The notes beneath the pieces are model-generated. The model worked only from the letters and a program-made list of their open reading frames with translations. It searched no databases and was not told the DNA's origin. The position numbers and the translations under genes were made by a program. From an uncultured Acidobacteriota bacterium (GTDB lineage: Bacteria > Acidobacteriota > UBA6911 > CAINFC01), in NCBI GenBank assembly GCA_903847975.1, contig CAINFC010000252.1, forward strand, positions 186,001-250,000: a DNA stretch of 64,000 nucleotides, read 5' to 3'. Position 1 is the stretch's first letter; the number at the start of each line of letters is the position of its first letter. Below are positions 1-64,000 of this stretch, one piece after another.

Positions 1-658
1 CACGGCTCAAGAGCTTTATCTTGGTAGGGGATATCCGGATGATATCCCGGAATTGAAATCCGCACTTGTTGAATTCCGGCAGGTTGATGCCCCGAAGGAT
101 TCCATCGATCAGCAAATAGACGGTCGGATCGCCCTGAGTTAGCAGCAGAGTCCGGTTGGGAAAAGGCAGTTCATTGTATTCCAGACTTTCCAATTCCCCG
201 TCCGGAATGACCAGAATTTTCTTGAAGTCAAACTTCCTGGCAATGAAAACGTCCAGGTCCACCCAGTATCTTTTCCCGTCCTGGATCAGGTAGACGGCCG
301 GGCGGGCGGCGCCCCGCACCAGGATGCCGTCCGGAGGAGGCAGCGGCTTGCCGACCGGGAGCGGATCCAGCACCGCTTTCGGAATCGTGAGGACATCTGC
401 GTTCTTGAACTTACGCTGCCGGAAGACAAACCGGCTGACCGGGTGAAGTTGTCCCTGCACATAGGAATAAACGGTCGGTGCCACATCGCTTTTTATTAGG
501 GTCCCGTCTTTCCAGGAAGACATCGGCAGAGAGGAATAGGAAGCCGGACCGGCCGGGTCCTGCAGAAAGCAGGCTTCTGCAGCGGCCGCTATCCCCATGC
601 TGAGCATCAGGCCCAGAGCGATGGGAAGGGAGCCGAAGGGATGAAAAGCATTACGCAT
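1..658 (-). CDS. Secreted repeat protein of unknown function (partial, C-terminus beyond left edge)
   Basis: Reading the minus strand from the ATG at 658 gives an open frame of 219 codons that runs off the window. It starts with a signal peptide (hydrophobic stretch, then AAAAEA). The rest holds about three copies of a ~50-residue repeat with the pattern PTVY-x5-G followed by an aromatic/basic stretch and ILVIP/VLTIP; examples are PAVYLIQDGKRYWV and PTVYLLIDG. An AGGGA ribosome site lies 7 nt before the ATG. The gene starts 44 bp after the upstream VWA gene ends, so they are probably co-transcribed. I do not recognise a named family; an extracytoplasmic role is inferred from the signal peptide. 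Confidence 0.75.
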   Translation of the reverse strand, partial: MRNAFHPFGSLPIALGLMLSMGIAAAAEACFLQDPAGPASYSSLPMSSWKDGTLIKSDVAPTVYSYVQGQLHPVSRFVFRQRKFKNADVLTIPKAVLDPLPVGKPLPPPDGILVRGAARPAVYLIQDGKRYWVDLDVFIARKFDFKKILVIPDGELESLEYNELPFPNRTLLLTQGDPTVYLLIDGILRGINLPEFNKCGFQFRDIIRISPTKIKLLSR

Positions 659-702
659 GAAGATTCCCTGTTGTATCTGTCGACGCATTGAACAAAATTC
701 AA

Positions 703-1707
703 TTATTTTTCTTCGGGCGCAAAATACCCGGTGCGGGATTTGACGTTAAATCCCTTTCTCCTGGCCTTGACCTCGGTGCGCCGGAAGGTCCCATCCATTT
801 TCGTATTGGTGGGTGAGTAGGCCAAGGCATACTGATTTTTAAGATCCTGGTTGATTTCACGAAAAGCCTGCTGGAGCTCCGCAAGCCTTACCTTGGCCAG
901 GAAAAATCTCCCGCCGGTGTCCCTGGCAAACTGCTTGAGAACTCCGAAATCTGCGGGATAGCCGGCTCCGCGGACTCCAATGCCATAGATCAGCACATCC
1001 GCCCTTTGGGAAGCCTGCAAGGCCTCCTCTTTCTTGACCTTGCTCTGGTTATCGGCACCATCGGAAAGAATTACAATGACTTTTCTCCCGGCTTCATGCC
1101 GCAGCTTTTCATTCACCGCCAGAAAAATGGCATCGTACAGGGATGTACCTCCGCCACCCCGAAGGGAGGACAGCCCTTTCTCCAGCAGTTTAAGGTTGTC
1201 GGTGAAGTCCTGCACCAGCTCCACTTCGGAGCTGAATTGCAGTATCATTGCCAGATCCTTTTGCGGCCGAAGCACGTTGCGCAGAAACTCCAAGGCAGTA
1301 TCGATCTCCAGTCCCAGTTTGTCTTTCACGCTGCCGCTGGTATCGACCAGCAGCGCCATGGTGATGGAAATTTCCCCGCCTTTGCTGTAGTTGTTAAAAT
1401 ATAGAATGGATTGCGGGGCTCCATTTTCGAAAACCTCGAAATCCTGTTCTGCCAGGCTGTTGACAAATGCGCCCTTGGAGTCGGTCACCGTAAAGACGAT
1501 ATTTACCATGTTGACCTGGGCTTTGTAGTTGGCCTGGGGTTCGGGGGGGACCTGGAAACTCGGAAAAGCGGAATTCTTCCCTGCGGGGGATTCCGCCGAA
1601 ACAGAAACTGGACCTATGCTTATCCATGCGGGGACAAGCACCCCCAGGAGGATGAAAAGTTTTGTCATCGCCGATATCTTGAATTTTCCCGTTCTGCTGC
1701 CAAACAT
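703..1707 (-). CDS. Secreted VWFA-related domain protein
   Basis: 334 residues. After an N-terminal signal segment there is a beta-rich region (MVNIVFTVTDSKGAFV, then a DFEVFENG motif) typical of the Acidobacteria-type 'VWFA-related' family, followed by a von Willebrand A domain. The MIDAS motif DTSGS is near residue 123, with a threonine motif in GGTSLYDA and SDGAD downstream. The family is usually secreted and metal-binding; the ligand is unknown. The ATG at 1707 has GGAAGG about 8-13 nt upstream and a TATAAT box further up. A second Met at 1668 gives a cleaner signal peptide but a poor ribosome site. It is divergent from lysA and followed by the repeat protein at the left edge. Confidence 0.85.
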   Translation of the reverse strand: MFGSRTGKFKISAMTKLFILLGVLVPAWISIGPVSVSAESPAGKNSAFPSFQVPPEPQANYKAQVNMVNIVFTVTDSKGAFVNSLAEQDFEVFENGAPQSILYFNNYSKGGEISITMALLVDTSGSVKDKLGLEIDTALEFLRNVLRPQKDLAMILQFSSEVELVQDFTDNLKLLEKGLSSLRGGGGTSLYDAIFLAVNEKLRHEAGRKVIVILSDGADNQSKVKKEEALQASQRADVLIYGIGVRGAGYPADFGVLKQFARDTGGRFFLAKVRLAELQQAFREINQDLKNQYALAYSPTNTKMDGTFRRTEVKARRKGFNVKSRTGYFAPEEK

Positions 1708-1751
1708 TCCTAATACCTTCCAGGTTTTGATTATATCGTAAAGGATGATAG

Positions 1752-3023
1752 ATGAAACAAGAAGAAATAGCGGTCAAAGGATTCCTCTACTGCCGTAGAA
1801 AGCTTTGTGGTGAAGAGGTGGCTTTGAAAGAAATTACCCGGGAGACAGGTACTCCCTGCTACATTTATTCCCGTGGTGCTCTCCAGAGCAACGCCCGGCG
1901 GTTCCAGGAGGCCTTTTCCACCATCAACCACCGGGTCTGCTTTGCGGTAAAGGCCAACCGAAGCCTGGCCGTTCTGCAGGCATTTGCCGGGCAGGGCCTG
2001 GGATTTGACCTGGTTTCCGGGGGGGAACTGGCGGCCGTAATCCGGGCCGGGGCCAACCCTCATCACCTGATCTATTCGGGGGTAGGAAAAACAAAAGAGG
2101 AGATCTGCCTGGCCCTCAGGACCGGCATCCTCCAATTCAATGTGGAATCCGCCGAGGAACTGGCGCAGATCCGGGTTTGCGCCCGCGAGTCGGGATGTGT
2201 GGCCCCCATAGCCTTGCGTGTCAATCCGGATGTGGAGACTGGAACGCACCCGTATATCCGCACCGGCTCTTCCCGGCACAAATTTGGAATCGATTTCCAG
2301 GAGGTCTTTTCCCTGGTGCGGGAAATACGGCGGTGGAAAGAAATCCGGCTGCAGGGCCTGGCGTGCCACATCGGTTCGCAAATCTGCCAGCTCGCGCCGT
2401 TCGAGGAAGCCTTCTCCCGGATGGCCCGCCTGTTTCAGGATCTGAAGTCCCAGGGTATCGCTTTGCAGACTGTGGACCTGGGAGGTGGCCTCGGGGTTCG
2501 CTATAACCGGGAAACCCCTCCTCCTCTGGCGCGTTATGCGTCTCTGGTACGCCGGCATTTTGCCTCCTGTCAGGCCTTGGTACTGCTCGAACCGGGGCGT
2601 TATTTGCTGGCAGACGCAGGAGTTCTGGTGACCCGCCTGCTCTACCGCAAAGAGACCCGGGGAAAGCATTTCTATATTGTGGATGCCGGCATGAACGATC
2701 TCATTCGTCCGACGCTGTACCAGGCCTGGCACGAAATCCTGCCCCTGCAGCTGAACTCGAAGCGTCCGCGCCTGAAAGCGGATGTGGTCGGTCCTTTGTG
2801 CGAAACGGGAGATTTTCTGGCCAGGGACCGTCTTTTGCCGGAAATGAAGCCGGGAGAGGAACTGGCCCTTCTGCAGGCTGCAGCGTATGGGTACGCGCAG
2901 TCCTCCAACTACAATGCACGGCTTCGCCCGCCGGAGGTGATGATTAACGGCAAAACGTGGCAGGAAACCCGCCCCAGGGAATCCGAAGAGGACCTGTTCC
3001 GAGGAGAAACTCTTCTGCCATGA
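1752..3023 (+). CDS. lysA: Diaminopimelate decarboxylase
   Basis: 423 residues, the usual length for LysA, which decarboxylates meso-diaminopimelate to L-lysine using PLP. Visible landmarks are the PLP lysine in FAVKAN (Lys67), HIGSQI, the glycine loop GGGLGV, EPGRYLLADAG, DAGMNDLIRP, the substrate-site GPLCETGD, and the C-terminal AYGYAQSSNYN. AAGGA lies 7 nt before the ATG. The gene stands alone, divergent from the VWA gene and convergent with the RNase E/G gene. It ends with TGA, showing that TGA is a normal stop here. Confidence 0.96.
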   Translation: MKQEEIAVKGFLYCRRKLCGEEVALKEITRETGTPCYIYSRGALQSNARRFQEAFSTINHRVCFAVKANRSLAVLQAFAGQGLGFDLVSGGELAAVIRAGANPHHLIYSGVGKTKEEICLALRTGILQFNVESAEELAQIRVCARESGCVAPIALRVNPDVETGTHPYIRTGSSRHKFGIDFQEVFSLVREIRRWKEIRLQGLACHIGSQICQLAPFEEAFSRMARLFQDLKSQGIALQTVDLGGGLGVRYNRETPPPLARYASLVRRHFASCQALVLLEPGRYLLADAGVLVTRLLYRKETRGKHFYIVDAGMNDLIRPTLYQAWHEILPLQLNSKRPRLKADVVGPLCETGDFLARDRLLPEMKPGEELALLQAAAYGYAQSSNYNARLRPPEVMINGKTWQETRPRESEEDLFRGETLLP

Positions 3024-3139
3024 CGTACCGGGAATCGAAAATCGCGGGGCGGTAAAAACCGGGTACCGCTCCTTTCGGTGAAGAGGAAGACTTTTTGCGA
3101 ATCCATCCGCAGAGAAAGCCTGCCTAGGACTTCGTAACA

Positions 3140-3211
3140 CAGCCCGGGGTTGCGACTGCGTCTCACCCCGGGCTGCAGTTCGGAATCCCCGCAGGATTCC
3201 TGCGACTTTTT
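3140..3211. terminator. Paired hairpins between convergent genes (probable bidirectional terminator)
   Basis: A perfect 10-bp inverted repeat (CAGCCCGGGG at 3140-3149 and CCCCGGGCTG at 3166-3175, 16-nt loop) is followed by a second 7-bp hairpin (GGAATCC at 3182-3188 with GGATTCC at 3194-3200) and five T at 3207-3211. It lies in the 197-bp gap between the 3' ends of lysA and the RNase gene. The large loop of the first hairpin makes it a less than ideal intrinsic terminator. Confidence 0.5.
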
Positions 3212-3220
3212 ACGAATAAA

Positions 3221-5578
3221 TCAGCAGACAATATCGAACTGGCTGATATGAATGGTTGGATCCTGCTTGATGCTCAGCTCGCGTCCGAGCAGGAGCTCTA
3301 TCTCTTCCAGAACCTTGGATTCGCTGCCGCGAAGGGCGCGGGCGACCTCCGGATGAACCCGTACGCTGACATCGCGGTCCGTTTCCATATGCCTGCGGAT
3401 CTTCTGGACCTCCGCCTGGATCTGGTAACAGGTGGTCGTCAGGGATTTCACCATTCCGGTCCCGTTGCAGTAAGCACAGGGCTGGCAGAAGGTTTTTTCC
3501 AGGGACTGCTTGACCCTCTTCCTGGTAATGGCCACCAGGCCGAATTCGTTGAACTCCAGTACCTTGGAAGGAGCTTTGTCGCGGGCGATCTCCTGCTGCA
3601 GAAGTTCCATAACCCGGTGACGGTTCTTCCGCTCCTCCATGTCGATAAAGTCAATGACGATAATTCCGCCCAGATCCCGGAGCCGGATTTGTCGAATGAC
3701 CTCCTTGACCGCATCCATGTTGGTTTTGGTAATGGTCTCCTCCAGGTTATCCCCTTTTCCGACAAACTTTCCGGTATTGACATCGATGGCAACCAATGCC
3801 TCGGTCTGATTGATAACGATGTAGCCGCCGGATTTAAGCCAGATCTTGGATTCCAGGGCTCGGTTGATCTCATGGGCGACGCCATACTCATCAAAAATAT
3901 CGTTGTCCTTGGTAAATAGCTTTACCCGATTGATAAAGGAAGGCTGGTAGCGGTTTAGGAAATCCAGAATGCGCGCGTATTCCTCTTCGTCGTCCACCCG
4001 GATCACACGAAATTCTTCGGACAGCTGATCCCGCAGGATTTTCTGGACCAGCCCCATTTCCCGGTGAACCAGGGAGGGTGCCGAGGCCTTTTCCGCAGCA
4101 ACGCGAATTTCTTCCCAGAGGTGGAAAAGGTATTTGATATCGGTTTCGATTTCCTCTCGGGTCCGGGCCTCGCAAGCCGTGCGGACGATAAACCCGCCGG
4201 GAATGCCGGCGCGGAGTTCCGTCATCAGCCTTCGCAGGCGCTGCCTTTCCGCTTCGGAGTCAATTTTACGCGAAACGCCGACATGCTCGACCGTCGGCAT
4301 GTAAACCAGAAAGCGACCCGGCAGAGCAACATAAGAAGTAACCCGGGCACCTTTTCGGGCGATCGGCTCCTTGGCCACCTGTACCATGATTTCCTGGCCC
4401 TCCCGGAGCAGGTCGCTGATGGTCTGGCGGGGGGCGGATTCCCCTTTTTCCGGGCGATTGCGCCGCCGGGAAGACCCTCTCCTTCGATTGCCGCTGGGCT
4501 TGCGGTGGGGCGGCCGGGATTCGAAGTTCGATTCGCGACTGGGGGGTGCCACCGAGGCGTCATCCTCCTCCTTGACCTCCTTTTCCGCTTCGGCAGCCGG
4601 AACAGATTCCGCGCCGGCGGATGGAGTGCTGAAAGTGCTGGCGGAACCCCTGCGGCCTCGGGAATTCCTGACGGGGGGGTCCCTGGGCTCGATGGAATCC
4701 GACAAAGGCTCGGCCGCGTCGCTTTTTTCGGCACCTCGCCGCCTGCCGGATATTGCGGTGCGGACGGCAGGCTCCGAGGGCTCCGGTTCCAGGAGGGCTG
4801 CCGCCTGGACCGGCTCCGCCGCCTCCGTGCGGGAAAGGGGAGCCTGATCGACATCCGCCTGCGGAGGCGGCAACAGATCGGCTGTTGCTTCCGGATCCGG
4901 CCTCGGCGCTGCAGCGGAGACCGCTAGCTTGGAGCCCGTTTCCACACCGGCCACGGGAGCTTCGGCGACCTCCGCGGGCCATGCGGCCCCACCCGGCGAT
5001 TCCGGGCCCTGGTCCGGCCGGGCAGCCTCAGGCGAGCCGGCCGCGTGCGGGGCGGATCCGGGCTCCAGGTGGCTTCCCGAAAACCACTCCTCCAGGGCAG
5101 CCCTTACTTCCGCGTCCCCCGGCAGTTCATCCGCCGATTCCAGGGCAGCCGTCAAGGCTTCCGGTATTTCTGTCTCCGGCAATTCAATCGGGGCGACACT
5201 CCGCTCGGGCTGCCTGGGCCGCTCTTCGCGACCACGCCTCCGGGACCCGCGATCCGAACGGTCCCGGTCGGATCGGTCCCGGTCCGGGCGCTCTGCGCCG
5301 CTGCCGCTTTCCTCGGAAGGAGTGGTATATAAGCGCTCATATTCCTCCATTTCCTCGAAAAAGTCGGTGACGTACAGGAAGGTATCGCGATCCAATCCGA
5401 TATCGATGAAGGCCGATTGCATTCCGGGCAGCACGCGGGTGACTCGCCCTTTATAAATGTTTCCCAGAATGCCTTTGTTTTCGCTCCTTTCAATGAATAA
5501 TTCCATGACTTGGCCATCTTCCAGAATGGCCACTTTCGTTTCCAATCGGTTACTGCTGACAATTAGCTCTTTTTGCAT
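3221..5578 (-). CDS. rng: Ribonuclease E/G family protein with large insert in the S1 domain
   Basis: 785 residues against about 490 for RNase G. Residues 1-80 hold the first half of the S1 domain (GILGNIYKGRVTRVLPGMQSA). Residues ~82-385 are a low-complexity Glu/Pro/Ala-rich insert with arginine-rich patches (DRDRSDRDRSDRGSRRRG; GRRGS; NRRRGSSRRR). The S1 domain resumes at ISDLLREGQEIMVQV and leads into the catalytic core, with the metal-binding aspartates in LVAIDVNTG and IIVIDFIDM and the zinc-link cysteines CQPCAYCNGTG. The family cleaves single-stranded RNA for rRNA and mRNA processing. Its start overlaps the end of the upstream radical-SAM gene by 29 nt, which implies translational coupling. 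Confidence 0.92.
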   Translation of the reverse strand: MQKELIVSSNRLETKVAILEDGQVMELFIERSENKGILGNIYKGRVTRVLPGMQSAFIDIGLDRDTFLYVTDFFEEMEEYERLYTTPSEESGSGAERPDRDRSDRDRSDRGSRRRGREERPRQPERSVAPIELPETEIPEALTAALESADELPGDAEVRAALEEWFSGSHLEPGSAPHAAGSPEAARPDQGPESPGGAAWPAEVAEAPVAGVETGSKLAVSAAAPRPDPEATADLLPPPQADVDQAPLSRTEAAEPVQAAALLEPEPSEPAVRTAISGRRRGAEKSDAAEPLSDSIEPRDPPVRNSRGRRGSASTFSTPSAGAESVPAAEAEKEVKEEDDASVAPPSRESNFESRPPHRKPSGNRRRGSSRRRNRPEKGESAPRQTISDLLREGQEIMVQVAKEPIARKGARVTSYVALPGRFLVYMPTVEHVGVSRKIDSEAERQRLRRLMTELRAGIPGGFIVRTACEARTREEIETDIKYLFHLWEEIRVAAEKASAPSLVHREMGLVQKILRDQLSEEFRVIRVDDEEEYARILDFLNRYQPSFINRVKLFTKDNDIFDEYGVAHEINRALESKIWLKSGGYIVINQTEALVAIDVNTGKFVGKGDNLEETITKTNMDAVKEVIRQIRLRDLGGIIVIDFIDMEERKNRHRVMELLQQEIARDKAPSKVLEFNEFGLVAITRKRVKQSLEKTFCQPCAYCNGTGMVKSLTTTCYQIQAEVQKIRRHMETDRDVSVRVHPEVARALRGSESKVLEEIELLLGRELSIKQDPTIHISQFDIVC

Positions 5579-8276
5579 TTAATTTCTCTTTAGCGCCAGT
5601 CCATTGGGAGTTGATAAAATCAAGCGGGGAAATGATATGCTGCCCGCTCGACAGGCCGGAGGCGTTTCGACGGATCTGCCAGCGTTCGGCATCCCCGCCC
5701 AGCAAGGCTTCCAGAACCTCTTCCGGGCGGGCGTAGAAAGCCCCGTTCATTGCTAAAATAAAGCCCAAAACGGGAGCCTCTTCCCGGTCGGTTAAAAAGA
5801 GGCTCCTCAGGGCTGGTCGAATCTCTACCCTTTTTACCTGCCCCTCCTTTTTACGGGAGATCAGGATGCTTTCCCGGCCCAGCAGAGACTGGATCCGTTC
5901 CGCCAATTCAGCCCGGGAGGGAAGGCCGCCTTCCGCCAGAGAATCCGGTTCTGCCAGATACTCCGCCGAGTCAATCCAACGCGGCAGAGCGGGAACATCT
6001 TCCGGAATAATCCGCCACTGCAGGAAACGGAGGCCTGCCGGACTTTTGGAATTGACACGCTCGAGAATCTCCTCTTCGGAGAAGGAGTCCGCCAATTCCA
6101 GCTCCAGCCATTCGGCCGTGCTCTCTATTCCCAATCCTAAGGCAGGACCAAAAGCGAGAGACGGCTTGGGGTGAAAACCTTGGGTATGTCGAAGATTCAA
6201 GCCGCTACGATCCAACGTGCGGCAGATGGTCCGAATCAGATCCAGATGAGAGGCGAAGCGGAAATATCCGCTTTTCTGATAGCGAACCCAATAACGCCGG
6301 AAGACACCACCAGGTATGGCCGCTCCCGCCCGGTCGGAATATCCCGCCAGGGAGGAGCGAAAATCCTGAAGGTCCTGCTGCCATCGGGAGCTCAAATTGC
6401 GGTAGGGATCCATCGCACAGGCGAGCCCGCAGTGATTGCAGTGAATACCGTCCTGTAGATCTTCCTGCGTCGGACCGCAGGCAGGCGAAGTCAATGACTG
6501 ATCCGCCTGGCAGCGTTCCCGGAAAAGGTGTTGTTTGGAAATCCGGATGTTCAGATGATCCCAGGGCAGGGAGGAATCAAAAGGGATGGCCTCCAGGTAT
6601 TCCTGAGGATCGATCCCGCAGTTCTGAAAAGCCTGATGCCATGGCTGCATTTGCAGTTCTTCCGTCCAGCTGTCGAACCGACAGCCTTGTTTCCAGGCTT
6701 CCTCCAGTACTCCGCAGAGACGGCGATCGCCGCGACTGAAGACGCCTTCCAGAAAACTGGTCTTGGTGTCGTGCCATTTGAAGTGCAGACGCAAGCGCCC
6801 GATCGATTCCTTTAAAAAGTCCTGCTTGTCCCGGACAGCGGACAAATCCTCCATCCGGTCCCATTGGAATGGCGTAAAGGGCTTGGGAACAAATGTGGAG
6901 ACGCTGATGGTTATCTCGGGACGACGGCTTTTTCCCTTGCCGCGGATCTCCGCCATAACCTTCTGTGCCAGATGGACAATCCCCTCCACGTCTTCCCATG
7001 TCTCGGTTGGCAAGCCGATCATGAAGTACATCTTGATCTGGTGCCATCCGTTGCGGACTGCATTCGTGACCGCCTGCAAAATGTCCGTTTCCGTAATTCC
7101 TTTGTTAATGGCATCCCGCAGGCGCTGCGTTCCCGCTTCCGGGGCGATGGTAAAACCGGTCCGACGCACGCGCCCGATCTGGCGCGCGAGCGTATCGGAC
7201 AGGCTATCCGCACGAAGAGAGGAGACGGACAAGGATACTTTGTCTTTCTCCAGGCGCTCCATCAGAGTTTCAAGCAGAGGCCCCAGGCAGTGATAGCTCC
7301 CCGCAGACAGGGACGTCAGGGAGACGTCATCATAGCCGGTAGAACCAATTCCTTTCAGGATGCATTGAACGACTTCCGAAGGCTTTCTCTCCCGCAAGGG
7401 CCGATAAATGAACCCGGCCTGACAGAAGCGGCAGCCTTCCATACAACCTCTGGAAATTTCGACGGCTACCCGATCATGAACAATTTCCGTGTTCGGAACG
7501 AGCAGCTCTTCAGGAAAGGGAAACTGCGACAGATTCGCAACGAACCGGCGCTCGATAGGGTAAGGACTCTGCCGACTTTCCACCTTCCCTGATTTTTGGG
7601 GAACTATAACTTCCCGCCTGGAAACCGGATCCGGTACGGCCTCATATTGCGAAGGGACATACCAACCCCGAATCCCGGGTATTGACTGGAAAAAGGTGTC
7701 CCGGGGAACTCGTTTCCCGTTATTGGAATTTGGATCCATCCAGGAGCAAAAAAGACCTACCATTTCCGGCAGGGCCTCCTCCGCATCTCCGATCAGAAAG
7801 GCATCGATAAATTCGGACAGGGGCTCCGGGTTAAAAGCGCAAGGCCCCCCGGCAATCACAAAGGGGTGCCGGTCGCTGCGCTCTCTGGTCCGAAAGGGGA
7901 TTTGCCCGAGGTCGAGGATATTCAACAGGTTCGTGTAGCATAGTTCATGCTGCAGAGAGAAACCGATGATATCAAACTCTTTCAGGGGTATTTTATTCTC
8001 CAGGGAAAAAAGCGGCAGGGATTGCTTTCGCAGCTCCGCCTCCATATCCCTCCAGGGGGCAAAAACCCTTTCTACCAGTAAATCTTCTTGCCGATTCAGC
8101 AGGTGGTAGAGAATTTTCAGCCCCAGATGAGACATTCCGATCTCATACACGTCCGGGAAAACCAGGGCAATTTTAACTTTTGCCCTGGCCGGATCACGAA
8201 CGGTGGCATTCCATTCTCCCCCACAGTAGCGTAAAGGTTTCTGAACTTTACGAAGGATATCCTTAATATCCAGCAT
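5550..8276 (-). CDS. Radical SAM protein (TIGR03960 type) fused to a DUF2344 domain
   Basis: 908 residues. The N-terminal ~200 residues resemble a B12-binding-like domain (LVFPDVYEIGMSHLG). The radical SAM cluster motif CMEGCRFC (Cys278, 282, 285) and TIM-barrel core follow. The C-terminal part from about residue 665 is DUF2344/TIGR03936 (YFRFASHLDLIR; GFHPKPSLAFGPAL). The two parts occur as separate genes or as fusions in many bacteria, often beside rng; the substrate is not established, though a tRNA or ribosome-related role is commonly suspected because of this neighbourhood. The rplU/rpmA genes often found after rng are absent here. The ATG has only GG directly upstream as a ribosome site. 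Confidence 0.85.
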   Translation of the reverse strand: MLDIKDILRKVQKPLRYCGGEWNATVRDPARAKVKIALVFPDVYEIGMSHLGLKILYHLLNRQEDLLVERVFAPWRDMEAELRKQSLPLFSLENKIPLKEFDIIGFSLQHELCYTNLLNILDLGQIPFRTRERSDRHPFVIAGGPCAFNPEPLSEFIDAFLIGDAEEALPEMVGLFCSWMDPNSNNGKRVPRDTFFQSIPGIRGWYVPSQYEAVPDPVSRREVIVPQKSGKVESRQSPYPIERRFVANLSQFPFPEELLVPNTEIVHDRVAVEISRGCMEGCRFCQAGFIYRPLRERKPSEVVQCILKGIGSTGYDDVSLTSLSAGSYHCLGPLLETLMERLEKDKVSLSVSSLRADSLSDTLARQIGRVRRTGFTIAPEAGTQRLRDAINKGITETDILQAVTNAVRNGWHQIKMYFMIGLPTETWEDVEGIVHLAQKVMAEIRGKGKSRRPEITISVSTFVPKPFTPFQWDRMEDLSAVRDKQDFLKESIGRLRLHFKWHDTKTSFLEGVFSRGDRRLCGVLEEAWKQGCRFDSWTEELQMQPWHQAFQNCGIDPQEYLEAIPFDSSLPWDHLNIRISKQHLFRERCQADQSLTSPACGPTQEDLQDGIHCNHCGLACAMDPYRNLSSRWQQDLQDFRSSLAGYSDRAGAAIPGGVFRRYWVRYQKSGYFRFASHLDLIRTICRTLDRSGLNLRHTQGFHPKPSLAFGPALGLGIESTAEWLELELADSFSEEEILERVNSKSPAGLRFLQWRIIPEDVPALPRWIDSAEYLAEPDSLAEGGLPSRAELAERIQSLLGRESILISRKKEGQVKRVEIRPALRSLFLTDREEAPVLGFILAMNGAFYARPEEVLEALLGGDAERWQIRRNASGLSSGQHIISPLDFINSQWTGAKEKLNAKRANCQQ

Positions 8277-8357
8277 CCAAATTAATTAAACAAATCCTTT
8301 TCCAAAAACTGATACCGCTATAGAATGTACCATAAAAAGGGCAAGATTTGTTGATTC

Positions 8358-10643
8358 ATGATACTCCCATCTGCTTCCGGAATGCTTCCTGATCGAAAAG
8401 AGCGGCTTGCTGCCTCTACCTTATTATCCTTGGCCATCCTCATTTTTCTGAGCCCGGCCTTTATTCCCGGGGGGTATTACTCTCCGGCCGACCTTTTGTG
8501 GCGCCTGGGGCTTTTCACCGGTTCGGGGGTACCTCACAATCCCCTGCTTTCCGATGTGGTCCTGCAGATGCACCCGTGGGCCAGGCTTTCTGCCGAGATT
8601 TTCAGCTCCGGAAGTTTTCCGCTATGGAACATTTTCTCCGGAGGGGGTTTGCCCCTGTTTGCCAATATGCAGTCGGCCGTTCTGTATCCGGCCAATTACT
8701 GCTTTTATATTTTGCCCTTTCCGGTTGCCCTGCTGGTCTGCTGTTTTGTCAAGCTTTTCGCCATCGGCTTCTTTTCCTACCTCTACTTCCGGGAAATTCA
8801 GGCCCGACCCTGGATCGCTCTGGCGGGAGCCCTGGCTTTCCAGTTTGCCGGCTTCAACGTGGTCTGGCTGATGTGGCCCCATACGAATGTTGTTTTTCTC
8901 CTGCCCTGCGGCCTGTTCCTGACCGAAAGATATTTCCGAACAGGTCAACCCAAATATCTTCTATGGTTTAGCGTGGCGTTGGCCGTCGCCCTTTTTGGCG
9001 GACATCCGGAAACCTTCTTCCACATTGTTTTCCTTCTGGGGCTGTATCTTCTCCGCGGGCTCTGGCTCACCCATTCCTCCCTCCGTACAACGGTCAGCCA
9101 TTCCTTCAAATTGATGCTCAGTCTGTCGCTGGGTGCAGGCATGAGCGCAATCCTGCTGCTGCCTTTTTTCCGATACCTCGGACTGAGTTCCGCCTGGGCC
9201 TCCCGCAGCGCTCACCCGAATGAAGCCCATCTGTCCGTGTGGCTTTTTCTTTTGAATTTCATACCGGATTATTTTGGCAACCAGGTCTGGACGGAAAAAT
9301 TCTTCCTGACGACTGCCAACTACAATGAATCCGCCTCGGGATTTGTGGGTATCACCTTTTTACTGCTGGCCTTTTGCGCTTCCGCCGGATATTACCGGGA
9401 TGGCTTGGTACGCTGGTTTGGGATCGTCGCCCTGTTCAGCATTGCCATGGTCTATAAGGCCCCCTTTCTTTTCGACCTGATTACACGGATGCCGGGATTT
9501 GATGTCAGCCTGAATCAGAGGATGCTGCTGCTTTTTGGCTTCTCAGCCGTTGCCTTGGGAGTGATCGGTCTGGAGAAGCTGCAGTCCGAACCGCTCAGCC
9601 GTCGGAAGACCGTTCTGTCCCTTTCCCTTTTGGCCGGGGTGCTGGTTATACTTCTTCTGGGAAGCCGGACGCTGACGTCAACTCTTGTTCCCGCCTCTGA
9701 ACGGGAAAAATGGCAGATTGGATTCACCGGTATCTTTGTCTTGAATCTTTGCATTTCCTGCTTTCTGATTTTCAGGCTGCCGGAAAAACTCCGTCCCACC
9801 TTCCTTGTTTTACTGGTTTTTTTCGAAACGGGACTTCACGGCCTTTTCTACAACTCGGTAACCAGCGAAGACAATTTCTACCCGTCTCATGAAATCGTTT
9901 CTTACCTGACAGAACGCTTCCCCGAGGATTACCTGCGCACCTTTTCCTATGCTAATATGCTGCCTCCGAACCTTGGTACCTGGTACGGCTTCAACCTGAT
10001 CAGCGAATACGATGCCATGGGTCTCGAAAGCTACCAGAAGCTGAAGAAGCGTATCGGGCCCTTTTCCACCGGCTGGGAAATTTTCAGGGAACAGCTGAAC
10101 CTGAACACCTTGTCCTTTTTAGGTGCAAAATACCTTGTCCTGCCTGAAGAGAGCGGTATCCACCTGATTCAGAAGGTGCCGGGAAAATTCAAGGTGCGCG
10201 TCCGGGGGAAGGGGGCCATTCTCCTCGAACAGGAAGCCCTTCCGAGAGCGTATCTGCTGGAGGCGCCTGACGCAATACAGCTTCAGGAAGCCCTCGCCCG
10301 CCTGATGAACGACCCCAAAGCGGTTGAGCTGGCTCCGGTCACCTCTTATCGGCAGGAGATCGACGGCCGGGAGAATGTCGATTTTACTGCCTCCGCGCCC
10401 GGCTTTCTGGTGCTGAACGAAAACTATTACCCCGGAATGCAGGCCCTTCTGGACGGGCGCCCGGTCGATGTCCTTGATGCCCATGGGCTTCGCGCCTTAC
10501 CGGTTCCAGCGGGGATCCACCGGGTAGTCATGCTTCCGGAGGACAGCCGTTTTTTCCTGGGGAAAACAATCAGCCTGGCTGCCCTTCTGATCTGGCTTCT
10601 GCTTTTTGCCGTTTCGTGGAAAAAGCCACAGTTTTGGCACTGA
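8358..10643 (+). CDS. YfhO-family multipass membrane protein (GT-C-like)
   Basis: 761 residues with about a dozen hydrophobic segments followed by a soluble C-terminal domain and one last membrane helix (LAALLIWLLLFAVSW). The N-terminal loop after the first helix (DVVLQMHPW, then LWNIFSGGGLPLFANMQSA) and the C-terminal 'YYPGMQALLDGRPVDV' segment are typical of YfhO proteins, which are linked to glycosylation of lipoteichoic acid or surface polymers in other bacteria. The donor and acceptor here are unknown. It is divergent from the radical-SAM gene and convergent with the helicase gene. There is a TATAGAAT box at about 8321, with no clear -35. Confidence 0.8.
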   Translation: MILPSASGMLPDRKERLAASTLLSLAILIFLSPAFIPGGYYSPADLLWRLGLFTGSGVPHNPLLSDVVLQMHPWARLSAEIFSSGSFPLWNIFSGGGLPLFANMQSAVLYPANYCFYILPFPVALLVCCFVKLFAIGFFSYLYFREIQARPWIALAGALAFQFAGFNVVWLMWPHTNVVFLLPCGLFLTERYFRTGQPKYLLWFSVALAVALFGGHPETFFHIVFLLGLYLLRGLWLTHSSLRTTVSHSFKLMLSLSLGAGMSAILLLPFFRYLGLSSAWASRSAHPNEAHLSVWLFLLNFIPDYFGNQVWTEKFFLTTANYNESASGFVGITFLLLAFCASAGYYRDGLVRWFGIVALFSIAMVYKAPFLFDLITRMPGFDVSLNQRMLLLFGFSAVALGVIGLEKLQSEPLSRRKTVLSLSLLAGVLVILLLGSRTLTSTLVPASEREKWQIGFTGIFVLNLCISCFLIFRLPEKLRPTFLVLLVFFETGLHGLFYNSVTSEDNFYPSHEIVSYLTERFPEDYLRTFSYANMLPPNLGTWYGFNLISEYDAMGLESYQKLKKRIGPFSTGWEIFREQLNLNTLSFLGAKYLVLPEESGIHLIQKVPGKFKVRVRGKGAILLEQEALPRAYLLEAPDAIQLQEALARLMNDPKAVELAPVTSYRQEIDGRENVDFTASAPGFLVLNENYYPGMQALLDGRPVDVLDAHGLRALPVPAGIHRVVMLPEDSRFFLGKTISLAALLIWLLLFAVSWKKPQFWH

Positions 10644-10723
10644 AAAACTGCGGATTCAGGCAACAGCCGGTACTCCCTTATGGGACTTTCCGGATGTCCG
10701 TTGTCCTTTCCGCCCTCTCTCGT

Positions 10724-13081
10724 TCAACGGGGAACCAGGCCTGCCGGCAGGCCGCGCACGAAGTCGCCCGGCTGGCATATTCTTTTCAAATTCCAGTGGG
10801 AGGGCAGGAGGCGAAGGTATTCGCCTGTTGCATAACGCTGGTCCACGAGGTAGACAAAACCCTGGTCTTTCTCCGAGCGGATAACCCGGCCGGCCGCCTG
10901 CAGCACGCGGTTGAGACCCGGATACAGGTATGCCCAGGCATAACCGTTGCCGTACTTTTCCTCGAAATAATTCTTGCAGGCATCGTTGTAAACGTTTACC
11001 TGGGGGAGGCCAACACCGAAGATCAGAACCCCGACCAAAGCTTCGCCGACCAGATCGATGCTCTCCGAGAACGAACCGCCTGAAACCGCGAAACCGCGCA
11101 CTTGGTTGCGTGTCTGAAATGCAGCGATAAATTCTTTCTTCTCCTGCAGGGACATCTTCGGCCGCTGGAATACCCAGGATACGGGCGCCGCCACCGTCTT
11201 GAGGAGCCGGGAAAGGAGGGCATCCTGAAAAGCGAAGGAAGGCGAGAAGACAATTTGATTCCCTCCTACCGCGAGAAAGGCTTCCTCGACTGCCTTGGCA
11301 TAGCGATCCATGTTTTTTTCCCGGCACTTCCATCGCGTGGACAGGGTGTCCCGCAAAAGGTAGGCGCAATGCGCCGGGGGGAAAGGTGAAGGCAGATCGA
11401 CAAATCCGGGGTGCATGTCGGGTGAGATCAGCCGGGTAAAATACGCGACGGGAGTCAGCGTCCCGGAAAAGAAGACCGAAGCTCGCTGGTTTTGCAGCAC
11501 TTCCTGAAGCTGGACGGAAGGGTCGATACAGAGAAAATCCAGGGTGAAATCCCGTCGCCGGCCGGAAACGACGGTTCGATAGGACTCGTCGTAATGATCC
11601 AGCACGGTCCGCAACCGGCTCAGATCCCAGTACAGTTCCACCGCCGGATCGGAGAGCGCGACGCCGCTTTCCATAAGATCATCGAAGCCGTCCAGAACCC
11701 GGCCGAGCGGCTTTTCCAGGCCCGCAGGAAATCGTCGGTGCACTTCCTGAAACTCCGAAGGAAATTCCTTCCTTGCCTGCCGCAAGGCGGAGTTGAGAAT
11801 GGAAAGAATCTTCTTTTCCGGAGGCGAAGAGGCCCGCCGGACCTCGAGAATCCTGCTTTGGGAAAGGCTTCCGGAAAACATGGAACGGGCCCGATCGACC
11901 AGGTTGTGGGCCTCATCCACCAGGAAAACATATTCCGTCTTCCCGTTCGAGAAGAAGCGCCTGAGCCTGGCCCCATAGTCAAATCCGTAGTTGTAATCGG
12001 CTACGATGACGTGGCAGTAAAGGGACAGATCCAGCGACAGCTCAAAGGGACAGACCTGGTACTTGCGGGCCAGTTCCTCCACCTGCTTTCGGGTGAAACA
12101 GGAATGCGGGAACACCTCCCACAGTGCAACTTTCGCTTTCCGGAAATAATCGCGCGCATACGGGCAACTTTCCCTCTGGCAAGGGGGCCGCCCGACTTCC
12201 TGCGTCTCCGTGCTCCCCTCCCCAAGGAGGAAGCATATCTTGCTTTTAGCTGTGATGCTGATCCAGCGCAGGTGGGGAAGCCTGGAGGCTGCCAGGGTTA
12301 GCGCCTTCTCGGCGGCGACCGCTCCGGAATTCTTGGCGGTGAAGAAAAAGAGTCTGGCGGCATGGTCGTGTCCCAGGGCTTTCAGGCCGGCATAAAGGAC
12401 GGCGATGGTCTTGCCGATGCCTGTAGGCGCCTGTAAAAAGAGGATTCCGCGGTCGCGAATGACGCGGAACACTTCCCTGGCGGCACCCCGCTGCCCCGGG
12501 CGGAAATCCGGATAGGGAAACTCGAAGGAAGACAGCTCCCCGAGCAGGTCCAGCCGACAGGCCTCGTGGCAGTTCTGCCAGGACAGGAAGCTGGCCACGG
12601 CCACGCCGTAGGTTTCTTCCAGCTCCGGGAGCGTGGCTATGGTTGAAACGATCCGCTCTTTGCCGCTGCGGCGATGAACGCAGACCAGATCGAGGGAGAT
12701 TTTCCCGATCCCCCGGTCGAGGCAGTAGAGCCACCCATAGATGCCGAGCTGGGCGGCATGAGCGGGATTGACCTCCGGCGGGTGTTCCTCCCATGGCCGG
12801 ACAGTGGACTTGATCTCCTCGATGTGGGTCAGGCCATCCTTTTCGTAAACACCGTCGGCACGGCCCGATATCTCCAGATCGAGCCGCTCGCCTCTAAAAA
12901 GACGTTTCAGCTCGACTTCGGCACGGTAGCCCTCGATACCCCGCCCCTGCATTCTCCTGTGGGCGGTCCTGCCCTCCTGCGCGGACTTGCCCCCCGGAGT
13001 TGCCGGGCCAAGATCTCCCTCCTGGAATAGAAATTCGGCGAGAGCCCGGATGCTGATTTTACAGATGGCTTTTTCTGACAC
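10724..13081 (-). CDS. RecB-like nuclease fused to a Rad3/DinG-type helicase
   Basis: 785 residues. The N-terminal ~170 residues carry the full RecB/Cas4-type PD-(D/E)XK signature: GRTAH, the acid in GRADG, EEIK, and QLGIY. Then comes a superfamily 2 XPD/DinG helicase with Walker A APTGIGKT, Walker B VDEAHN, and a cysteine set (PPCQRESCP and QVCPF) fitting an iron-sulfur cluster domain. This predicts an ATP-dependent DNA helicase-nuclease acting in repair. It is the last gene of a minus-strand glycan operon, starting 13 bp after the aminotransferase gene ends, so functional linkage with its neighbours is doubtful. Confidence 0.87.
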   Translation of the reverse strand: MSEKAICKISIRALAEFLFQEGDLGPATPGGKSAQEGRTAHRRMQGRGIEGYRAEVELKRLFRGERLDLEISGRADGVYEKDGLTHIEEIKSTVRPWEEHPPEVNPAHAAQLGIYGWLYCLDRGIGKISLDLVCVHRRSGKERIVSTIATLPELEETYGVAVASFLSWQNCHEACRLDLLGELSSFEFPYPDFRPGQRGAAREVFRVIRDRGILFLQAPTGIGKTIAVLYAGLKALGHDHAARLFFFTAKNSGAVAAEKALTLAASRLPHLRWISITAKSKICFLLGEGSTETQEVGRPPCQRESCPYARDYFRKAKVALWEVFPHSCFTRKQVEELARKYQVCPFELSLDLSLYCHVIVADYNYGFDYGARLRRFFSNGKTEYVFLVDEAHNLVDRARSMFSGSLSQSRILEVRRASSPPEKKILSILNSALRQARKEFPSEFQEVHRRFPAGLEKPLGRVLDGFDDLMESGVALSDPAVELYWDLSRLRTVLDHYDESYRTVVSGRRRDFTLDFLCIDPSVQLQEVLQNQRASVFFSGTLTPVAYFTRLISPDMHPGFVDLPSPFPPAHCAYLLRDTLSTRWKCREKNMDRYAKAVEEAFLAVGGNQIVFSPSFAFQDALLSRLLKTVAAPVSWVFQRPKMSLQEKKEFIAAFQTRNQVRGFAVSGGSFSESIDLVGEALVGVLIFGVGLPQVNVYNDACKNYFEEKYGNGYAWAYLYPGLNRVLQAAGRVIRSEKDQGFVYLVDQRYATGEYLRLLPSHWNLKRICQPGDFVRGLPAGLVPR

Positions 13082-13094
13082 GCCGTCCTGTTAC

Positions 13095-14294
13095 TCATCC
13101 GCTCTGGCCCTGGTAAAATTCCCGGATCCAACCGACCACGGTTCGGATCTCCTCCGGGGTAAGCTCCGGAAAAACCGGAAGGGCCAGTACTTCCCGTGAA
13201 GCTTCCTCCGACACCGGGCAGTCGCCGGCAGCATAACCCAGGTGAGAAAAACACTTTTGCAGGTGCAGCGGAATCGGATAATAGATATCCGAACCTACCC
13301 CATGGTCGCTTAAAAACTGCCGCAGCTCATCTCTCCGGCGAACCCGGACCACAAACTGATTGTAGATGTGATAATTTCCGCTGGCAACGGCGGGAGGCCG
13401 GCAATATTCCGTCAGGTCCCATTCTTCCAGAAGCCGCAGATAAAGGGCGGCATTGTCGCGGCGAGCCTGATTCCAGCGCGGCAGATGGCTGAGCTTCACC
13501 AGCAGAACCGCCGCCTGAATCTCATCCAGCCGGCTGTTCCACCCGACCTGATCATGAATGTACTTGACGCGGCTGCCGTGCACCCGCAGCATGCGTACGC
13601 TCTCGGCAAGATCCTCGCGCCGGGTTACGATCATTCCTCCGTCTCCGGCACCTCCCAGGTTTTTGCTGGGGAAAAAGCTGATGGCCCCGGCATCTCCCAG
13701 GGAGCCTGCCGGGCGGGATTGCAAAAGCCCCACCCCCCCGGTCTGGGAAGAGCCAATAGATTGTGCGGCGTCCTCCAGAACCTTCAGGCCATACCGCTCT
13801 CCGATCTGCAGGATTTCACCCATGGCCGCCATTTGTCCGTAGAGGTGAACCGGAAGAAGGGCCCGGACGCGTCCGCTTTTTAACAGGGAAGCCGGCTGGC
13901 CGGCATGTCCCGGAGCCAGGGACCGGCCCTCCAGGAATTCGGTGATCCTTTCCGGACATAGGTTAAAGGTCAGAGGATCAATGTCAAGGAAAATGGGGAT
14001 GGCTCCCAGGTTGTGGATCGCCCCTGCCGTAGCGAAAAAGGTGAAGGGGGTGGTGAGCACGGCATCGCCGGGCCCCACACCCAGAGCCCGCAGGGAAATC
14101 AGTAGCGCGTCCGTTCCGGATGCGACGCCGAGAGCCCAGGGAACCTCGCAGCAGTCGGCGACTTTTTTTTCCAGGTCCTGCCCCCGCTTGCCGAGAATGA
14201 AGGATTGCGATTCGAAAACCTCCCGGACGGATTCCATAATTTCCTTCTGGATTCCGTAATACTGCCTTTTCAGATCGAGAAGCGGGATATTCAT
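13095..14294 (-). CDS. DegT/DnrJ/EryC1/StrS-family sugar aminotransferase
   Basis: About 399 residues from the ATG at 14294, chosen because MNIPLLDLKRQY is the usual family N-terminus; the frame stays open 34 codons further but that part is unlike the family. The PLP lysine is in FFPSKNLGG, with the cofactor site ASGTDALL and the LDEIQAA substrate region. The family transfers an amino group to a nucleotide keto-sugar to make aminodeoxy sugars for surface glycans. GGAGG lies about 12 nt before the start. It sits 28 bp after the GT2 gene and 13 bp before the helicase-nuclease gene. Confidence 0.9.
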   Translation of the reverse strand: MNIPLLDLKRQYYGIQKEIMESVREVFESQSFILGKRGQDLEKKVADCCEVPWALGVASGTDALLISLRALGVGPGDAVLTTPFTFFATAGAIHNLGAIPIFLDIDPLTFNLCPERITEFLEGRSLAPGHAGQPASLLKSGRVRALLPVHLYGQMAAMGEILQIGERYGLKVLEDAAQSIGSSQTGGVGLLQSRPAGSLGDAGAISFFPSKNLGGAGDGGMIVTRREDLAESVRMLRVHGSRVKYIHDQVGWNSRLDEIQAAVLLVKLSHLPRWNQARRDNAALYLRLLEEWDLTEYCRPPAVASGNYHIYNQFVVRVRRRDELRQFLSDHGVGSDIYYPIPLHLQKCFSHLGYAAGDCPVSEEASREVLALPVFPELTPEEIRTVVGWIREFYQGQSG

Positions 14295-14322
14295 GATGGT
14301 ACATTTCCTCCGGTTTTTTTCC

Positions 14323-15312
14323 TCATCGCTTTTCACTGGGAGAAGTCGTGTCCAGGACAATCGCGTAATCGTCGCGGTCCACCGAACTGAAGGCAATCAT
14401 CTCCGCTATCAACCCAAAAAAAATGAATTGCACGCCCACGATCATCAGCAGCAGGCCCAGCATCAGCAGGGGTCGGTCGCCAATCCAATGCTGAAACATC
14501 CAGCCGATCGAAAGATAGCCGTCGATAAGGAAGCCGGAGGTAAACAGCATAATTCCCAGAATTCCAAAAACGTGCAGCGGCTTGCGGTTATACCGCGTCA
14601 GCATGATCACGGTCAGCAGGTCAAAAAATCCGCCCAGGTATCGGCCGGGACCATATTTGCTTTTGCCATAACGCCGGCGCTCATGCCGGACCTGGATTTC
14701 GCCGACGTTGAAGCCGCGATAGCTTGCCAGTACGGGGATGTACCGGTGCATGTCCCCGTAGACATTGATTTCCTCGATTACCTGGCGGCGGTAGCATTTG
14801 AAGCCGCTGTTGATGTCGTGAATCCGGACACCGGTGGCCATGCAGGTGAACCAGTTGAACCAGCGGGAGGCCCAAAGCTTGGTCCAGGGATCCTGGCGGT
14901 TCCGCTTCCAGCTGGAAATCAGGTCGTACCCCAGGTCTATCTTCTCCAACATCCGCGGCAGCTCTTCCGGTACATCCTGCAGATCGGCATCCATGGAGAA
15001 GACAATATCGTACTGCGTTCTCTTGAAACCGGCGTGCAGCGCGGCTGATTTCCCGAAATTCCGGCGAAAGCGGATCCGGCGGCAATGCGGATCCCGGGAG
15101 CAAATTTTCTCAATCATTTCCAGGGAGCCGTCGGTGCTGCCGTCGTCCACAAAAATGATTTCGTAAGGCTGCGCCAGGCTGGTCAGCACGGCAGAAAGCC
15201 GGCCATGCAGCTCTTCCAGGCTCCCCTTCTCGTTGAACAAGGGCACGACCACAGAAATGCCCCTGGAAGAGCGGGGCTCTCTGTCGGTCGAATGTATCGT
15301 TTCGTTTTCCAT
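14323..15312 (-). CDS. Polyprenyl-phosphate-type glycosyltransferase, family 2
   Basis: 329 residues. A GT-A domain (SVVVPLFNEKGSLEEL; VDDGSTDGS; metal-binding DADLQD) is followed by two C-terminal membrane helices (near FGILGIMLFTSGFLIDG and LLMLGLLLMIVGVQFIFFG). This is the DPM1/GtrB/ArnC layout, in which a sugar is moved from a nucleotide donor to undecaprenyl phosphate on the inner face of the membrane. Such lipid-linked sugars feed GT-C enzymes, and a GT-C candidate lies 18 bp upstream in the same operon. No clear ribosome site precedes the ATG. Confidence 0.88.
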   Translation of the reverse strand: MENETIHSTDREPRSSRGISVVVPLFNEKGSLEELHGRLSAVLTSLAQPYEIIFVDDGSTDGSLEMIEKICSRDPHCRRIRFRRNFGKSAALHAGFKRTQYDIVFSMDADLQDVPEELPRMLEKIDLGYDLISSWKRNRQDPWTKLWASRWFNWFTCMATGVRIHDINSGFKCYRRQVIEEINVYGDMHRYIPVLASYRGFNVGEIQVRHERRRYGKSKYGPGRYLGGFFDLLTVIMLTRYNRKPLHVFGILGIMLFTSGFLIDGYLSIGWMFQHWIGDRPLLMLGLLLMIVGVQFIFFGLIAEMIAFSSVDRDDYAIVLDTTSPSEKR

Positions 15313-15330
15313 AACTGTAAAATGAAGATG

Positions 15331-17235
15331 CTATTTTTTCTCGGGAGTTTCGATTCGCGTCACTTCCATGGGTTTTCCCAGCCACTTTTCGGTATTGTAC
15401 TTTTCGGGATTCATCCTCCGGGCGGATTCAAAATGAAAGGACGCTTTCTGGTAATCGTTCAGCCGGTAGTAATAAATCATGCCCATGTTAAAGTGCGCCC
15501 GGGCGGAAAAATCCGTGCCCCGATCCACGCGGATCAACCGCTCGAAAGCTTCGATGGCGGCCCGATGCTCGGCGGCCTGCGCATACCCCAGTGCCAGATT
15601 CAGCAAAGCTTCCTTGGATTCCGGAGCGATCTGCAGGGCCTTCCGGTAGTTCTCGATCGCCTCGGTATGATTCCTTTGCAGGGTATAAACGGCCCCGACA
15701 TTCAGATAAGCCACATAGTTCGACGGGTTCAGGCGGATCACTTCCCGATAGCACGACAGGGCATTTTCCAGATCCTTCTTCCGGTGATAAGCAATCCCCA
15801 GGTTCTGCCAGGCTCTTTCCCGGCTGATGGTGCCCAGCTCCTTTTTCGACGGAATCTGCAGGGATTGACGGAAGTAGAAAATCGCCTGGTCCAGCTCGTT
15901 GCGGCTCAAATGCGCCAGACCCAGGTTGGTATTGGCGCGCAGGGAAGTCGGAGCGTCCCGAAGAGTGGCACTCCAAAGGGTAAACTCATTTTGCCAGTCC
16001 CGGTTCCGCAGGCCGGTGCGAATGGCGTAAAGAACCAGGATCAATCCCAGGATCGCGTAGGCCCATCGCGAATGGGGGAGAGGCAACGGAATGTCTTTCC
16101 ACAGCAGCGCCAGAAAGAAACAGAAAGCAAAGGACGGCAAATAGAGAAAATGCTCCGACATTAACTCATGATGGGGAATGATGTGGCACACCGGGAGCAG
16201 GGTAATGAAAAAGAAGAGGCCGCAAAAACCCTGCCACTTCCGGTCGGCAAACCACCGGAAGGAGAGCAGAAGAAGCAGCAGGATACATGCGGCCGCGAAC
16301 AGCACGGCCGGCTCGAAGAAGCTCTCCGCCAGAGGAAACACCTGGCCCGAATTATAATCCGCGATCAGGGTGATCGGCAGAAGGAGCAGCTGAAGATACT
16401 TCAGCAGGATTTTAAGAGTGGTAAGAAAGGTGAAATACGGGCTTCCTCCCCAATAGACATTCAGGTTGGTGGAAGACGGAGTAATAAACAGGTAATAGGC
16501 TACGAAAAAGAAGCCAATGGCCAGAATCGGCACATAAAGCAGCAGGTTCCTTCGAAATGCAGCGAGCAGTCCGGCGGCCAGCCGACGACCATATCCTCCC
16601 CCCGGCTTCTCCTGATGCCGCCGCTTGATTTCCTGACTCCAGTCGAAAAGGAAAAGAACAGCAGGGAGCGAGATGGCCATCTCCTTGGAAAGGACACCAA
16701 GGGCATATGCTGCAAAAACACCCACCAGGTGTTTCAGGTTCTTTTCCTCGCGATAGCGAAGAAACCAGTAGAAGCCGAGGAAAAAAAACAGGGTGGAAAG
16801 CAGGTCCCGCCTTCCCGAGATATAGCTGACTGCTTCGGTATGGACCGGGTGCAGAGAGAAAAGCAGCGCGGCAGCAAGAGCCGTTGCACCGTTTTGGGTC
16901 AGCTTCCTGACCAGCAGGAAAACCAGCCAGCAGCAAAGGACATGGTAGATAATGTTAGAAAAATGGTACCCCGCCGGATTTTTCCGGAAAAAAGCATGGT
17001 CGATGGCATAGGAAATGGTTCGGACCGGACGATAGGTCAGGTAGGAAGGGCTGAAGGGATTGAGCAGGCGGGGGATGTTTTCGAGCTTTTCAATCCGGTC
17101 TTCCGTTTTAATCAGAGTGATGTCGTCAAAAACGAATTCGCCTCGAATCGAATTGAAATACACGCCGAAATTGATCAGCAGGAGTATTCCAAAGACGCCC
17201 CACTCCATCCATTTGTTCCGGTTGACCATCCTCAC
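15331..17235 (-). CDS. GT-C-type membrane protein with C-terminal TPR repeats (TMTC-like)
   Basis: 634 residues. The first ~400 are a multipass membrane region starting with a luminal/periplasmic loop of the GT-C kind (GEFVFDDITLI, then YRPVRTISYAIDH and FHLSN-like GYHFSNIIYH). The last ~200 residues are TPR repeats (for example NLGIAYHRKKDLENALSCY and NVGAVYTLQRNHTEAIENY). This architecture matches eukaryotic TMTC O-mannosyltransferases and their bacterial relatives of unknown specificity. A role in attaching sugars to exported proteins or glycans is inferred. It lies between the methyltransferase and the polyprenyl-phosphate GT2. Confidence 0.82.
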   Translation of the reverse strand: MRMVNRNKWMEWGVFGILLLINFGVYFNSIRGEFVFDDITLIKTEDRIEKLENIPRLLNPFSPSYLTYRPVRTISYAIDHAFFRKNPAGYHFSNIIYHVLCCWLVFLLVRKLTQNGATALAAALLFSLHPVHTEAVSYISGRRDLLSTLFFFLGFYWFLRYREEKNLKHLVGVFAAYALGVLSKEMAISLPAVLFLFDWSQEIKRRHQEKPGGGYGRRLAAGLLAAFRRNLLLYVPILAIGFFFVAYYLFITPSSTNLNVYWGGSPYFTFLTTLKILLKYLQLLLLPITLIADYNSGQVFPLAESFFEPAVLFAAACILLLLLLSFRWFADRKWQGFCGLFFFITLLPVCHIIPHHELMSEHFLYLPSFAFCFFLALLWKDIPLPLPHSRWAYAILGLILVLYAIRTGLRNRDWQNEFTLWSATLRDAPTSLRANTNLGLAHLSRNELDQAIFYFRQSLQIPSKKELGTISRERAWQNLGIAYHRKKDLENALSCYREVIRLNPSNYVAYLNVGAVYTLQRNHTEAIENYRKALQIAPESKEALLNLALGYAQAAEHRAAIEAFERLIRVDRGTDFSARAHFNMGMIYYYRLNDYQKASFHFESARRMNPEKYNTEKWLGKPMEVTRIETPEKK

Positions 17236-17267
17236 ACCCCGATCCGACTTCCTTAAAGACCGGCTGA

Positions 17268-18269
17268 TTATATCTTATCCGGACCCTTGGAGGGGGCTCT
17301 GAACCCCACCCGAAGAACGAACGTTCCCCCTTTCTTCAGGGCGGCTTCCAGGAGGGCCAGCGGTGTGGCTGCCAGGACCATCGAAAAATAAAGAAGATGG
17401 AGCGCCGCCGCGCCGAATACACCGCCGGACTTGCCGCGACGCCTGGCGGCAACCATTCGCGCCATAGGATCCAGGGAAGGAAACAGGCTGGAAACCATGG
17501 CAGGTGAATTGTCGCGGAGGGAAAAATGCCATTTTTTTTGGATTTCGAATCCGCAGCTCTCCAGAAGCGCCAGGAGGCCTTTCCGCGTAAACTGGGTCAG
17601 GTGTCTCGGAGGATCCAGCCCATACCAGCGCCGCCCAAACAGCCGGGACTGAAAACTATCCAGCAAAGGAACCTGCAGGACAAAGACGGTGTGGGTCCGG
17701 GCCAGTCGAAGAATCGACTGTAAGGATTTGGCCGGATCGCGCAGGTGCTCCAGGACATGGAACAGGGTAATCACGTCGAATCGTCTTCCTTCGAAATCGA
17801 AATTCTCCGTGGTGGCCTGAAAGCATCGAATTCCCTGCCGGCCAAGGCTGGCAACGGAATGGGGGCTGAAGTCCATTCCGGTCACCTGGTAGCTGCGACG
17901 GCGCGCCGCCGCGAGAAAAGCGCCGGAACCGCAGCCGATATCCAGAAGCTCCTGTTTTTCTCCACCCGCCTTGGGACCGATCGATCCCAGGTATCGCAGG
18001 TGATCCCGGATCACCAGATTGCGGTAGAGTGTTTCCAGCCTCTGCAACCTGCCCGTCGGCTCTGCGCTCCACCAGTAATCGGCCGGATAAAAAGAGGCAA
18101 TCTCCTTTTCGGTGGGGAGGGGATCAAGAAATAAAGTCCGGCAGTTCCGGCACTGCCGATAGCAGAATTCCCCCGGGGCGGTCTGAAAAATATGATCCCG
18201 CAATACGTATTTTTTCCGGGAGCTGCTGGATCGGCAGGCCGGACAGTCCCGCGGGGCATCTGGTCTCAT
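17268..18269 (-). CDS. Class I SAM-dependent methyltransferase with N-terminal zinc-finger-like motif
   Basis: 333 residues. The N-terminus has two CxxC pairs (CPAC and CRNC) separated by about 30 residues, then FYPADYW, a common arrangement in surface-glycan methyltransferases. The SAM-binding motif LLDIGCGSGAFL and the post-motif HVLEHLRDP follow. A hydrophobic stretch near the C-terminus (LHLLYFSMVLAATPLALLEA) may associate with the membrane. The target is probably a sugar or glycan end group, by context. It is the second gene of the minus-strand operon. Confidence 0.85.
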   Translation of the reverse strand: MRPDAPRDCPACRSSSSRKKYVLRDHIFQTAPGEFCYRQCRNCRTLFLDPLPTEKEIASFYPADYWWSAEPTGRLQRLETLYRNLVIRDHLRYLGSIGPKAGGEKQELLDIGCGSGAFLAAARRRSYQVTGMDFSPHSVASLGRQGIRCFQATTENFDFEGRRFDVITLFHVLEHLRDPAKSLQSILRLARTHTVFVLQVPLLDSFQSRLFGRRWYGLDPPRHLTQFTRKGLLALLESCGFEIQKKWHFSLRDNSPAMVSSLFPSLDPMARMVAARRRGKSGGVFGAAALHLLYFSMVLAATPLALLEAALKKGGTFVLRVGFRAPSKGPDKI

Positions 18270-18309
18270 GATGGGAAGGGAGGTTCGTCGGAAGTTCCAA
18301 AAGCCGCAA

Positions 18310-19050
18310 TCAATCCGGGCGGTTCAAGGGAAACCCCGGTTCCGATGGAGAGGGCCGGGCCAGCGGCGGGATTGCCTTAGGGAAAAACCGCTTTTGAAAA
18401 AGAAACAGAAGATTACCCAATCCGTCTTTCCATGGCTCGAGTTTGCTTTCTCCCGTCCGGTTGGTGTAGTCGATAAACACCTCCTTAAAACCGATATCCT
18501 TTCGCCGAAGGGCTTCGATCTTGATCTCCTCCGAAAACGGCATGCCGTCGCTTTCCAGCCGCATGACGTCCAGGCAGCCTTTGTCGAAGACCCACATGCC
18601 CGACTGGGAGTCTGCAACCCAGCGGAAATAAAGAATAGACATCGTTATGCTGAGAATCTTGTTACCCAGACGGTGCTTGATGCTCATGGATTGCTTGGAG
18701 CGTATGGGGAAGCGGGAGGCGGATAGGAACTTGACCCCCGAGCGGAAAAAAATTTCCAGAAGGTAAGAAATGGCGTCCACCGGATAGGAGTGATCTCCGT
18801 CCAAAGTAACTACAATGTCCGCATTCACATTGGCCAGGCCCGATTTGTAGGCACGGCCGTACCCGCGCACCTTTTCGTGGATCACCCGGGCCCCCATACT
18901 CGCCGCGACATCGCCGGTACGGTCTGTCGAGTTGTTGTCCACCACCAGAACTTCATCTACAAAATCCGGGATCCGGGACAAAACCCTGGCTATGCCCTCT
19001 TCCTCGTTGAGGCACGGTATGACTACCGCGATCCGCTTATCTTTGTACAT
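18310..19050 (-). CDS. Family 2 glycosyltransferase (DPM1-like, no membrane helices)
   Basis: 246 residues: VVIPCLNEEEGI at the N-terminus, VVDNNSTDRT, and the DGDHSYP metal site. This is the soluble polyprenol-phosphate mannosyl/glucosyltransferase type. The ATG directly follows the T-run of a strong terminator (19051-19086) and has no Shine-Dalgarno sequence, so expression must come from read-through or a start inside the hairpin region. It is the first gene of the operon running down to the helicase-nuclease. Confidence 0.87.
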   Translation of the reverse strand: MYKDKRIAVVIPCLNEEEGIARVLSRIPDFVDEVLVVDNNSTDRTGDVAASMGARVIHEKVRGYGRAYKSGLANVNADIVVTLDGDHSYPVDAISYLLEIFFRSGVKFLSASRFPIRSKQSMSIKHRLGNKILSITMSILYFRWVADSQSGMWVFDKGCLDVMRLESDGMPFSEEIKIEALRRKDIGFKEVFIDYTNRTGESKLEPWKDGLGNLLFLFQKRFFPKAIPPLARPSPSEPGFPLNRPD

Positions 19051-19086
19051 AAAAAAAAATAGGGTAGCTGTTCCAGCTACCCTATT
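19051..19086 (-). terminator. Strong intrinsic terminator
   Basis: A perfect 13-bp stem (AATAGGGTAGCTG at 19058-19070 with its complement at 19074-19086, loop TTC) is followed on the minus strand by nine T (19059-19051). It ends the transcript of the small secreted protein and touches the ATG of the next gene at 19050. Confidence 0.9.
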
Positions 19087-19113
19087 CGATTTAATAGTAA
19101 GTCAGAAAAACAC

Positions 19114-19536
19114 TTAACGGGAGGTCAATTCCTGAGTCAAAATAGTATCAATCGTGGATTGGTCATTGGAATAAAGTGCCTGATAAACCTTGGCCTTCTT
19201 TGCACCAGCGCCAATAACGCTGAACTTCATCGATCCGTTAAGCCCGAAGCCGATGATCTCGGAAGCAAGCTTGGAGAACCGACCATAAGCCGGAACCGTG
19301 GTGGTTTTTCCGGTAATCGTCTTTACTTCACCGGTCGTGGAGTAGAAAACGAAGTTGGTTACTACTAGCGGTTTGTCCGTGGTATTGACAACGGTGACAC
19401 CGGTGTCCCAACCCTGAAGAGTAGCAACGATGGGAGCCAGCTGAACCGTGGAAGATTCCAGTTGGCTGGTCTGAGCGAAAGCCATCCCACCAAGAACGAC
19501 GACAGCCGCTAAAGCAATAAAGAACCTAAATTTCAT
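19114..19536 (-). CDS. Small secreted protein of unknown function
   Basis: 140 residues: a classic signal peptide (MKFRFFIALAAVVVLGGMAFAQ) and a ~118-residue beta-rich mature domain (GWDTGVTVVNTTDKPLVV, then VPAYGRFSKLASEI). I recognise no named family; the layout hints at an immunoglobulin-like or pilus-like fold, which is a guess. Signals for high expression are clear: GGAGGATTTA before the ATG, a TTGACA-18-TATTTT promoter about 210 bp upstream, and a strong terminator right behind the stop. Similar signals flank the 46024-47307 secreted protein. Confidence 0.85.
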   Translation of the reverse strand: MKFRFFIALAAVVVLGGMAFAQTSQLESSTVQLAPIVATLQGWDTGVTVVNTTDKPLVVTNFVFYSTTGEVKTITGKTTTVPAYGRFSKLASEIIGFGLNGSMKFSVIGAGAKKAKVYQALYSNDQSTIDTILTQELTSR

Positions 19537-20131
19537 TAAATCCTCCGTTGATAATAAATTAAATTTTTATTAGCCTTCTTTTCAAGTATTAAGGGAAACT
19601 TTCCAAAGGAATTCCCTCATGCCCTCCGAGGCTGAAAAGAGAGCCTTGTAGATCTCGAACCCGAAAACCCTAGAAACTGCTTCAACAAATTACCCTTAAT
19701 TACTCTTAAGAAAAGGATAATAAAAAACTCATTCCTTAACCGACGTTTACAAAATACCACCTAAATCCAACAGCTGTCAAGAAAAATAAGTAAAAAATGT
19801 TTGTTACCCTGTCATGGGTATCTATTTACCCTTTTCCTCCAAAGGTTGATGCGCAAGTTGCGGGAAAGTTGCAGAATTTTCAGGGATTCCTCTGGATGAT
19901 TTTCTTGAAGCATCTGCAGAAAAAATGCAACTTTTTGATTCGACTTTCATCTTTAAGTTGTGGCGATTGCAGGTCTTGTTTCCGTTTCATGTGCCCGAAC
20001 GAACAATTCTTCCACAATCGACATGGAGTCCGGGGTTTTCTTGGAAGTACGGTATACAGAAAAACAGAGAGGATGGGCAGCGTAACTCCATAGGCTGCTC
20101 CGAGCATGGTGGCAAAAGAAAGTAGCGATTT
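19537..20131. other. 595-bp intergenic region between divergent genes
   Basis: It holds the promoter and a roughly 205-nt untranslated leader for the minus-strand secreted protein. The part facing the sigma factor gene has a 9-bp inverted repeat (AAAGTTGCA at 19865-19873 and TGCAACTTT at 19926-19934). No convincing gene is present; a 98-codon plus-strand frame from 19797 has no ribosome site and atypical composition. I could not identify the sigma factor promoter. Confidence 0.6.
19751..19780 (-). promoter_or_regulatory. Predicted sigma-70 promoter for the small secreted protein
   Basis: On the minus strand: TTGACA (19780-19775), 18-bp spacer, TATTTT (19756-19751). The gene starts at 19536, leaving a leader of about 205 nt. 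The same -35/18/-10 form occurs before the modular protein at 50339-52591. Confidence 0.65.
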
Positions 20132-20704
20132 TTGGAAGAGATTAAAGAGCTTGTCCACCGGATTCAAAACGGAGATCTGGACGGTTTTAAGACCCTCTAT
20201 TCTCTGTATGTCAAAAGGATTTTCAATTTCGTATACCGTCTTACCGGAAAACGCGAAGATGCAGAGGATGTGACGCAGGATGTTTTCCTGATCGTCTACA
20301 ACCGTATTCAGGAACTGAAAGAAGCAGACCGTTTCGAATCCTGGATTTATCGGATTGCACGAAACGAAGTTTACCAAAGGTTAAGGAAGAGAAGGGGAAG
20401 CGAGCTCAGTATCAACGATGACGAAACGGGGATGGAAAACCAGCTGATCTCCGAAAACCTGGAAAGCGATCCGCTGGAATCCGTTCTTCAATCGGAATTA
20501 GGCAGCGAAATTCAGAAAGTTCTGACCTCCCTTCCATTTAAGATAAAAGAGGTTTTCATCCTGGCCGTAATCGAACAAAAAAGCTATGAGGAAATCACCC
20601 GGATCGTCGGCCGATCCCTCCTCTCAGTTAAAACGGATATTCACAGAGCCAGAGTGATTGCCAGAGACAAATTAAAGAAATACCTCGGTAAGGGAAAGCA
20701 ATAA
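20132..20704 (+). CDS. ECF RNA polymerase sigma factor (RpoE-like)
   Basis: 190 residues with sigma region 2 (EDAEDVTQDVFLIVYNRI, RFESWIYRIARNE) and region 4 (SYEEITRIVGRSLLSVKTDIHRAR), joined by an acidic linker. It would direct transcription of a stress or envelope regulon. The only possible start is TTG at 20132, as an in-frame TAG lies at 20123-20125; there is no clear ribosome site. It is followed after 26 bp by a one-helix membrane protein that is a likely anti-sigma factor. Confidence 0.9.
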   Translation: MEEIKELVHRIQNGDLDGFKTLYSLYVKRIFNFVYRLTGKREDAEDVTQDVFLIVYNRIQELKEADRFESWIYRIARNEVYQRLRKRRGSELSINDDETGMENQLISENLESDPLESVLQSELGSEIQKVLTSLPFKIKEVFILAVIEQKSYEEITRIVGRSLLSVKTDIHRARVIARDKLKKYLGKGKQ

Positions 20705-20730
20705 ACCCGTTTTCAATTTTTTCATTATTT

Positions 20731-21174
20731 ATGGATCCGATAAAAGACCAAGCCTTTTCCGATTCCGATGAAACGCGCCAACTGGATGCGCTTTTCTTCG
20801 AGAACCTCCCGGAAATTGAAATCGACACCCAGCGGATGTGGTGGGAAATGCGCAAAAGGCTGGATGCGCAGCATGCACCTGTCGGATGGAAGCAGCAGGT
20901 TGCTCTATGGATAGAGCAGCTTGTGTCCGGGTCCGGAAATTTCGTCTACCGCCTGAAACCGGCGGTTCTGGCAGCCGGCCTGGCTCTTCTGGCATTCTCC
21001 ACCTGGGTAGTCCGGGACCAGACCGCTCACATCGAACAGTGGCAGCTGCTGATTCAGATCGATAAAGAGTGGTCCGGAAACACCGACATTCATCCGGCAG
21101 CGGACGAGAATCCTTTCGTCCTTTCCGAAGAAAATAATTCGGGGGCTAACCCTTTTGACAATTTAACTTCTTGA
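20731..21174 (+). CDS. Single-pass membrane protein, probable anti-sigma factor
   Basis: 147 residues: a cytoplasmic-looking acidic N-terminus (~1-70) with DALFFENLPEIEIDT and MWWEMRKRL, one membrane helix (PAVLAAGLALLAFSTWVV) near residues 78-95, and an acidic outside tail. No zinc-binding HxxxCxxC motif is visible. The role as anti-sigma factor is inferred only from position directly behind the ECF sigma gene and from topology. The start has no Shine-Dalgarno sequence. Confidence 0.7.
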   Translation: MDPIKDQAFSDSDETRQLDALFFENLPEIEIDTQRMWWEMRKRLDAQHAPVGWKQQVALWIEQLVSGSGNFVYRLKPAVLAAGLALLAFSTWVVRDQTAHIEQWQLLIQIDKEWSGNTDIHPAADENPFVLSEENNSGANPFDNLTS

Positions 21175-21211
21175 ATTATAATCTGTTCTTGTCGTTACAA
21201 GGTCGTCGCTT

Positions 21212-21679
21212 ATGAGCAAGAAAAGAATTCATCCGAGCATCTGGTTGATCCTCCTGGTGCTACTGACATTTCCGATGTCAGCCCAGCAAGGTACCCTCAG
21301 GGAAGAAGGGAGATCCGTCGGCAAAGTCCTGGAGCTGGCGCACGCACAGCATGAGATAGTCATGCTTTTTATCAAAGACGGGCAGTTCAACAAAGCACTG
21401 GAAGCCACAGAAGAGCTTTTGAGCCTGCCGTTTCCTCCCGAACAGGAACAGAATCTGATCAAATCCATTACCCTAATTACCGAACAGCTCTTTGTGAAAG
21501 GTCGCGTAGACCTGTCTCACCAGATCCTGGAAAAAGCCTGCAGAGTGATCCATAGCCCCGCAAACCAGGGCGACCTGTACCTGATTCAAGCCAGACTGTA
21601 TAAGAAGCAGGGGTTGAACTACAAGGCAATCGAGGCTTACCGCAAATATCAAGCCATGGTCGGGCAACAAGCCAAATAG
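21212..21679 (+). CDS. Small secreted helical (TPR-like) protein
   Basis: 155 residues with a signal peptide (IWLILLVLLTFPMSAQ) and an all-helical mature part in which two TPR-like units can be seen (DGQFNKALEATEELLSL and LYKKQGLNYKAIEAYRKY). It is third in the sigma/anti-sigma operon, 37 bp after the anti-sigma candidate, so it may belong to the same envelope-sensing unit; this is inference. A strong terminator follows. Confidence 0.7.
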   Translation: MSKKRIHPSIWLILLVLLTFPMSAQQGTLREEGRSVGKVLELAHAQHEIVMLFIKDGQFNKALEATEELLSLPFPPEQEQNLIKSITLITEQLFVKGRVDLSHQILEKACRVIHSPANQGDLYLIQARLYKKQGLNYKAIEAYRKYQAMVGQQAK

Positions 21680-21709
21680 GTTTCAGAAAAAAAGCAGGCT
21701 TTGAGCCAG

Positions 21710-21745
21710 CCTCATTCCGGGAAAAGCCGGGATGGGGCTTTTTTT
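21710..21745 (+). terminator. Intrinsic terminator of the sigma-factor operon
   Basis: An 11-bp stem with two G-U pairs (CCTCATTCCGG at 21710-21720, CCGGGATGGGG at 21727-21737, loop GAAAAG) is followed by C and seven T at 21739-21745. Confidence 0.85.
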
Positions 21746-21793
21746 GTGTCTGCCGGTTCGGGAAAAAGTCCTCCTCCACACCCGAGATACCCT

Positions 21794-21889
21794 GGCTGCT
21801 GTTTTCCTTCTTCCCGGTCTTTCCGTCTTCCTGTGCAATGATCGGGATCACAGGAAGACGGGAAGACCGGGAAGAAAAACGAAAGAGCC
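21794..21889. repeat. Dispersed palindromic element, copy A
   Basis: The core is a 28-bp inverted repeat (21808-21835 with 21849-21876) with a single G-T pair and a 13-nt loop. The flank (CGAAAGAGCC) and core (CGTCTTCCTGT, AAGACCGGGAA) recur in a degenerate copy at 29140-29224. It lies between a terminator and the 3' end of the next minus-strand gene. It could serve as a terminator/mRNA-stabilising hairpin or be a REP/MITE-type element. Confidence 0.75.
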
Positions 21890-21916
21890 TTTCGCCAGGA
21901 GATGTCGATTTTCACC

Positions 21917-22831
21917 TTATTTTTCTTCCAAAAGGCGCCCCTGCCAGGTGTCCTGGTTTTCCAGCTCCCTTCGAATGTCCTCCAGCAATCGGCCTGGGTT
22001 TACCGCCCAATCGGGAGCCAGCAAATGGCTGGAGGGAGTGGAAGAAAAAAGTCTTTCGATTGCGATCCGTGAAGGGAGCCTTTCCAGGAAACGGCAAAGA
22101 AGGTGAATATATTCCTGCCGGCTCAGAAGAGGGAAAGGATCCCGAAGGTAGCTTCTTGCCAGCGCTGTCTCTTTCACAATATGCAGATCGTGAATTTTAA
22201 GGCAGTCCAAAGGCAGAGCGGCAAGTCGATCTGCCGTTGTCAGCATCATTTCCTCCGTTTCCCCGGGCAGCCCGAGGATAATGTGAGCGCTGACGGCAAG
22301 TTGCCTTTCCTGGCACTTTCGGACCGCCTGTTCAAAGCAACCGTAGTCATGGCCCCGGTGAATCGCTCTCAGCGTCCGGTCATGACTGGATTGCAGGCCC
22401 AGCTCCAAAAGAATGAAGTGTCTTTCCGCCAAAGCCTGCAGGCACTCCAGGACTTCGTCCTCCAGGCAGTCGGGCCTCGTGGCTATGCATAATCCAATAA
22501 CTCCCTCGCAGCCCAAGGCACGGCTGTACAACTCCTTCAGCCGGTCGGCAGGAGCATAGGTATTTGTAAAACTTTGAAAATAGACAAGGTAGGAATCCAC
22601 TCGGGTTCTGGCCCTCTGCTTCTGAATTCCCGCCTCGATCTGTTTTTCCAGGGATTGGCCCGCCAGACGCCTTCCCGGCCCAAAGCTGTCATTGTTGCAG
22701 AACGAACAGCCGGAAAGGGATAGGGTGCCATCCCGGTTTGGGCAGTTGAAGCCGGCATCCACGCATACCTTATAGACCCGGCAGCCTAGCCTTTCCATCA
22801 GAAAGCGGTTAAACGAATAGTACCTTTCCAT
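21917..22831 (-). CDS. TIGR01212-family (YhcC-like) radical SAM protein
   Basis: 304 residues. The cysteine pattern CVDAGFNCPNRDG then GCSFCNN binds the 4Fe-4S cluster in this family, whose motif has longer spacing than the usual CxxxCxxC. Other family landmarks are YFQSFTNTYAP and LELGLQSSHDRTL. The E. coli relative YhcC has no firmly known reaction. It is divergent from the glycerate kinase gene; the hairpin repeat lies at its 3' end. Confidence 0.9.
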   Translation of the reverse strand: MERYYSFNRFLMERLGCRVYKVCVDAGFNCPNRDGTLSLSGCSFCNNDSFGPGRRLAGQSLEKQIEAGIQKQRARTRVDSYLVYFQSFTNTYAPADRLKELYSRALGCEGVIGLCIATRPDCLEDEVLECLQALAERHFILLELGLQSSHDRTLRAIHRGHDYGCFEQAVRKCQERQLAVSAHIILGLPGETEEMMLTTADRLAALPLDCLKIHDLHIVKETALARSYLRDPFPLLSRQEYIHLLCRFLERLPSRIAIERLFSSTPSSHLLAPDWAVNPGRLLEDIRRELENQDTWQGRLLEEK

Positions 22832-22923
22832 GACTACGCGGAAGTCTCCGTAATTGTATCCCTTAAAATGTCTTCAGGTAGGATAGAATAGCTTGTCTTG
22901 AAATTTCCCTAGGAAAGGCCGCC

Positions 22924-24276
22924 ATGAGAACCGTTATTGACAAGATGCGAAAAGACGCCTGGGAGGTTTGCCAGGCGGCCCTTTGGGCAGCGGACGCCGG
23001 AAACGCCATTCGTCGCCACCTGCAGTGGGTCGGCGCGGATCTTCACATCGCAGGGAAAGCCACCCGGATCCATGGGGAGAGGCGAGTCTGGCTCCTGGGC
23101 GCAGGAAAGGCTTCGGCCCTCATGGCGCAGGCCGCCAGGGAAATCCTCGGAAATCGGGTGGCCGGCGGTCTTGTCGCCGTCAAGTACGGGCATTCTGTGG
23201 AGGTACAGGGCGTTCCCGTTCTTGAGTCGGGCCATCCGCTTTCGGACGCCGGCAGCGTCCGGGCAGCCGAACAGATGGTTCGCCTGCTGAAAGAGGAAAC
23301 AGGAAGCGACGATCTGGTCATTTTCCTGCTCAGCGGAGGCGCTTCCGCGCTCCTGGAGCTGCCTGCCGTCGGCTTGACCCTGGAAGACATCATCGCCACC
23401 AGCCGGCTCCTGCTTTCCTGCGGCGCCAACATCCATGAGATGAACTGTATCCGAAAGCATCTTTCGGCCATCAAAGGCGGTCAGCTGGCCCGGCACGCAT
23501 CCGGGATCGAAATGCACACTCTGGTACTCTCGGATGTACCCGGCGACAACCTGGATGTGATCGGCTCGGGACCCACTGTTGCCGATTCGAGCACCTTTTC
23601 GCAAGCCATGGCAATCGTCCGGGGATACGGCCTGGAGGACAGAATTCCCGAGCGGGTTCACCATTACCTTGCGCAAGGGTGTCTGGGTTCCAGGCAGGAA
23701 ACCGTAAAGCAGGGAGATCCATGTCTTCGCTTGCAGTCGGCGGCCATCGTAGGGAGCAACCTGCTCTCCTGCGAAGCCGCCCGGGAAAAAGCCGTTCGGC
23801 TCGGCTACCAGGTGGAAATCCTCTCCACCCGGGTATCGCAGGACAACCGTGTCTATGCCCGGTTCCTGATGGATAAGATACGGAAACTGGCATCGCGGCC
23901 GGAAACCCTGCCCGCCCCCCTTATGCTTATTTCCGGAGGCGAGACCACGGTGCAGCTGACCGGAAACGGGAAGGGTGGCCGAAACCAGGATCTGGTACTG
24001 AACTGCCTGGAGGATCTCTCCCATACGGCTCAACCGGCAGTGCTGGTGAGTCTGGGTACGGATGGGACAGACGGGCCGACCGATGCCGCCGGAGCTATGG
24101 CCGACAATTTCACGCTCGAGCGCCACCGGGGCATTTCCGCGCGTCCGCTGGAATCCTTCCGCGAAGAGAACGATTCCTATCACTTCTTCCAGCCTCTGGG
24201 TGACCTTATTATCACCGGACCGACGGGAACCAACGTGATGGATCTGCACCTCTTGCTGATCCACCCGCCGGCCTGA
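22924..24276 (+). CDS. Glycerate 2-kinase, MOFRL family
   Basis: 450 residues, typical for class II glycerate kinases that phosphorylate D-glycerate to 2-phosphoglycerate. The N-terminal DUF4147 domain shows LLGAGKASALMA, ESGHPLSDAGS, FLLSGGASALLE, MNCIRKHLSAIKGG and SDVPGDNLDVIGSGPT. The C-terminal MOFRL domain shows ISGGETTVQLTGNGKGGRNQ and GTDGTDGPTDAAGA. GGAAAGG lies just before the ATG. It is convergent with the MEMO-like gene and appears to be a single-gene unit. Confidence 0.94.
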   Translation: MRTVIDKMRKDAWEVCQAALWAADAGNAIRRHLQWVGADLHIAGKATRIHGERRVWLLGAGKASALMAQAAREILGNRVAGGLVAVKYGHSVEVQGVPVLESGHPLSDAGSVRAAEQMVRLLKEETGSDDLVIFLLSGGASALLELPAVGLTLEDIIATSRLLLSCGANIHEMNCIRKHLSAIKGGQLARHASGIEMHTLVLSDVPGDNLDVIGSGPTVADSSTFSQAMAIVRGYGLEDRIPERVHHYLAQGCLGSRQETVKQGDPCLRLQSAAIVGSNLLSCEAAREKAVRLGYQVEILSTRVSQDNRVYARFLMDKIRKLASRPETLPAPLMLISGGETTVQLTGNGKGGRNQDLVLNCLEDLSHTAQPAVLVSLGTDGTDGPTDAAGAMADNFTLERHRGISARPLESFREENDSYHFFQPLGDLIITGPTGTNVMDLHLLLIHPPA

Positions 24277-24296
24277 CCCGATTGGCCCCAGGTCTC

Positions 24297-25100
24297 TTAA
24301 ACCAGAATCATGCCGGCATATCCGACCACCTGGCGGGTATCTCCGCTGGTGTCTCCGCTGGTTGCGTAGCGGATTAAAATGCCCTTCCGGGCCCCCAGGT
24401 TCCTGGCTGCCTGGATGGCGGAAACGGCAGGTCCCACCCCGCACATGGAAATGGATTGCGCCGCCACGGTCTGCAGAAGACCCAGGGCGTCCAGGCATTG
24501 TATCCGTTCGATCGCCTGGCGATCTTTGGCGCGGGTCGCGGCGTCCGTTTCATAGTGGTTCATGTCGGAACTGGCAATTAGGAGCGCCTGGCAGCCCGAA
24601 TCGCGAACCGCTTCCGCCAGTGCGTCGCCCAGCTCGAGCAGCCGTCCGGGATTCAGATCCCGAATACAAATTGGAACGAGGGTGAAACCGGAGCGCAAAA
24701 CCTGCAGAAAAGGAAGCTGAACCTCCAGGGAATGTTCGAACTCGTGCGCCGGCCGGCTTTCTTCCAGGAAGGGGCAACGGGCGCGAATCTGAGCGGCCAG
24801 ATCCGCATCGACCGGGACCGCTCCCAAGGGAGTTTTCCATTGCCCTTCCGGCCAGACGGCAAAATCAGCGCCGCGGCCGGTATGATTGGGACAGAGAATA
24901 ATGACACGATCCGGAATCGACATGCTGGAATAGACACACCCGGCAACCCCGCCGCTGTAAATATAACCGGCATGGGGAATGATGGCGGCAAAAGCCCTTT
25001 GACAGGGTCCGGTACCCAGGTACCCCTGGATTTCCTGGCGCAGCACTTCCGGATGATCCGGATAAAACCTTCCGGCAACCACAGGATTCCTGATCCCCAT
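24297..25100 (-). CDS. amrB: AmmeMemoRadiSam system protein B (MEMO1 family)
   Basis: 267 residues covering the whole MEMO family fold: VVAGRFYPDHPEVL at the start, IIPHAGYIYSGG, LCPNHTG, EFEHSLEVQLPFLQ and SSDMNHYE. The family resembles class III extradiol dioxygenases and usually accompanies an AMMECR1 protein and a radical SAM protein; neither partner is adjacent here, although a different radical SAM gene lies at 21917-22831. It begins 2 bp after grpE ends, so both are probably on one transcript. Confidence 0.88.
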   Translation of the reverse strand: MGIRNPVVAGRFYPDHPEVLRQEIQGYLGTGPCQRAFAAIIPHAGYIYSGGVAGCVYSSMSIPDRVIILCPNHTGRGADFAVWPEGQWKTPLGAVPVDADLAAQIRARCPFLEESRPAHEFEHSLEVQLPFLQVLRSGFTLVPICIRDLNPGRLLELGDALAEAVRDSGCQALLIASSDMNHYETDAATRAKDRQAIERIQCLDALGLLQTVAAQSISMCGVGPAVSAIQAARNLGARKGILIRYATSGDTSGDTRQVVGYAGMILV

Positions 25101-25102
25101 AC

Positions 25103-25717
25103 TTACCTCCCGGAAAAACGCCCGACAATAACCTTGGCGGGTCTCAGCAATTTCTCCCCGATTCGATACCCGCTTTGAACCACCTGTACGACCTGTTCAT
25201 CCTCTTCCGGGCGGGAAACCTCCACTACGGTCAGGGCTTCGCACAGGTTGGGATCGAACGGCTTCCCGATCAGATCCAACGGCTGAATTCCGAGCGATTG
25301 CAGCTTGGCATGAAAACTGTTCCGGATCAGCAACACGCCATCCAGTAAGGCAGCCGGATTGCAGGCGTTGCCTTCCATGGATCCGAGGGCCAACTCAAAA
25401 TGATCGGCAACCTCCAGAAAAAGGGCGGCAAGGGACTGCTTCTCGTTTTCCAGCTTTTTTTCCTGGTCCCGGAGGATTCTCTCCCGCGTACTGGAAATCT
25501 CCTGTTCCATCCATTGTATCTTTTCCTGCAGGCGCTTTTCAGCCGTCTCGCATCTCGCTTTCAGCTCCTCCACAAAAGTAGGGAATTGATTACCGGCCTG
25601 CAGGGAAACAAGCTCTTCCAGAAAGGCATCCGGATTCTCCTGCAGGAGGGTCGATATTCGACGGTCCTCTACACGAAAGGCGGAGCCGGTCGCTTTTACT
25701 TTGGATTCATCACTCAT
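25103..25717 (-). CDS. grpE: Nucleotide exchange factor GrpE
   Basis: About 204 residues from the ATG at 25717, which has GGA 7 nt upstream; another ATG lies at 25729, and the frame is open to 25927. A long coiled-coil region (ARCETAEKRLQEKIQWMEQEISSTRERI) leads into the four-helix bundle and the beta domain (FDPNLCEALTVVEV, GYRIGEKLLRPAKVIVG). GrpE releases ADP from DnaK. No dnaK, dnaJ or CIRCE element is near, unlike groESL in this window; it is instead coupled to a MEMO gene. Confidence 0.9.
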   Translation of the reverse strand: MSDESKVKATGSAFRVEDRRISTLLQENPDAFLEELVSLQAGNQFPTFVEELKARCETAEKRLQEKIQWMEQEISSTRERILRDQEKKLENEKQSLAALFLEVADHFELALGSMEGNACNPAALLDGVLLIRNSFHAKLQSLGIQPLDLIGKPFDPNLCEALTVVEVSRPEEDEQVVQVVQSGYRIGEKLLRPAKVIVGRFSGR

Positions 25718-25786
25718 GGTGTATTCCATTTTAACCCAAGCGCCACGGTTTTTCCCTGGCACCTGTCGATGCCGTCGATAACCGGT

Positions 25787-25815
25787 TTGATTGCCCGCTC
25801 GTCTGCGGGTATAAT
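25787..25815 (+). promoter_or_regulatory. Predicted sigma-70 promoter for lspA-lolA-suhB-aroF
   Basis: TTGATT (25787-25792), 17-bp spacer, TATAAT (25810-25815). It gives a leader of about 90 nt before the TTG start of lspA. Confidence 0.75.
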
Positions 25816-25912
25816 AGCAGCGGTCAATGGAGCTTGAGACACTTCTCTTTACCCTGCCGGTATGCGCGCATTCATTTCCTGAACGGGGGCTCCGTATTGC
25901 AAGGCGGTTCGT

Positions 25913-26410
25913 TTGAAAAAGGTTCAAATACTATGGGCATGTGTGCTTGCCCTGCTGGACTGGGCAAGCAAATGGTGGGTCCTGCAATTCCTGCGCCCCA
26001 CCGATGAATGGGTCATCATTCCCGGATTTTTCCAGATAATTCTGGCTAAAAACCCGGGGATAGCCTTCGGCTTTTTTCAGGAAGGAGAGTCGCTGCTAAA
26101 AGTCGCGGTCTTTTCGTGCATCTCCCTAGCGGGTATCCTGTTTCTGGTTCTTTGGGGAGATCAGATCGCTTCCGAGAGCGTTTTCAGCAAAACCAGCCTG
26201 GCTTTGATTCTCGGCGGCATTATCGGCAACCTGGGAGATCGTCTCTATCACGGTTATGTTGTGGATTTCCTGGATGTTTCCTGGCGCCAGTACCACTGGC
26301 CGACCTTCAACCTGGCGGACAGCTGCATCACCGTCGGCGTTCTCATGCTGGCCTGCGTGGAATTGATAAGCCCCCGACCATCCACGCCAAAGCCGATAAA
26401 CACCGAATAG
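25913..26410 (+). CDS. lspA: Lipoprotein signal peptidase (signal peptidase II)
   Basis: 165 residues with four membrane helices. The catalytic aspartates are in IGNLGDRLYHGYVVDFLDV and FNLADSCI; NPGIAFGF is the other conserved motif. It cleaves prolipoproteins before the lipid-modified cysteine. The start is TTG with AAGG upstream. It is first in an operon with lolA, consistent with lipoprotein maturation and transport; BNR and other lipoproteins in this window would be substrates. Confidence 0.94.
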   Translation: MKKVQILWACVLALLDWASKWWVLQFLRPTDEWVIIPGFFQIILAKNPGIAFGFFQEGESLLKVAVFSCISLAGILFLVLWGDQIASESVFSKTSLALILGGIIGNLGDRLYHGYVVDFLDVSWRQYHWPTFNLADSCITVGVLMLACVELISPRPSTPKPINTE

Positions 26411-26458
26411 TACGTCTTTACACTTACAAATGGGCACTTACAAATGGGACATCCCAGG

Positions 26459-27118
26459 ATGAAAATCGCGATTGTTACTTTGCTTTGCCTGACTTTTCCC
26501 CTGTCCCCGGCCGCGGCACCCGCCGAGACGGCCGTGGAAACCGGCACCCGGCTTCAATCCAAATACCGGTCGGTAAAAAGCATGAAGGTGGATTTTCACC
26601 AGGTTTATGAGGCCAACGGGATTCAGCAGGAGGAATCGGGAGTGCTCTGGATCCTGAAGCCGGGGCGGATGCGCTGGGAATACAGCGTACCGGAAAAAAA
26701 GCTCTTTCTGGTCGACGGCAAAAACAGCTATTTTTACGTTCCCGCCGATCGCCAGGTCAGTACCCGGAAGCTGACCCGGGAAGATATCCGCTATACCGCC
26801 TTCGGGTTTCTCCTGGACCAGTCCAGCATTGACGGGGACTTCCTTCTGGAAACGGTCCCACCGGAAGACCCTCTGCCCAAAAACCGGAAAGGGCTAAAGC
26901 TTATTCCTAAAAGCCCGATGGAAAATGTGGAATACCTGATCCTGGGTTTGCAGAGCGAAACTCTTGAAGTACAGCAGATTATTGTCCAGGAGCCGACCGG
27001 CGCCCGGAACAGCTTTTCTTTCTCGCATATCGAAGAAAACCCGCCGCTCAAAGAGGAATTATTCCAATTCAAGATCCCCAAGGACGTGGAGGTGCTTTCC
27101 CTGGAGGAAAAAGAGTGA
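26459..27118 (+). CDS. lolA: Outer-membrane lipoprotein carrier protein LolA
   Basis: About 219 residues from the ATG at 26459, which starts a clean signal peptide (MKIAIVTLLCLTFPLSPAAA); an ATG five codons earlier is also possible. LolA landmarks: SMKVDFHQ, SGVLWILKPGRMRWEY, FLVDGKNSYFYVPADRQV. LolA ferries lipoproteins across the periplasm to the outer membrane, which shows that this organism is diderm. It follows lspA in the same operon. Confidence 0.9.
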   Translation: MKIAIVTLLCLTFPLSPAAAPAETAVETGTRLQSKYRSVKSMKVDFHQVYEANGIQQEESGVLWILKPGRMRWEYSVPEKKLFLVDGKNSYFYVPADRQVSTRKLTREDIRYTAFGFLLDQSSIDGDFLLETVPPEDPLPKNRKGLKLIPKSPMENVEYLILGLQSETLEVQQIIVQEPTGARNSFSFSHIEENPPLKEELFQFKIPKDVEVLSLEEKE

Positions 27119-27178
27119 TCCGCATGGTCTCCTTCCGACCGGTTTTCCCCGCAATTGCCGATCCTCAGGCCATCATCT

Positions 27179-27976
27179 ATGCCCATACATCATTCTTTTG
27201 ATCCGGAACATCTTGCTTTTGCACTCGATACGGCCCGCAGCGCCGGAAGCCGGCTTATGGATTTTTTCCAGCGGAAAATCGACATTCAGTGGAAAGGCAG
27301 CGTCAACCTGGTTACCGAAGCCGACCTGGCTTCGGAGGAGCTGATTGTTCATGCCATCCGCAAGCGCTATCCCGGCCATCGCTACCTGTGCGAAGAGGGG
27401 AACAGGAGCGACGCCGGCGACTCCGTCTACCGATGGATTGTCGACCCCCTGGACGGCACCACCAATTTTGCCCATGGATATCCCTGCTTCAATGTTTCTG
27501 TGGCCCTGGAGCAGGAAGGAGAAATCATGCTGGGCGCTGTCTACAACCCGGTTCTGGACGAGATGTTCCATGCGGTCCGATCCCATGGGTCGTACCTCAA
27601 TGGGAAGAGTATCCGGGTTTCCGATATCGGCGACCTGGGGAATAGCCTGCTGGTAACCGGTTTCCCCTACGACATTCGCACCAGCCAGGACAACAATCTG
27701 GAGCATTTCCGGAGATTTTCCCTGCGCGCCCAGGCCGTCCGCCGGGATGGCTCGGCCGCGCTGGATTTTTGCTATGTAGCCGCCGGCCGGTTTGACGGAT
27801 TCTGGGAAATTCACCTGGCCCCCTGGGATGCCGCTGCCGGAGCTCTGATCGTCCGGGAAGCCGGTGGAACAGTCAGCAATTACCGGGGGGATTCCTTCGA
27901 CCTGTTTGCCGGTCAGGTAGTCGCCAGCAACGGCCTGATTCACCCCCAGATGATCGACACCCTGAAAGACACGTAG
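27179..27976 (+). CDS. suhB: Inositol monophosphatase family protein
   Basis: 265 residues from the ATG at 27179, preceded by AGG; an upstream TTG at 27155 is less likely. Metal-binding motifs are clear: [20 protein letters not shown] and [15 protein letters not shown]. The family dephosphorylates inositol-1-phosphate and related sugar phosphates; SuhB also has a ribosome-assembly role in some bacteria. It lies 60 bp after lolA. Confidence 0.92.
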
Positions 27977-28028
27977 CTTGGAGTACCTTCCCTCCCCTGG
28001 TAAAGATTTCACGCAAGGAGCCGCGACT

Positions 28029-29045
28029 ATGATCATTTCCATGAAACCCCATGCCACCAAGGAACAGATCGAGCATGTTTGTGACCGGATCAAGGAATTC
28101 GGCTATCAGGCTCACCCAATCTTCGGTGCGGAAAGAACTGTAATCGGAGCCGTCGGCGATGGAAGGGCCCGGGACTACATTCAGGCTCTGGAATCGGCTC
28201 CCGGCGTGGAAAGCGTGATCCCCATTCAGCGCCCCTTCAAACTGGTGGGAAGAGAGCTGAAAAAAGAAAAATCGGTTCTTCAAATCGACGAAATCACCGT
28301 GGGCGGCGACCAATTTGTCCTGATGGCCGGCCCCTGCTCGGTGGAAAGCAGGGAGCAGATTCTCATCACCGCCAGGGCGGTCAAGAAGGCCGGTGCGGTG
28401 ATGCTTCGGGGCGGGGCCTTCAAACCCAGAACCTCTCCCTACGACTTTCAGGGACTGGAAGAAGAAGGCCTTAAACTGATGGCGGAAGCCCGTCAGGAAA
28501 CCGGCCTGAAGATCGTTACGGAAATTATCTCCTCGGATGAACTGGATGTGGTGGCTCATTATGCCGACGTCCTGCAGATCGGCGCCCGCAACATGCAGAA
28601 TTTCGCACTGCTGAAAGCAGTCGGCCGGACCCGGAAGCCGGTTTTGCTGAAAAGGGGCATGATGTCCACCATCAAAGAGCTTCTGATGTCCGCCGAGTAT
28701 ATTCTCTCCCAGGGCAATCCCAACGTCATGCTTTGCGAACGAGGCATACGCACCTTCGAAACCTATACGCGCAATACCCTGGATATATCGGCCGTTCCCC
28801 TGCTCAATGAGCTGAGCCACCTCCCGGTGATCGTCGATCCCAGCCACGGCACCGGAATTCGCAGCCTCATCCGCCCCGTTTCCAAAGCCGCTCTGGCCGC
28901 AGGTGCCGACGGATTGATTATCGAGGTCCACCCCAATCCGGAGGATGCTTTTTCCGACGGCCCGCAATCGCTCCTTCCCGAAGAATTCCAGGCGCTGGTG
29001 CAGGAACTGCAGGGGTACCTGGCCCTGGAAAAAAGGCACCTCTGA
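28029..29045 (+). CDS. aroF: 3-deoxy-7-phosphoheptulonate (DAHP) synthase, type I-beta
   Basis: 338 residues from the ATG at 28029, with AAGGAG 9 nt upstream. A ~70-residue N-terminal ferredoxin-like regulatory domain ([17 protein letters not shown]) is followed by the catalytic barrel with [25 protein letters not shown] and VDPSHGTG. It condenses phosphoenolpyruvate with erythrose-4-phosphate, the first step of the shikimate pathway. In type I-beta enzymes with this extra domain, Tyr or Phe feedback is known. pheA lies 4 kb downstream. Confidence 0.95.
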
Positions 29046-29139
29046 CCCCATCTCCAAAAAGTGGTGGACGGGACAGCGGTTCTGCCGTCCCGATTGGGAC
29101 TTACCCCGTACGGGAGCCAACCCGGAAATCAATTTTTAT

Positions 29140-29224
29140 CTTCTATTTTCCTCCTGTGCTTCCCGTCTTCCTGTAAAAACACAGGGACCACAAGAAAGCA
29201 AGACCGGGAATAAAACGAAAGGGC
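29140..29224. repeat. Dispersed palindromic element, copy B (degenerate)
   Basis: It matches copy A (21794-21889) over roughly 85 bp: TTTTCCT, CCCGTCTTCCTGT, then AAGACCGGGAATAAAACGAAAGGGCCT. The inner palindrome has decayed to a 5-bp pairing (CCTGT/ACAGG). It lies behind aroF and before the TetR promoter in a 268-bp gap. Confidence 0.7.
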
Positions 29225-29255
29225 CTGCCGTTTCTGGAACTGTGTTTCTTTCCCC

Positions 29256-29284
29256 TTGACACCCGGTATTCCGGGCGGTATTAT
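29256..29284 (+). promoter_or_regulatory. Sigma-70 promoter of the TetR gene
   Basis: TTGACA (29256-29261), 17-bp spacer, TATTAT (29279-29284). This is the best consensus promoter in the window. The spacer itself contains a short CCCGG/CCGGG inverted repeat. Confidence 0.85.
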
Positions 29285-29285
29285 C

Positions 29286-29305
29286 TACCTACCGTTCGGT
29301 AGGTA
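29286..29305. promoter_or_regulatory. 20-bp palindromic operator, probably for the TetR regulator
   Basis: TACCTACCGTTCGGTAGGTA has 9-bp arms (TACCTACCG/CGGTAGGTA) around TT. It starts one base after the -10 box, covering the expected transcription start and ending 8 bp before the regulator's ATG. Its form is typical of TetR/AcrR-family operators, implying autorepression. Confidence 0.85.
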
Positions 29306-29313
29306 AGCACGAT

Positions 29314-29952
29314 ATGACAGACAAATCAAAAGAGGCAGCCGGGGGCGATTCCAGACGACCGGAAATCTTTCATGTGGCCGCCCGCCTTTTCCACGAGAAG
29401 GGATTTGCTCAAACCTCGATGAGCGATATTTCCGCTGCCCTGGGGTTGACCAAAGCGGGTTTGTACCATCATATTCTCAGCAAGGAGCAGCTCCTGCTGG
29501 CCATTTTCAACTACGGACTGGATCTGCTCGAAAGGGAAGTCGTCCAGCCGGTTGCTGAAATTTCAGACCCGGAAGAAAAGCTGCGCCGGCTGATTCAAAA
29601 GCATATCCAGCTGATCCTGCAGAAACGGTTTCATGAGATCACGGTGATCCTTCATGAAAACCGGACTCTTCACGGCAAATCGCTCGACCAGATCAATCAG
29701 CGCAAGAAAAAATACATCCGTTTCCTGGAAAACATTCTGGCCGATATCGCCCGAAAAAATCCGCGCGGGAAAATCCAGCCTAAACTCGGGGCCTTCGCCC
29801 TGCTGGGCATGATCAACTGGCTTTATCAATGGTACAATCCGCGCGGCCCGGTCTCCCAGGATGAGCTTACCGAACAATTTACCGAGCTTTTTCTGCGAGG
29901 TTACGGGACGGGCGGCGCCGCATCCCCGTCCTCCCCCCGCGCGGCCCGTTGA
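29314..29952 (+). CDS. TetR/AcrR-family transcriptional repressor
   Basis: 212 residues. The N-terminal helix-turn-helix (AARLFHEKGFAQTSMSDISAALGLTKAGLYHHILSKEQLL) is textbook TetR; the C-terminal ligand domain (LYQWYNPRGPVSQDELTEQFTELFLRG) resembles regulators of fatty-acid or sterol/acyl-CoA catabolism (KstR2/FadR-like), so the ligand may be an acyl-CoA. No such catabolic genes lie in this window. It probably represses itself through the operator at 29286-29305. The leuA gene starts 70 bp downstream. Confidence 0.9.
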   Translation: MTDKSKEAAGGDSRRPEIFHVAARLFHEKGFAQTSMSDISAALGLTKAGLYHHILSKEQLLLAIFNYGLDLLEREVVQPVAEISDPEEKLRRLIQKHIQLILQKRFHEITVILHENRTLHGKSLDQINQRKKKYIRFLENILADIARKNPRGKIQPKLGAFALLGMINWLYQWYNPRGPVSQDELTEQFTELFLRGYGTGGAASPSSPRAAR

Positions 29953-30022
29953 CGGATGACGAATTCCTGTTTCCTGGACCTAATTCTTCTTATACTAAAA
30001 TCTTATTCCCGGAGAACTTTTT

Positions 30023-31573
30023 ATGAACAATCGCATTTATATTTTCGACACCACCCTCAGGGACGGCGAGCAGTCGCCCGGGGCCAGCATGAACCTGGAA
30101 GAAAAGATGAAAATGGCCCATCAGCTGGAGCGGCTCCACGTGGATGTCATCGAGGCGGGTTTTCCGATCGCCTCCGACGGCGACTTCGAGTCGGTGCGGG
30201 AAATTGCCAGGGAAATTCGCGGATGCACGATTGCCGGACTGGCCCGCGCCACCCGGGGAGACATTGACCGGGCCTGGGAGGCCTTGCAGTATGCTGCCAG
30301 GCCGCGCATCCACACGTTCATTGCCACCTCCGACATTCACCTGGAATACAAGCTGAAGAGGTCCCGGGAACAGGTCCTGGAGCAGACCGCGGAAGCGGTT
30401 GCCTATGCCAAATCGCTATGCCCGGAAGTTGAGTTTTCCGCCGAAGATGCCGGCCGAAGCGATATCGATTATCTCTGCCAGGTGGTGGAAGCCGCCATCC
30501 GGGCCGGGGCTGACGTGATCAACATCCCCGACACCGTTGGCTATTGCCTGCCGTCGGAGTTCGGCGCCAAAATTGCCGCCATCCGGCAGAACGTTCCCAA
30601 CATCGACCAGGCGATCCTGAGCGTACACTGCCACAACGATCTTGGCCTGGCGGTAGCCAACTCCCTGGCTGCCATCCAGAACGGTGCCCGCCAGGTGGAA
30701 TGCACCGTCAACGGCATCGGGGAGCGGGCCGGCAACGCCTCCCTGGAGGAGATCGTAATGGCCCTGTATGTGCGCGGAGACCTCATGCAATTCAACTGCG
30801 GCGTAAAAACCGAAGAAATCTTCCGTTCGAGCAAGCTGCTCTCCAACCTGACCGGGCTGGTGGTCCAGGCCAACAAGGCCATCGTGGGGAAGAATGCCTT
30901 CGCCCATGAAGCCGGAATTCATCAGGACGGGGTTCTCAAAAAGTCGATCACCTACGAAATCATGACCCCTCAGGCCGTCGGCCTTCCCACCAATAACCTG
31001 GTCATGGGCAAGCACTCCGGCAGGCATGCCCTGGACAAGCGCTACAAGGAGCTGGGGTACGAGCTGAGCAAGTCGGAGCTGGACAAAGCCTATCTCCTGT
31101 TCACCAAGCTCGCCGACCGGAAAAAGCAGATTTTTGACGAGGATCTGCTGGTTATCGTCCATGACGGGATCCGGGTCATTCCGGAAACCTACCACCTCAA
31201 ATATATCCAGACCGTCGGAGGCAATCAGACCATCGCCACAGCTACGGTGAAGCTATCGCGCGAAGATTCCATATTCATCGACTCCGCCACGGGAGACGGG
31301 CCGGTGGATGCCACCTATAAAGCCATTGATCGGATTGCCGGCATGAGCGGAAAGCTCCTGGATTACTCCCTCAACTCGGTGACCCGCGGTAAAGATGCGG
31401 TGGGCGAAGTTTACGTGCACGTGGAGTTCGATGCCAAAACCTTCACCGGCCAGGCGGCCAGCTCGGATATCATCGATGCCAGCGCACGGGCTTATCTCCA
31501 TGCCCTGAACAAGGCGCTTCACGAGAGGCAGCACCACTGCTCCTCCAGGAAATCGGACGAAGAAATGATTTAG
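30023..31573 (+). CDS. leuA: 2-isopropylmalate synthase
   Basis: 516 residues, full length. [16 protein letters not shown] and AGFPIAS mark the start of the barrel; the metal site is [15 protein letters not shown], with [14 protein letters not shown] and [12 protein letters not shown] behind. The C-terminal ~130 residues form the leucine-sensing regulatory domain. It condenses acetyl-CoA with 2-oxoisovalerate in leucine synthesis. leuB follows at 94 bp; leuC and leuD are not in the window. Confidence 0.96.
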
Positions 31574-31667
31574 GGCCGGCCGTCGAAACGGCCGCTGGTT
31601 CTATCCTCTCTTTTATGGTAGATTTCTTTGCGCCCCATTTACATTTACGTTTTCCAAAATACAAATT

Positions 31668-32735
31668 ATGAACTACAGAATTCTGGTTTTACCCGGCGAC
31701 GGGGTCGGTCCGGAAGTGACCTCCGAAGCCATCAAGGTTCTGAACCGGGTTGCGGAGCGGAACCAACTAACCCTTCATTACGAATACGCCCTGATCGGCG
31801 GAGCGGCCTACGATGCGGTCGGAGTACCGCTTCCCAAGGAAACCATGGCTTTATGCCCCGGAGCGGATGCCGTTCTGCTCGGGGCCATCGGCGGGCCGCA
31901 ATGGGATCAGCTGGGGCCCGGGTTGCGCCCCGAATCGGGCCTTCTCGGAATACGCGCCCACCTGGGGCTTTACGCCAATTTGCGTCCGGCCAAGGTATCC
32001 ACCCCGCTGGTGGAGGCCTCTCCGCTGAAACGGGAAGTGGTGGAAGGGGTAGACCTGGTGATCGTCCGCGAGCTCGCCGGAGGAATCTATTATGGCACCC
32101 CTAGGGGAATCATTGAAGACGGACCTCAAAAAACCGGAATCAACACGGAAATCTACCGCACTCCGGAAATCGAGCGCATCGCCCACGCGGCTTTTCAGCT
32201 GGCCCGGAAGCGGCGCCGGAAAGTGACCTCGGTCGACAAAGCCAATGTCCTGGAAAGCTCGCAGCTGTGGCGCGAAACGGTCACCCGCATCGGCAGGGAG
32301 TATCCGGATGTCGCGCTGGATTTCCTGTATGTGGACAACTGCGCCATGCAGCTGGTCACCCATCCCCGGCGCTTCGATGTAGTCCTTACCAACAACATTT
32401 TCGGCGACATCCTCAGCGATGAGGCCGCGGTGATCACCGGATCGATCGGGATGCTTCCCTCGGCCAGCCTCGGCACCGGGACAGCCCTCTATGAGCCGGT
32501 CCACGGATCGGCTCCCGACATCGCCGGGAAAGGAATCGCCAACCCTCTGGCCACGATTCTCTCGGCCGCCATGATGGTGGAACTTTCCTTCCAGCTGCCG
32601 GAAGCAGCCGGCCGCATTGTATCCGCCGTCGAAAAAGTCCTGGAGGAAGGTTACCGCACGGCGGACATCGCCTCGCCGGGGCAACCGACTGTGGGGACCG
32701 TCGAGATGGGCGATCTGGTGGCGGAACGTATCTGA
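31668..32735 (+). CDS. leuB: 3-isopropylmalate dehydrogenase
   Basis: 355 residues: [10 protein letters not shown] at the start, the LeuB-type substrate loop [18 protein letters not shown], the catalytic Lys/Asp regions ([25 protein letters not shown]) and [14 protein letters not shown]. It oxidises 3-isopropylmalate with NAD+. The 94-bp gap after leuA holds a GGCCG/CGGCC hairpin without a T-run. pheA follows after 15 bp. Confidence 0.95.
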
Positions 32736-32750
32736 CCTCGACAGGGCCAT

Positions 32751-33554
32751 ATGAAAATCGGCTTTCAAGGGGAACGGGGCGCTTACAGCGAGATTGCCGC
32801 CAAGCGGATCTATGGAGAAAAGATCCGCACCGTGCCTCTTCCCAGCTTTGAGCAGGTTTTTGAGAAGGTGGACGACGGCAGTCTGTCCTGCGGCATCGTG
32901 CCGCTGGAAAACTCCCTGGCCGGAAGCATTCTCCAAAACTACGATCTTCTGCTTCGACATAAGCTCAGCATTGTCGCCGAGGTTTCCCAGAGAATCACTC
33001 ACAACCTGATCGTCCACCCCGGGTGCCGCTTTGCGGATCTGCGGGAGGTCCACTCCCACCCCCAGGCGCTCATGCAGTGTGAAAAGTTCCTTTCGCGCTG
33101 CCCGTCGCTCCACAAGGTTCCCTCGTACGACACCGCGGGGGCCGTCAAATGGATCAAGGAAAATAAACTGCACCACGCGGCGGCTATTGCCAGCACCTGG
33201 GCCGCCGAATTATACGATATGCAGGTTCTCCAGCAGGGGATCGAGAGCGACCCGGAAAATTACACCCGCTTCGTTGTGCTGCGCCGGCACCCGCGCCCCT
33301 CCAAGAACGCCAAAAAGACCTCCATCGTTTTTTCCCTGCGCAGCGTGCCGGGGGCTCTCTTCAAATCCCTGAGCGTCTTCGCGCTCCGGGACATCGATCT
33401 GCTTAAAATCGAATCCCGTCCCCTGCACGGCAAGCCATGGGAATATTTTTTTTACGTCGATTTTTCCGGGAACACTTCCGATCCGAATTGTCGCAACGCC
33501 CTTAATCACTTGACTGAAATTTCTACATTTTTGCGTGTTCTTGGCTCCTACTGA
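32751..33554 (+). CDS. pheA: Prephenate dehydratase
   Basis: 267 residues: a prephenate dehydratase domain (FQGERGAYSE, VPLENSLAGSI, SHPQALMQCEKFL, YDTAGAVKWI, AAIAST) and a C-terminal ACT domain (SVPGALFKSLSVFALRDIDL, ESRP) for Phe feedback. There is no chorismate mutase domain. It makes phenylpyruvate. Its place just before an aryl-pyruvate oxidoreductase gene is noteworthy. Confidence 0.95.
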   Translation: MKIGFQGERGAYSEIAAKRIYGEKIRTVPLPSFEQVFEKVDDGSLSCGIVPLENSLAGSILQNYDLLLRHKLSIVAEVSQRITHNLIVHPGCRFADLREVHSHPQALMQCEKFLSRCPSLHKVPSYDTAGAVKWIKENKLHHAAAIASTWAAELYDMQVLQQGIESDPENYTRFVVLRRHPRPSKNAKKTSIVFSLRSVPGALFKSLSVFALRDIDLLKIESRPLHGKPWEYFFYVDFSGNTSDPNCRNALNHLTEISTFLRVLGSY

Positions 33555-33592
33555 ATTGTGATACCGAAGAAACGCAAATCCGGGCGGAAATC

Positions 33593-35197
33593 ATGAAGGA
33601 AAAGCTACTTCTCGGGGATGAGGCGGTTGCCGTGGCCGCCGTGCATGCCGGAATCACGGCCGCTTACTCCTACCCGGGGACGCCGGCAACGGAAATCATG
33701 GAATGCCTGCGGGCTTTATCCTCCTCCGACGACGGCCGATCTTTTGGAGCCTTCTGGTGCGCCAACGAAAAAACGGCGTATGAAGAAGCGGCCGGCGTCT
33801 CCTTCGCCGACGGCCGATCCCTGGTTTCCATGAAGCATGTCGGCCTGAACGTCGCTGCCGACCCTTTTATCAATTCGGCACTTGTCGACCTTCGCGGCGG
33901 GCTGGTCCTGGCGGTGGCCGATGATCCGGGAATGCACAGTTCCCAGAACGAACAGGACAGCCGCTTTTATGCCGATTTCGCCCGGACCATCTGCCTGGAA
34001 CCCTCCTCCGCCCAGGAGGCCTATGACATGACCCGGGAAGCCTTCCTTCTCTCCGAGCGCTGGCAAATCCCGGTTCTCGTCCGGCTTGTCACCCGGCTGG
34101 CCCACGGCCGATCCGCCGTCCGCCTTGCGGAATGCGAAACCCGAAAACCGGTACGCAAAGGAGAGCAGGTTGACGGCTGGATTCTCATCCCCTCCAACGC
34201 CCGCAGGCAATGGAGAAAGCTGCTGGACCTGCAACCCCGACTTCTCGAGTGGAGCGAAGGCTGCCCTTACAACCTTATTTCTCCCGACCCGGGTCAGGCC
34301 GGCTGGGGGGTGATCACCTCGGGCATCGCCCGTAATCATTTCGAGGAAAGCCGTAAAGAGCTGCCGGATCCTCCAGCACACCTGCACATCGGCGCCTACC
34401 CGCTGCCGATGGAAAAAATTCGCGAGTTCGCCAGGAATCGGAAGAGCCTGTTGATTCTGGAGGAAGGGTATCCGTTTATCGAGAGGTCCCTGCGCGGCCT
34501 GCTTCCGCAGGCCGTGGCCATCGAAGGAAAGCTTTCCGGGCGCCTGCGCGAAGACGGAGAGCTGACCCCGGATGCGGTGCGCCAGGCACTTCTCCTGCCT
34601 CCCCGGCCCGTCAAGCACTTCCTGGCGGGTCCTTTGCCACCCCGGCCGCCGCAACTTTGCTCGGGATGCCCCCATGCCGATATCTTTCACGCCATTCAGA
34701 TCGCCCGGAAGACCTACCCCGAGACCGCGATTACATCCGACATCGGCTGCTACACCCTGGGCGCTTTACCTCCTTATTCGGCGATTGAAAGCTGCCTTTG
34801 CATGGGAGCCTCGGTCAGCATGGCCAAAGGCGCCGCCGATGCCGGTTTGCACCCGGTAGTGGCGGTCATCGGCGACAGCACTTTCCTGCATTCCGGAATC
34901 ACGCCGCTCATCGATGCCGTTGCCGCCAATGCCAACATGACCCTGATCATTCTGGACAATGCCGCCGTAGCCATGACGGGAGGGCAGCCCCAGCTCCTGC
35001 CTTCCTCCCGACTGGAGAAAATCGTCCTGGGGCTCGGAGTGGAACCGGAACACCTGAAAATCATCACCGCCCTTCCCCGGGAAACGCAAAAAAACAGTGA
35101 GACCCTCCTTGCGGAAATGAATTACCGCGGCCTTTCGGTGCTGATCGCCGTGCGGGAATGTGTCGAAACCGCGAAGAAAAAGAAAACCAAAGTCTGA
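33593..35197 (+). CDS. iorA: Indolepyruvate ferredoxin oxidoreductase alpha subunit, lacking the C-terminal ferredoxin domain
   Basis: 534 residues. The pyrimidine-binding half (YSYPGTPATEIMECL, ANEKTAYEEAAG, DDPGMHSSQNEQDSR) and the TPP-binding half (CSGCPHADIF, SDIGCYTLG, IGDSTFLHSGI, DNAAVAMTGGQ) are complete. Usual IorA is about 580-600 residues and ends in a two-cluster 4Fe-4S domain; here the protein stops at RECVETAKKKKTKV, with no CxxCxxC motifs. The iorB partner is not next to it. IorA/B oxidatively decarboxylates aryl pyruvates, or works in reverse to make them. Confidence 0.88.
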   Translation: MKEKLLLGDEAVAVAAVHAGITAAYSYPGTPATEIMECLRALSSSDDGRSFGAFWCANEKTAYEEAAGVSFADGRSLVSMKHVGLNVAADPFINSALVDLRGGLVLAVADDPGMHSSQNEQDSRFYADFARTICLEPSSAQEAYDMTREAFLLSERWQIPVLVRLVTRLAHGRSAVRLAECETRKPVRKGEQVDGWILIPSNARRQWRKLLDLQPRLLEWSEGCPYNLISPDPGQAGWGVITSGIARNHFEESRKELPDPPAHLHIGAYPLPMEKIREFARNRKSLLILEEGYPFIERSLRGLLPQAVAIEGKLSGRLREDGELTPDAVRQALLLPPRPVKHFLAGPLPPRPPQLCSGCPHADIFHAIQIARKTYPETAITSDIGCYTLGALPPYSAIESCLCMGASVSMAKGAADAGLHPVVAVIGDSTFLHSGITPLIDAVAANANMTLIILDNAAVAMTGGQPQLLPSSRLEKIVLGLGVEPEHLKIITALPRETQKNSETLLAEMNYRGLSVLIAVRECVETAKKKKTKV

Positions 35198-35242
35198 CGG
35201 TCGGCCTTTCATGAAATTTTGATCGGATCCTGGTGAACTCCT

Positions 35243-36829
35243 ATGCCGCTTAAATCGAAAGCATCCCTTTGGTGGATCGCGCTGGCACTGGTCCTCCTCC
35301 CGCACCTTCTGTTTTTGTCCTACCGGCTGAGCGAACCTGTCGGAGGCTACCAGTCCACTCTGGAATCCACCAACCTTCTGGTAGCCCGGCAATTCGAACA
35401 GAGGTCTTTTCTGAATCCCTCCCTGGACGGGAAAGCGCCCTATTTCGAAACTCCTGTTCTTTATCCCTATCTCATTTCCCTTCTTTCCAGGATCACCGGG
35501 AACCCGGCAGCCGCGGGCCGTATTCTGTCCATCACCGCCTACGCAGGAAGCACCCTGCTGCTCTTTCTGGCCGGTACATCTCTTACTTCCCTGCCTGTCA
35601 GCTTTGCTGCGGCCGCCCTTTACGCTTCTCTGCCGATAAGCCTGATGATTAGCAGAAACATCCAGGCCGACGGGCTGATGATCTGCTTTCTTCTTCTGGC
35701 CTTTCTGTTCTTTCAAAAACGAAAAAGCGGCAGCGCGGTCTCTGTTTTTTCCAAGTGGGTTCCGCCCATCGCCTTTGCCGTAGCTTGCCTTTGCAGCTAT
35801 ACCGCCTGGGTCGCCGGGGCCGGCTGGGCGGTATATCGGATTTTGCGATTTCGGGGATCAGACGGATGGAGGAACAAAACCGTCCGCGGAGATCTGGCTC
35901 TGGGAATCGGGATTCCCGCACTTGTTTATTTTCTGTGGGCGCTTCCGGGACCCGGTTCCTGGGCGGACAGCTTTCTGGCCGCTTTCCAGATGAAGAACCC
36001 TTTTCTGCTCTTCCAGTCCCTGTCCCTTCCACTGGAAGCTTTCTGGGCCTGGTCTCCCCTGGGCTTTCTGCTGCTGGTTTCCGGAATTCTCCTGCACCTG
36101 CGCCTTGGCGAGGGACAGGACACTCCGCTCCGGTGGATTTCGGGTGCCTTTCTTCTGCTGTTTCTGTTTTTCTCCAAATACTCGTTTTACCTCGTCGGCC
36201 TGACGCCGTTTACGGTGCTGCTGGCGGTACCCGCCTGGGGAAAGGTACTCTCTTCCGCCTTCTGGAAAAAAGCCAAATGGATTATCTGGGGGGCCACGCT
36301 GGTCCTCGGCAGCCTGGTGGGCTGCTGTCTGGTGGTGCAGTCGAAATACGGTTTTGACGAGATCTACCAGATTCGTAGGCTGTTGCTGGCCGGGGGACAT
36401 GCCAGCAGCTCTGTGTTTGTCCAGGAACCGGTTTTTCAGACCCAGGTCCGAACCTTTCAGTACTATTTTGATTCCGAATCCATTTTCAGCATCGAACGGG
36501 TTCCGGTAGACAGCCGGAACCAGCTGCAAACCGGCAAGCTGGGCGGCTGCGCCTGGGTTTTCCTCTACTCCGAAAAGGATCCTTTTGCCATTGGAACCGT
36601 GATACGGCGCTCCACCAACTTGGTCGTGCTTTTTAACCGCCTGGTTCAGCTGGAAAGAAAAAGCCCGCACTTTTTCCGGGTCGACAGCTGGAACATCAGC
36701 AAAGGAAGCAACCTACCTGCCTTTGGACTGAAGATCGTGGAGGATCCTCCCATGTACGGCGTCCGGACTTATCCGGTCGGAACGCAGATTTTTAAAGAGG
36801 GATCCAAATTCCTGTTCAAGGAAAAATAG
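35243..36829 (+). CDS. ArnT/PMT-like GT-C membrane glycosyltransferase
   Basis: 528 residues with about ten membrane helices and a C-terminal soluble part. The first loop (FEQRSFLNPSLDG, then YFETPVLYPYLISLLSRI) and the following helix resemble GT39/GT83 enzymes, which use polyprenyl-phosphate sugars to modify proteins or lipid A. The acceptor is unknown. It begins 45 bp after iorA and leads into the acyltransferase and wzm genes. Confidence 0.8.
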   Translation: MPLKSKASLWWIALALVLLPHLLFLSYRLSEPVGGYQSTLESTNLLVARQFEQRSFLNPSLDGKAPYFETPVLYPYLISLLSRITGNPAAAGRILSITAYAGSTLLLFLAGTSLTSLPVSFAAAALYASLPISLMISRNIQADGLMICFLLLAFLFFQKRKSGSAVSVFSKWVPPIAFAVACLCSYTAWVAGAGWAVYRILRFRGSDGWRNKTVRGDLALGIGIPALVYFLWALPGPGSWADSFLAAFQMKNPFLLFQSLSLPLEAFWAWSPLGFLLLVSGILLHLRLGEGQDTPLRWISGAFLLLFLFFSKYSFYLVGLTPFTVLLAVPAWGKVLSSAFWKKAKWIIWGATLVLGSLVGCCLVVQSKYGFDEIYQIRRLLLAGGHASSSVFVQEPVFQTQVRTFQYYFDSESIFSIERVPVDSRNQLQTGKLGGCAWVFLYSEKDPFAIGTVIRRSTNLVVLFNRLVQLERKSPHFFRVDSWNISKGSNLPAFGLKIVEDPPMYGVRTYPVGTQIFKEGSKFLFKEK

Positions 36830-36836
36830 TCCGGCG

Positions 36837-37766
36837 ATGACCTTCGGGCACTTTTTGAAATGGTTGGACTACCATGTGATCCTGAAAGCCGGGGGTTATA
36901 TGCCGCCCGCCTGGGCTTACCGGATGGCCCGGATCCGGGCGGCTTACCGGTATCGCTCCCGCCACCTGGTGCGGGAAGCAGCCCGTCGGCATCTGCGTCT
37001 GGCCTTCCCCGAACGTACGGATCCGGAGCTGGAAAGAATGGTCCGGGACTTTTTTATCAGCCCCTGCATGGATGAACAGGAAACCTTCTTTCAGCCGCGC
37101 CTGACCCTGACCGGCATCCGGCATTTTGTCGATCTCCAGGGGGTGGATCAGATTCACCGCTGCCTGAGCCGCGGCAAGGGTGCCATTGTTTTTTCCGCCC
37201 ACAATGCCAGTGTCTGCCTTTTTGCATCCATTCACGGACTTCTGGGATTCAAAACCAGCGCTATCGTCCGACCGGTTGATCCGGTGAACGATGTTCTTCA
37301 CCCGGTGGTCAGGACTTTTGCCTTCAAAAGACAGCAATGGATGGAAAAGATTTTACAAAGGCCCTATCTTTCACCCGGCCCCGGGGATTTGAGAAAAGTG
37401 ATCCGCTGCCTGGAGGCCAATGAAATTGTTATTGCCCTGCTGGACGTTCCCCCGGAACTCTCCCGGAAAAAAATTGCCGTCGATTTTTTCGGAAAAAAAT
37501 GCCTTTTCCCGGCAGGCATCGTCCGTCTGGCCGAAGAAACCGGCTGCGGACTTATTTTCTGTCGGAAAGAATACCACCCCGGATGGAACCGACTCACCCT
37601 GCAATGGGAAGAAGCGATTTACTCCACCGGAAACCTGAGAGCCGACATGCAGAAATGCATAGGCCGAATGGAAGACATGGTGCGCCATCAGCCAAGCCAG
37701 TGGTACTGGTGGGACTGTTTCCCCATGCTATGGGCTCCGGAGGGGCCGAGTGATGTGGATGGTTAA
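36837..37766 (+). CDS. LpxL/HtrB-like lipid A acyltransferase family protein with atypical active site
   Basis: 309 residues with the size and overall pattern of late lipid A acyltransferases (GAIVFSAHN, then DVPPELSRKKIAVDFFGK, PAGIVRLAEETG, SQWYWW near the end). The usual HxxxxD/E catalytic motif reads HNASVC here, with the His but no acid at the expected place, so activity or reaction is uncertain. It starts 7 bp after the GT-C gene and its end overlaps wzm. Confidence 0.75.
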   Translation: MTFGHFLKWLDYHVILKAGGYMPPAWAYRMARIRAAYRYRSRHLVREAARRHLRLAFPERTDPELERMVRDFFISPCMDEQETFFQPRLTLTGIRHFVDLQGVDQIHRCLSRGKGAIVFSAHNASVCLFASIHGLLGFKTSAIVRPVDPVNDVLHPVVRTFAFKRQQWMEKILQRPYLSPGPGDLRKVIRCLEANEIVIALLDVPPELSRKKIAVDFFGKKCLFPAGIVRLAEETGCGLIFCRKEYHPGWNRLTLQWEEAIYSTGNLRADMQKCIGRMEDMVRHQPSQWYWWDCFPMLWAPEGPSDVDG

Positions 37767-38544
37767 ATCGTTATTCCGCCACCGGATGTTGATCCTGGAG
37801 CTGGTACGACGGGATTTGAAAATCCGCTACCTGGGATCCGCACTGGGATTTGTCTGGACCATCATTCACCCGGTGCTCTCTCTGGCCATTTATACGGTCA
37901 TTTTTTCTCTCGTTCTTCGAGTGCCCATGGGCCGCGAGGCAAGCACTTTCAGCTTTGTGCTGTATCTCTTTTGCGGTCTCCTGCCTTGGCTGACCTTTCA
38001 GGAATGCCTTTCGCGCTCGGTGGTCTGCATTCCGGAAAATGCCAACCTGGTTCAAAAGATGAAATTTCCCACGGAAGTTCTGTCCCCCATCCTGGCCCTT
38101 TCCGGTTTCATACAGCAGCTGGTAGGCACCGGCATTTTTCTTGCCGTTCTGGTCGGAAGCGGCCGGATGCCGGGAGCATCCCTTCTTCTCCTGCCGCTCC
38201 TTTACTTGTTCCAGCTTTTAGCCATGGTCGGTTTAGGGTGGCTTTTATCCAGCCTATACGTCTATTTTCGTGATATCTCGCAGGTTCTGGGAATCGTCCT
38301 GAATGTCTGGTTCTGGCTCACTCCTCTGGTTTATCCGATCGATAAGGCTCCGGCTGAATTCCAGAAGATTCTGGCTCTGAATCCCATGAGCCACCTGGTC
38401 GGTATCTGCCGGGCCCTGTTTCTGGAGGGGAGCCCGGGCAGCCTGGCCTCCTGGGCCTATGTGGCCGCCTTTGGAGCCGCCAGCTTTTGCCTCGGCATGG
38501 CCGTACTGAAACGGCTGAAGCCGGACTTCCCGGATCTTATTTAG
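37753..38544 (+). CDS. wzm: ABC-2 type polysaccharide exporter permease (Wzm-like)
   Basis: 263 residues, six membrane helices, with the family's N-terminal motif LVRRDLKIRYLGSALGFVW and the YFRDISQVLGIVLNVWFWLTPLVYP region. With Wzt it exports lipid-linked O-antigen-type polysaccharide. The start is the ATG at 37753 (a GTG lies one codon earlier), with GAGG upstream; it overlaps the previous gene by 14 nt. Its last 8 nt overlap the end of wzt on the opposite strand. Confidence 0.92.
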   Translation: MWMVKSLFRHRMLILELVRRDLKIRYLGSALGFVWTIIHPVLSLAIYTVIFSLVLRVPMGREASTFSFVLYLFCGLLPWLTFQECLSRSVVCIPENANLVQKMKFPTEVLSPILALSGFIQQLVGTGIFLAVLVGSGRMPGASLLLLPLLYLFQLLAMVGLGWLLSSLYVYFRDISQVLGIVLNVWFWLTPLVYPIDKAPAEFQKILALNPMSHLVGICRALFLEGSPGSLASWAYVAAFGAASFCLGMAVLKRLKPDFPDLI

Positions 38545-39745
38545 TCTTCCACTGGTGATCCAGGCGGCAGACGCCCATCTCCCGGGTTTTGTGGATCACC
38601 GTAAACGGGTAAAAATCCTTCCAGATGTCAAAAGCCATCATTCCTTGACCGTCCCCGGTCGCTACAGAAATGAAATAATGGCCGCTGAGAAGTTCCAGGT
38701 TCGTGAAAGTCAGTTCAGTGTAGTACTGATCGTCCCCTAAGGGAATCATGGGTACCTGGTCGATCTGCGTGGTAATCGAATAGCACTGCAGTTCTCCGGC
38801 CCGCTTGATGCCCAGGCCGACCGCAGGCCAGGAAACGGTGGGGCTGAAGCGGGTCCAGATTTTCACCACCATCGGGTCGCCGGTCTGGAATTCGGCGGAT
38901 GGATTTCCCTGGCGGTCACAAACTTCCACTTTGGTGAGGACCCCCAGGCAGCCTTCGGTGAGTTTGGCTTCATGGCCGGTCGACGGGCTCTCCGCCGGTG
39001 ACTTGCTCATCTGGTGATCGATATAATCTTCCGTTACCAGGCGGGGATCGCCGTATCCGGCCATCTTTCCGCCATGAATCCAGATGGCCCGGTCGCAGAC
39101 TTCCCGCAGCTGGTACATATTATGAGAACAGAAAACGATCGTTTTGCCGGACTGCCGGTAGCCCATGATCCGATCCAGGCATTTTCTTTGAAAGCTCTGG
39201 TCTCCCACGGCCAGCACCTCATCGATTACCAGCACATCCGGGTCGAAGCCCGTGGCGCACGAAAAGGCCAGACGGACGAACATTCCGGAAGAGTAAATTT
39301 TTACCGGGCGATCGATAAAAGGGCCTATGTCGGCGAAAGCGATAATCTCATCCATTCTTTCCCGGATCTGGTCGCGCGAATAGCCGATCAGCATCCCGTA
39401 GGTGTAAATGTTCTCGCGTCCCGTGAATTCGGGATGAAAGCCGGCTCCCAGCTCCAGGATGGACGTCACCTTGCCCGCAATCTGCACCCGGCCTTCCGTA
39501 GGGAACAAAACGCCGCTCAGGATTTTCAACAGCGTGCTTTTTCCGGCCCCGTTTTGACCGATGATTCCCAGCGATTCCCCACGGGCCACCGAGAAAGTAA
39601 TTTGTTTTAAAGCCCAGAATGCCTGGTAATGGCTCCGACGAAAAATGGCATCCAGAAAGCGCGTTCGAGGATTGGGATAAAAGCGGTACAGCTTTCCCAG
39701 GGTATCACATTCAATCGTGCAGGAAGTGGCGGTGGGAGTGCTCAT
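38537..39745 (-). CDS. wzt: ABC transporter ATP-binding protein with C-terminal glycan-binding domain (Wzt-like)
   Basis: 402 residues. ATPase domain: Walker A GQNGAGKST, signature YSSGMFVRLAF, Walker B DVLVIDEVLAVGD, H-loop CSHNM. From about residue 260 follows a Wzt C-terminal beta-sandwich domain (GDPMVVKIWTRF, SGHYFISVATG) that in relatives recognises the exported glycan's end. The ATG at 39745 overlaps the stop of the upstream GT2 gene as ATGA. It is convergent with wzm, an unusual arrangement for subunits of one transporter. Confidence 0.93.
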   Translation of the reverse strand: MSTPTATSCTIECDTLGKLYRFYPNPRTRFLDAIFRRSHYQAFWALKQITFSVARGESLGIIGQNGAGKSTLLKILSGVLFPTEGRVQIAGKVTSILELGAGFHPEFTGRENIYTYGMLIGYSRDQIRERMDEIIAFADIGPFIDRPVKIYSSGMFVRLAFSCATGFDPDVLVIDEVLAVGDQSFQRKCLDRIMGYRQSGKTIVFCSHNMYQLREVCDRAIWIHGGKMAGYGDPRLVTEDYIDHQMSKSPAESPSTGHEAKLTEGCLGVLTKVEVCDRQGNPSAEFQTGDPMVVKIWTRFSPTVSWPAVGLGIKRAGELQCYSITTQIDQVPMIPLGDDQYYTELTFTNLELLSGHYFISVATGDGQGMMAFDIWKDFYPFTVIHKTREMGVCRLDHQWKTK

Positions 39746-41190
39746 GGCTTGCGGCGATTCCATTGCCTGGAGAAAAACCGGCGGGTCTGCCTCCATGCCT
39801 CCTGCCACCCGGACTGCCGGAGGTGGCGGAAAAACTCGGCATATAAAGCCGGCAGGGACTTGCGGCCGGACGGCAGAGGCTGGGGCGGATCGGGTTCCCG
39901 TCGCAATTCCCCGGCCTGTCGCTCGCCGAGCGCTTCTATCTCCAGCTCCAGCCGGCGCTTCTGCGTTTCCAGCTCCCGCGTTTCCCGGGCGATCCGGTCC
40001 CACTCCGCCTGCAGGCTGCGAATGTGATTCCCGTACCGGGTCTCCAGCATGGAACCGGCATCTGTAAAAAGAGCATCCAACTGGAGACGGTCGACCAGGC
40101 GCAACTCGGTCTCTTCGTAGCCGGGATCCACGACGATGGCCCGGAAGGGATCGCAAAAAAGGCTAAAGATCTGCTCGTCCGGCAGACGGCGTCTTTTCTG
40201 TACTTCCGCGCGCTTGATCCACAAATCCGGCAGAGCCTTGAAAAAATCGTCCAGCACCACCAGGTGATTGATGGCCTCCCGGCTTTGCCAGAGAATGTGC
40301 TCCGGAGGGATCCCGGAAGAAGGTATTTCTGATTGCTGCTTCCCCCAGAGGTAAAAGGATTGCCGGTCGGCTCCGGAGAAAAAGAGAGCTCGCCGCACGG
40401 CAGCGACAACGGCCGTTGGCAGAATCCGGGCCAGGGATGCATCGCCGTAATTTTTAAAAATGGTAAACAGGGCATTCCGGTGCATCAGATAGCGCATTTT
40501 TTCCTCACGGGCTTTGCTGAGAGTGCCGTGAAGCTTGTGATACACCCGCGATTTAGGAGCCAGAACGACGCGGAAGCCCTCGGTCCTGAGACGCCAGCCC
40601 AGGTCCACATCTTCATAGATCGCAAAGTAGGAAGGATCGAATCCGCCGCAATCCAGGAAGACCCGACGCTGGATCAGCATGGCCCCGCCGCAGGGGAACA
40701 GTAGCTCGGACTCCGCTCCGGCATCGAAATCGGATGCGGATTTCCCCTGATTCAGCTGTTCAGCATATCCCAGAAACTGCAGCGCTCCTCCTTGAAAATC
40801 GATCGCCTTTCCGTCCCAGCTGAGGATGCGCGACGCGATGCAGATGCGCCCGGCGGCCTCATCCAGGCAGCGGACGGCTTCTTTCAGCCAGGAGGCATCG
40901 GCCCGCATGTCGTTGTTCAGAAGGGCAACGAAATCCCCCCGGGCCTCCCGGGCGGCCACGTTATTGGGCTCGGCAAAACCCTGATTTTCCTGGTTTCGGA
41001 TGAGCCGAACCTGGGGATAGGCGGCCTCCAGTCTTTCCACCGTACCATCCGTCGATCCGTTATCGACCACCAGAACTTCGATTTTCTCGCGCGGATAATC
41101 CTGGGACAATATGGAAGGGAGGCAGTCCTGCAGATGGTGCCACCCGTTCCAGGTGACAATCAGAACGGAAATGGATGGATACTCTTGCAT
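39742..41190 (-). CDS. Family 2 glycosyltransferase with C-terminal extension
   Basis: 482 residues from the ATG at 41190; the frame is open further but the family N-terminus is SISVLIVTWNGWHHL. GT-A motifs: VVDNGSTDGT, LLNNDMRAD, EDVDLGWR (the rhamnosyltransferase-type pattern). The C-terminal ~170 residues hold a coiled coil (EWDRIARETRELETQKRRLELEIEAL). Such enzymes extend surface polysaccharides. It lies between wzt (4-nt overlap) and another GT2, so it likely builds the exported glycan. Confidence 0.88.
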   Translation of the reverse strand: MQEYPSISVLIVTWNGWHHLQDCLPSILSQDYPREKIEVLVVDNGSTDGTVERLEAAYPQVRLIRNQENQGFAEPNNVAAREARGDFVALLNNDMRADASWLKEAVRCLDEAAGRICIASRILSWDGKAIDFQGGALQFLGYAEQLNQGKSASDFDAGAESELLFPCGGAMLIQRRVFLDCGGFDPSYFAIYEDVDLGWRLRTEGFRVVLAPKSRVYHKLHGTLSKAREEKMRYLMHRNALFTIFKNYGDASLARILPTAVVAAVRRALFFSGADRQSFYLWGKQQSEIPSSGIPPEHILWQSREAINHLVVLDDFFKALPDLWIKRAEVQKRRRLPDEQIFSLFCDPFRAIVVDPGYEETELRLVDRLQLDALFTDAGSMLETRYGNHIRSLQAEWDRIARETRELETQKRRLELEIEALGERQAGELRREPDPPQPLPSGRKSLPALYAEFFRHLRQSGWQEAWRQTRRFFSRQWNRRKP

Positions 41191-41227
41191 GGATCGGCTG
41201 GTAAGGATTGGCGAGAGGATGGTCCCT

Positions 41228-42685
41228 TCAGGCGGATTCCCAGCAGATTTTTTGAAGGGCCACGCCCAGCTCGCGTCGATCGCCATTTCGGAAAATCCGA
41301 TCCGGGGACCAGGTCTTTTCCAGCCGGATCACCACTTCCAGGCACAAATCGGAATGACGGACCTCCACGAAAAACTCCTCCCAGCCGTCCCGGTTAAACG
41401 AGAAATGCCCGGCCCTGATGCCGTTCAGATAAACAGTTCCTTCCGCAGGAACGCCTGAAGTGGCGCCCATGGTATAGATTTTCAACTGCAGCCGGCCCGG
41501 TGCATTGCCACCGCAGAGAAAAAGAGAGGCTTCCTGCTGGGTCCATCGTACTCTTTTCCCCCGGCCGGAAGGATTCATTTCCAGAGGATACCAGCCGTAG
41601 GACAGGCATCCGATTTCGTTCTCTTCCATGGCAACCTGGCGGACTACCCTTTTGGTGGAAAGAAAGGAAGCCGCAGAGGCAATCGGATAATCGGGCAGGA
41701 CCAGGGGTACTCGGGTGCGCGGGTCAATCAGGCGGGACAATTCCCTGTCCCGTGCGACTCGGGTAGACTGTACCTTTTTTCTTTCCGCCAGTGACCGGGG
41801 AAGATTCCGGATATTCCATGCGAAATTGCGCAGGAGGATCCACTTGCGGCCGGGGCTTTGACCCATACGCAACAGAGAGGCAAGAGCACGGGCAAGGTTA
41901 GGCAGCTCGTAATGTTTGATCAGGGAGCGGATGTTGTTTCTTTCCCCGATATACTCCCGGCGTTCTGCGCCCATGGTATGCAGAGAAGTTCCACCGAATT
42001 TGTGATACACCACGGCCTGAGGAACCGTTCGGATCCTCCCGCCCTGCTGCCACAGTGTCCAGCAGAGATCTACATCCTCGTGATACATGAAAAAATCTTC
42101 ATCCATGCCACCGGCCGCTGCATAGGCTTTTTTTCGAATCAGGCAGGCTCCGGCACAGGCAAAAAAGACCTCTTCCGGCTGATCGTACTGGCCATGATCC
42201 GGCTCGAACATGCCCCGGTCCCAGGTATAGCCAATCCGGTTCATCGCTCCTCCAACCCCATTTAACACCTTGCGCACATCGAAAAGCTTCATTTTGGATG
42301 CGAAAGCCACAGAGCTTTTGTCCTTTTCAGCTTCCTGAACCAAAGCTTCCAGCCAGGACGTTTCCACTTCGACATCGTTGTTCAGAAAGGCCAGAAGATC
42401 CCCGCCCGCCTGGCGGACCGCAAGGTTGTTGGCAACGGAAAATCCGGAGTTGTAGTCCAGAGGAAGGATTTTCACCCGGGGAAACTCCCGGGCCACATAC
42501 TCGCAGCTCTGATCGCGGGAGCCGTTATCCACCATCAGAACCTCAAAGTTTCGAAAGCTGCTTTCATAAACGGAAGTCAGGCAGTCTTCCAGGTGATGCC
42601 TGCCGTTAAAATTGACGATGACTAAGGAAACGTCCTGGGGCATGTAAGGGGAGTCTTTCAGGAACGGAAGTTTTTTCGGATCCAT
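41228..42685 (-). CDS. Family 2 glycosyltransferase (rhamnosyltransferase type)
   Basis: 485 residues: VSLVIVNFNGRHHLEDCL, MVDNGSRDQS, LNNDVEVE and EDVDLCW. The C-terminal ~150 residues form a separate beta-rich domain (TVYLNGIRAGHFSFNRDGWEEFFVEV) that looks like a carbohydrate-binding module. The chosen start overlaps the methyltransferase gene by 28 nt; an ATG at 42643 is a plausible alternative as it directly precedes the GT domain. Confidence 0.86.
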   Translation of the reverse strand: MDPKKLPFLKDSPYMPQDVSLVIVNFNGRHHLEDCLTSVYESSFRNFEVLMVDNGSRDQSCEYVAREFPRVKILPLDYNSGFSVANNLAVRQAGGDLLAFLNNDVEVETSWLEALVQEAEKDKSSVAFASKMKLFDVRKVLNGVGGAMNRIGYTWDRGMFEPDHGQYDQPEEVFFACAGACLIRKKAYAAAGGMDEDFFMYHEDVDLCWTLWQQGGRIRTVPQAVVYHKFGGTSLHTMGAERREYIGERNNIRSLIKHYELPNLARALASLLRMGQSPGRKWILLRNFAWNIRNLPRSLAERKKVQSTRVARDRELSRLIDPRTRVPLVLPDYPIASAASFLSTKRVVRQVAMEENEIGCLSYGWYPLEMNPSGRGKRVRWTQQEASLFLCGGNAPGRLQLKIYTMGATSGVPAEGTVYLNGIRAGHFSFNRDGWEEFFVEVRHSDLCLEVVIRLEKTWSPDRIFRNGDRRELGVALQKICWESA

Positions 42686-44427
42686 TTCCAGACCGTGCGA
42701 AGCACAACCTTCCAGGTGGGAGAATAGATCTCGTGGTGCAGCAGTTCAACCTGACGGCGAAGCTCGGCCGTTTCCCGTTTTTCCTGCTCGGCGAGCAGGT
42801 TGTTTAATTCCAGCTGATGCAACCTTATCAGCGTTTCCTCTTTTTGGATTTCAGAGGCATGTCTCTCAACCTCCAGGCCGCGAATATGTTCCTCCAGGCC
42901 GCGAACGTGCTCTTCCAGGCCCCGGATGTGGGTTTCCAGGTTGTTCCGGTGCATCTCCTGGTTCGCGGAATGGCTCCGTGCGTCCTGCAGTTCCTTTTCA
43001 AGATTTCCGGAAAGAAGTTTGGCCAGATCCAGCTGCTCTTTCAGCATATTCTGGTAAATCTGCTGCTGAATAAGATTTTGCTCCCGTGAAGCCAGTAAAA
43101 AGGAAAGTCGGCCGGCTTCTTTTTGCAGCGTTCCGATGCGGTTCAGGCTGAGCAATTCGAGGAGCACCTGCCCCAAACTGGCCCAATGGGAGGGCATCTG
43201 TCCGATCCCGGCGGAAACGAAATCTTTCCACGGAAGACCGTTTAAGCGGCCGGACCGGCCGATATCTGCAACCAGAATATGCCGGTAGGAAGGAGTCTGC
43301 TTGTCGAATTGGAAAAAATACCGGTTGTAATAGCGGTTTATTTTTTCCGCCAGCTGATCGCACTGCAGCGAAGAGACGAAGAAGTTGACCGATTGCATGA
43401 AAAACCATCGGGGCAGGTACCCGTTGGGCAGCGATATGCATTGGACTCCCTGCTCTTCCAGCCAGCCTTGGATTTCCTCGAGCACCGGCAGACCGAACTG
43501 CTGGTGCTCCGCCAGAAAGGAATGCCGATATCCCAGCTGATTCTGAATGAACAGATCCAAAGCCGATTCCGCGTCTTCCAGAGCAGGATCGGCAAACGGA
43601 CAGCCGAGAATGAGCCAGTCCGATGAGGTTTCCAGCAGCTTCCGGAGAAAATCTTTCCGACAGGCGGGGGGTACGTGCTCGAGGACATCCAGGCAGATGA
43701 CGGTCGAGAACTGACCGGGAAGAAAAGGAAACGAACCCTCCTCCAGGAGAACAAAATGGGGAAGATCACAGGATCTCGTATCGGCAAGCGTCACCTGGAA
43801 CCCGGGCAGAAAGTCGGCTATGCTGCCCATGTGTCCGAGGCTTCCGCCCATAACTCCGCCGTAATCCAGGATGCTGACTCGGGAACGGTCAACATCCGGC
43901 GTATAAAGAAGGTTCACGATTTCCCGGACGCCCGCATAACGCTGGAAAAGATCGAAGGGGAAGCTCTCCACGAGATATTCATGGGAAACCGGATGCCCGG
44001 AAACATGCACGGATTCGACGGGAAGCCTTTCCAGCCCCTGCTCGAAAAGAAACCGGATCTGATGACCGCCGCAACTGATTAAGAAAGGAGGAGTACAGAA
44101 CTCTTTCGTATCGGGGCAATTTTCCAGGTAGAACCTTTCCAGGGGGCGGTCGTCAGCCAGGCAGAGGAAAGAGCCGGTCAGTCCGGATTGAGGAACCCGG
44201 ATTCGAATCGTGAGAAGCCACGGAGCGGACTGCGAATTGTACAGGCGTACAAACGATTCGGGGCCCGCAACGGGAACGCTTCCGGACCCATGATTTGGTC
44301 CATCTGGATAAATCCAACCGTTGGAAAGGGAAAGATCCAGTGAGGACCGCAGAGGGTTGTCCAGTTGGATAATGCCGTCCACTGCTTTCACTTGAAGCTT
44401 CCCGCCGGGGAGACCCCCTGAATTCAA
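42658..44427 (-). CDS. Methyltransferase with long C-terminal coiled coil
   Basis: 589 residues. A beta-rich N-terminal domain (~1-150) is followed by a class I SAM methyltransferase domain (ILDYGGVMGGSLGHM; VICLDVLEHVPPACR), then a coiled coil from ~430 to the end containing three exact heptads of the type LEEHxRG. The domain order resembles O-antigen chain-length terminators such as WbdD, where methylation caps the chain and a coiled coil measures length; that comparison is an inference. The first usable start is TTG at 44427; the true start is uncertain. Confidence 0.75.
   Translation of the reverse strand: MNSGGLPGGKLQVKAVDGIIQLDNPLRSSLDLSLSNGWIYPDGPNHGSGSVPVAGPESFVRLYNSQSAPWLLTIRIRVPQSGLTGSFLCLADDRPLERFYLENCPDTKEFCTPPFLISCGGHQIRFLFEQGLERLPVESVHVSGHPVSHEYLVESFPFDLFQRYAGVREIVNLLYTPDVDRSRVSILDYGGVMGGSLGHMGSIADFLPGFQVTLADTRSCDLPHFVLLEEGSFPFLPGQFSTVICLDVLEHVPPACRKDFLRKLLETSSDWLILGCPFADPALEDAESALDLFIQNQLGYRHSFLAEHQQFGLPVLEEIQGWLEEQGVQCISLPNGYLPRWFFMQSVNFFVSSLQCDQLAEKINRYYNRYFFQFDKQTPSYRHILVADIGRSGRLNGLPWKDFVSAGIGQMPSHWASLGQVLLELLSLNRIGTLQKEAGRLSFLLASREQNLIQQQIYQNMLKEQLDLAKLLSGNLEKELQDARSHSANQEMHRNNLETHIRGLEEHVRGLEEHIRGLEVERHASEIQKEETLIRLHQLELNNLLAEQEKRETAELRRQVELLHHEIYSPTWKVVLRTVWKWIRKNFRS
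42871..42933. repeat. Three tandem 21-bp repeats (heptads in a coiled coil)
   Basis: Units at 42871-42891, 42892-42912 and 42913-42933; the first two differ at only a few bases. They encode successive LEEHIRG-type heptads on the minus strand. Slippage here would change coiled-coil length in 7-residue steps. Confidence 0.85.
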
Positions 44428-44446
44428 GTCCAGGCGAAACCCAGGT

Positions 44447-45907
44447 TCACTTCCTGTTTTTCACGGTCAGGCAGCGGAAAAACAGGTCCACTTTCTTATC
44501 CGTCGTTCTGGCCCACAAAAAGAAAATCCTGTCTTTATGAATGGCAATTTGCGGGTTGGCATATATCGTGTTATCTTCCGAGTTCAGGTTCAGCACCACA
44601 TTGCTATCCAGCCAGGTTTTGCCGTCATCCAGGGAATAGTTGGCCACAATCTTCCTCTTTTTGTCGACCTGGAACTGATTCCAGGTCGCAGCCAGAATGC
44701 CGTCTTTGGCAGCCACCCGAAGCTGCTCCGAGCGGATTCCATCCCCAGGGTTGATTTTCCCTTTTTCATTTCCGCCCAAATGCCAGGTCTCCCCGAAATC
44801 CGGAGAGCTCATGTGCATGATGTGATTCCCCTTTTCCTCGGCATTGAGCCAGAAAAGGTGAATTTTTCTTCCTTGCCCGTTTTTAATGAAAAGGCAGGAT
44901 TGCCCGGAAGGCCGATTGCTGAAAACAATCCGATCCGCACTCCAGGTTTTGCCGCCATCCAGGGAACGATCGAAATAAATGGCTCCGAAGCCATCCGGCA
45001 AAAAGTAAAGCCAGGTCGCCGCCAGGCCGTTCTCCCCGTCCCCGGTCATCTGGGGAAAATCCATGTGGTTTTCCGGGTTGTCGTTGACCCGCATGGCCGG
45101 ACTCCATGTGACCCCGTAATCTTCACTGCGGCAAAACTGAATCGCGCAGTTCTTTCCTTCTTCCGCATGAGAAAACATTAGAAATACGTTGCCTCCGGCA
45201 CCGGGCACAATGGAAGGAAAAGACGATACGCCATTCCCCGGTTTGCCGGGGGTCAACCGGATATCTTCTTTCGGCCAGGTATCGCCAGAATCCTGTGAGG
45301 CATTGAAATAGAGATCCGAAAGCCGGTTGCGCTCATCCTTCCAGGCAGAGTAGAGTTTTCCATTGCCTCCATATACCAAATCCGGCGCAAAAGCGCCCCC
45401 GAATTTGCTTATGGAGCGTTCTTTCTCCCAGCTTTTCCCGCCGTCCTTGGATTTGGCAAACACATCGATCTTTCCCCCGCCGCCGACCGCAAGAGGAGTC
45501 GATACCGCTTTGCGCCATCCAGCTACATATATTTCGCCTTTGGCGGAATCCACGGCGACAGCGGGAAAGTCCTCCCAGGATTTCTGGCTCTGAGAAAAAA
45601 CAGGAACCGGAGCGCTCCACGCCTTCCCGTCCTGCACCAGGGACTGGAAAACCATCCCGGCAGCTTCCCCGCGCGTCCAGACCACAAAAGGATTTCCTTT
45701 CCCATCCGCCTCGAGCGCCGGGTGGCGCAGGTAGGTGTATTCCAGGGGATGGTCACCCCTCGGATTGACCTGCAGGGTTTCCGACAATTTCCATTGTGCC
45801 GTATCCTGTTCGGAACGAATTGGATCAGAGGACGGACCTGTTCCGCACCCATTGATACCGAGAAACGCTAGGAGGGAAGGGATGATTAAAGAGCGCAGGG
45901 AAAGCAT
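44447..45907 (-). CDS. BNR/Asp-box (sialidase-fold) lipoprotein
   Basis: 486 residues from the ATG at 45907; an in-frame TTG at 45943 is also possible. The N-terminus is a lipoprotein signal (LLAFLGINGC). Six Asp boxes are visible: SKDGGKSW, SQDSGDTW, SEDYGVTW, SLDGGKTW, SPDFGETW, SLDDGKTW, giving a six-bladed propeller like exo-alpha-sialidases. Catalytic residues cannot be assigned. It is first in the wzt/GT2 operon, right behind the terminator of the 46024 gene. Confidence 0.88.
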   Translation of the reverse strand: MLSLRSLIIPSLLAFLGINGCGTGPSSDPIRSEQDTAQWKLSETLQVNPRGDHPLEYTYLRHPALEADGKGNPFVVWTRGEAAGMVFQSLVQDGKAWSAPVPVFSQSQKSWEDFPAVAVDSAKGEIYVAGWRKAVSTPLAVGGGGKIDVFAKSKDGGKSWEKERSISKFGGAFAPDLVYGGNGKLYSAWKDERNRLSDLYFNASQDSGDTWPKEDIRLTPGKPGNGVSSFPSIVPGAGGNVFLMFSHAEEGKNCAIQFCRSEDYGVTWSPAMRVNDNPENHMDFPQMTGDGENGLAATWLYFLPDGFGAIYFDRSLDGGKTWSADRIVFSNRPSGQSCLFIKNGQGRKIHLFWLNAEEKGNHIMHMSSPDFGETWHLGGNEKGKINPGDGIRSEQLRVAAKDGILAATWNQFQVDKKRKIVANYSLDDGKTWLDSNVVLNLNSEDNTIYANPQIAIHKDRIFFLWARTTDKKVDLFFRCLTVKNRK

Positions 45908-45954
45908 GGGGATTTTCTTTCTAATCCTTTGGGAGTTTTTCAAAGCAAGAAACG

Positions 45955-45985
45955 AAAAAAAGGGGGCTCAAAAAAGCCCCCTTTT
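45955..45985 (-). terminator. Strong intrinsic terminator
   Basis: A perfect 11-bp stem (AAAAGGGGGCT at 45958-45968 with AGCCCCCTTTT at 45975-45985, 6-nt loop), followed on the minus strand by seven T. It ends the transcript of the secreted protein at 46024-47307. Confidence 0.92.
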
Positions 45986-46023
45986 CGATTAAGAATGGGA
46001 ATTCCTAATCTTGAACTGTATAA

Positions 46024-47307
46024 CTATTGGGTTTCCGCAGCACCAGCCAGAACCGAAATCAGAATCGGCGAACCGGTCGCCGTGATGTTAGAATCGGTCC
46101 GGAGGAGGCCATTGGAATCCTTGCGGCCTTCGCCGATCAGCAGATCGCCGTTCCCGTAAGCAGCCAGAGCCTGGGAGATCCAGCCGAACAGGCTGCCCTG
46201 GGCACTGCCGATAGCGGTAACGCTCATTCTCAGCCAGCCACCGAGCTGTACGTGTTCAACAAACGCCAAGCTCAGGAAATCGCCGCCGACCTGTCCGTCC
46301 TTACTGCTCACATACCACTGGTTGGCAGCAGTTCCGGCAACACCGCGCGGGGAAATCGTCCATTCGGTCAAGCACTTGATGTCGCGCTGCGGAACGGACA
46401 GAGCGTTCTCGTAGTTGTCGAATACGAAAGAGGTTACCGAGGAGGTATCCGTTTCGATCTTGAACCACATGGTCGCAGTCTGATAGTTGTCCTTGAAAGC
46501 CACCATGGTCAGGCGGTTTCCGAAGGCGCTCTTGGCGGCGTCGATCTGATCAACAGCCAGCGGCTCGAAGAAATGGTTCACATAGAGCAGGTTCGGACGG
46601 TACATCTGCAACCATTTGCCATTGGTCGGTCCAAGCAGAGTGTGACCGGCAACGCAGCCAGCCGGAATCGGAGCAATCTGACCGATGGCATAAGGAACCA
46701 TCTGGCCCTGCTGGGTCATGTTGAAGTTGATCGGGCAGGAAGAAGCAGGCAGCGGAGCACCAAGTGCATCAACGGCCATACGAGCGATGGCGTTGGTGCC
46801 CCAGGTCGAACCTTTGCCTACGTTGGTGATGAAAATCTGACCAGTCAGGTAGTTGAAAGCGATCGCCTGATGATTCGCAGGATACTTGGAAGCATCAATA
46901 GCGGTAGCGGTCATCAGGTAGCGGTTATCCGTGGCATAGCCGCGAACCTGCTGTCCCTGGCGGTTCAACTTGGTGGTCATAACCTTGGAAGGAGTGATCA
47001 CGTAGGTCTGGCCGGGGGTCAGAATATCCACATAATTGAAATGCTCGGAGCAATCAGGCAGATAATACTGATAGTGGATCGCTACGTAGGTATCGATCGA
47101 GGTGTTGGTGATGGTCAGATAGGACAGGAAAGTGCTACCGGTACGGGAAGCAGCCCCATCTTCAAAGAAATAAAGCAACTGGCTTCCTACCCTGGAATTG
47201 TAGGGGGAAGGAAGAATAACGGACATTGCATCTTGGGCACTCGCAAACTGAGCCATCACGAGGACGAGCACAGGAAGGAGCAATAATGCACCAAAAAACT
47301 TCTTCAT
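46024..47307 (-). CDS. Secreted protein of unknown function, probably highly expressed
   Basis: 427 residues from the ATG at 47307 (a TTG lies one codon earlier). The signal peptide is MKKFFGALLLLPVLVLVMAQFASAQ. The mature part is rich in beta-strand and aromatic residues with four or more cysteines (LPDCSEHF, PASSCPINF, PAGCVAG, IKCLTEW) and no domain I recognise. AGGAG lies 7 nt before the ATG, a TTGACA-18-TAAGAT promoter lies upstream and a strong terminator follows. These point to an abundant surface or exported protein. Confidence 0.85.
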   Translation of the reverse strand: MKKFFGALLLLPVLVLVMAQFASAQDAMSVILPSPYNSRVGSQLLYFFEDGAASRTGSTFLSYLTITNTSIDTYVAIHYQYYLPDCSEHFNYVDILTPGQTYVITPSKVMTTKLNRQGQQVRGYATDNRYLMTATAIDASKYPANHQAIAFNYLTGQIFITNVGKGSTWGTNAIARMAVDALGAPLPASSCPINFNMTQQGQMVPYAIGQIAPIPAGCVAGHTLLGPTNGKWLQMYRPNLLYVNHFFEPLAVDQIDAAKSAFGNRLTMVAFKDNYQTATMWFKIETDTSSVTSFVFDNYENALSVPQRDIKCLTEWTISPRGVAGTAANQWYVSSKDGQVGGDFLSLAFVEHVQLGGWLRMSVTAIGSAQGSLFGWISQALAAYGNGDLLIGEGRKDSNGLLRTDSNITATGSPILISVLAGAAETQ

Positions 47308-47380
47308 CAAGTTCTCCTTTCAGAAAGGTTAATGTTTAAATATTCTAACATTCGATAAAAGCGCAATTCAAAGTGGTTGA

Positions 47381-47410
47381 ATCTTAGCATCGGTACTGTC
47401 ATCCTGTCAA
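47381..47410 (-). promoter_or_regulatory. Predicted promoter for the 46024-47307 secreted protein
   Basis: Minus strand: TTGACA (47410-47405), 18-bp spacer, TAAGAT (47386-47381), leaving a leader of about 67 nt. Confidence 0.55.
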
Positions 47411-47529
47411 GAGGACGGTTCCGGCTAAAATCCTACCCAAGCTTCCTGTTAAGATGGGATAATTGGTAAAAAGTTGCAATTAAATTTTACGAAGGGGTTC
47501 AGGACCGGATGACCCATGAATCCTATCCG

Positions 47530-47991
47530 TTACTTTTTCTCGTCCATATCCCCAAAAACCCTTGTTTGCGTTAGATTAATGTACCAGTCGTCCTTTTCAA
47601 AGACCCAGGATTCCTTCATCCGCGAAGAACCCTTCTGCAACCCTTCTCCCCCACCGACCGGAAGCTGCATTCTCCAGTCCTGGCGGACAGTGGCTTCACC
47701 TTTCATCCCACTTACCTCGATAGCTTCAATCTGAAACCCGGAAGAACGGAATGCATCGCGGTTGTCCCGCAGAAAGGCTTCTTTGCTGGTACTCTTTTTT
47801 TCCTGCGAAGAGATCATTCCATAAATCCGATTCCAGTCTCCCGCCAGGCGGTAATCCCAGTATTGCCTGACGCGCGTGTCCAGGGATTCCCTGGTCGGTT
47901 CTGCCACTTTGCAGCCGCAGGCAAAACCTGCCAGTAAAAAAACCAGAAAACACCTGCGGGACCCAACAGCATGGGTTCGGGCGGAAATCAT
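47530..47991 (-). CDS. Small putative lipoprotein
   Basis: 153 residues from the ATG at 47991, chosen for AAGGAG 9 nt upstream. A signal peptide ends at FACGCKVAEP, a likely lipobox. The mature part (DTRVRQYWDYRLAGDWNRIYGM, then VRQDWRMQLPVGG and WVFEKDDWYIN) looks like a small NTF2/DUF4878-like domain, which is a tentative fold guess. It lies 57 bp after the modular 48049-50148 gene, probably in its operon. Confidence 0.75.
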   Translation of the reverse strand: MISARTHAVGSRRCFLVFLLAGFACGCKVAEPTRESLDTRVRQYWDYRLAGDWNRIYGMISSQEKKSTSKEAFLRDNRDAFRSSGFQIEAIEVSGMKGEATVRQDWRMQLPVGGGEGLQKGSSRMKESWVFEKDDWYINLTQTRVFGDMDEKK

Positions 47992-48048
47992 GAAACCCTT
48001 CTCCTTTCGCATGTGATGTGGGAACCGGGGAACTATCGGATTCATTTC

Positions 48049-50148
48049 TTATTTGGTCCTTACATGCAGCCAGTACACATTGGAGGTCTGGACCTGGTGG
48101 TTGCTGTAGCGATAGGCTAAAAATACGCCCACCAGGTAGTCCCCGGTGACCGGATCAATCGCGTTTCCATTGATGCCCTGCATGGTAATGTAGTTTGCTG
48201 GAATGGTCGCGGTACCCTGGCTGGAATTGGTTATCTGAACGGGTAAAACATCCCCTCCGGTCACGTCGGGATGAAAATTATTCTGCAGGTTGACCTGGTA
48301 GACGGTCGGGAATCCGGAGCCGCTGATCCTCAAATGCTGCTCGCCGCTGTTCAGCATCATCACCGAAGGCTCAATGGAGCTGATGATCAGATCCGGCAAA
48401 GTAGTGCTGGTTGTGGATACCCCCGATGTCGTGGTGGTGGTCGTGGTGGTGGTTACAAACAGGGTGGTGGTGGTCGACCCGATCACCGTGGTTGTGGCGC
48501 TGCAGTTCGAGGTAACCCGGAGATAGATGGAGCCGGAGGTGATGTTGAGCGTTTTGTTTTTCACCTGGACCGCTTTGCTCCCGGCGGTGGCGGTAACCGA
48601 AGCAGGCACCGTGGCGCTCAAATTTCCGGGGCTGTTATAAATGGTCGCCATTTCCACCGTATCGATAAGTACCGCGCTGTCGGCCGTAAACCGCATCCCC
48701 TGCACAATAAAATTCGATATCTGCCCCGAGCCGGGCGCCACGCACTCCGGATAACTGCTGAACACCACAGGGTCGCTGGACGTCAGAGTGGTAGTGGTGC
48801 TGGAACTGGGCACGATGGAAGTGGTGGTAATAATGATAGTGGTCGAAGCGTTGGTGGTAGTGGTGGTCGTCGTTGTCGAAGTCGTGGTGGTTGTCGTTGT
48901 CGTGGTAGTCGTGGTGGGGATTACCTGAAAGGAAAGCGGGCCCGCCTCCGGAAGGGTCATGGAGGCCCCGCCATTATCAGTCACCCGCAGCTGCAGGGTG
49001 TGAAAACCGAGAGAAAGACCGGAATAGCTTACCCAGTTGGAAAAGCCGACATAAGGACACCCGGTGAAATTCCCTTTGGCGGCGCAGACATCCGGCCGCG
49101 AAACGGTGTTCGACAGGGACCCGATGCGGATGCTGTCGATAAAAACATCGATGGAATTCAATCCCGCCGAAGCCAGGGCCCACCCCTGCAGATAGAGGGG
49201 TCCGGAGCTGGGCGCAATACTTCCAGAAGGTATTTCCAGGTTGGCGTAGAGAACCGAGGCCACCTTATTAAAAGAAATCGGTGTGGAAGGAATGTCTTTT
49301 TGCTGTCCGCTGGAAGTCAGAACCCGAGCCTGCAGCGTGTGTTTGCCGACCGAAAGATTGAGCACGTTGATTGTCGCCTGGAATCCGGAATTAAGACAGC
49401 CCGAATAGCCGGGATATGCAGCACAGACGTCGTTTCGGGCTGCACCGTAGGCGGCCATCCCGGAAGGAACGCCGTCCACCAGGATGCTGACGGAAGTAAT
49501 CGGCTTGTTGGACAGAGCCCAGCCCGAGACCGACAGGGAGCTGTAGGTGGAGGCTCCCGGAACGGGAGCCTCCACGCTGCCGTAAATATCTGTGTCCACT
49601 TTGCGAATGATGACCGGAGGGTTGTTGACGTTGTATCCGACCCCGCCGGGAGTAGTCACCCGCAGGTTGACCATATGCTCTCCCACCGGAAGGGATGAAA
49701 TGTCTACGGAGGTGGAAAATCCTACCAGAGGACACTGGGAGTAATTTCCCAATGCCTTGCAGACGTCGTCCCTCCGGACTGTGAGCTGGATATTCGACTT
49801 CATAACCGTGCCGCTGACAATCAGTTCGACCAGATAAGTAGGGGTGGTGGTGTACACCCAGCCATATACGTTGAGCAGGGAGGAAGTAGTCGTTCCGCTG
49901 GTGGGCTGGTCAAGGTACCCGAAGGGAGCAGCGGTTCCAGCTTCGGCAATCACCCTTTCAAGGGAATAGGGGGTTCCCGGATTGATCTCCAGTTTTTCCA
50001 CAGAGGACCTGCCTGTTGGTTCCTGTGCCGGGTCCGTCTGAGCCGGAACGGCGCCAGCCAGCAGCACAGCCCAAAGCAGAAAAAACAGAGTCGGATGGCT
50101 TAAATTTTTTAAATACATAAGCTTATACTTTGATTTCATTACGACCAT
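48049..50148 (-). CDS. Secreted modular protein: three Ig-like modules, Thr-rich linkers, two TIG-like domains
   Basis: 699 residues. After the signal peptide come three ~105-residue modules (~75-180, 185-290, 295-408), each with YGWA/SGWAL, a VDG-like strand, R-x-DVC and a second Cys 9 residues later (Cys130/139, 242/251, 355/364), followed by a GF motif and HTLQ-RV. Residues ~411-458 are almost all Thr. A TIG-like domain, a second Thr linker (~551-583) and a final TIG-like domain complete it. It is a paralog of the next gene upstream. Function is probably adhesion or surface structure, inferred from architecture. Confidence 0.87.
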   Translation of the reverse strand: MVVMKSKYKLMYLKNLSHPTLFFLLWAVLLAGAVPAQTDPAQEPTGRSSVEKLEINPGTPYSLERVIAEAGTAAPFGYLDQPTSGTTTSSLLNVYGWVYTTTPTYLVELIVSGTVMKSNIQLTVRRDDVCKALGNYSQCPLVGFSTSVDISSLPVGEHMVNLRVTTPGGVGYNVNNPPVIIRKVDTDIYGSVEAPVPGASTYSSLSVSGWALSNKPITSVSILVDGVPSGMAAYGAARNDVCAAYPGYSGCLNSGFQATINVLNLSVGKHTLQARVLTSSGQQKDIPSTPISFNKVASVLYANLEIPSGSIAPSSGPLYLQGWALASAGLNSIDVFIDSIRIGSLSNTVSRPDVCAAKGNFTGCPYVGFSNWVSYSGLSLGFHTLQLRVTDNGGASMTLPEAGPLSFQVIPTTTTTTTTTTTTSTTTTTTTTNASTTIIITTTSIVPSSSTTTTLTSSDPVVFSSYPECVAPGSGQISNFIVQGMRFTADSAVLIDTVEMATIYNSPGNLSATVPASVTATAGSKAVQVKNKTLNITSGSIYLRVTSNCSATTTVIGSTTTTLFVTTTTTTTTTSGVSTTSTTLPDLIISSIEPSVMMLNSGEQHLRISGSGFPTVYQVNLQNNFHPDVTGGDVLPVQITNSSQGTATIPANYITMQGINGNAIDPVTGDYLVGVFLAYRYSNHQVQTSNVYWLHVRTK
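48400..48498. repeat. ACN-codon tract encoding a Thr-rich linker
   Basis: Simple-sequence DNA (GTGGTG-type on the plus strand) encoding residues ~551-583 of the modular secreted protein. It is prone to slippage in multiples of three. Confidence 0.75.
48778..48918. repeat. ACN-codon tract encoding the long Thr-rich linker
   Basis: About 140 bp encoding residues ~411-458, of which roughly 35 are Thr, with Ser and Ile interspersed. Codon choice varies among ACC, ACG and ACA, so the protein composition rather than a perfect DNA repeat is maintained. Confidence 0.8.
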
Positions 50149-50338
50149 TCCTAACCTTTACGTTGAATAATCCCTTGAGGCACTCGTTTCCTTAAAGCCA
50201 GGAGCCGTTCCGGAAACATTATTAAAGATGCCTAAAAAAATCAAAAGGTTGCATTTTACCTTACAACTGACTCTGGGCTTATGTTAACAGATCCCGAATC
50301 ATGGATTTGGTGATGCCGGTCTTGTATGGACTGAATTC

Positions 50339-52591
50339 TCAATAGGCGACCACCTGCAGCTGGGCAACCCCAACGGATTCGGTCATATCAAGATTTCGTA
50401 CTTTGACCGGCCGGAAACCGGCTGTGTCCGTGAAAAGAGTCGGTACGGAAGTTGTAACGGAATTGGAGCTGATGTAGTTTGCCTGGAGTTCCATATAGGG
50501 TGCTCCGTCGGATTGTGCTATCAAAACCTTGCAGCCCGGCTGGAAGTTGGCGCCGGAAATATTAAGCGTGAAGGCGGTTCCGATACCCTGCGGCACCTGT
50601 GCCGGCGTGAGCTTGGTGATGACCGGGGCCGTACCGGGGACGGTAATGGTCGTAGTGGAACTGGTGCTGGTGGAAGTTGTCGTGCTTGTCGTCGTGATCC
50701 CCCCGGTGGGAACAACCAGGAAATCAACCGATGGCGATTCTTTTCCGTCCGCATTGCGCACGACGACCGCCCGATATCCGGCAGCCAGGATATCCGCGCC
50801 GTTGATCTGGGCAAACAGAGCCAGCGGGGCAGCCAATAGAGTGGACTTGGCGACTCCGCCGAAGATCACCTGGCTCCCGGAGTTGAATCCCGTTCCATAT
50901 ACCTTGAGTGTGAAGGGTCCGCTGCCGGCATAAACGCTTACCGGATCGATCTGGACAATCTGCAGCTGATCCGGGGAGAGCGTGGTCGTCGTGGACTGGT
51001 CGGGCGTGGTGGTCGTACTGCTGAAGATGGTGGTAGTGGTGATGGTTGCAGGAACATCGATGACGTCGAAGTAGAGTACATTGGATTCCAGGCTTCCGTT
51101 TTTAACCAGGACCGGCTTCGCTCCCACGGTAGCAATATCCCCGGCCTGAATCGTGGCATTGATCGTGCTCCCGTAACCAGGATAGGTGGTGGGCCTTTCC
51201 TGTCCGTTGAAAACCACCACGCTGCCGCTGTTGAATCCGGTTCCCAGAATGCTGAGAATAAAGCCGCTGCCTCCGACCACCGTGGAGTAGGGGCTGAGTT
51301 CATAAATAGCAGGAGTGCCCGAGACCAGCGTGGTCGTGGTCTCATTCGAAGTAGTGGTTGTAGTGAAAAGCGTTGTGGAGCCGGTGGTCGTTGAAGTTGT
51401 AGTCGGAATCAGAGAGGAGACCGTGAACGGGATCGGACCCTGTGCCGGGAGAAGGATGCTGGTACCGTTCACAGCAACGGCCTGAACCCGCAGCTGGTGA
51501 GGCCCCTGCGCCAGGCCGCTATAGTATAAACGGTATTCGAAACCCACGTTAGGGCAGCCTGGAAAGCTGCCTAGGGCAATGCAGACATCCGGGCGAAAGG
51601 CCCCGAGCGAGGCATTAGCGACAACCATATCGTCCACCAGTATTTCCACCCTCGAAATCCCCTGCGGCGAAACCGCCCATCCCGAAATCCAGAGATCCGA
51701 CAGGTCGGAAGGTGGAGGACCCGATGGGGAGTCCAGAACACCGACAACGTAGGAAGAGGGCTTGATGACTGTCCGGGGAACAGCGGGGAACGCAAAGGTC
51801 ACCCCCCCTACATCCCGGGCGCGCATCTGGATGGTATGGGCTCCCGCGGAAAATAAATTGGAATTCAAAGCAAAAAAGAATCCCGAGTTGGCACACCCGC
51901 CAAAACCGGCATACGGAACACACACATCCGGGCGGTAGGCGCCGTAATCCGCATAGCCCACCCCGACACCGTCGACCAGTACCTCCACATTCTGAATAGT
52001 CCGGCTGCCGACCACCCAGCCGGAAAGAGCCAGGGAGCCGACAAAAGACTGCCCTTCCTGCGGTTGCTCGAGATTTCCATTAAACTCCACATTTGCTTTA
52101 ACCACCAGCGGCATATTCAGACTCGTCCCGGAAACGCCTGTCGTATCGGTGACCCGTAAGGCAATACTGTGGGTACCCGGAAGCATAAAACTGGTACTCA
52201 GGCTGGTGCGGAATCCGACATAGGGGCAATTCGGAAAAGTCCCCAGGGCTGCGCAAACGTCCGGGCGCGCAACCGATAAAGGAACATTCTGGACAACCGC
52301 TTCTCCGTCGACCAGAATCGCCAGGTTGGCAATCGGCATATTCCCGACTGCCCAGCCGATAACCTCCATCGATCCGAACACCGAAGATCCGTTGGAAGGC
52401 GTTTCCACGTACCCAAACGGCCGGGTGATTTCCGCTTCAGGCTTGATAAGCCTCAGATAGGAGGTATCTATGGCGGCAGGTTGAATTTCGTGGGTCGGGT
52501 GCACATCGCCGGCAAGTACTGCACTTCCGGATAAAAGCAAAAGGATTCCGGATAAAAGGAAGAGTAAATCGGCATGCTGTGATCGCTGCAT
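50339..52591 (-). CDS. Secreted modular protein: three Ig-like modules and three TIG domains with Thr-rich linkers
   Basis: About 750 residues from the ATG at 52591 (GTG two codons earlier); AGGGGGT precedes it. Signal peptide, then three Ig-like modules with the same DVC-x8-C pattern as the paralog (Cys pairs near 115/124, 226/235, 339/348 counted from the GTG), then IPT/TIG domains beginning at AIYELSPYSTVVGGS, IVQIDPVSVYAGSG and ITKLTPAQVPQG, each preceded by a Thr/Ser linker. There is no anchor motif at the C-terminus. It lies 190 bp upstream of the paralog on the same strand. Confidence 0.88.
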   Translation of the reverse strand: MQRSQHADLLFLLSGILLLLSGSAVLAGDVHPTHEIQPAAIDTSYLRLIKPEAEITRPFGYVETPSNGSSVFGSMEVIGWAVGNMPIANLAILVDGEAVVQNVPLSVARPDVCAALGTFPNCPYVGFRTSLSTSFMLPGTHSIALRVTDTTGVSGTSLNMPLVVKANVEFNGNLEQPQEGQSFVGSLALSGWVVGSRTIQNVEVLVDGVGVGYADYGAYRPDVCVPYAGFGGCANSGFFFALNSNLFSAGAHTIQMRARDVGGVTFAFPAVPRTVIKPSSYVVGVLDSPSGPPPSDLSDLWISGWAVSPQGISRVEILVDDMVVANASLGAFRPDVCIALGSFPGCPNVGFEYRLYYSGLAQGPHQLRVQAVAVNGTSILLPAQGPIPFTVSSLIPTTTSTTTGSTTLFTTTTTSNETTTTLVSGTPAIYELSPYSTVVGGSGFILSILGTGFNSGSVVVFNGQERPTTYPGYGSTINATIQAGDIATVGAKPVLVKNGSLESNVLYFDVIDVPATITTTTIFSSTTTTPDQSTTTTLSPDQLQIVQIDPVSVYAGSGPFTLKVYGTGFNSGSQVIFGGVAKSTLLAAPLALFAQINGADILAAGYRAVVVRNADGKESPSVDFLVVPTGGITTTSTTTSTSTSSTTTITVPGTAPVITKLTPAQVPQGIGTAFTLNISGANFQPGCKVLIAQSDGAPYMELQANYISSNSVTTSVPTLFTDTAGFRPVKVRNLDMTESVGVAQLQVVAY

Positions 52592-52679
52592 ATGCACCCC
52601 CTGCTTATGAAAAGCAGATTTTCCTTATAAATGACATGAAGTTTGAAAGCATAAATACGCTTCATTCAAAGCTATTATA

Positions 52680-52709
52680 AAAATAAACCACGACCCATAT
52701 GATTGTCAA
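52680..52709 (-). promoter_or_regulatory. Predicted promoter for the 50339-52591 modular protein
   Basis: Minus strand: TTGACA (52709-52704), 18-bp spacer, TATTTT (52685-52680), identical in boxes and spacing to the promoter at 19751-19780. Confidence 0.65.
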
Positions 52710-52793
52710 TAAAAAAGTTGGAAAAGAATTTCTGGTGCGTTTCCCCGGAAAAAACTTCCTTTTTTCCTGGCCCCAGGGCATTCAAAATTCATG

Positions 52794-52822
52794 TTGCAAA
52801 CAGGTGTGATTCCTGGTATTTT
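52794..52822 (+). promoter_or_regulatory. Predicted promoter for the selenoprotein gene
   Basis: TTGCAA (52794-52799), 17-bp spacer, TATTTT (52817-52822). The gene starts 43 bp further on, behind the strong ribosome site GGAAGAGG. Confidence 0.65.
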
Positions 52823-52865
52823 CTAACCACAGCATTATTATAAGAATAAAAGGAAGAGGTTTTAC

Positions 52866-53615
52866 ATGAAAAAAGCGATATTTCTTTGGGTTGCTTTTTT
52901 AATAATGGCTTCCGCCCAAGTCACGCCAGCCCAAAGGCCGCGGCTCGAAGTGAAGCAGGATGTGGTAAATCTCGGAGAACTTCAGGAGGGAGAAGTAGTC
53001 GAGCACCTGTTTACCTTTACCAATGTGGGTGATGCGACCCTGCAAATTTTCGATACCTTCGCCGATTGAGGGTGCACAGCCGCGGTTGCCAGTTCGGCAA
53101 CCATACCTCCCGGAAAATCGGGAACCGTCAAAGCTTCCATTAACACCAGGGGCCGGGTTGGCGATCTGGAAAAAGGGGTTCATATTGTCAGCAACGATCC
53201 GCTTTCTCCTCAAAGAACACTAAAACTCAGGGCAGTTGTAAAAAATTTTCATCAGCTCGCCGGTTCGAATTTCCGTCCTGAGCTCATCTTTTCCAAGGGT
53301 TGCGGCTCCTGTCATGCCGTTCGGGCCAGTAACCAGTCCGGGGAGAAGTTATTCAAAGCGGTTTGCCAGGTTTGTCACAATCCGGCCAGCACCATAGCAA
53401 AAACGGGAGATAGCTTTCCCAAAAACCGCCAGCCCAACCTGCTTCGGGCAGCCATTGCCAAAGGTGCCACGGGCATGCCCGGCTTTTCCTCTTCCGTAGG
53501 AGGACCACTCAGTAGTGCCCAGATTGAAAGCCTGGTTCAGTACTTTCAACAGAGCACACCTTCTCCGTCCACGGTGGGAGATGCCGCAACGAAAAGCAAA
53601 TCTCCGGTTAAATAA
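52866..53615 (+). CDS. Probable selenoprotein: secreted DUF1573 domain fused to cytochrome c (in-frame TGA = Sec68)
   Basis: A single reading frame of 249 codons with one internal TGA at 53067-53069 (codon 68). Before it: a signal peptide (MKKAIFLWVAFLIMASAQ) and the first half of a DUF1573 domain (NLGELQEGEVVEHLFTFTN). After it, in the same frame: GCTAAVASS, PPGKSG, NTRGRVGDLEKG, SNDPLSPQRTLKL completing DUF1573, then a cytochrome c part with heme motifs CGSCH (Cys146-His150) and CQVCH (Cys167-His171) and a likely axial Met in GMPGF. The TGA stands where the family has the first Cys of CGCT, giving U-G-C. A SECIS-like hairpin follows. It is preceded by a good promoter and GGAAGAGG ribosome site. 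The alternative is a pseudogene with one nonsense mutation. Periplasmic redox chemistry is inferred. Confidence 0.85.
53070..53109 (+). promoter_or_regulatory. Predicted bacterial SECIS element
   Basis: Directly behind the TGA, GGTTGCC (53084-53090) pairs perfectly with GGCAACC (53096-53102) around the loop AGTTC. A lower helix can form between 53068-53073 and 53105-53109 with one bulge. The apical loop lies 21 nt after the TGA and has G as its second base; both fit the bacterial SECIS rules as I know them (loop 16-37 nt after UGA, G in the first two loop positions). The stem start GGTTGC is also that of the E. coli fdhF element. Confidence 0.8.
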
Positions 53616-53681
53616 AATTGATTACGGTTGCCGGGGTGAGCGGGAAAGCCGCCCAACGGCAAAGCATCGGCTGGATTTAGA

Positions 53682-55697
53682 ATGAGTGGTACAAAGGACC
53701 CGTGGGGAAAATACTATTCCTGGTCAGTTCGGATACTGCTTTATTTCCTAATTGTATTTTCCCCCCTGCTGTTTTCTGAGAGGTTTGGCCTCGTCCGCCT
53801 GAAACTGGACTGGGGACTCCCCTATCGGGAAGATATGGTTTATTTTACAGGCCTGCTCCTGCTGGGCCTCGCCTTTTTCCGGTTTTTAGCAAGCCAAACA
53901 TGCCCCCCTTCCCTGGAGACTCTCAAAAATTCCCTAAGAATCCGGCGGAATCCTGTCCTCCTTTTTCTGTTAATCCTTATTCCCTGGCTGATTTGCTGTT
54001 GCTTCTGGAGTCCAGATCCCTTCGCCGGGCGTCAATCGCTTTGGTACTTTTTTGCGTGCGCAGGAATTTTCTGGACCGTCTGGCAGGAAGCAGACTCGCA
54101 TTTTGCCAGGCGGGCAGCCCAGTGCCTGCTTTTGCCGGGGTGGCTGAACGCCGTCTGGACATTCCTCCAGCAGCGCGGATTGGATCCTATTTTCATGACG
54201 GATCGCTGGTTGGAACTGGCGGGAGAACGCATTTTTACCGTGGGCTTTTGCGGAAATCCGAACTTCCTGGCCCCGTTCCTGCTGATCTGCCTGATCGCCT
54301 CCGTCGCGCTGCTGATCACTTCCAGGCGCCTGATAGCCCGGTTGATTTATGCCTGCTCCCTGCCGGTTTTTCTCCTCGCCCTGGTTTTCACACAGACTTT
54401 TTCCGTCTATATCGGTTTTCTTTTCTGTACCCTGCTTACCGTGGTATTTCTTTCCAAGCAGGGAAGCCTGAAGGTCGGACTGCTGATTGCTATTACCGGG
54501 TTGGCTATCTGTATTCTGGGTGTGAGCCTGTATTATACGGATGTTCTCAACGAAGAATACAAAGAGCGCATAGCCGTGCTATACCAGGCGTTTCTGGATC
54601 AGAATTGGGATCGGCTGCTTCACGGAAGAAATTTCGCTTACGCCTTCACCTGGGAAATGATTCTGGATCACCCCTGGAAAGGATTTGGATTGGCTTCATT
54701 TTCCCGTTACAGCCACCGGTATGCATCGGAACTCCCCCAACTGGATTACTTCCAGTACGCAAGAAATTACCGCTTTTACAAAGAAGCACATAACGAACTT
54801 CTTCAAGTCTGGGTGGAAACCGGCCTTCCCGGCCTTCTGCTGTCGCTGGCCGCCCTTTTTCTATGGAGTCGTTTTCTCTGGAAAAAACTCCGCCGGAATT
54901 GCTTCCTCGGACATTCCGATCCACAGGGCGAAAATTCACTCCATCAGAAAAGGGAAGCGATTTGGATGGCCTGGTGGGGAATGGTTGCCGCCAGTCTGGT
55001 TGTGAACAGCCTGTTCAGCTTCCCCTTAAGGCTGCCCCATTTAGCTGTTCTGGCTGTCCTGGGATTCGGTATTTCCCTGCGCATCGCACGGAGCGGGTCT
55101 CCCGACTTGTTGCGGGAACGGAACGGAACGACCTTTTTTTTCACCTCTTTCAAATGGATTGCCGGAGCCGCCGCCGCTTTCGTCCTCTGCTGGCTTGCAT
55201 CTCAAAACATCGATTTAATCCGGTCCCGGACGATCCGGGAGCGGGTCGCACCCCAGGTTCACCTGCTGGCCGGAGAACTCCAGAAAACGGAGGAGCCGAT
55301 TACGCCACGGATCATGGACCTTACCAACCAGATCGCCAAGGATGTAAGCCTCGCCGTTCGGCTGGATCCCTACTCCGCTCAGAATTTTATCCACCAGGGT
55401 CTGGTTGACTTCGCCACCTTCCGGATGCCGTCCGCCATGGCGGCGCTGGAAAAGGCCGAGCGGCTGCAGCCCGGCGCGGAGCTTTACGCCAACATGGCCG
55501 TTTTTTCTCTGCGGATGAAGAGCTATGACAAGGCGGGGGAATACGCCCGCAAGGTCCTGCAGTTCAATCCCTTTCATGAAACGGCCCAGAATGTGATGAA
55601 ATACCTGGGGGAGGTAAGAACCAGAAGCCGCTACCCGGCGCTGATGAAATGGGAATATGTCCCTCTGGCCGAACCGGAAGTCGTGCGGATTCCGTAA
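53682..55697 (+). CDS. O-antigen ligase/polymerase-like membrane protein with C-terminal TPR
   Basis: 671 residues, about twelve membrane helices. The Wzy_C/WaaL-type periplasmic loop carries FAYAFTWEMILDHPWKGFGLASF and EAHNELLQVWVETGLPGLLL, the family's core motifs. The last ~120 residues hold TPR-like repeats (ELYANMAVFSLRMKSYDKAGEYARKVLQ). The family joins glycan chains to lipid A core or to proteins (PglL type). GGA lies 7 nt before the ATG. It is 66 bp behind the selenoprotein gene. Confidence 0.87.
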   Translation: MSGTKDPWGKYYSWSVRILLYFLIVFSPLLFSERFGLVRLKLDWGLPYREDMVYFTGLLLLGLAFFRFLASQTCPPSLETLKNSLRIRRNPVLLFLLILIPWLICCCFWSPDPFAGRQSLWYFFACAGIFWTVWQEADSHFARRAAQCLLLPGWLNAVWTFLQQRGLDPIFMTDRWLELAGERIFTVGFCGNPNFLAPFLLICLIASVALLITSRRLIARLIYACSLPVFLLALVFTQTFSVYIGFLFCTLLTVVFLSKQGSLKVGLLIAITGLAICILGVSLYYTDVLNEEYKERIAVLYQAFLDQNWDRLLHGRNFAYAFTWEMILDHPWKGFGLASFSRYSHRYASELPQLDYFQYARNYRFYKEAHNELLQVWVETGLPGLLLSLAALFLWSRFLWKKLRRNCFLGHSDPQGENSLHQKREAIWMAWWGMVAASLVVNSLFSFPLRLPHLAVLAVLGFGISLRIARSGSPDLLRERNGTTFFFTSFKWIAGAAAAFVLCWLASQNIDLIRSRTIRERVAPQVHLLAGELQKTEEPITPRIMDLTNQIAKDVSLAVRLDPYSAQNFIHQGLVDFATFRMPSAMAALEKAERLQPGAELYANMAVFSLRMKSYDKAGEYARKVLQFNPFHETAQNVMKYLGEVRTRSRYPALMKWEYVPLAEPEVVRIP

Positions 55698-55706
55698 AAG
55701 GCGCCT

Positions 55707-56078
55707 TTATTCCGGGCGCTTATCCGGCGGAGTAAGGCGCAGAAAAACCCACACGGAAAAAATCAGAAAAAGACCCGCCAGCAGCAGGTAGGGCCAGGGA
55801 CTTCCCAGGATCCCGGGCTTCCCTGCGGTTGCCCGTTCGAGAAATTCCCCCCAGTGGGAAGGCACTAACAAACTCTTTTCCGGCGGGAAAAAGTGTCCGC
55901 TGGTTATTTTCAGGGATCCACCCCGGAAACGTTCGGAGTACTGGAAATAGGCAAAAAGGGCATTGACCGCCCAGATCCAGAATCCTGTTCCCAGAAGGCA
56001 GAGTAACACCTTAAGGCGAAGCCGGTACCGCCGAACCCATGGACCCGGGAAGAGTCTGATTCTCGATAAGTCTGTCAT
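55707..56078 (-). CDS. Small two-helix membrane protein of unknown function
   Basis: 123 residues with two membrane helices (VLLCLLGTGFWIWAVNALFA and WPYLLLAGLFLIFSVWVFL) and a ~50-residue loop between them (FRGGSLKITSGHFFPPEKSLL) that would lie in the periplasm. No family recognised. It begins 9 bp after the flippase gene ends, so it is probably co-transcribed and may assist glycan export. Confidence 0.65.
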   Translation of the reverse strand: MTDLSRIRLFPGPWVRRYRLRLKVLLCLLGTGFWIWAVNALFAYFQYSERFRGGSLKITSGHFFPPEKSLLVPSHWGEFLERATAGKPGILGSPWPYLLLAGLFLIFSVWVFLRLTPPDKRPE

Positions 56079-56087
56079 CGATACCGG

Positions 56088-57413
56088 TTATATCTCCCTG
56101 CCTAGAAGCCGCCACAGCCGGAAGGCATATCCCCCAAACAACAACACCTCGGAAGCTACGCTGGCCAGAGCGGCCCCGTAACGGCCATACCCCGGTGCCA
56201 GCAGCAGGTTGATCGTGATGCTGCACAGAGCGGAAACGGCCAGGATGCCGGTCATTTTGCGCTCCTCGCCCACGGCGATCAGCATATAGGAAAGCGGCAG
56301 GGAAAGAAAGATGAAAAAAATCTTAAGAACCAGAATCTGCAGAACGGGGATCGATTCGTCAAAACCGGTACCATATAAAAGCCGGATGATGAACGGTGCC
56401 GCGGAGTACAGAATCAGGCTGCTGGCCATCCCTAAAGAAAATGTCAGAAACAGCAGCCTTCGGGTGATGCGGGCCGTCTGCGAAACCCCTGCACCCTGAA
56501 AGGTACGGGACAGCCTGGGAAAAATGGAAAGGGACAGGCTGCTCGGCAGAACGTGCATGACTTCAACCAGCTTGAAGGCTGCGCTGTAGATCCCGACCTC
56601 CTGCGGCCCTCTCAAAATCTGAAGAATACTGACGTCGATCCGAAAACTGACCGCTCCCAGCAATCCTCCCAGGGCGATCGGCCAGGCTTTCTGCAGCGCA
56701 TTTTCCCAAACAGCCACGTCCGCGCGTATCCTGACTTTCCCGACCCACCGGTTGGTCAGCATCCAGCTGAGACCCAGCGAAAAAACTTCCGCCACCACCA
56801 GGCCCATAAGGACGCGTTCCAGGTACCCTCCGGAAAAAAGGACCAGGAGGCCCAGGGCAGCACGAATAAAATGGTTGGAGGCCCAAAGGATTCCGTGCAG
56901 CAGGAAGCGGTCAAACGCATCCCCGTAGAACCAGAGGAGAGATGAAATGGAGTTGAGAAAAATAACCGTGGAGTAAATCAGCAGTTGCCGCTGCACCGAG
57001 GATTCCAGCGGTAAAAAAAGAAATGAGAGATTGATGCAGGAATAGGCCAGAACCGAGGAGATCAGCTTCAGGCTCAGAAGGTTGGAGAGCAGATTCTCCC
57101 CGTCGGCAGGAGAGTGCGGTGCCGCCTCCCTGGTGATCAGAGTATCCATTCCCAGGTTGGAGATATAGGTTCCCAGGATCGTGGTGGAAACCACAAAGGA
57201 AAATACCCCGAGCGCCTCCTGGCCCATCAGCCGGGAAATGGCCAGAAAAAGCGCAAACTGGGAAAGCATGTTGATCCCGCGAGCGGAAAGCAGAAGAATG
57301 CCGTTGCGGCTGGTGGTCCAGAGCGTCGCCAATGGTGACTCTTCCGCCAGCATCCACTTGCTCGCCTCACTCGTCGGACTCTTTTGCCAGGGGAATTGCA
57401 TCACCGCATACAT
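56088..57413 (-). CDS. Wzx-like oligosaccharide flippase (MOP superfamily)
   Basis: About 441 residues from the ATG at 57413; ATGs at 57401 and 57353 are alternatives and the frame stays open to 57527, where it would run into the comM start. Twelve to fourteen hydrophobic segments with MOP-type patterns (SRLMGQEALGVFSFVVSTTILGTYISNLGMD; GIYSAAFKLVEVMHVLPSSLSLSIFPRLSR). It would flip undecaprenyl-linked glycan across the inner membrane for a ligase such as the one at 53682-55697. Confidence 0.87.
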   Translation of the reverse strand: MYAVMQFPWQKSPTSEASKWMLAEESPLATLWTTSRNGILLLSARGINMLSQFALFLAISRLMGQEALGVFSFVVSTTILGTYISNLGMDTLITREAAPHSPADGENLLSNLLSLKLISSVLAYSCINLSFLFLPLESSVQRQLLIYSTVIFLNSISSLLWFYGDAFDRFLLHGILWASNHFIRAALGLLVLFSGGYLERVLMGLVVAEVFSLGLSWMLTNRWVGKVRIRADVAVWENALQKAWPIALGGLLGAVSFRIDVSILQILRGPQEVGIYSAAFKLVEVMHVLPSSLSLSIFPRLSRTFQGAGVSQTARITRRLLFLTFSLGMASSLILYSAAPFIIRLLYGTGFDESIPVLQILVLKIFFIFLSLPLSYMLIAVGEERKMTGILAVSALCSITINLLLAPGYGRYGAALASVASEVLLFGGYAFRLWRLLGREI

Positions 57414-57526
57414 TATCAGATTCACGGTGATAAGACTAGATCTGCGCCCGCTTCCGGAAGGATTGACAACTATTTTTCGCAAAAAAGCCCCGCGGACCGT
57501 TGAACCACTGGAGGAGGATCGACCCA

Positions 57527-59062
57527 ATGTTATACAAGGTTTTCAGCGCAGCGGTTTTCGGCATCAAAGCCTACCTGGTTCATGTGGAGGTAAACGGAAC
57601 GTACAGCCCCAGTTTCTCGCTGCTTACCGTGGGCCTTCCGGATACGGCGATCAAAGAGAGCAAGGAAAGGGTGCGGGCCGCCCTTAAAAACTGCGGTTTC
57701 GATATCCGCCAGGAAAAATTCACCGTGAACCTGGCCCCGGCCAATATCCGCAAGGAAGGTTCCTCCTTCGATTTACCGGTAGCCGTAGGGATCCTGGGCA
57801 CCTCCAAAGGAATCCGCCGGGAGCACCTGGACGATTTCCTGCTCCTCGGGGAGCTGTCCCTGGACGGCGCGGTTCGGCCGGTCAGGGGAGCCCTGTCGGT
57901 GGCCCTGATGGCCCGCTCGCGGGGAATCCGATCTCTCCTGGTTCCGGAAGCCAACGCTTCGGAGGCGGCTGTTGTGGAGGGCGTGGCTGTCTACCCCGCC
58001 AGGAACTTGTCCCAGGTCGTAGAGTTGCTGAATGCCGAAGCGCTCCCGCCGCCGGTTCCGACCAACCGAACCCGCTCTGATCCGCCGGACGGAGTACAGG
58101 ATGCCGATTTCCGGGAGGTCCGCGGCCAGCACAATGCCAAGCGCTCCCTGGAAGTAGCGGCCGCCGGAGGCCACAACATCCTGATGATCGGCCCGCCCGG
58201 GTCGGGGAAGACCATGCTGGCCAAGCGAATTCCAACCATACTTCCCCCGCCCACCTTCGAGGAGGCGCTGGAAACCACACAGATCCATTCGGTCTCGCTC
58301 TGCACCCAGACCGTGGAAGGACTGGTTTCGCGCCGACCCTTCCGGGCCCCGCACCACACCATCAGCGATGCCGGCCTGATCGGCGGAGGATCCGTTCCCC
58401 GCCCCGGAGAAGTGAGCCTGGCCCACAACGGGGTATTGTTTCTGGATGAGCTTCCCGAGTTTGACCGCCGGGTGCTCGAAGTTCTCCGTCAGCCGCTGGA
58501 GGACGGCACGGTTTCCATCGCCCGGGCCGCCGCGGTCGTCGATTTCCCGGCACGCTTCATGCTGGCTGCGGCGATGAATCCCTGTCCCTGCGGCTTTTTC
58601 GGCTCCTCGATCCGAAACTGCTCCTGCACCCCGCCCATCATTCAGAGGTACATTTCCCGGATCTCCGGCCCTTTGCTGGACCGCATCGATCTGCACATCG
58701 ACGTTCCCGAGGTCAAATTTCGCGAAATGGCCTCCGCCCAGCCGGGTGAGGACTCCCTGACCATGAGGAACCGGGTGGTGAAAGCCCGGCAGATTCAGCT
58801 GCAGCGCTTTCAGGGCAAAGGGCTTTTCTGCAATGCCCAGATGCCGCCGCGGCTGATCCGGAAGCATTGCCTCATCAGTCCGGAGGGGCAGAAAAAACTG
58901 GAAAGCGCCATGTCGCGCCTCGGGCTCAGCGCCCGGGCCCACGACCGGGTGCTGAAAGTCGCCCGGACCATTGCCGACCTGGCCGGCCACGAGGAAATCC
59001 GCTCGGAGCACGTCTCCGAAGCCATCCAGTACCGCACCCTGGACCGCAACCTCTGGGTCTAG
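57527..59062 (+). CDS. comM: Mg-chelatase-like AAA+ protein, YifB/ComM family
   Basis: 511 residues from the ATG at 57527 with GAGGAGG upstream; a TTG at 57500 is less likely. The N-terminal Lon-protease-like domain ([20 protein letters not shown]) is followed by an AAA+ domain with Walker [12 protein letters not shown], Walker [10 protein letters not shown], and the [10 protein letters not shown] zinc-like motif. ComM is a hexameric helicase that promotes branch migration during natural transformation. It is divergent from the flippase gene. Confidence 0.94.
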
Positions 59063-59347
59063 AAATCGACACAGGCAGGGTTTCGCGGACTTTCCATCTC
59101 ACACCACCCCCCCGACGCATGAGCCCGTACCGGACGGTTCGGTTGGGTGAGCAGTTTACGAACCAGAAATCCCGGCAGCTCGAAGGAGCCGAAACAGGCA
59201 TCAGGCAAGGCCATGGACTTACCCTCTCAAGACACTTTTTGTTCATCGGTGCCCCCATGAACTTCTTTGCACTTGACGCCTGCCGTTACTTCGCGTACCT
59301 TACTTCATGATAGTCTCTCCGGGTGAACAAATGCTTCATTCCAGCAC

Positions 59348-60119
59348 TTGAAAACCATGATCTTTTTTAATCCCAAAGGACGTTCCCTCCGGTTCGCCGG
59401 TCACCTGCTTCTTTTCCTGATGATCCGCGCTGCTGCCGCTTCCGCTGGCCCGCCATCCGATTACGATCGGGCTTACCGGGCTGGCCAGGAGGCCTATATA
59501 TATGGGTTTCCGCTGCTCGCCTTCCACAGGCCAGGGCCTTATTCCTGGACAGTGCCAGGATTCACAACGGCTATTGGCTGGGGGGCTTCGGCCGATACGG
59601 AGAGAACTGCACGCTTCGCGCCGTTGTCGCGCAGGCAGGACCGGGAGCATTCACACCGGAGCAGGCCATTTATGCCATGACCGCGACCGACCGGGACCTG
59701 CAGCCCTCAACGGGTCCACCGGGTACTTTCTGCACATGGAATCAACCCCTCCGGCAACCGAGGGCTGGACGCTCACGGTTTACGACCGGAACGGAGCCCT
59801 GGTCGCCAATTCCATGAATCGCTACCAGCTCACCAACGAGTCCCCGCTCACCCGCAATGCGGACGGTTCGGCGGACATCTACCTCCAGGCAGGCGCTCCT
59901 TCGGACCCGCGCCTCCAGGAAAACTGGCGGCCTACTCCGAACCACGCCGCGTTCGAGGTCATCTGGAGGCTTCTGGCACCGAATCCCGCCGACATCCGAA
60001 GCATTCTCGATGGCAGCGGATGGCAGCCGCCACCCATCCGCGCCGTGCCGCGAGCATTGGCCTGCGCCTGCAAATTAAGCCGGCACCCGGAAGGCCCCGC
60101 GATATCGATTTCAGAATAG
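59348..60119 (+). pseudogene. Decayed DUF1254/DUF1214 protein gene
   Basis: Three frames must be joined. The first (from 59348) gives a signal peptide and the DUF1254 start YDRAYRAGQEAYIYGFPLLAF. The second (from about 59530) gives HNGYWLGGFGRYGENCTLRAVVAQAG and FTPEQAIYAMTATDRD. The third (from about 59705) gives LNGSTGYFLHM, GWTLTVYDRNGALV and the DUF1214 end. The second shift looks like loss of one C in a C-run near 59707. Intact family members are about 450 residues, so some 200 residues of the middle are missing. The 285 bp between comM and this remnant hold no recognisable gene. Confidence 0.85.
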
Positions 60120-60126
60120 GAAAAGC

Positions 60127-60185
60127 AAAAAGGCGGCCATATTGGGCCGCCTTTCCGGAAAAGCCGGCGCCAAGCGCCGGCTTTT
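60127..60185 (-). terminator. Tandem terminators behind groEL
   Basis: First met by polymerase from groEL: a perfect 12-bp stem (60159-60170 with 60174-60185, loop CAA). Second: a 10-bp stem (AAAGGCGGCC at 60129-60138 with 60145-60154) followed on the minus strand by a T-run. Confidence 0.85.
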
Positions 60186-60226
60186 GGTATATAGGTCTTT
60201 AAACGATACGTTGTTTTGACTCGGAA

Positions 60227-61882
<1,656 letters not shown>

Positions 61883-61934
61883 TTAATTTAAAAATTCGCT
61901 TTGGGAAACTTTACCGGGATCCTTCGGGGCTCGC

Positions 61935-62225
61935 TTAAGAGCCCAGAATGCCGAGGACTTCGTCCTCGCGCATGATCAGAAACTCCTGATCATCAATCTT
62001 GATTTCGGAGCCGGAATATTTACCGAACAGAATTCGGTCTCCCGCTTTGATTTCCATGGGCACCTTTTGCCCGTTATCCAAAATCTTCCCGTTGCCGACA
62101 GCAATCACTTCCCCCTCCATCGGCTTTTCTTTTGCCGTGTCGGGAATAATAATGCCTCCCTTGACCACCTCTTTTTCCTCAAGGCGCTTCACAAGGATAC
62201 GGTCACGCAGTGGTGTTACTTTCAT
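61935..62225 (-). CDS. groES: Co-chaperonin GroES
   Basis: 96 residues: [31 protein letters not shown] (mobile loop included), then [43 protein letters not shown]. First gene of groESL, with AAGGAGA before the ATG and heat-shock control by CIRCE. Confidence 0.97.
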
Positions 62226-62300
62226 TTCCTGAATCTCCTTATAGTTCTGACTTTAAAACGTTTGCTTAGAATAAAACCTTCGGTTTCAACTAACAATTTG

Positions 62301-62327
62301 GTAGCACTCGCTTCAGTCGAGTGCTAA
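62301..62327. promoter_or_regulatory. CIRCE element (HrcA operator) of groESL
   Basis: GTAGCACTC (62301-62309), 9-nt spacer, GAGTGCTAA (62319-62327); one mismatch from the consensus inverted repeat. It lies directly behind the -10 box, so HrcA would block initiation. Confidence 0.95.
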
Positions 62328-62355
62328 ATATAACCACCGGTCGGCCGCTTGTCAA
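62327..62355 (-). promoter_or_regulatory. groESL promoter
   Basis: Minus strand: TTGACA (62355-62350), 17-bp spacer, TATATT (62332-62327), touching the CIRCE element. This is a vegetative sigma promoter under HrcA repression. Confidence 0.88.
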
Positions 62356-62415
62356 GCGAATAGGAGGGAAGAGTTGCTAAAAATCCTGCGGGAATGGGTG
62401 GGTTTCTGACAGGAA

Positions 62416-62643
62416 TCAGCTTTTCAGGATTTCGATCTTCTTGCTCAGTGTGTTGCGATGAATGCCGATAGCCTGCGCTGTCCGGGTAATGTTCCCCTTG
62501 TGCAGGCGAAGAGCTTTTTGAATGAACTGCTTTTCAAATTGCGCGGCGGCCTCATTAAAGAGAATCCCCTTTTCCAGCATCTCTGTAATTAAGGACTCCA
62601 GACGATCTTTGAGCTTGGGGGTACCGGCTGCTGAGTCGCTCAT
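62416..62643 (-). CDS. Fis-type helix-turn-helix protein
   Basis: 75 residues. The C-terminal half is a Fis-family DNA-binding helix-turn-helix (QFEKQFIQKALRLHKGNITRTAQAIGIHRNTLSKKI) like that at the end of NtrC-type activators; the N-terminal ~30 residues probably dimerise. It could be a nucleoid-associated or regulatory protein. AGGGG precedes the ATG. It stands alone between groESL and purC. Confidence 0.82.
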   Translation of the reverse strand: MSDSAAGTPKLKDRLESLITEMLEKGILFNEAAAQFEKQFIQKALRLHKGNITRTAQAIGIHRNTLSKKIEILKS

Positions 62644-62877
62644 TCCTTTTTCCCCTGTCCTTAAAATAATTAATACGTATCGTTAAATTAGGGAAAGATT
62701 TTTCGCTCACCTCGTGGAAAAGTCAAGCGGTGGGGATAATTTTGGTGCTCTCAAAAAATTTTTTAATTTGGGCCTGCCGTCGTGACGAGACTTTCCCCTT
62801 CCCTTTCGGGGCCGGAGTCCCGTAAGGAACGACAGAGCCGGACCGGACGCCGGTTGCTCCCCCGCCGGGAGAGAAAG
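62644..62877. other. Intergenic region between purC and the Fis-like gene
   Basis: 234 bp with a GC-rich imperfect hairpin (GAGACT at 62787-62792 with AGTCCC at 62816-62821, inner CCCC/GGGG) that may end the purC transcript, and an AT-rich A6T6 stretch near 62755-62766. No gene is evident. Confidence 0.5.
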
Positions 62878-63786
62878 CTACAGGGCTTCCTCCTCGAGCC
62901 GTGTCCCCGTCAGGATGTAATAGGCTTCCAGATACCGGGCGGTGGTCGAGGCAATGATGTCGGCTCCCAACGCCGGGGCCGGCGGCTGCTGGTTCCAGCG
63001 GATCGACAGCAGGTAGTCCCGGATGAACTGCTTGTCAAAGCTCGGCGGCACCTGGCCGGGACGATATTCGTCCATGCTCCAGTAGCGGGAGGAATCGGGG
63101 GTCAGCACTTCATCGATCAGGACCACCTGCGAGCCGATCCGCCCGAACTCGAACTTGGTGTCCGCCAGCAGCAGGCCGCGCCGGCGCGCATATTCCGCGG
63201 CAAAGGAGTAAATGGAGAGGCTGGTTTTTTTCAGGTATTCCGCCAGCTCCTCCCCGACTTCCTGTTTCATTCTTTCGAAGGAAATGTTTTCGTCGTGCCC
63301 GGAGGAAGCCTTGGTCGCCGGGGTAAAGATCGGCTCGGGCAGCGGAGCATACTCGGGCAAACCGGCGGAAATGGGCTGCCCGCAGACCGTTCCGCTTTGA
63401 CGGTATTCCTTCCAGCCGGACCCCGCCAGGTAGCCCCGCACGACGCATTCCACCGGGATCGGCTCGGCCAGCCGGCAGATCGTGGTCCGCCCCCGCATGG
63501 TCCGGGCGGACTCCTCCGACAGCGAAACCGGCAGATCCTCCAGCCGGGTGCTGACATAGTGAGTGGCCAGATCTTTGGGGAAGCTCTCGAACCAGAACCG
63601 CGAGATCTGTGTCAGAACGGTGCCCTTCCAGGGAATCGGGTCCGGAAGAACGCAGTCGAAGGCCGAGATCCGGTCGGTGGCCACCAGAACCAGGTAATCC
63701 TCCACGCGGTAAATGTCGCGGACCTTCCCCCGACCGACCAGCGTCAAGCCGGGTATTTGGGTAGAAACACAGATTTCAGAAGGCAT
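62878..63786 (-). CDS. purC: Phosphoribosylaminoimidazole-succinocarboxamide synthase
   Basis: 302 residues, the longer (yeast-like) form of SAICAR synthetase: GRGKVRDIYRVEDYLVLVATDRISAFDCVLPDPIPWKG at the N-terminus, VECVVRGYLAGSGWKEY, and VLIDEVLTPDSSRYW. It joins aspartate to CAIR in purine synthesis. It starts 22 bp after the smc gene ends. Confidence 0.95.
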   Translation of the reverse strand: MPSEICVSTQIPGLTLVGRGKVRDIYRVEDYLVLVATDRISAFDCVLPDPIPWKGTVLTQISRFWFESFPKDLATHYVSTRLEDLPVSLSEESARTMRGRTTICRLAEPIPVECVVRGYLAGSGWKEYRQSGTVCGQPISAGLPEYAPLPEPIFTPATKASSGHDENISFERMKQEVGEELAEYLKKTSLSIYSFAAEYARRRGLLLADTKFEFGRIGSQVVLIDEVLTPDSSRYWSMDEYRPGQVPPSFDKQFIRDYLLSIRWNQQPPAPALGADIIASTTARYLEAYYILTGTRLEEEAL

Positions 63787-63808
63787 AACCGATCCCCCTA
63801 TGAATAAA

Positions 63809-64000
63809 TTAGCTGAAACGAACGGATACGATACGGGATACCCCGGGCTCCTGCATCGTTACCCCGTAAAGATACTGCGCCGCTTCGATGGTGCGCTTGT
63901 TGTGGGTTATCAGCACGAACTGGGTGGAGGCACTCATCTGGGTCAGCATGGAAATGAACCGTTGCACGTTGGCTTCGTCGAGTGGGGCATCCACCTCGTC
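63809..64000 (-). CDS. smc: Chromosome segregation protein SMC, C-terminal end (partial)
   Basis: The last 63 codons of a gene entering from the right edge. [12 protein letters not shown] is the Walker B/D-loop of SMC ATPases, followed by [34 protein letters not shown], the conserved SMC end. It belongs to the condensin that organises the chromosome. Confidence 0.9.

Follow-up and report, generated by a model that had tools for sequence, protein, structure and literature searches.

The window, a stretch of 64,000 nucleotides from an uncultured Acidobacteriota bacterium, carries on its plus strand at 52866–53615 a frame for 249 residues that contains a lone in-frame TGA at 53067–53069, that is, at residue 68, and ends with TAA at 53613–53615. 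Translated through the TGA, residue 68 stands in the context ADUGCTAA. The initial annotation had described one frame with a single TGA and 181 codons beyond it, which translation confirms, and had placed a DUF1573 domain on both sides of the TGA ahead of two CXXCH sites, which Pfam and a reading of the motifs bear out. The features of the locus are as follows.

52852–52859, + strand: purine-rich stretch GGAAGAGG resembling a ribosome-binding site, 6 nt 5' of the ATG (putative, from the sequence)
52866–53615, + strand: selenoprotein coding sequence, 249 residues, U at 68, TAA stop (translation; homologues colinear over the full length)
52866–52934, + strand: probable signal peptide, residues 1–23 (hydrophobic N terminus)
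52944–53240, + strand: DUF1573 domain, residues 27–125, running across the TGA (Pfam PF07610, 76 bits)
53067–53069, + strand: TGA codon, Sec68, first position of the C/U-G-C motif (translation and comparison of homologues)
53073–53075, + strand: Cys70, likely partner of Sec68 (invariant in nine aligned full-length homologues)
53084–53102, + strand: bacterial SECIS (bSECIS) hairpin GGUUGCC-AGUUC-GGCAACC (folding; criteria of PMC13188914)
53301–53315, + strand: first CXXCH haem c site, CGSCH, residues 146–150 (sequence; C, C and H invariant in the alignment)
53331–53543, + strand: cytochrome c domain of the cbb3 subunit III type, residues 156–226 (Pfam PF13442, Cytochrome_CBB3, 41 bits; CcoP-like in a PDB search)
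53364–53378, + strand: second CXXCH haem c site, CQVCH, residues 167–171 (sequence; C, C and H invariant in the alignment)
53475–53486, + strand: MPGF motif, residues 204–207, probable distal haem Met ligand (invariant in the alignment)

The match to PF07610 (76.2 bits) lies well above the gathering cut-off of 26.1. Both CXXCH sites and the MPGF motif are invariant in nine full-length DUF1573–cytochrome homologues, and the presence of CXXCH within a cytochrome c domain matched by PF13442 marks the C-terminal half as a predicted c-type cytochrome, in which the methionine of MPGF is the probable distal haem ligand by comparison with class I cytochromes c. An AlphaFold model, built on an alignment of two rows, reached a pLDDT of only 42 and was set aside.

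On the same strand and 66 bases past the selenoprotein stop lies a gene for a Wzy_C O-antigen ligase (53682–55697), with a polysaccharide flippase further downstream, and no terminator-like site was found on the plus strand between the selenoprotein gene and the Wzy_C gene. Upstream, on the minus strand, two similar large proteins are encoded in tandem (48049–50148 and 50339–52597), both built of repeated blocks with 'RPDVC' or 'RDDVC' and Thr-rich linkers; Pfam returned no match for the former and a weak match to Big_7 for the latter.

Homologues with TGA or cysteine at the same codon

Given the composition of the window, 181 consecutive open codons would arise by chance with a probability of about 9 × 10−4. 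Even so, 4 of the 29 TGA-ending open reading frames of at least 200 amino acids have upwards of 250 open codons beyond the stop, GC-rich DNA being often open past TGA stops, and we rejected the open frame as more than weak evidence for selenocysteine. As such long runs are not rare here, we place the weight on homology across the TGA.

The host genome itself encodes a paralogue, on contig C69, that shares 46% identity over its full length, is colinear across the two domains and has TGC where the window has TGA. Among 396 genomes of the phylum, the full-length DUF1573–cytochrome protein occurs in seven others (G218, G085, G145, G119, G059, G263 and G327), with TGA at the selenocysteine site in G085 and a cysteine codon in the other six. 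G085 (TGA) and G218 (TGC) belong to one genus and share the same full-length architecture, so that the in-frame TGA is aligned to a homologous cysteine both in the paralogue and within this congeneric pair. Relatives with cysteine or TGA at this codon and with intact flanks on both sides, which the initial annotation had proposed to look for, thus exist in both forms. Between G085 and G218, pN/pS is 0.39 before the TGA and 0.26 after it, values that are rough since synonymous sites are near saturation; the latter indicates that the part beyond the TGA is under constraint.

The same position recurs in other DUF1573 genes of the phylum. In 22 of 22 further TGA-bearing DUF1573 genes inspected, the motif begins with the TGA (U-G-C). 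These comprise 21 phylum matches flagged with one TGA, that of G085 included, and one from a class search, and as they were chosen for bearing a TGA, the result is that the TGA never falls elsewhere in the domain. If the window is counted, TGA occupies the identical motif position in 23 DUF1573 genes, each from a different genome. Most UGC-DUF1573 genes are without a cytochrome and encode either a single domain of about 230 residues or longer proteins of about 330–390, and among the 23 only the genes of the window and of G085 combine selenocysteine with a haem domain. UGC-DUF1573 genes are widespread in the host phylum (loci L060–L078 and L102), and standard gene calling would shorten them.

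In both G085 and G218 the DUF1573–cytochrome gene lies among genes for Wzt and glycosyltransferases. The Wzy_C protein encoded downstream in the window is distantly alike (25%) to that of a gene beside the one in G085, and the candidate beside the gene in G218 is not alike to it; we take a shared neighbourhood around the Wzy_C O-antigen ligase as a lead only.

Decoding of the TGA

The host genome (8.13 Mb in 326 contigs, 99% complete with 1.8% contamination) contains a tRNA-Sec (77 bits, anticodon TCA) together with selA (544 bits), selB (344 bits) and selD (358 bits), each above its cut-off, and so holds every component of the machinery for which the initial annotation had suggested a search. 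The four lie on different contigs with a GC content of 57 to 60%, compared to 56% in the window, and this gives no sign that those contigs are contaminants, though composition cannot settle the matter. Across the phylum, selA is present in 21 of the 22 genomes with the TGA form compared to 16 of the 25 with Cys forms only. It had no match in G218, the Cys sister, whose genome is 77% complete, nor in G193, which carries a TGA-form DUF1573 gene (L072) in a genome estimated to be 99% complete.

Published criteria for the bSECIS, as set out in PMC13188914, describe a loop of 3–9 nt on a stem of 4–16 bp, a G as the first or second loop nucleotide and a location 16–37 nt past the UGA. The hairpin at 53084–53102 agrees with all of these, having a stem of 7 bp, a loop of 5 nt with G at its second position and a distance of 21 nt from UGA to loop. 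For a contrast between Sec and Cys genes we scored hairpins by a rule near the published model (loop 3–8 nt, 14–30 nt past the codon). The best hairpin averaged −9.7 kcal/mol after the TGA of 22 Sec genes compared to −2.8 kcal/mol after the TGC or TGT of 30 Cys homologues (Mann–Whitney P = 5 × 10−7, a value that does not refer to independent cases as the genes are related), and shuffled sequences gave means of −4.5 and −3.3, respectively. Two of the Sec genes (L070 and L067) had no scoring hairpin or one above −6. About 3% of the TGA triplets in the window are followed by an equally good hairpin. The folding z-scores of the region are modest (−0.9 to −1.7), so it is the difference between Sec and Cys genes that carries the weight. 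Rfam returned nothing relevant at the TGA; a minus-strand match to S4-Bacteroidia fell below its gathering score and was taken as chance.

When the window and G085 are compared in register, the loop AGUUC is common to both and five pairs are kept, three of them through changes on both sides. In G218 (L026), an AGUUC loop and six of the seven pairs, with one G-A mismatch, are found within the 45 nt that follow the TGC of CGCT. To judge from its sequence, this looks like a decaying SECIS relic left by a recent change from Sec to Cys. In the Cys paralogue of the host, the stem is lost.

We conclude that TGA 53067–53069 is very probably read as selenocysteine in a DUF1573–cytochrome c protein, a judgement that takes the reading and the architecture jointly. 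On the comparative evidence, the UGA is decoded by the host SelA, SelB, SelD and tRNA-Sec, aided by the hairpin at 53084–53102. That selenocysteine replaces the first cysteine of the CGC motif in a protein of this architecture had been the central proposal of the initial annotation, and it found support in every test made; where absent sel genes or broken frames in relatives would have spoken against it, the outcome was in its favour, with 22 other genomes carrying TGA at this codon.

A true stop, whether in a pseudogene or through an assembly error for TGC or TGT, is conceivable in that TGA is one base from TGC and the genome is a draft of 326 contigs, but it is effectively refuted by 22 further genomes from the phylum in which the identical codon is TGA and the flanks are intact. 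The purifying constraint beyond the TGA between relatives, a hairpin specific to TGA genes and the complete sel machinery of the host also stand against a stop, which we consider extremely improbable. A different proposal, which adds to selenocysteine insertion instead of competing with it, is that the UGA acts as a selenium-dependent switch, limiting translation to a 67-residue product at low selenium and allowing the full-length cytochrome only when selenium is available, while the Cys paralogue covers the low-selenium case. The occurrence of a Cys paralogue of the same architecture in the same genome agrees with such a switch, but there is no sequence evidence for regulation and the scheme would fit any selenoprotein; we think it improbable.

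Known relatives and possible function

The initial annotation knew of no described DUF1573 selenoprotein, and in this it was wrong. A 'DUF1573 domain-containing protein, UGC' stands among the bacterial selenoprotein families listed in PMC9312934 and PMC13188914, which trace it to Zhang and Gladyshev (2007) and a symbiont of Olavius algarvensis, and NCBIfam has a related model, NF041425 (OS_HP2 family (seleno)protein). What the listed proteins have in common with the window protein is PF07610, the UGC motif and the placement of selenocysteine at the first of the two CGC cysteines; the review tables name no cytochrome for them, whereas in the window protein a c-type cytochrome with two CXXCH sites follows at the C terminus. 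NF041425 is the best NCBIfam match of the window protein, covering residues 33–126 with the selenocysteine included, but the score of 66.3 bits is below the curated cut-off of 100, so that the protein is not a member by the rule of NCBI, and the model describes one domain of 98 residues only, compared to the two-domain fusion of the window.

The cytochrome half, in turn, has CXXCH, an MPGF-like motif and profile similarity in common with Cytochrome_CBB3 or CcoP-type class I cytochromes c (PDB 6XKX and others), but the window protein is no oxidase subunit, is fused to DUF1573 and has an extra CXXCH ahead. ExtKL (NF040886) and the tetrathionate reductase family octahaem cytochrome (TIGR04315) are c-type cytochromes likewise listed as selenoproteins, but they are other families, for which no DUF1573 is named. 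We found no description of a selenocysteine-containing DUF1573 fused to a c-type cytochrome in the parts of the DUF1573 literature covered here. New, then, is the fusion of Sec-DUF1573 to cytochrome c and not the UGC-DUF1573 selenoprotein itself, and earlier members of that family may include such a fusion unremarked.

As to function, the anatomy of the protein suggests that it would be exported and that Sec68 and Cys70, on an Ig-like DUF1573 domain, would form a redox-active selenol–thiol pair, with a selenenyl-sulfide in the oxidized state; the attached haem domain would pass electrons between this pair and the periplasmic respiratory chain. The substrate may be a thiol, a persulfide, a peroxide or a similar compound. 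We regard the redox pair and its electron exchange with haem as on balance probable. The CGC motif is absent from 2QSV, the closest solved DUF1573-like chain, an absence that points to a motif that forms an active site and that folding can do without. Alternatively, instead of acting as a catalytic redox couple, the two residues could bind a metal (Hg or Cu) or ligate the haem iron. In favour of this, soft metals can be coordinated by C-x-C, no activity has been assigned to DUF1573, and the chain carries two haem sites. However, according to PMC9312934 most selenoproteins are thought to have redox roles, and UGC occurs mostly in DUF1573 proteins that lack haem sites, so haem ligation is not the general role of the motif; we judge a binding site to be rather unlikely. 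A metagenome-assembled Bipolaricaulis genome carries a DUF1573 domain (CGCT) fused to a rhodanese-like domain (L059:5001–5690), followed by an open reading frame with a CPDC motif, and this fusion hints at chemistry with thiols or sulfur.

Taking the redox pair as the preferred reading, we tentatively suggest, as a possibility, that the protein may represent a new kind of periplasmic selenoenzyme, in which Sec-x-Cys on an Ig-like domain would be wired to a haem c of the same chain and thiol or selenol chemistry thereby linked to the respiratory chain. Ordinary gene calling would cut the window selenoprotein, which several independent tests here support, at 67 residues. With this analysis, the range of UGC-DUF1573 selenoproteins covers many genomes of a single phylum, and a DUF1573–cytochrome c fusion is seen in its Sec form, with Sec/Cys pairs inside a single genome as well as across two species of the same genus. 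For DUF1573, a domain of unknown function, the fused haem is a testable electron partner and offers a handle on the role of the CGC/UGC motif.
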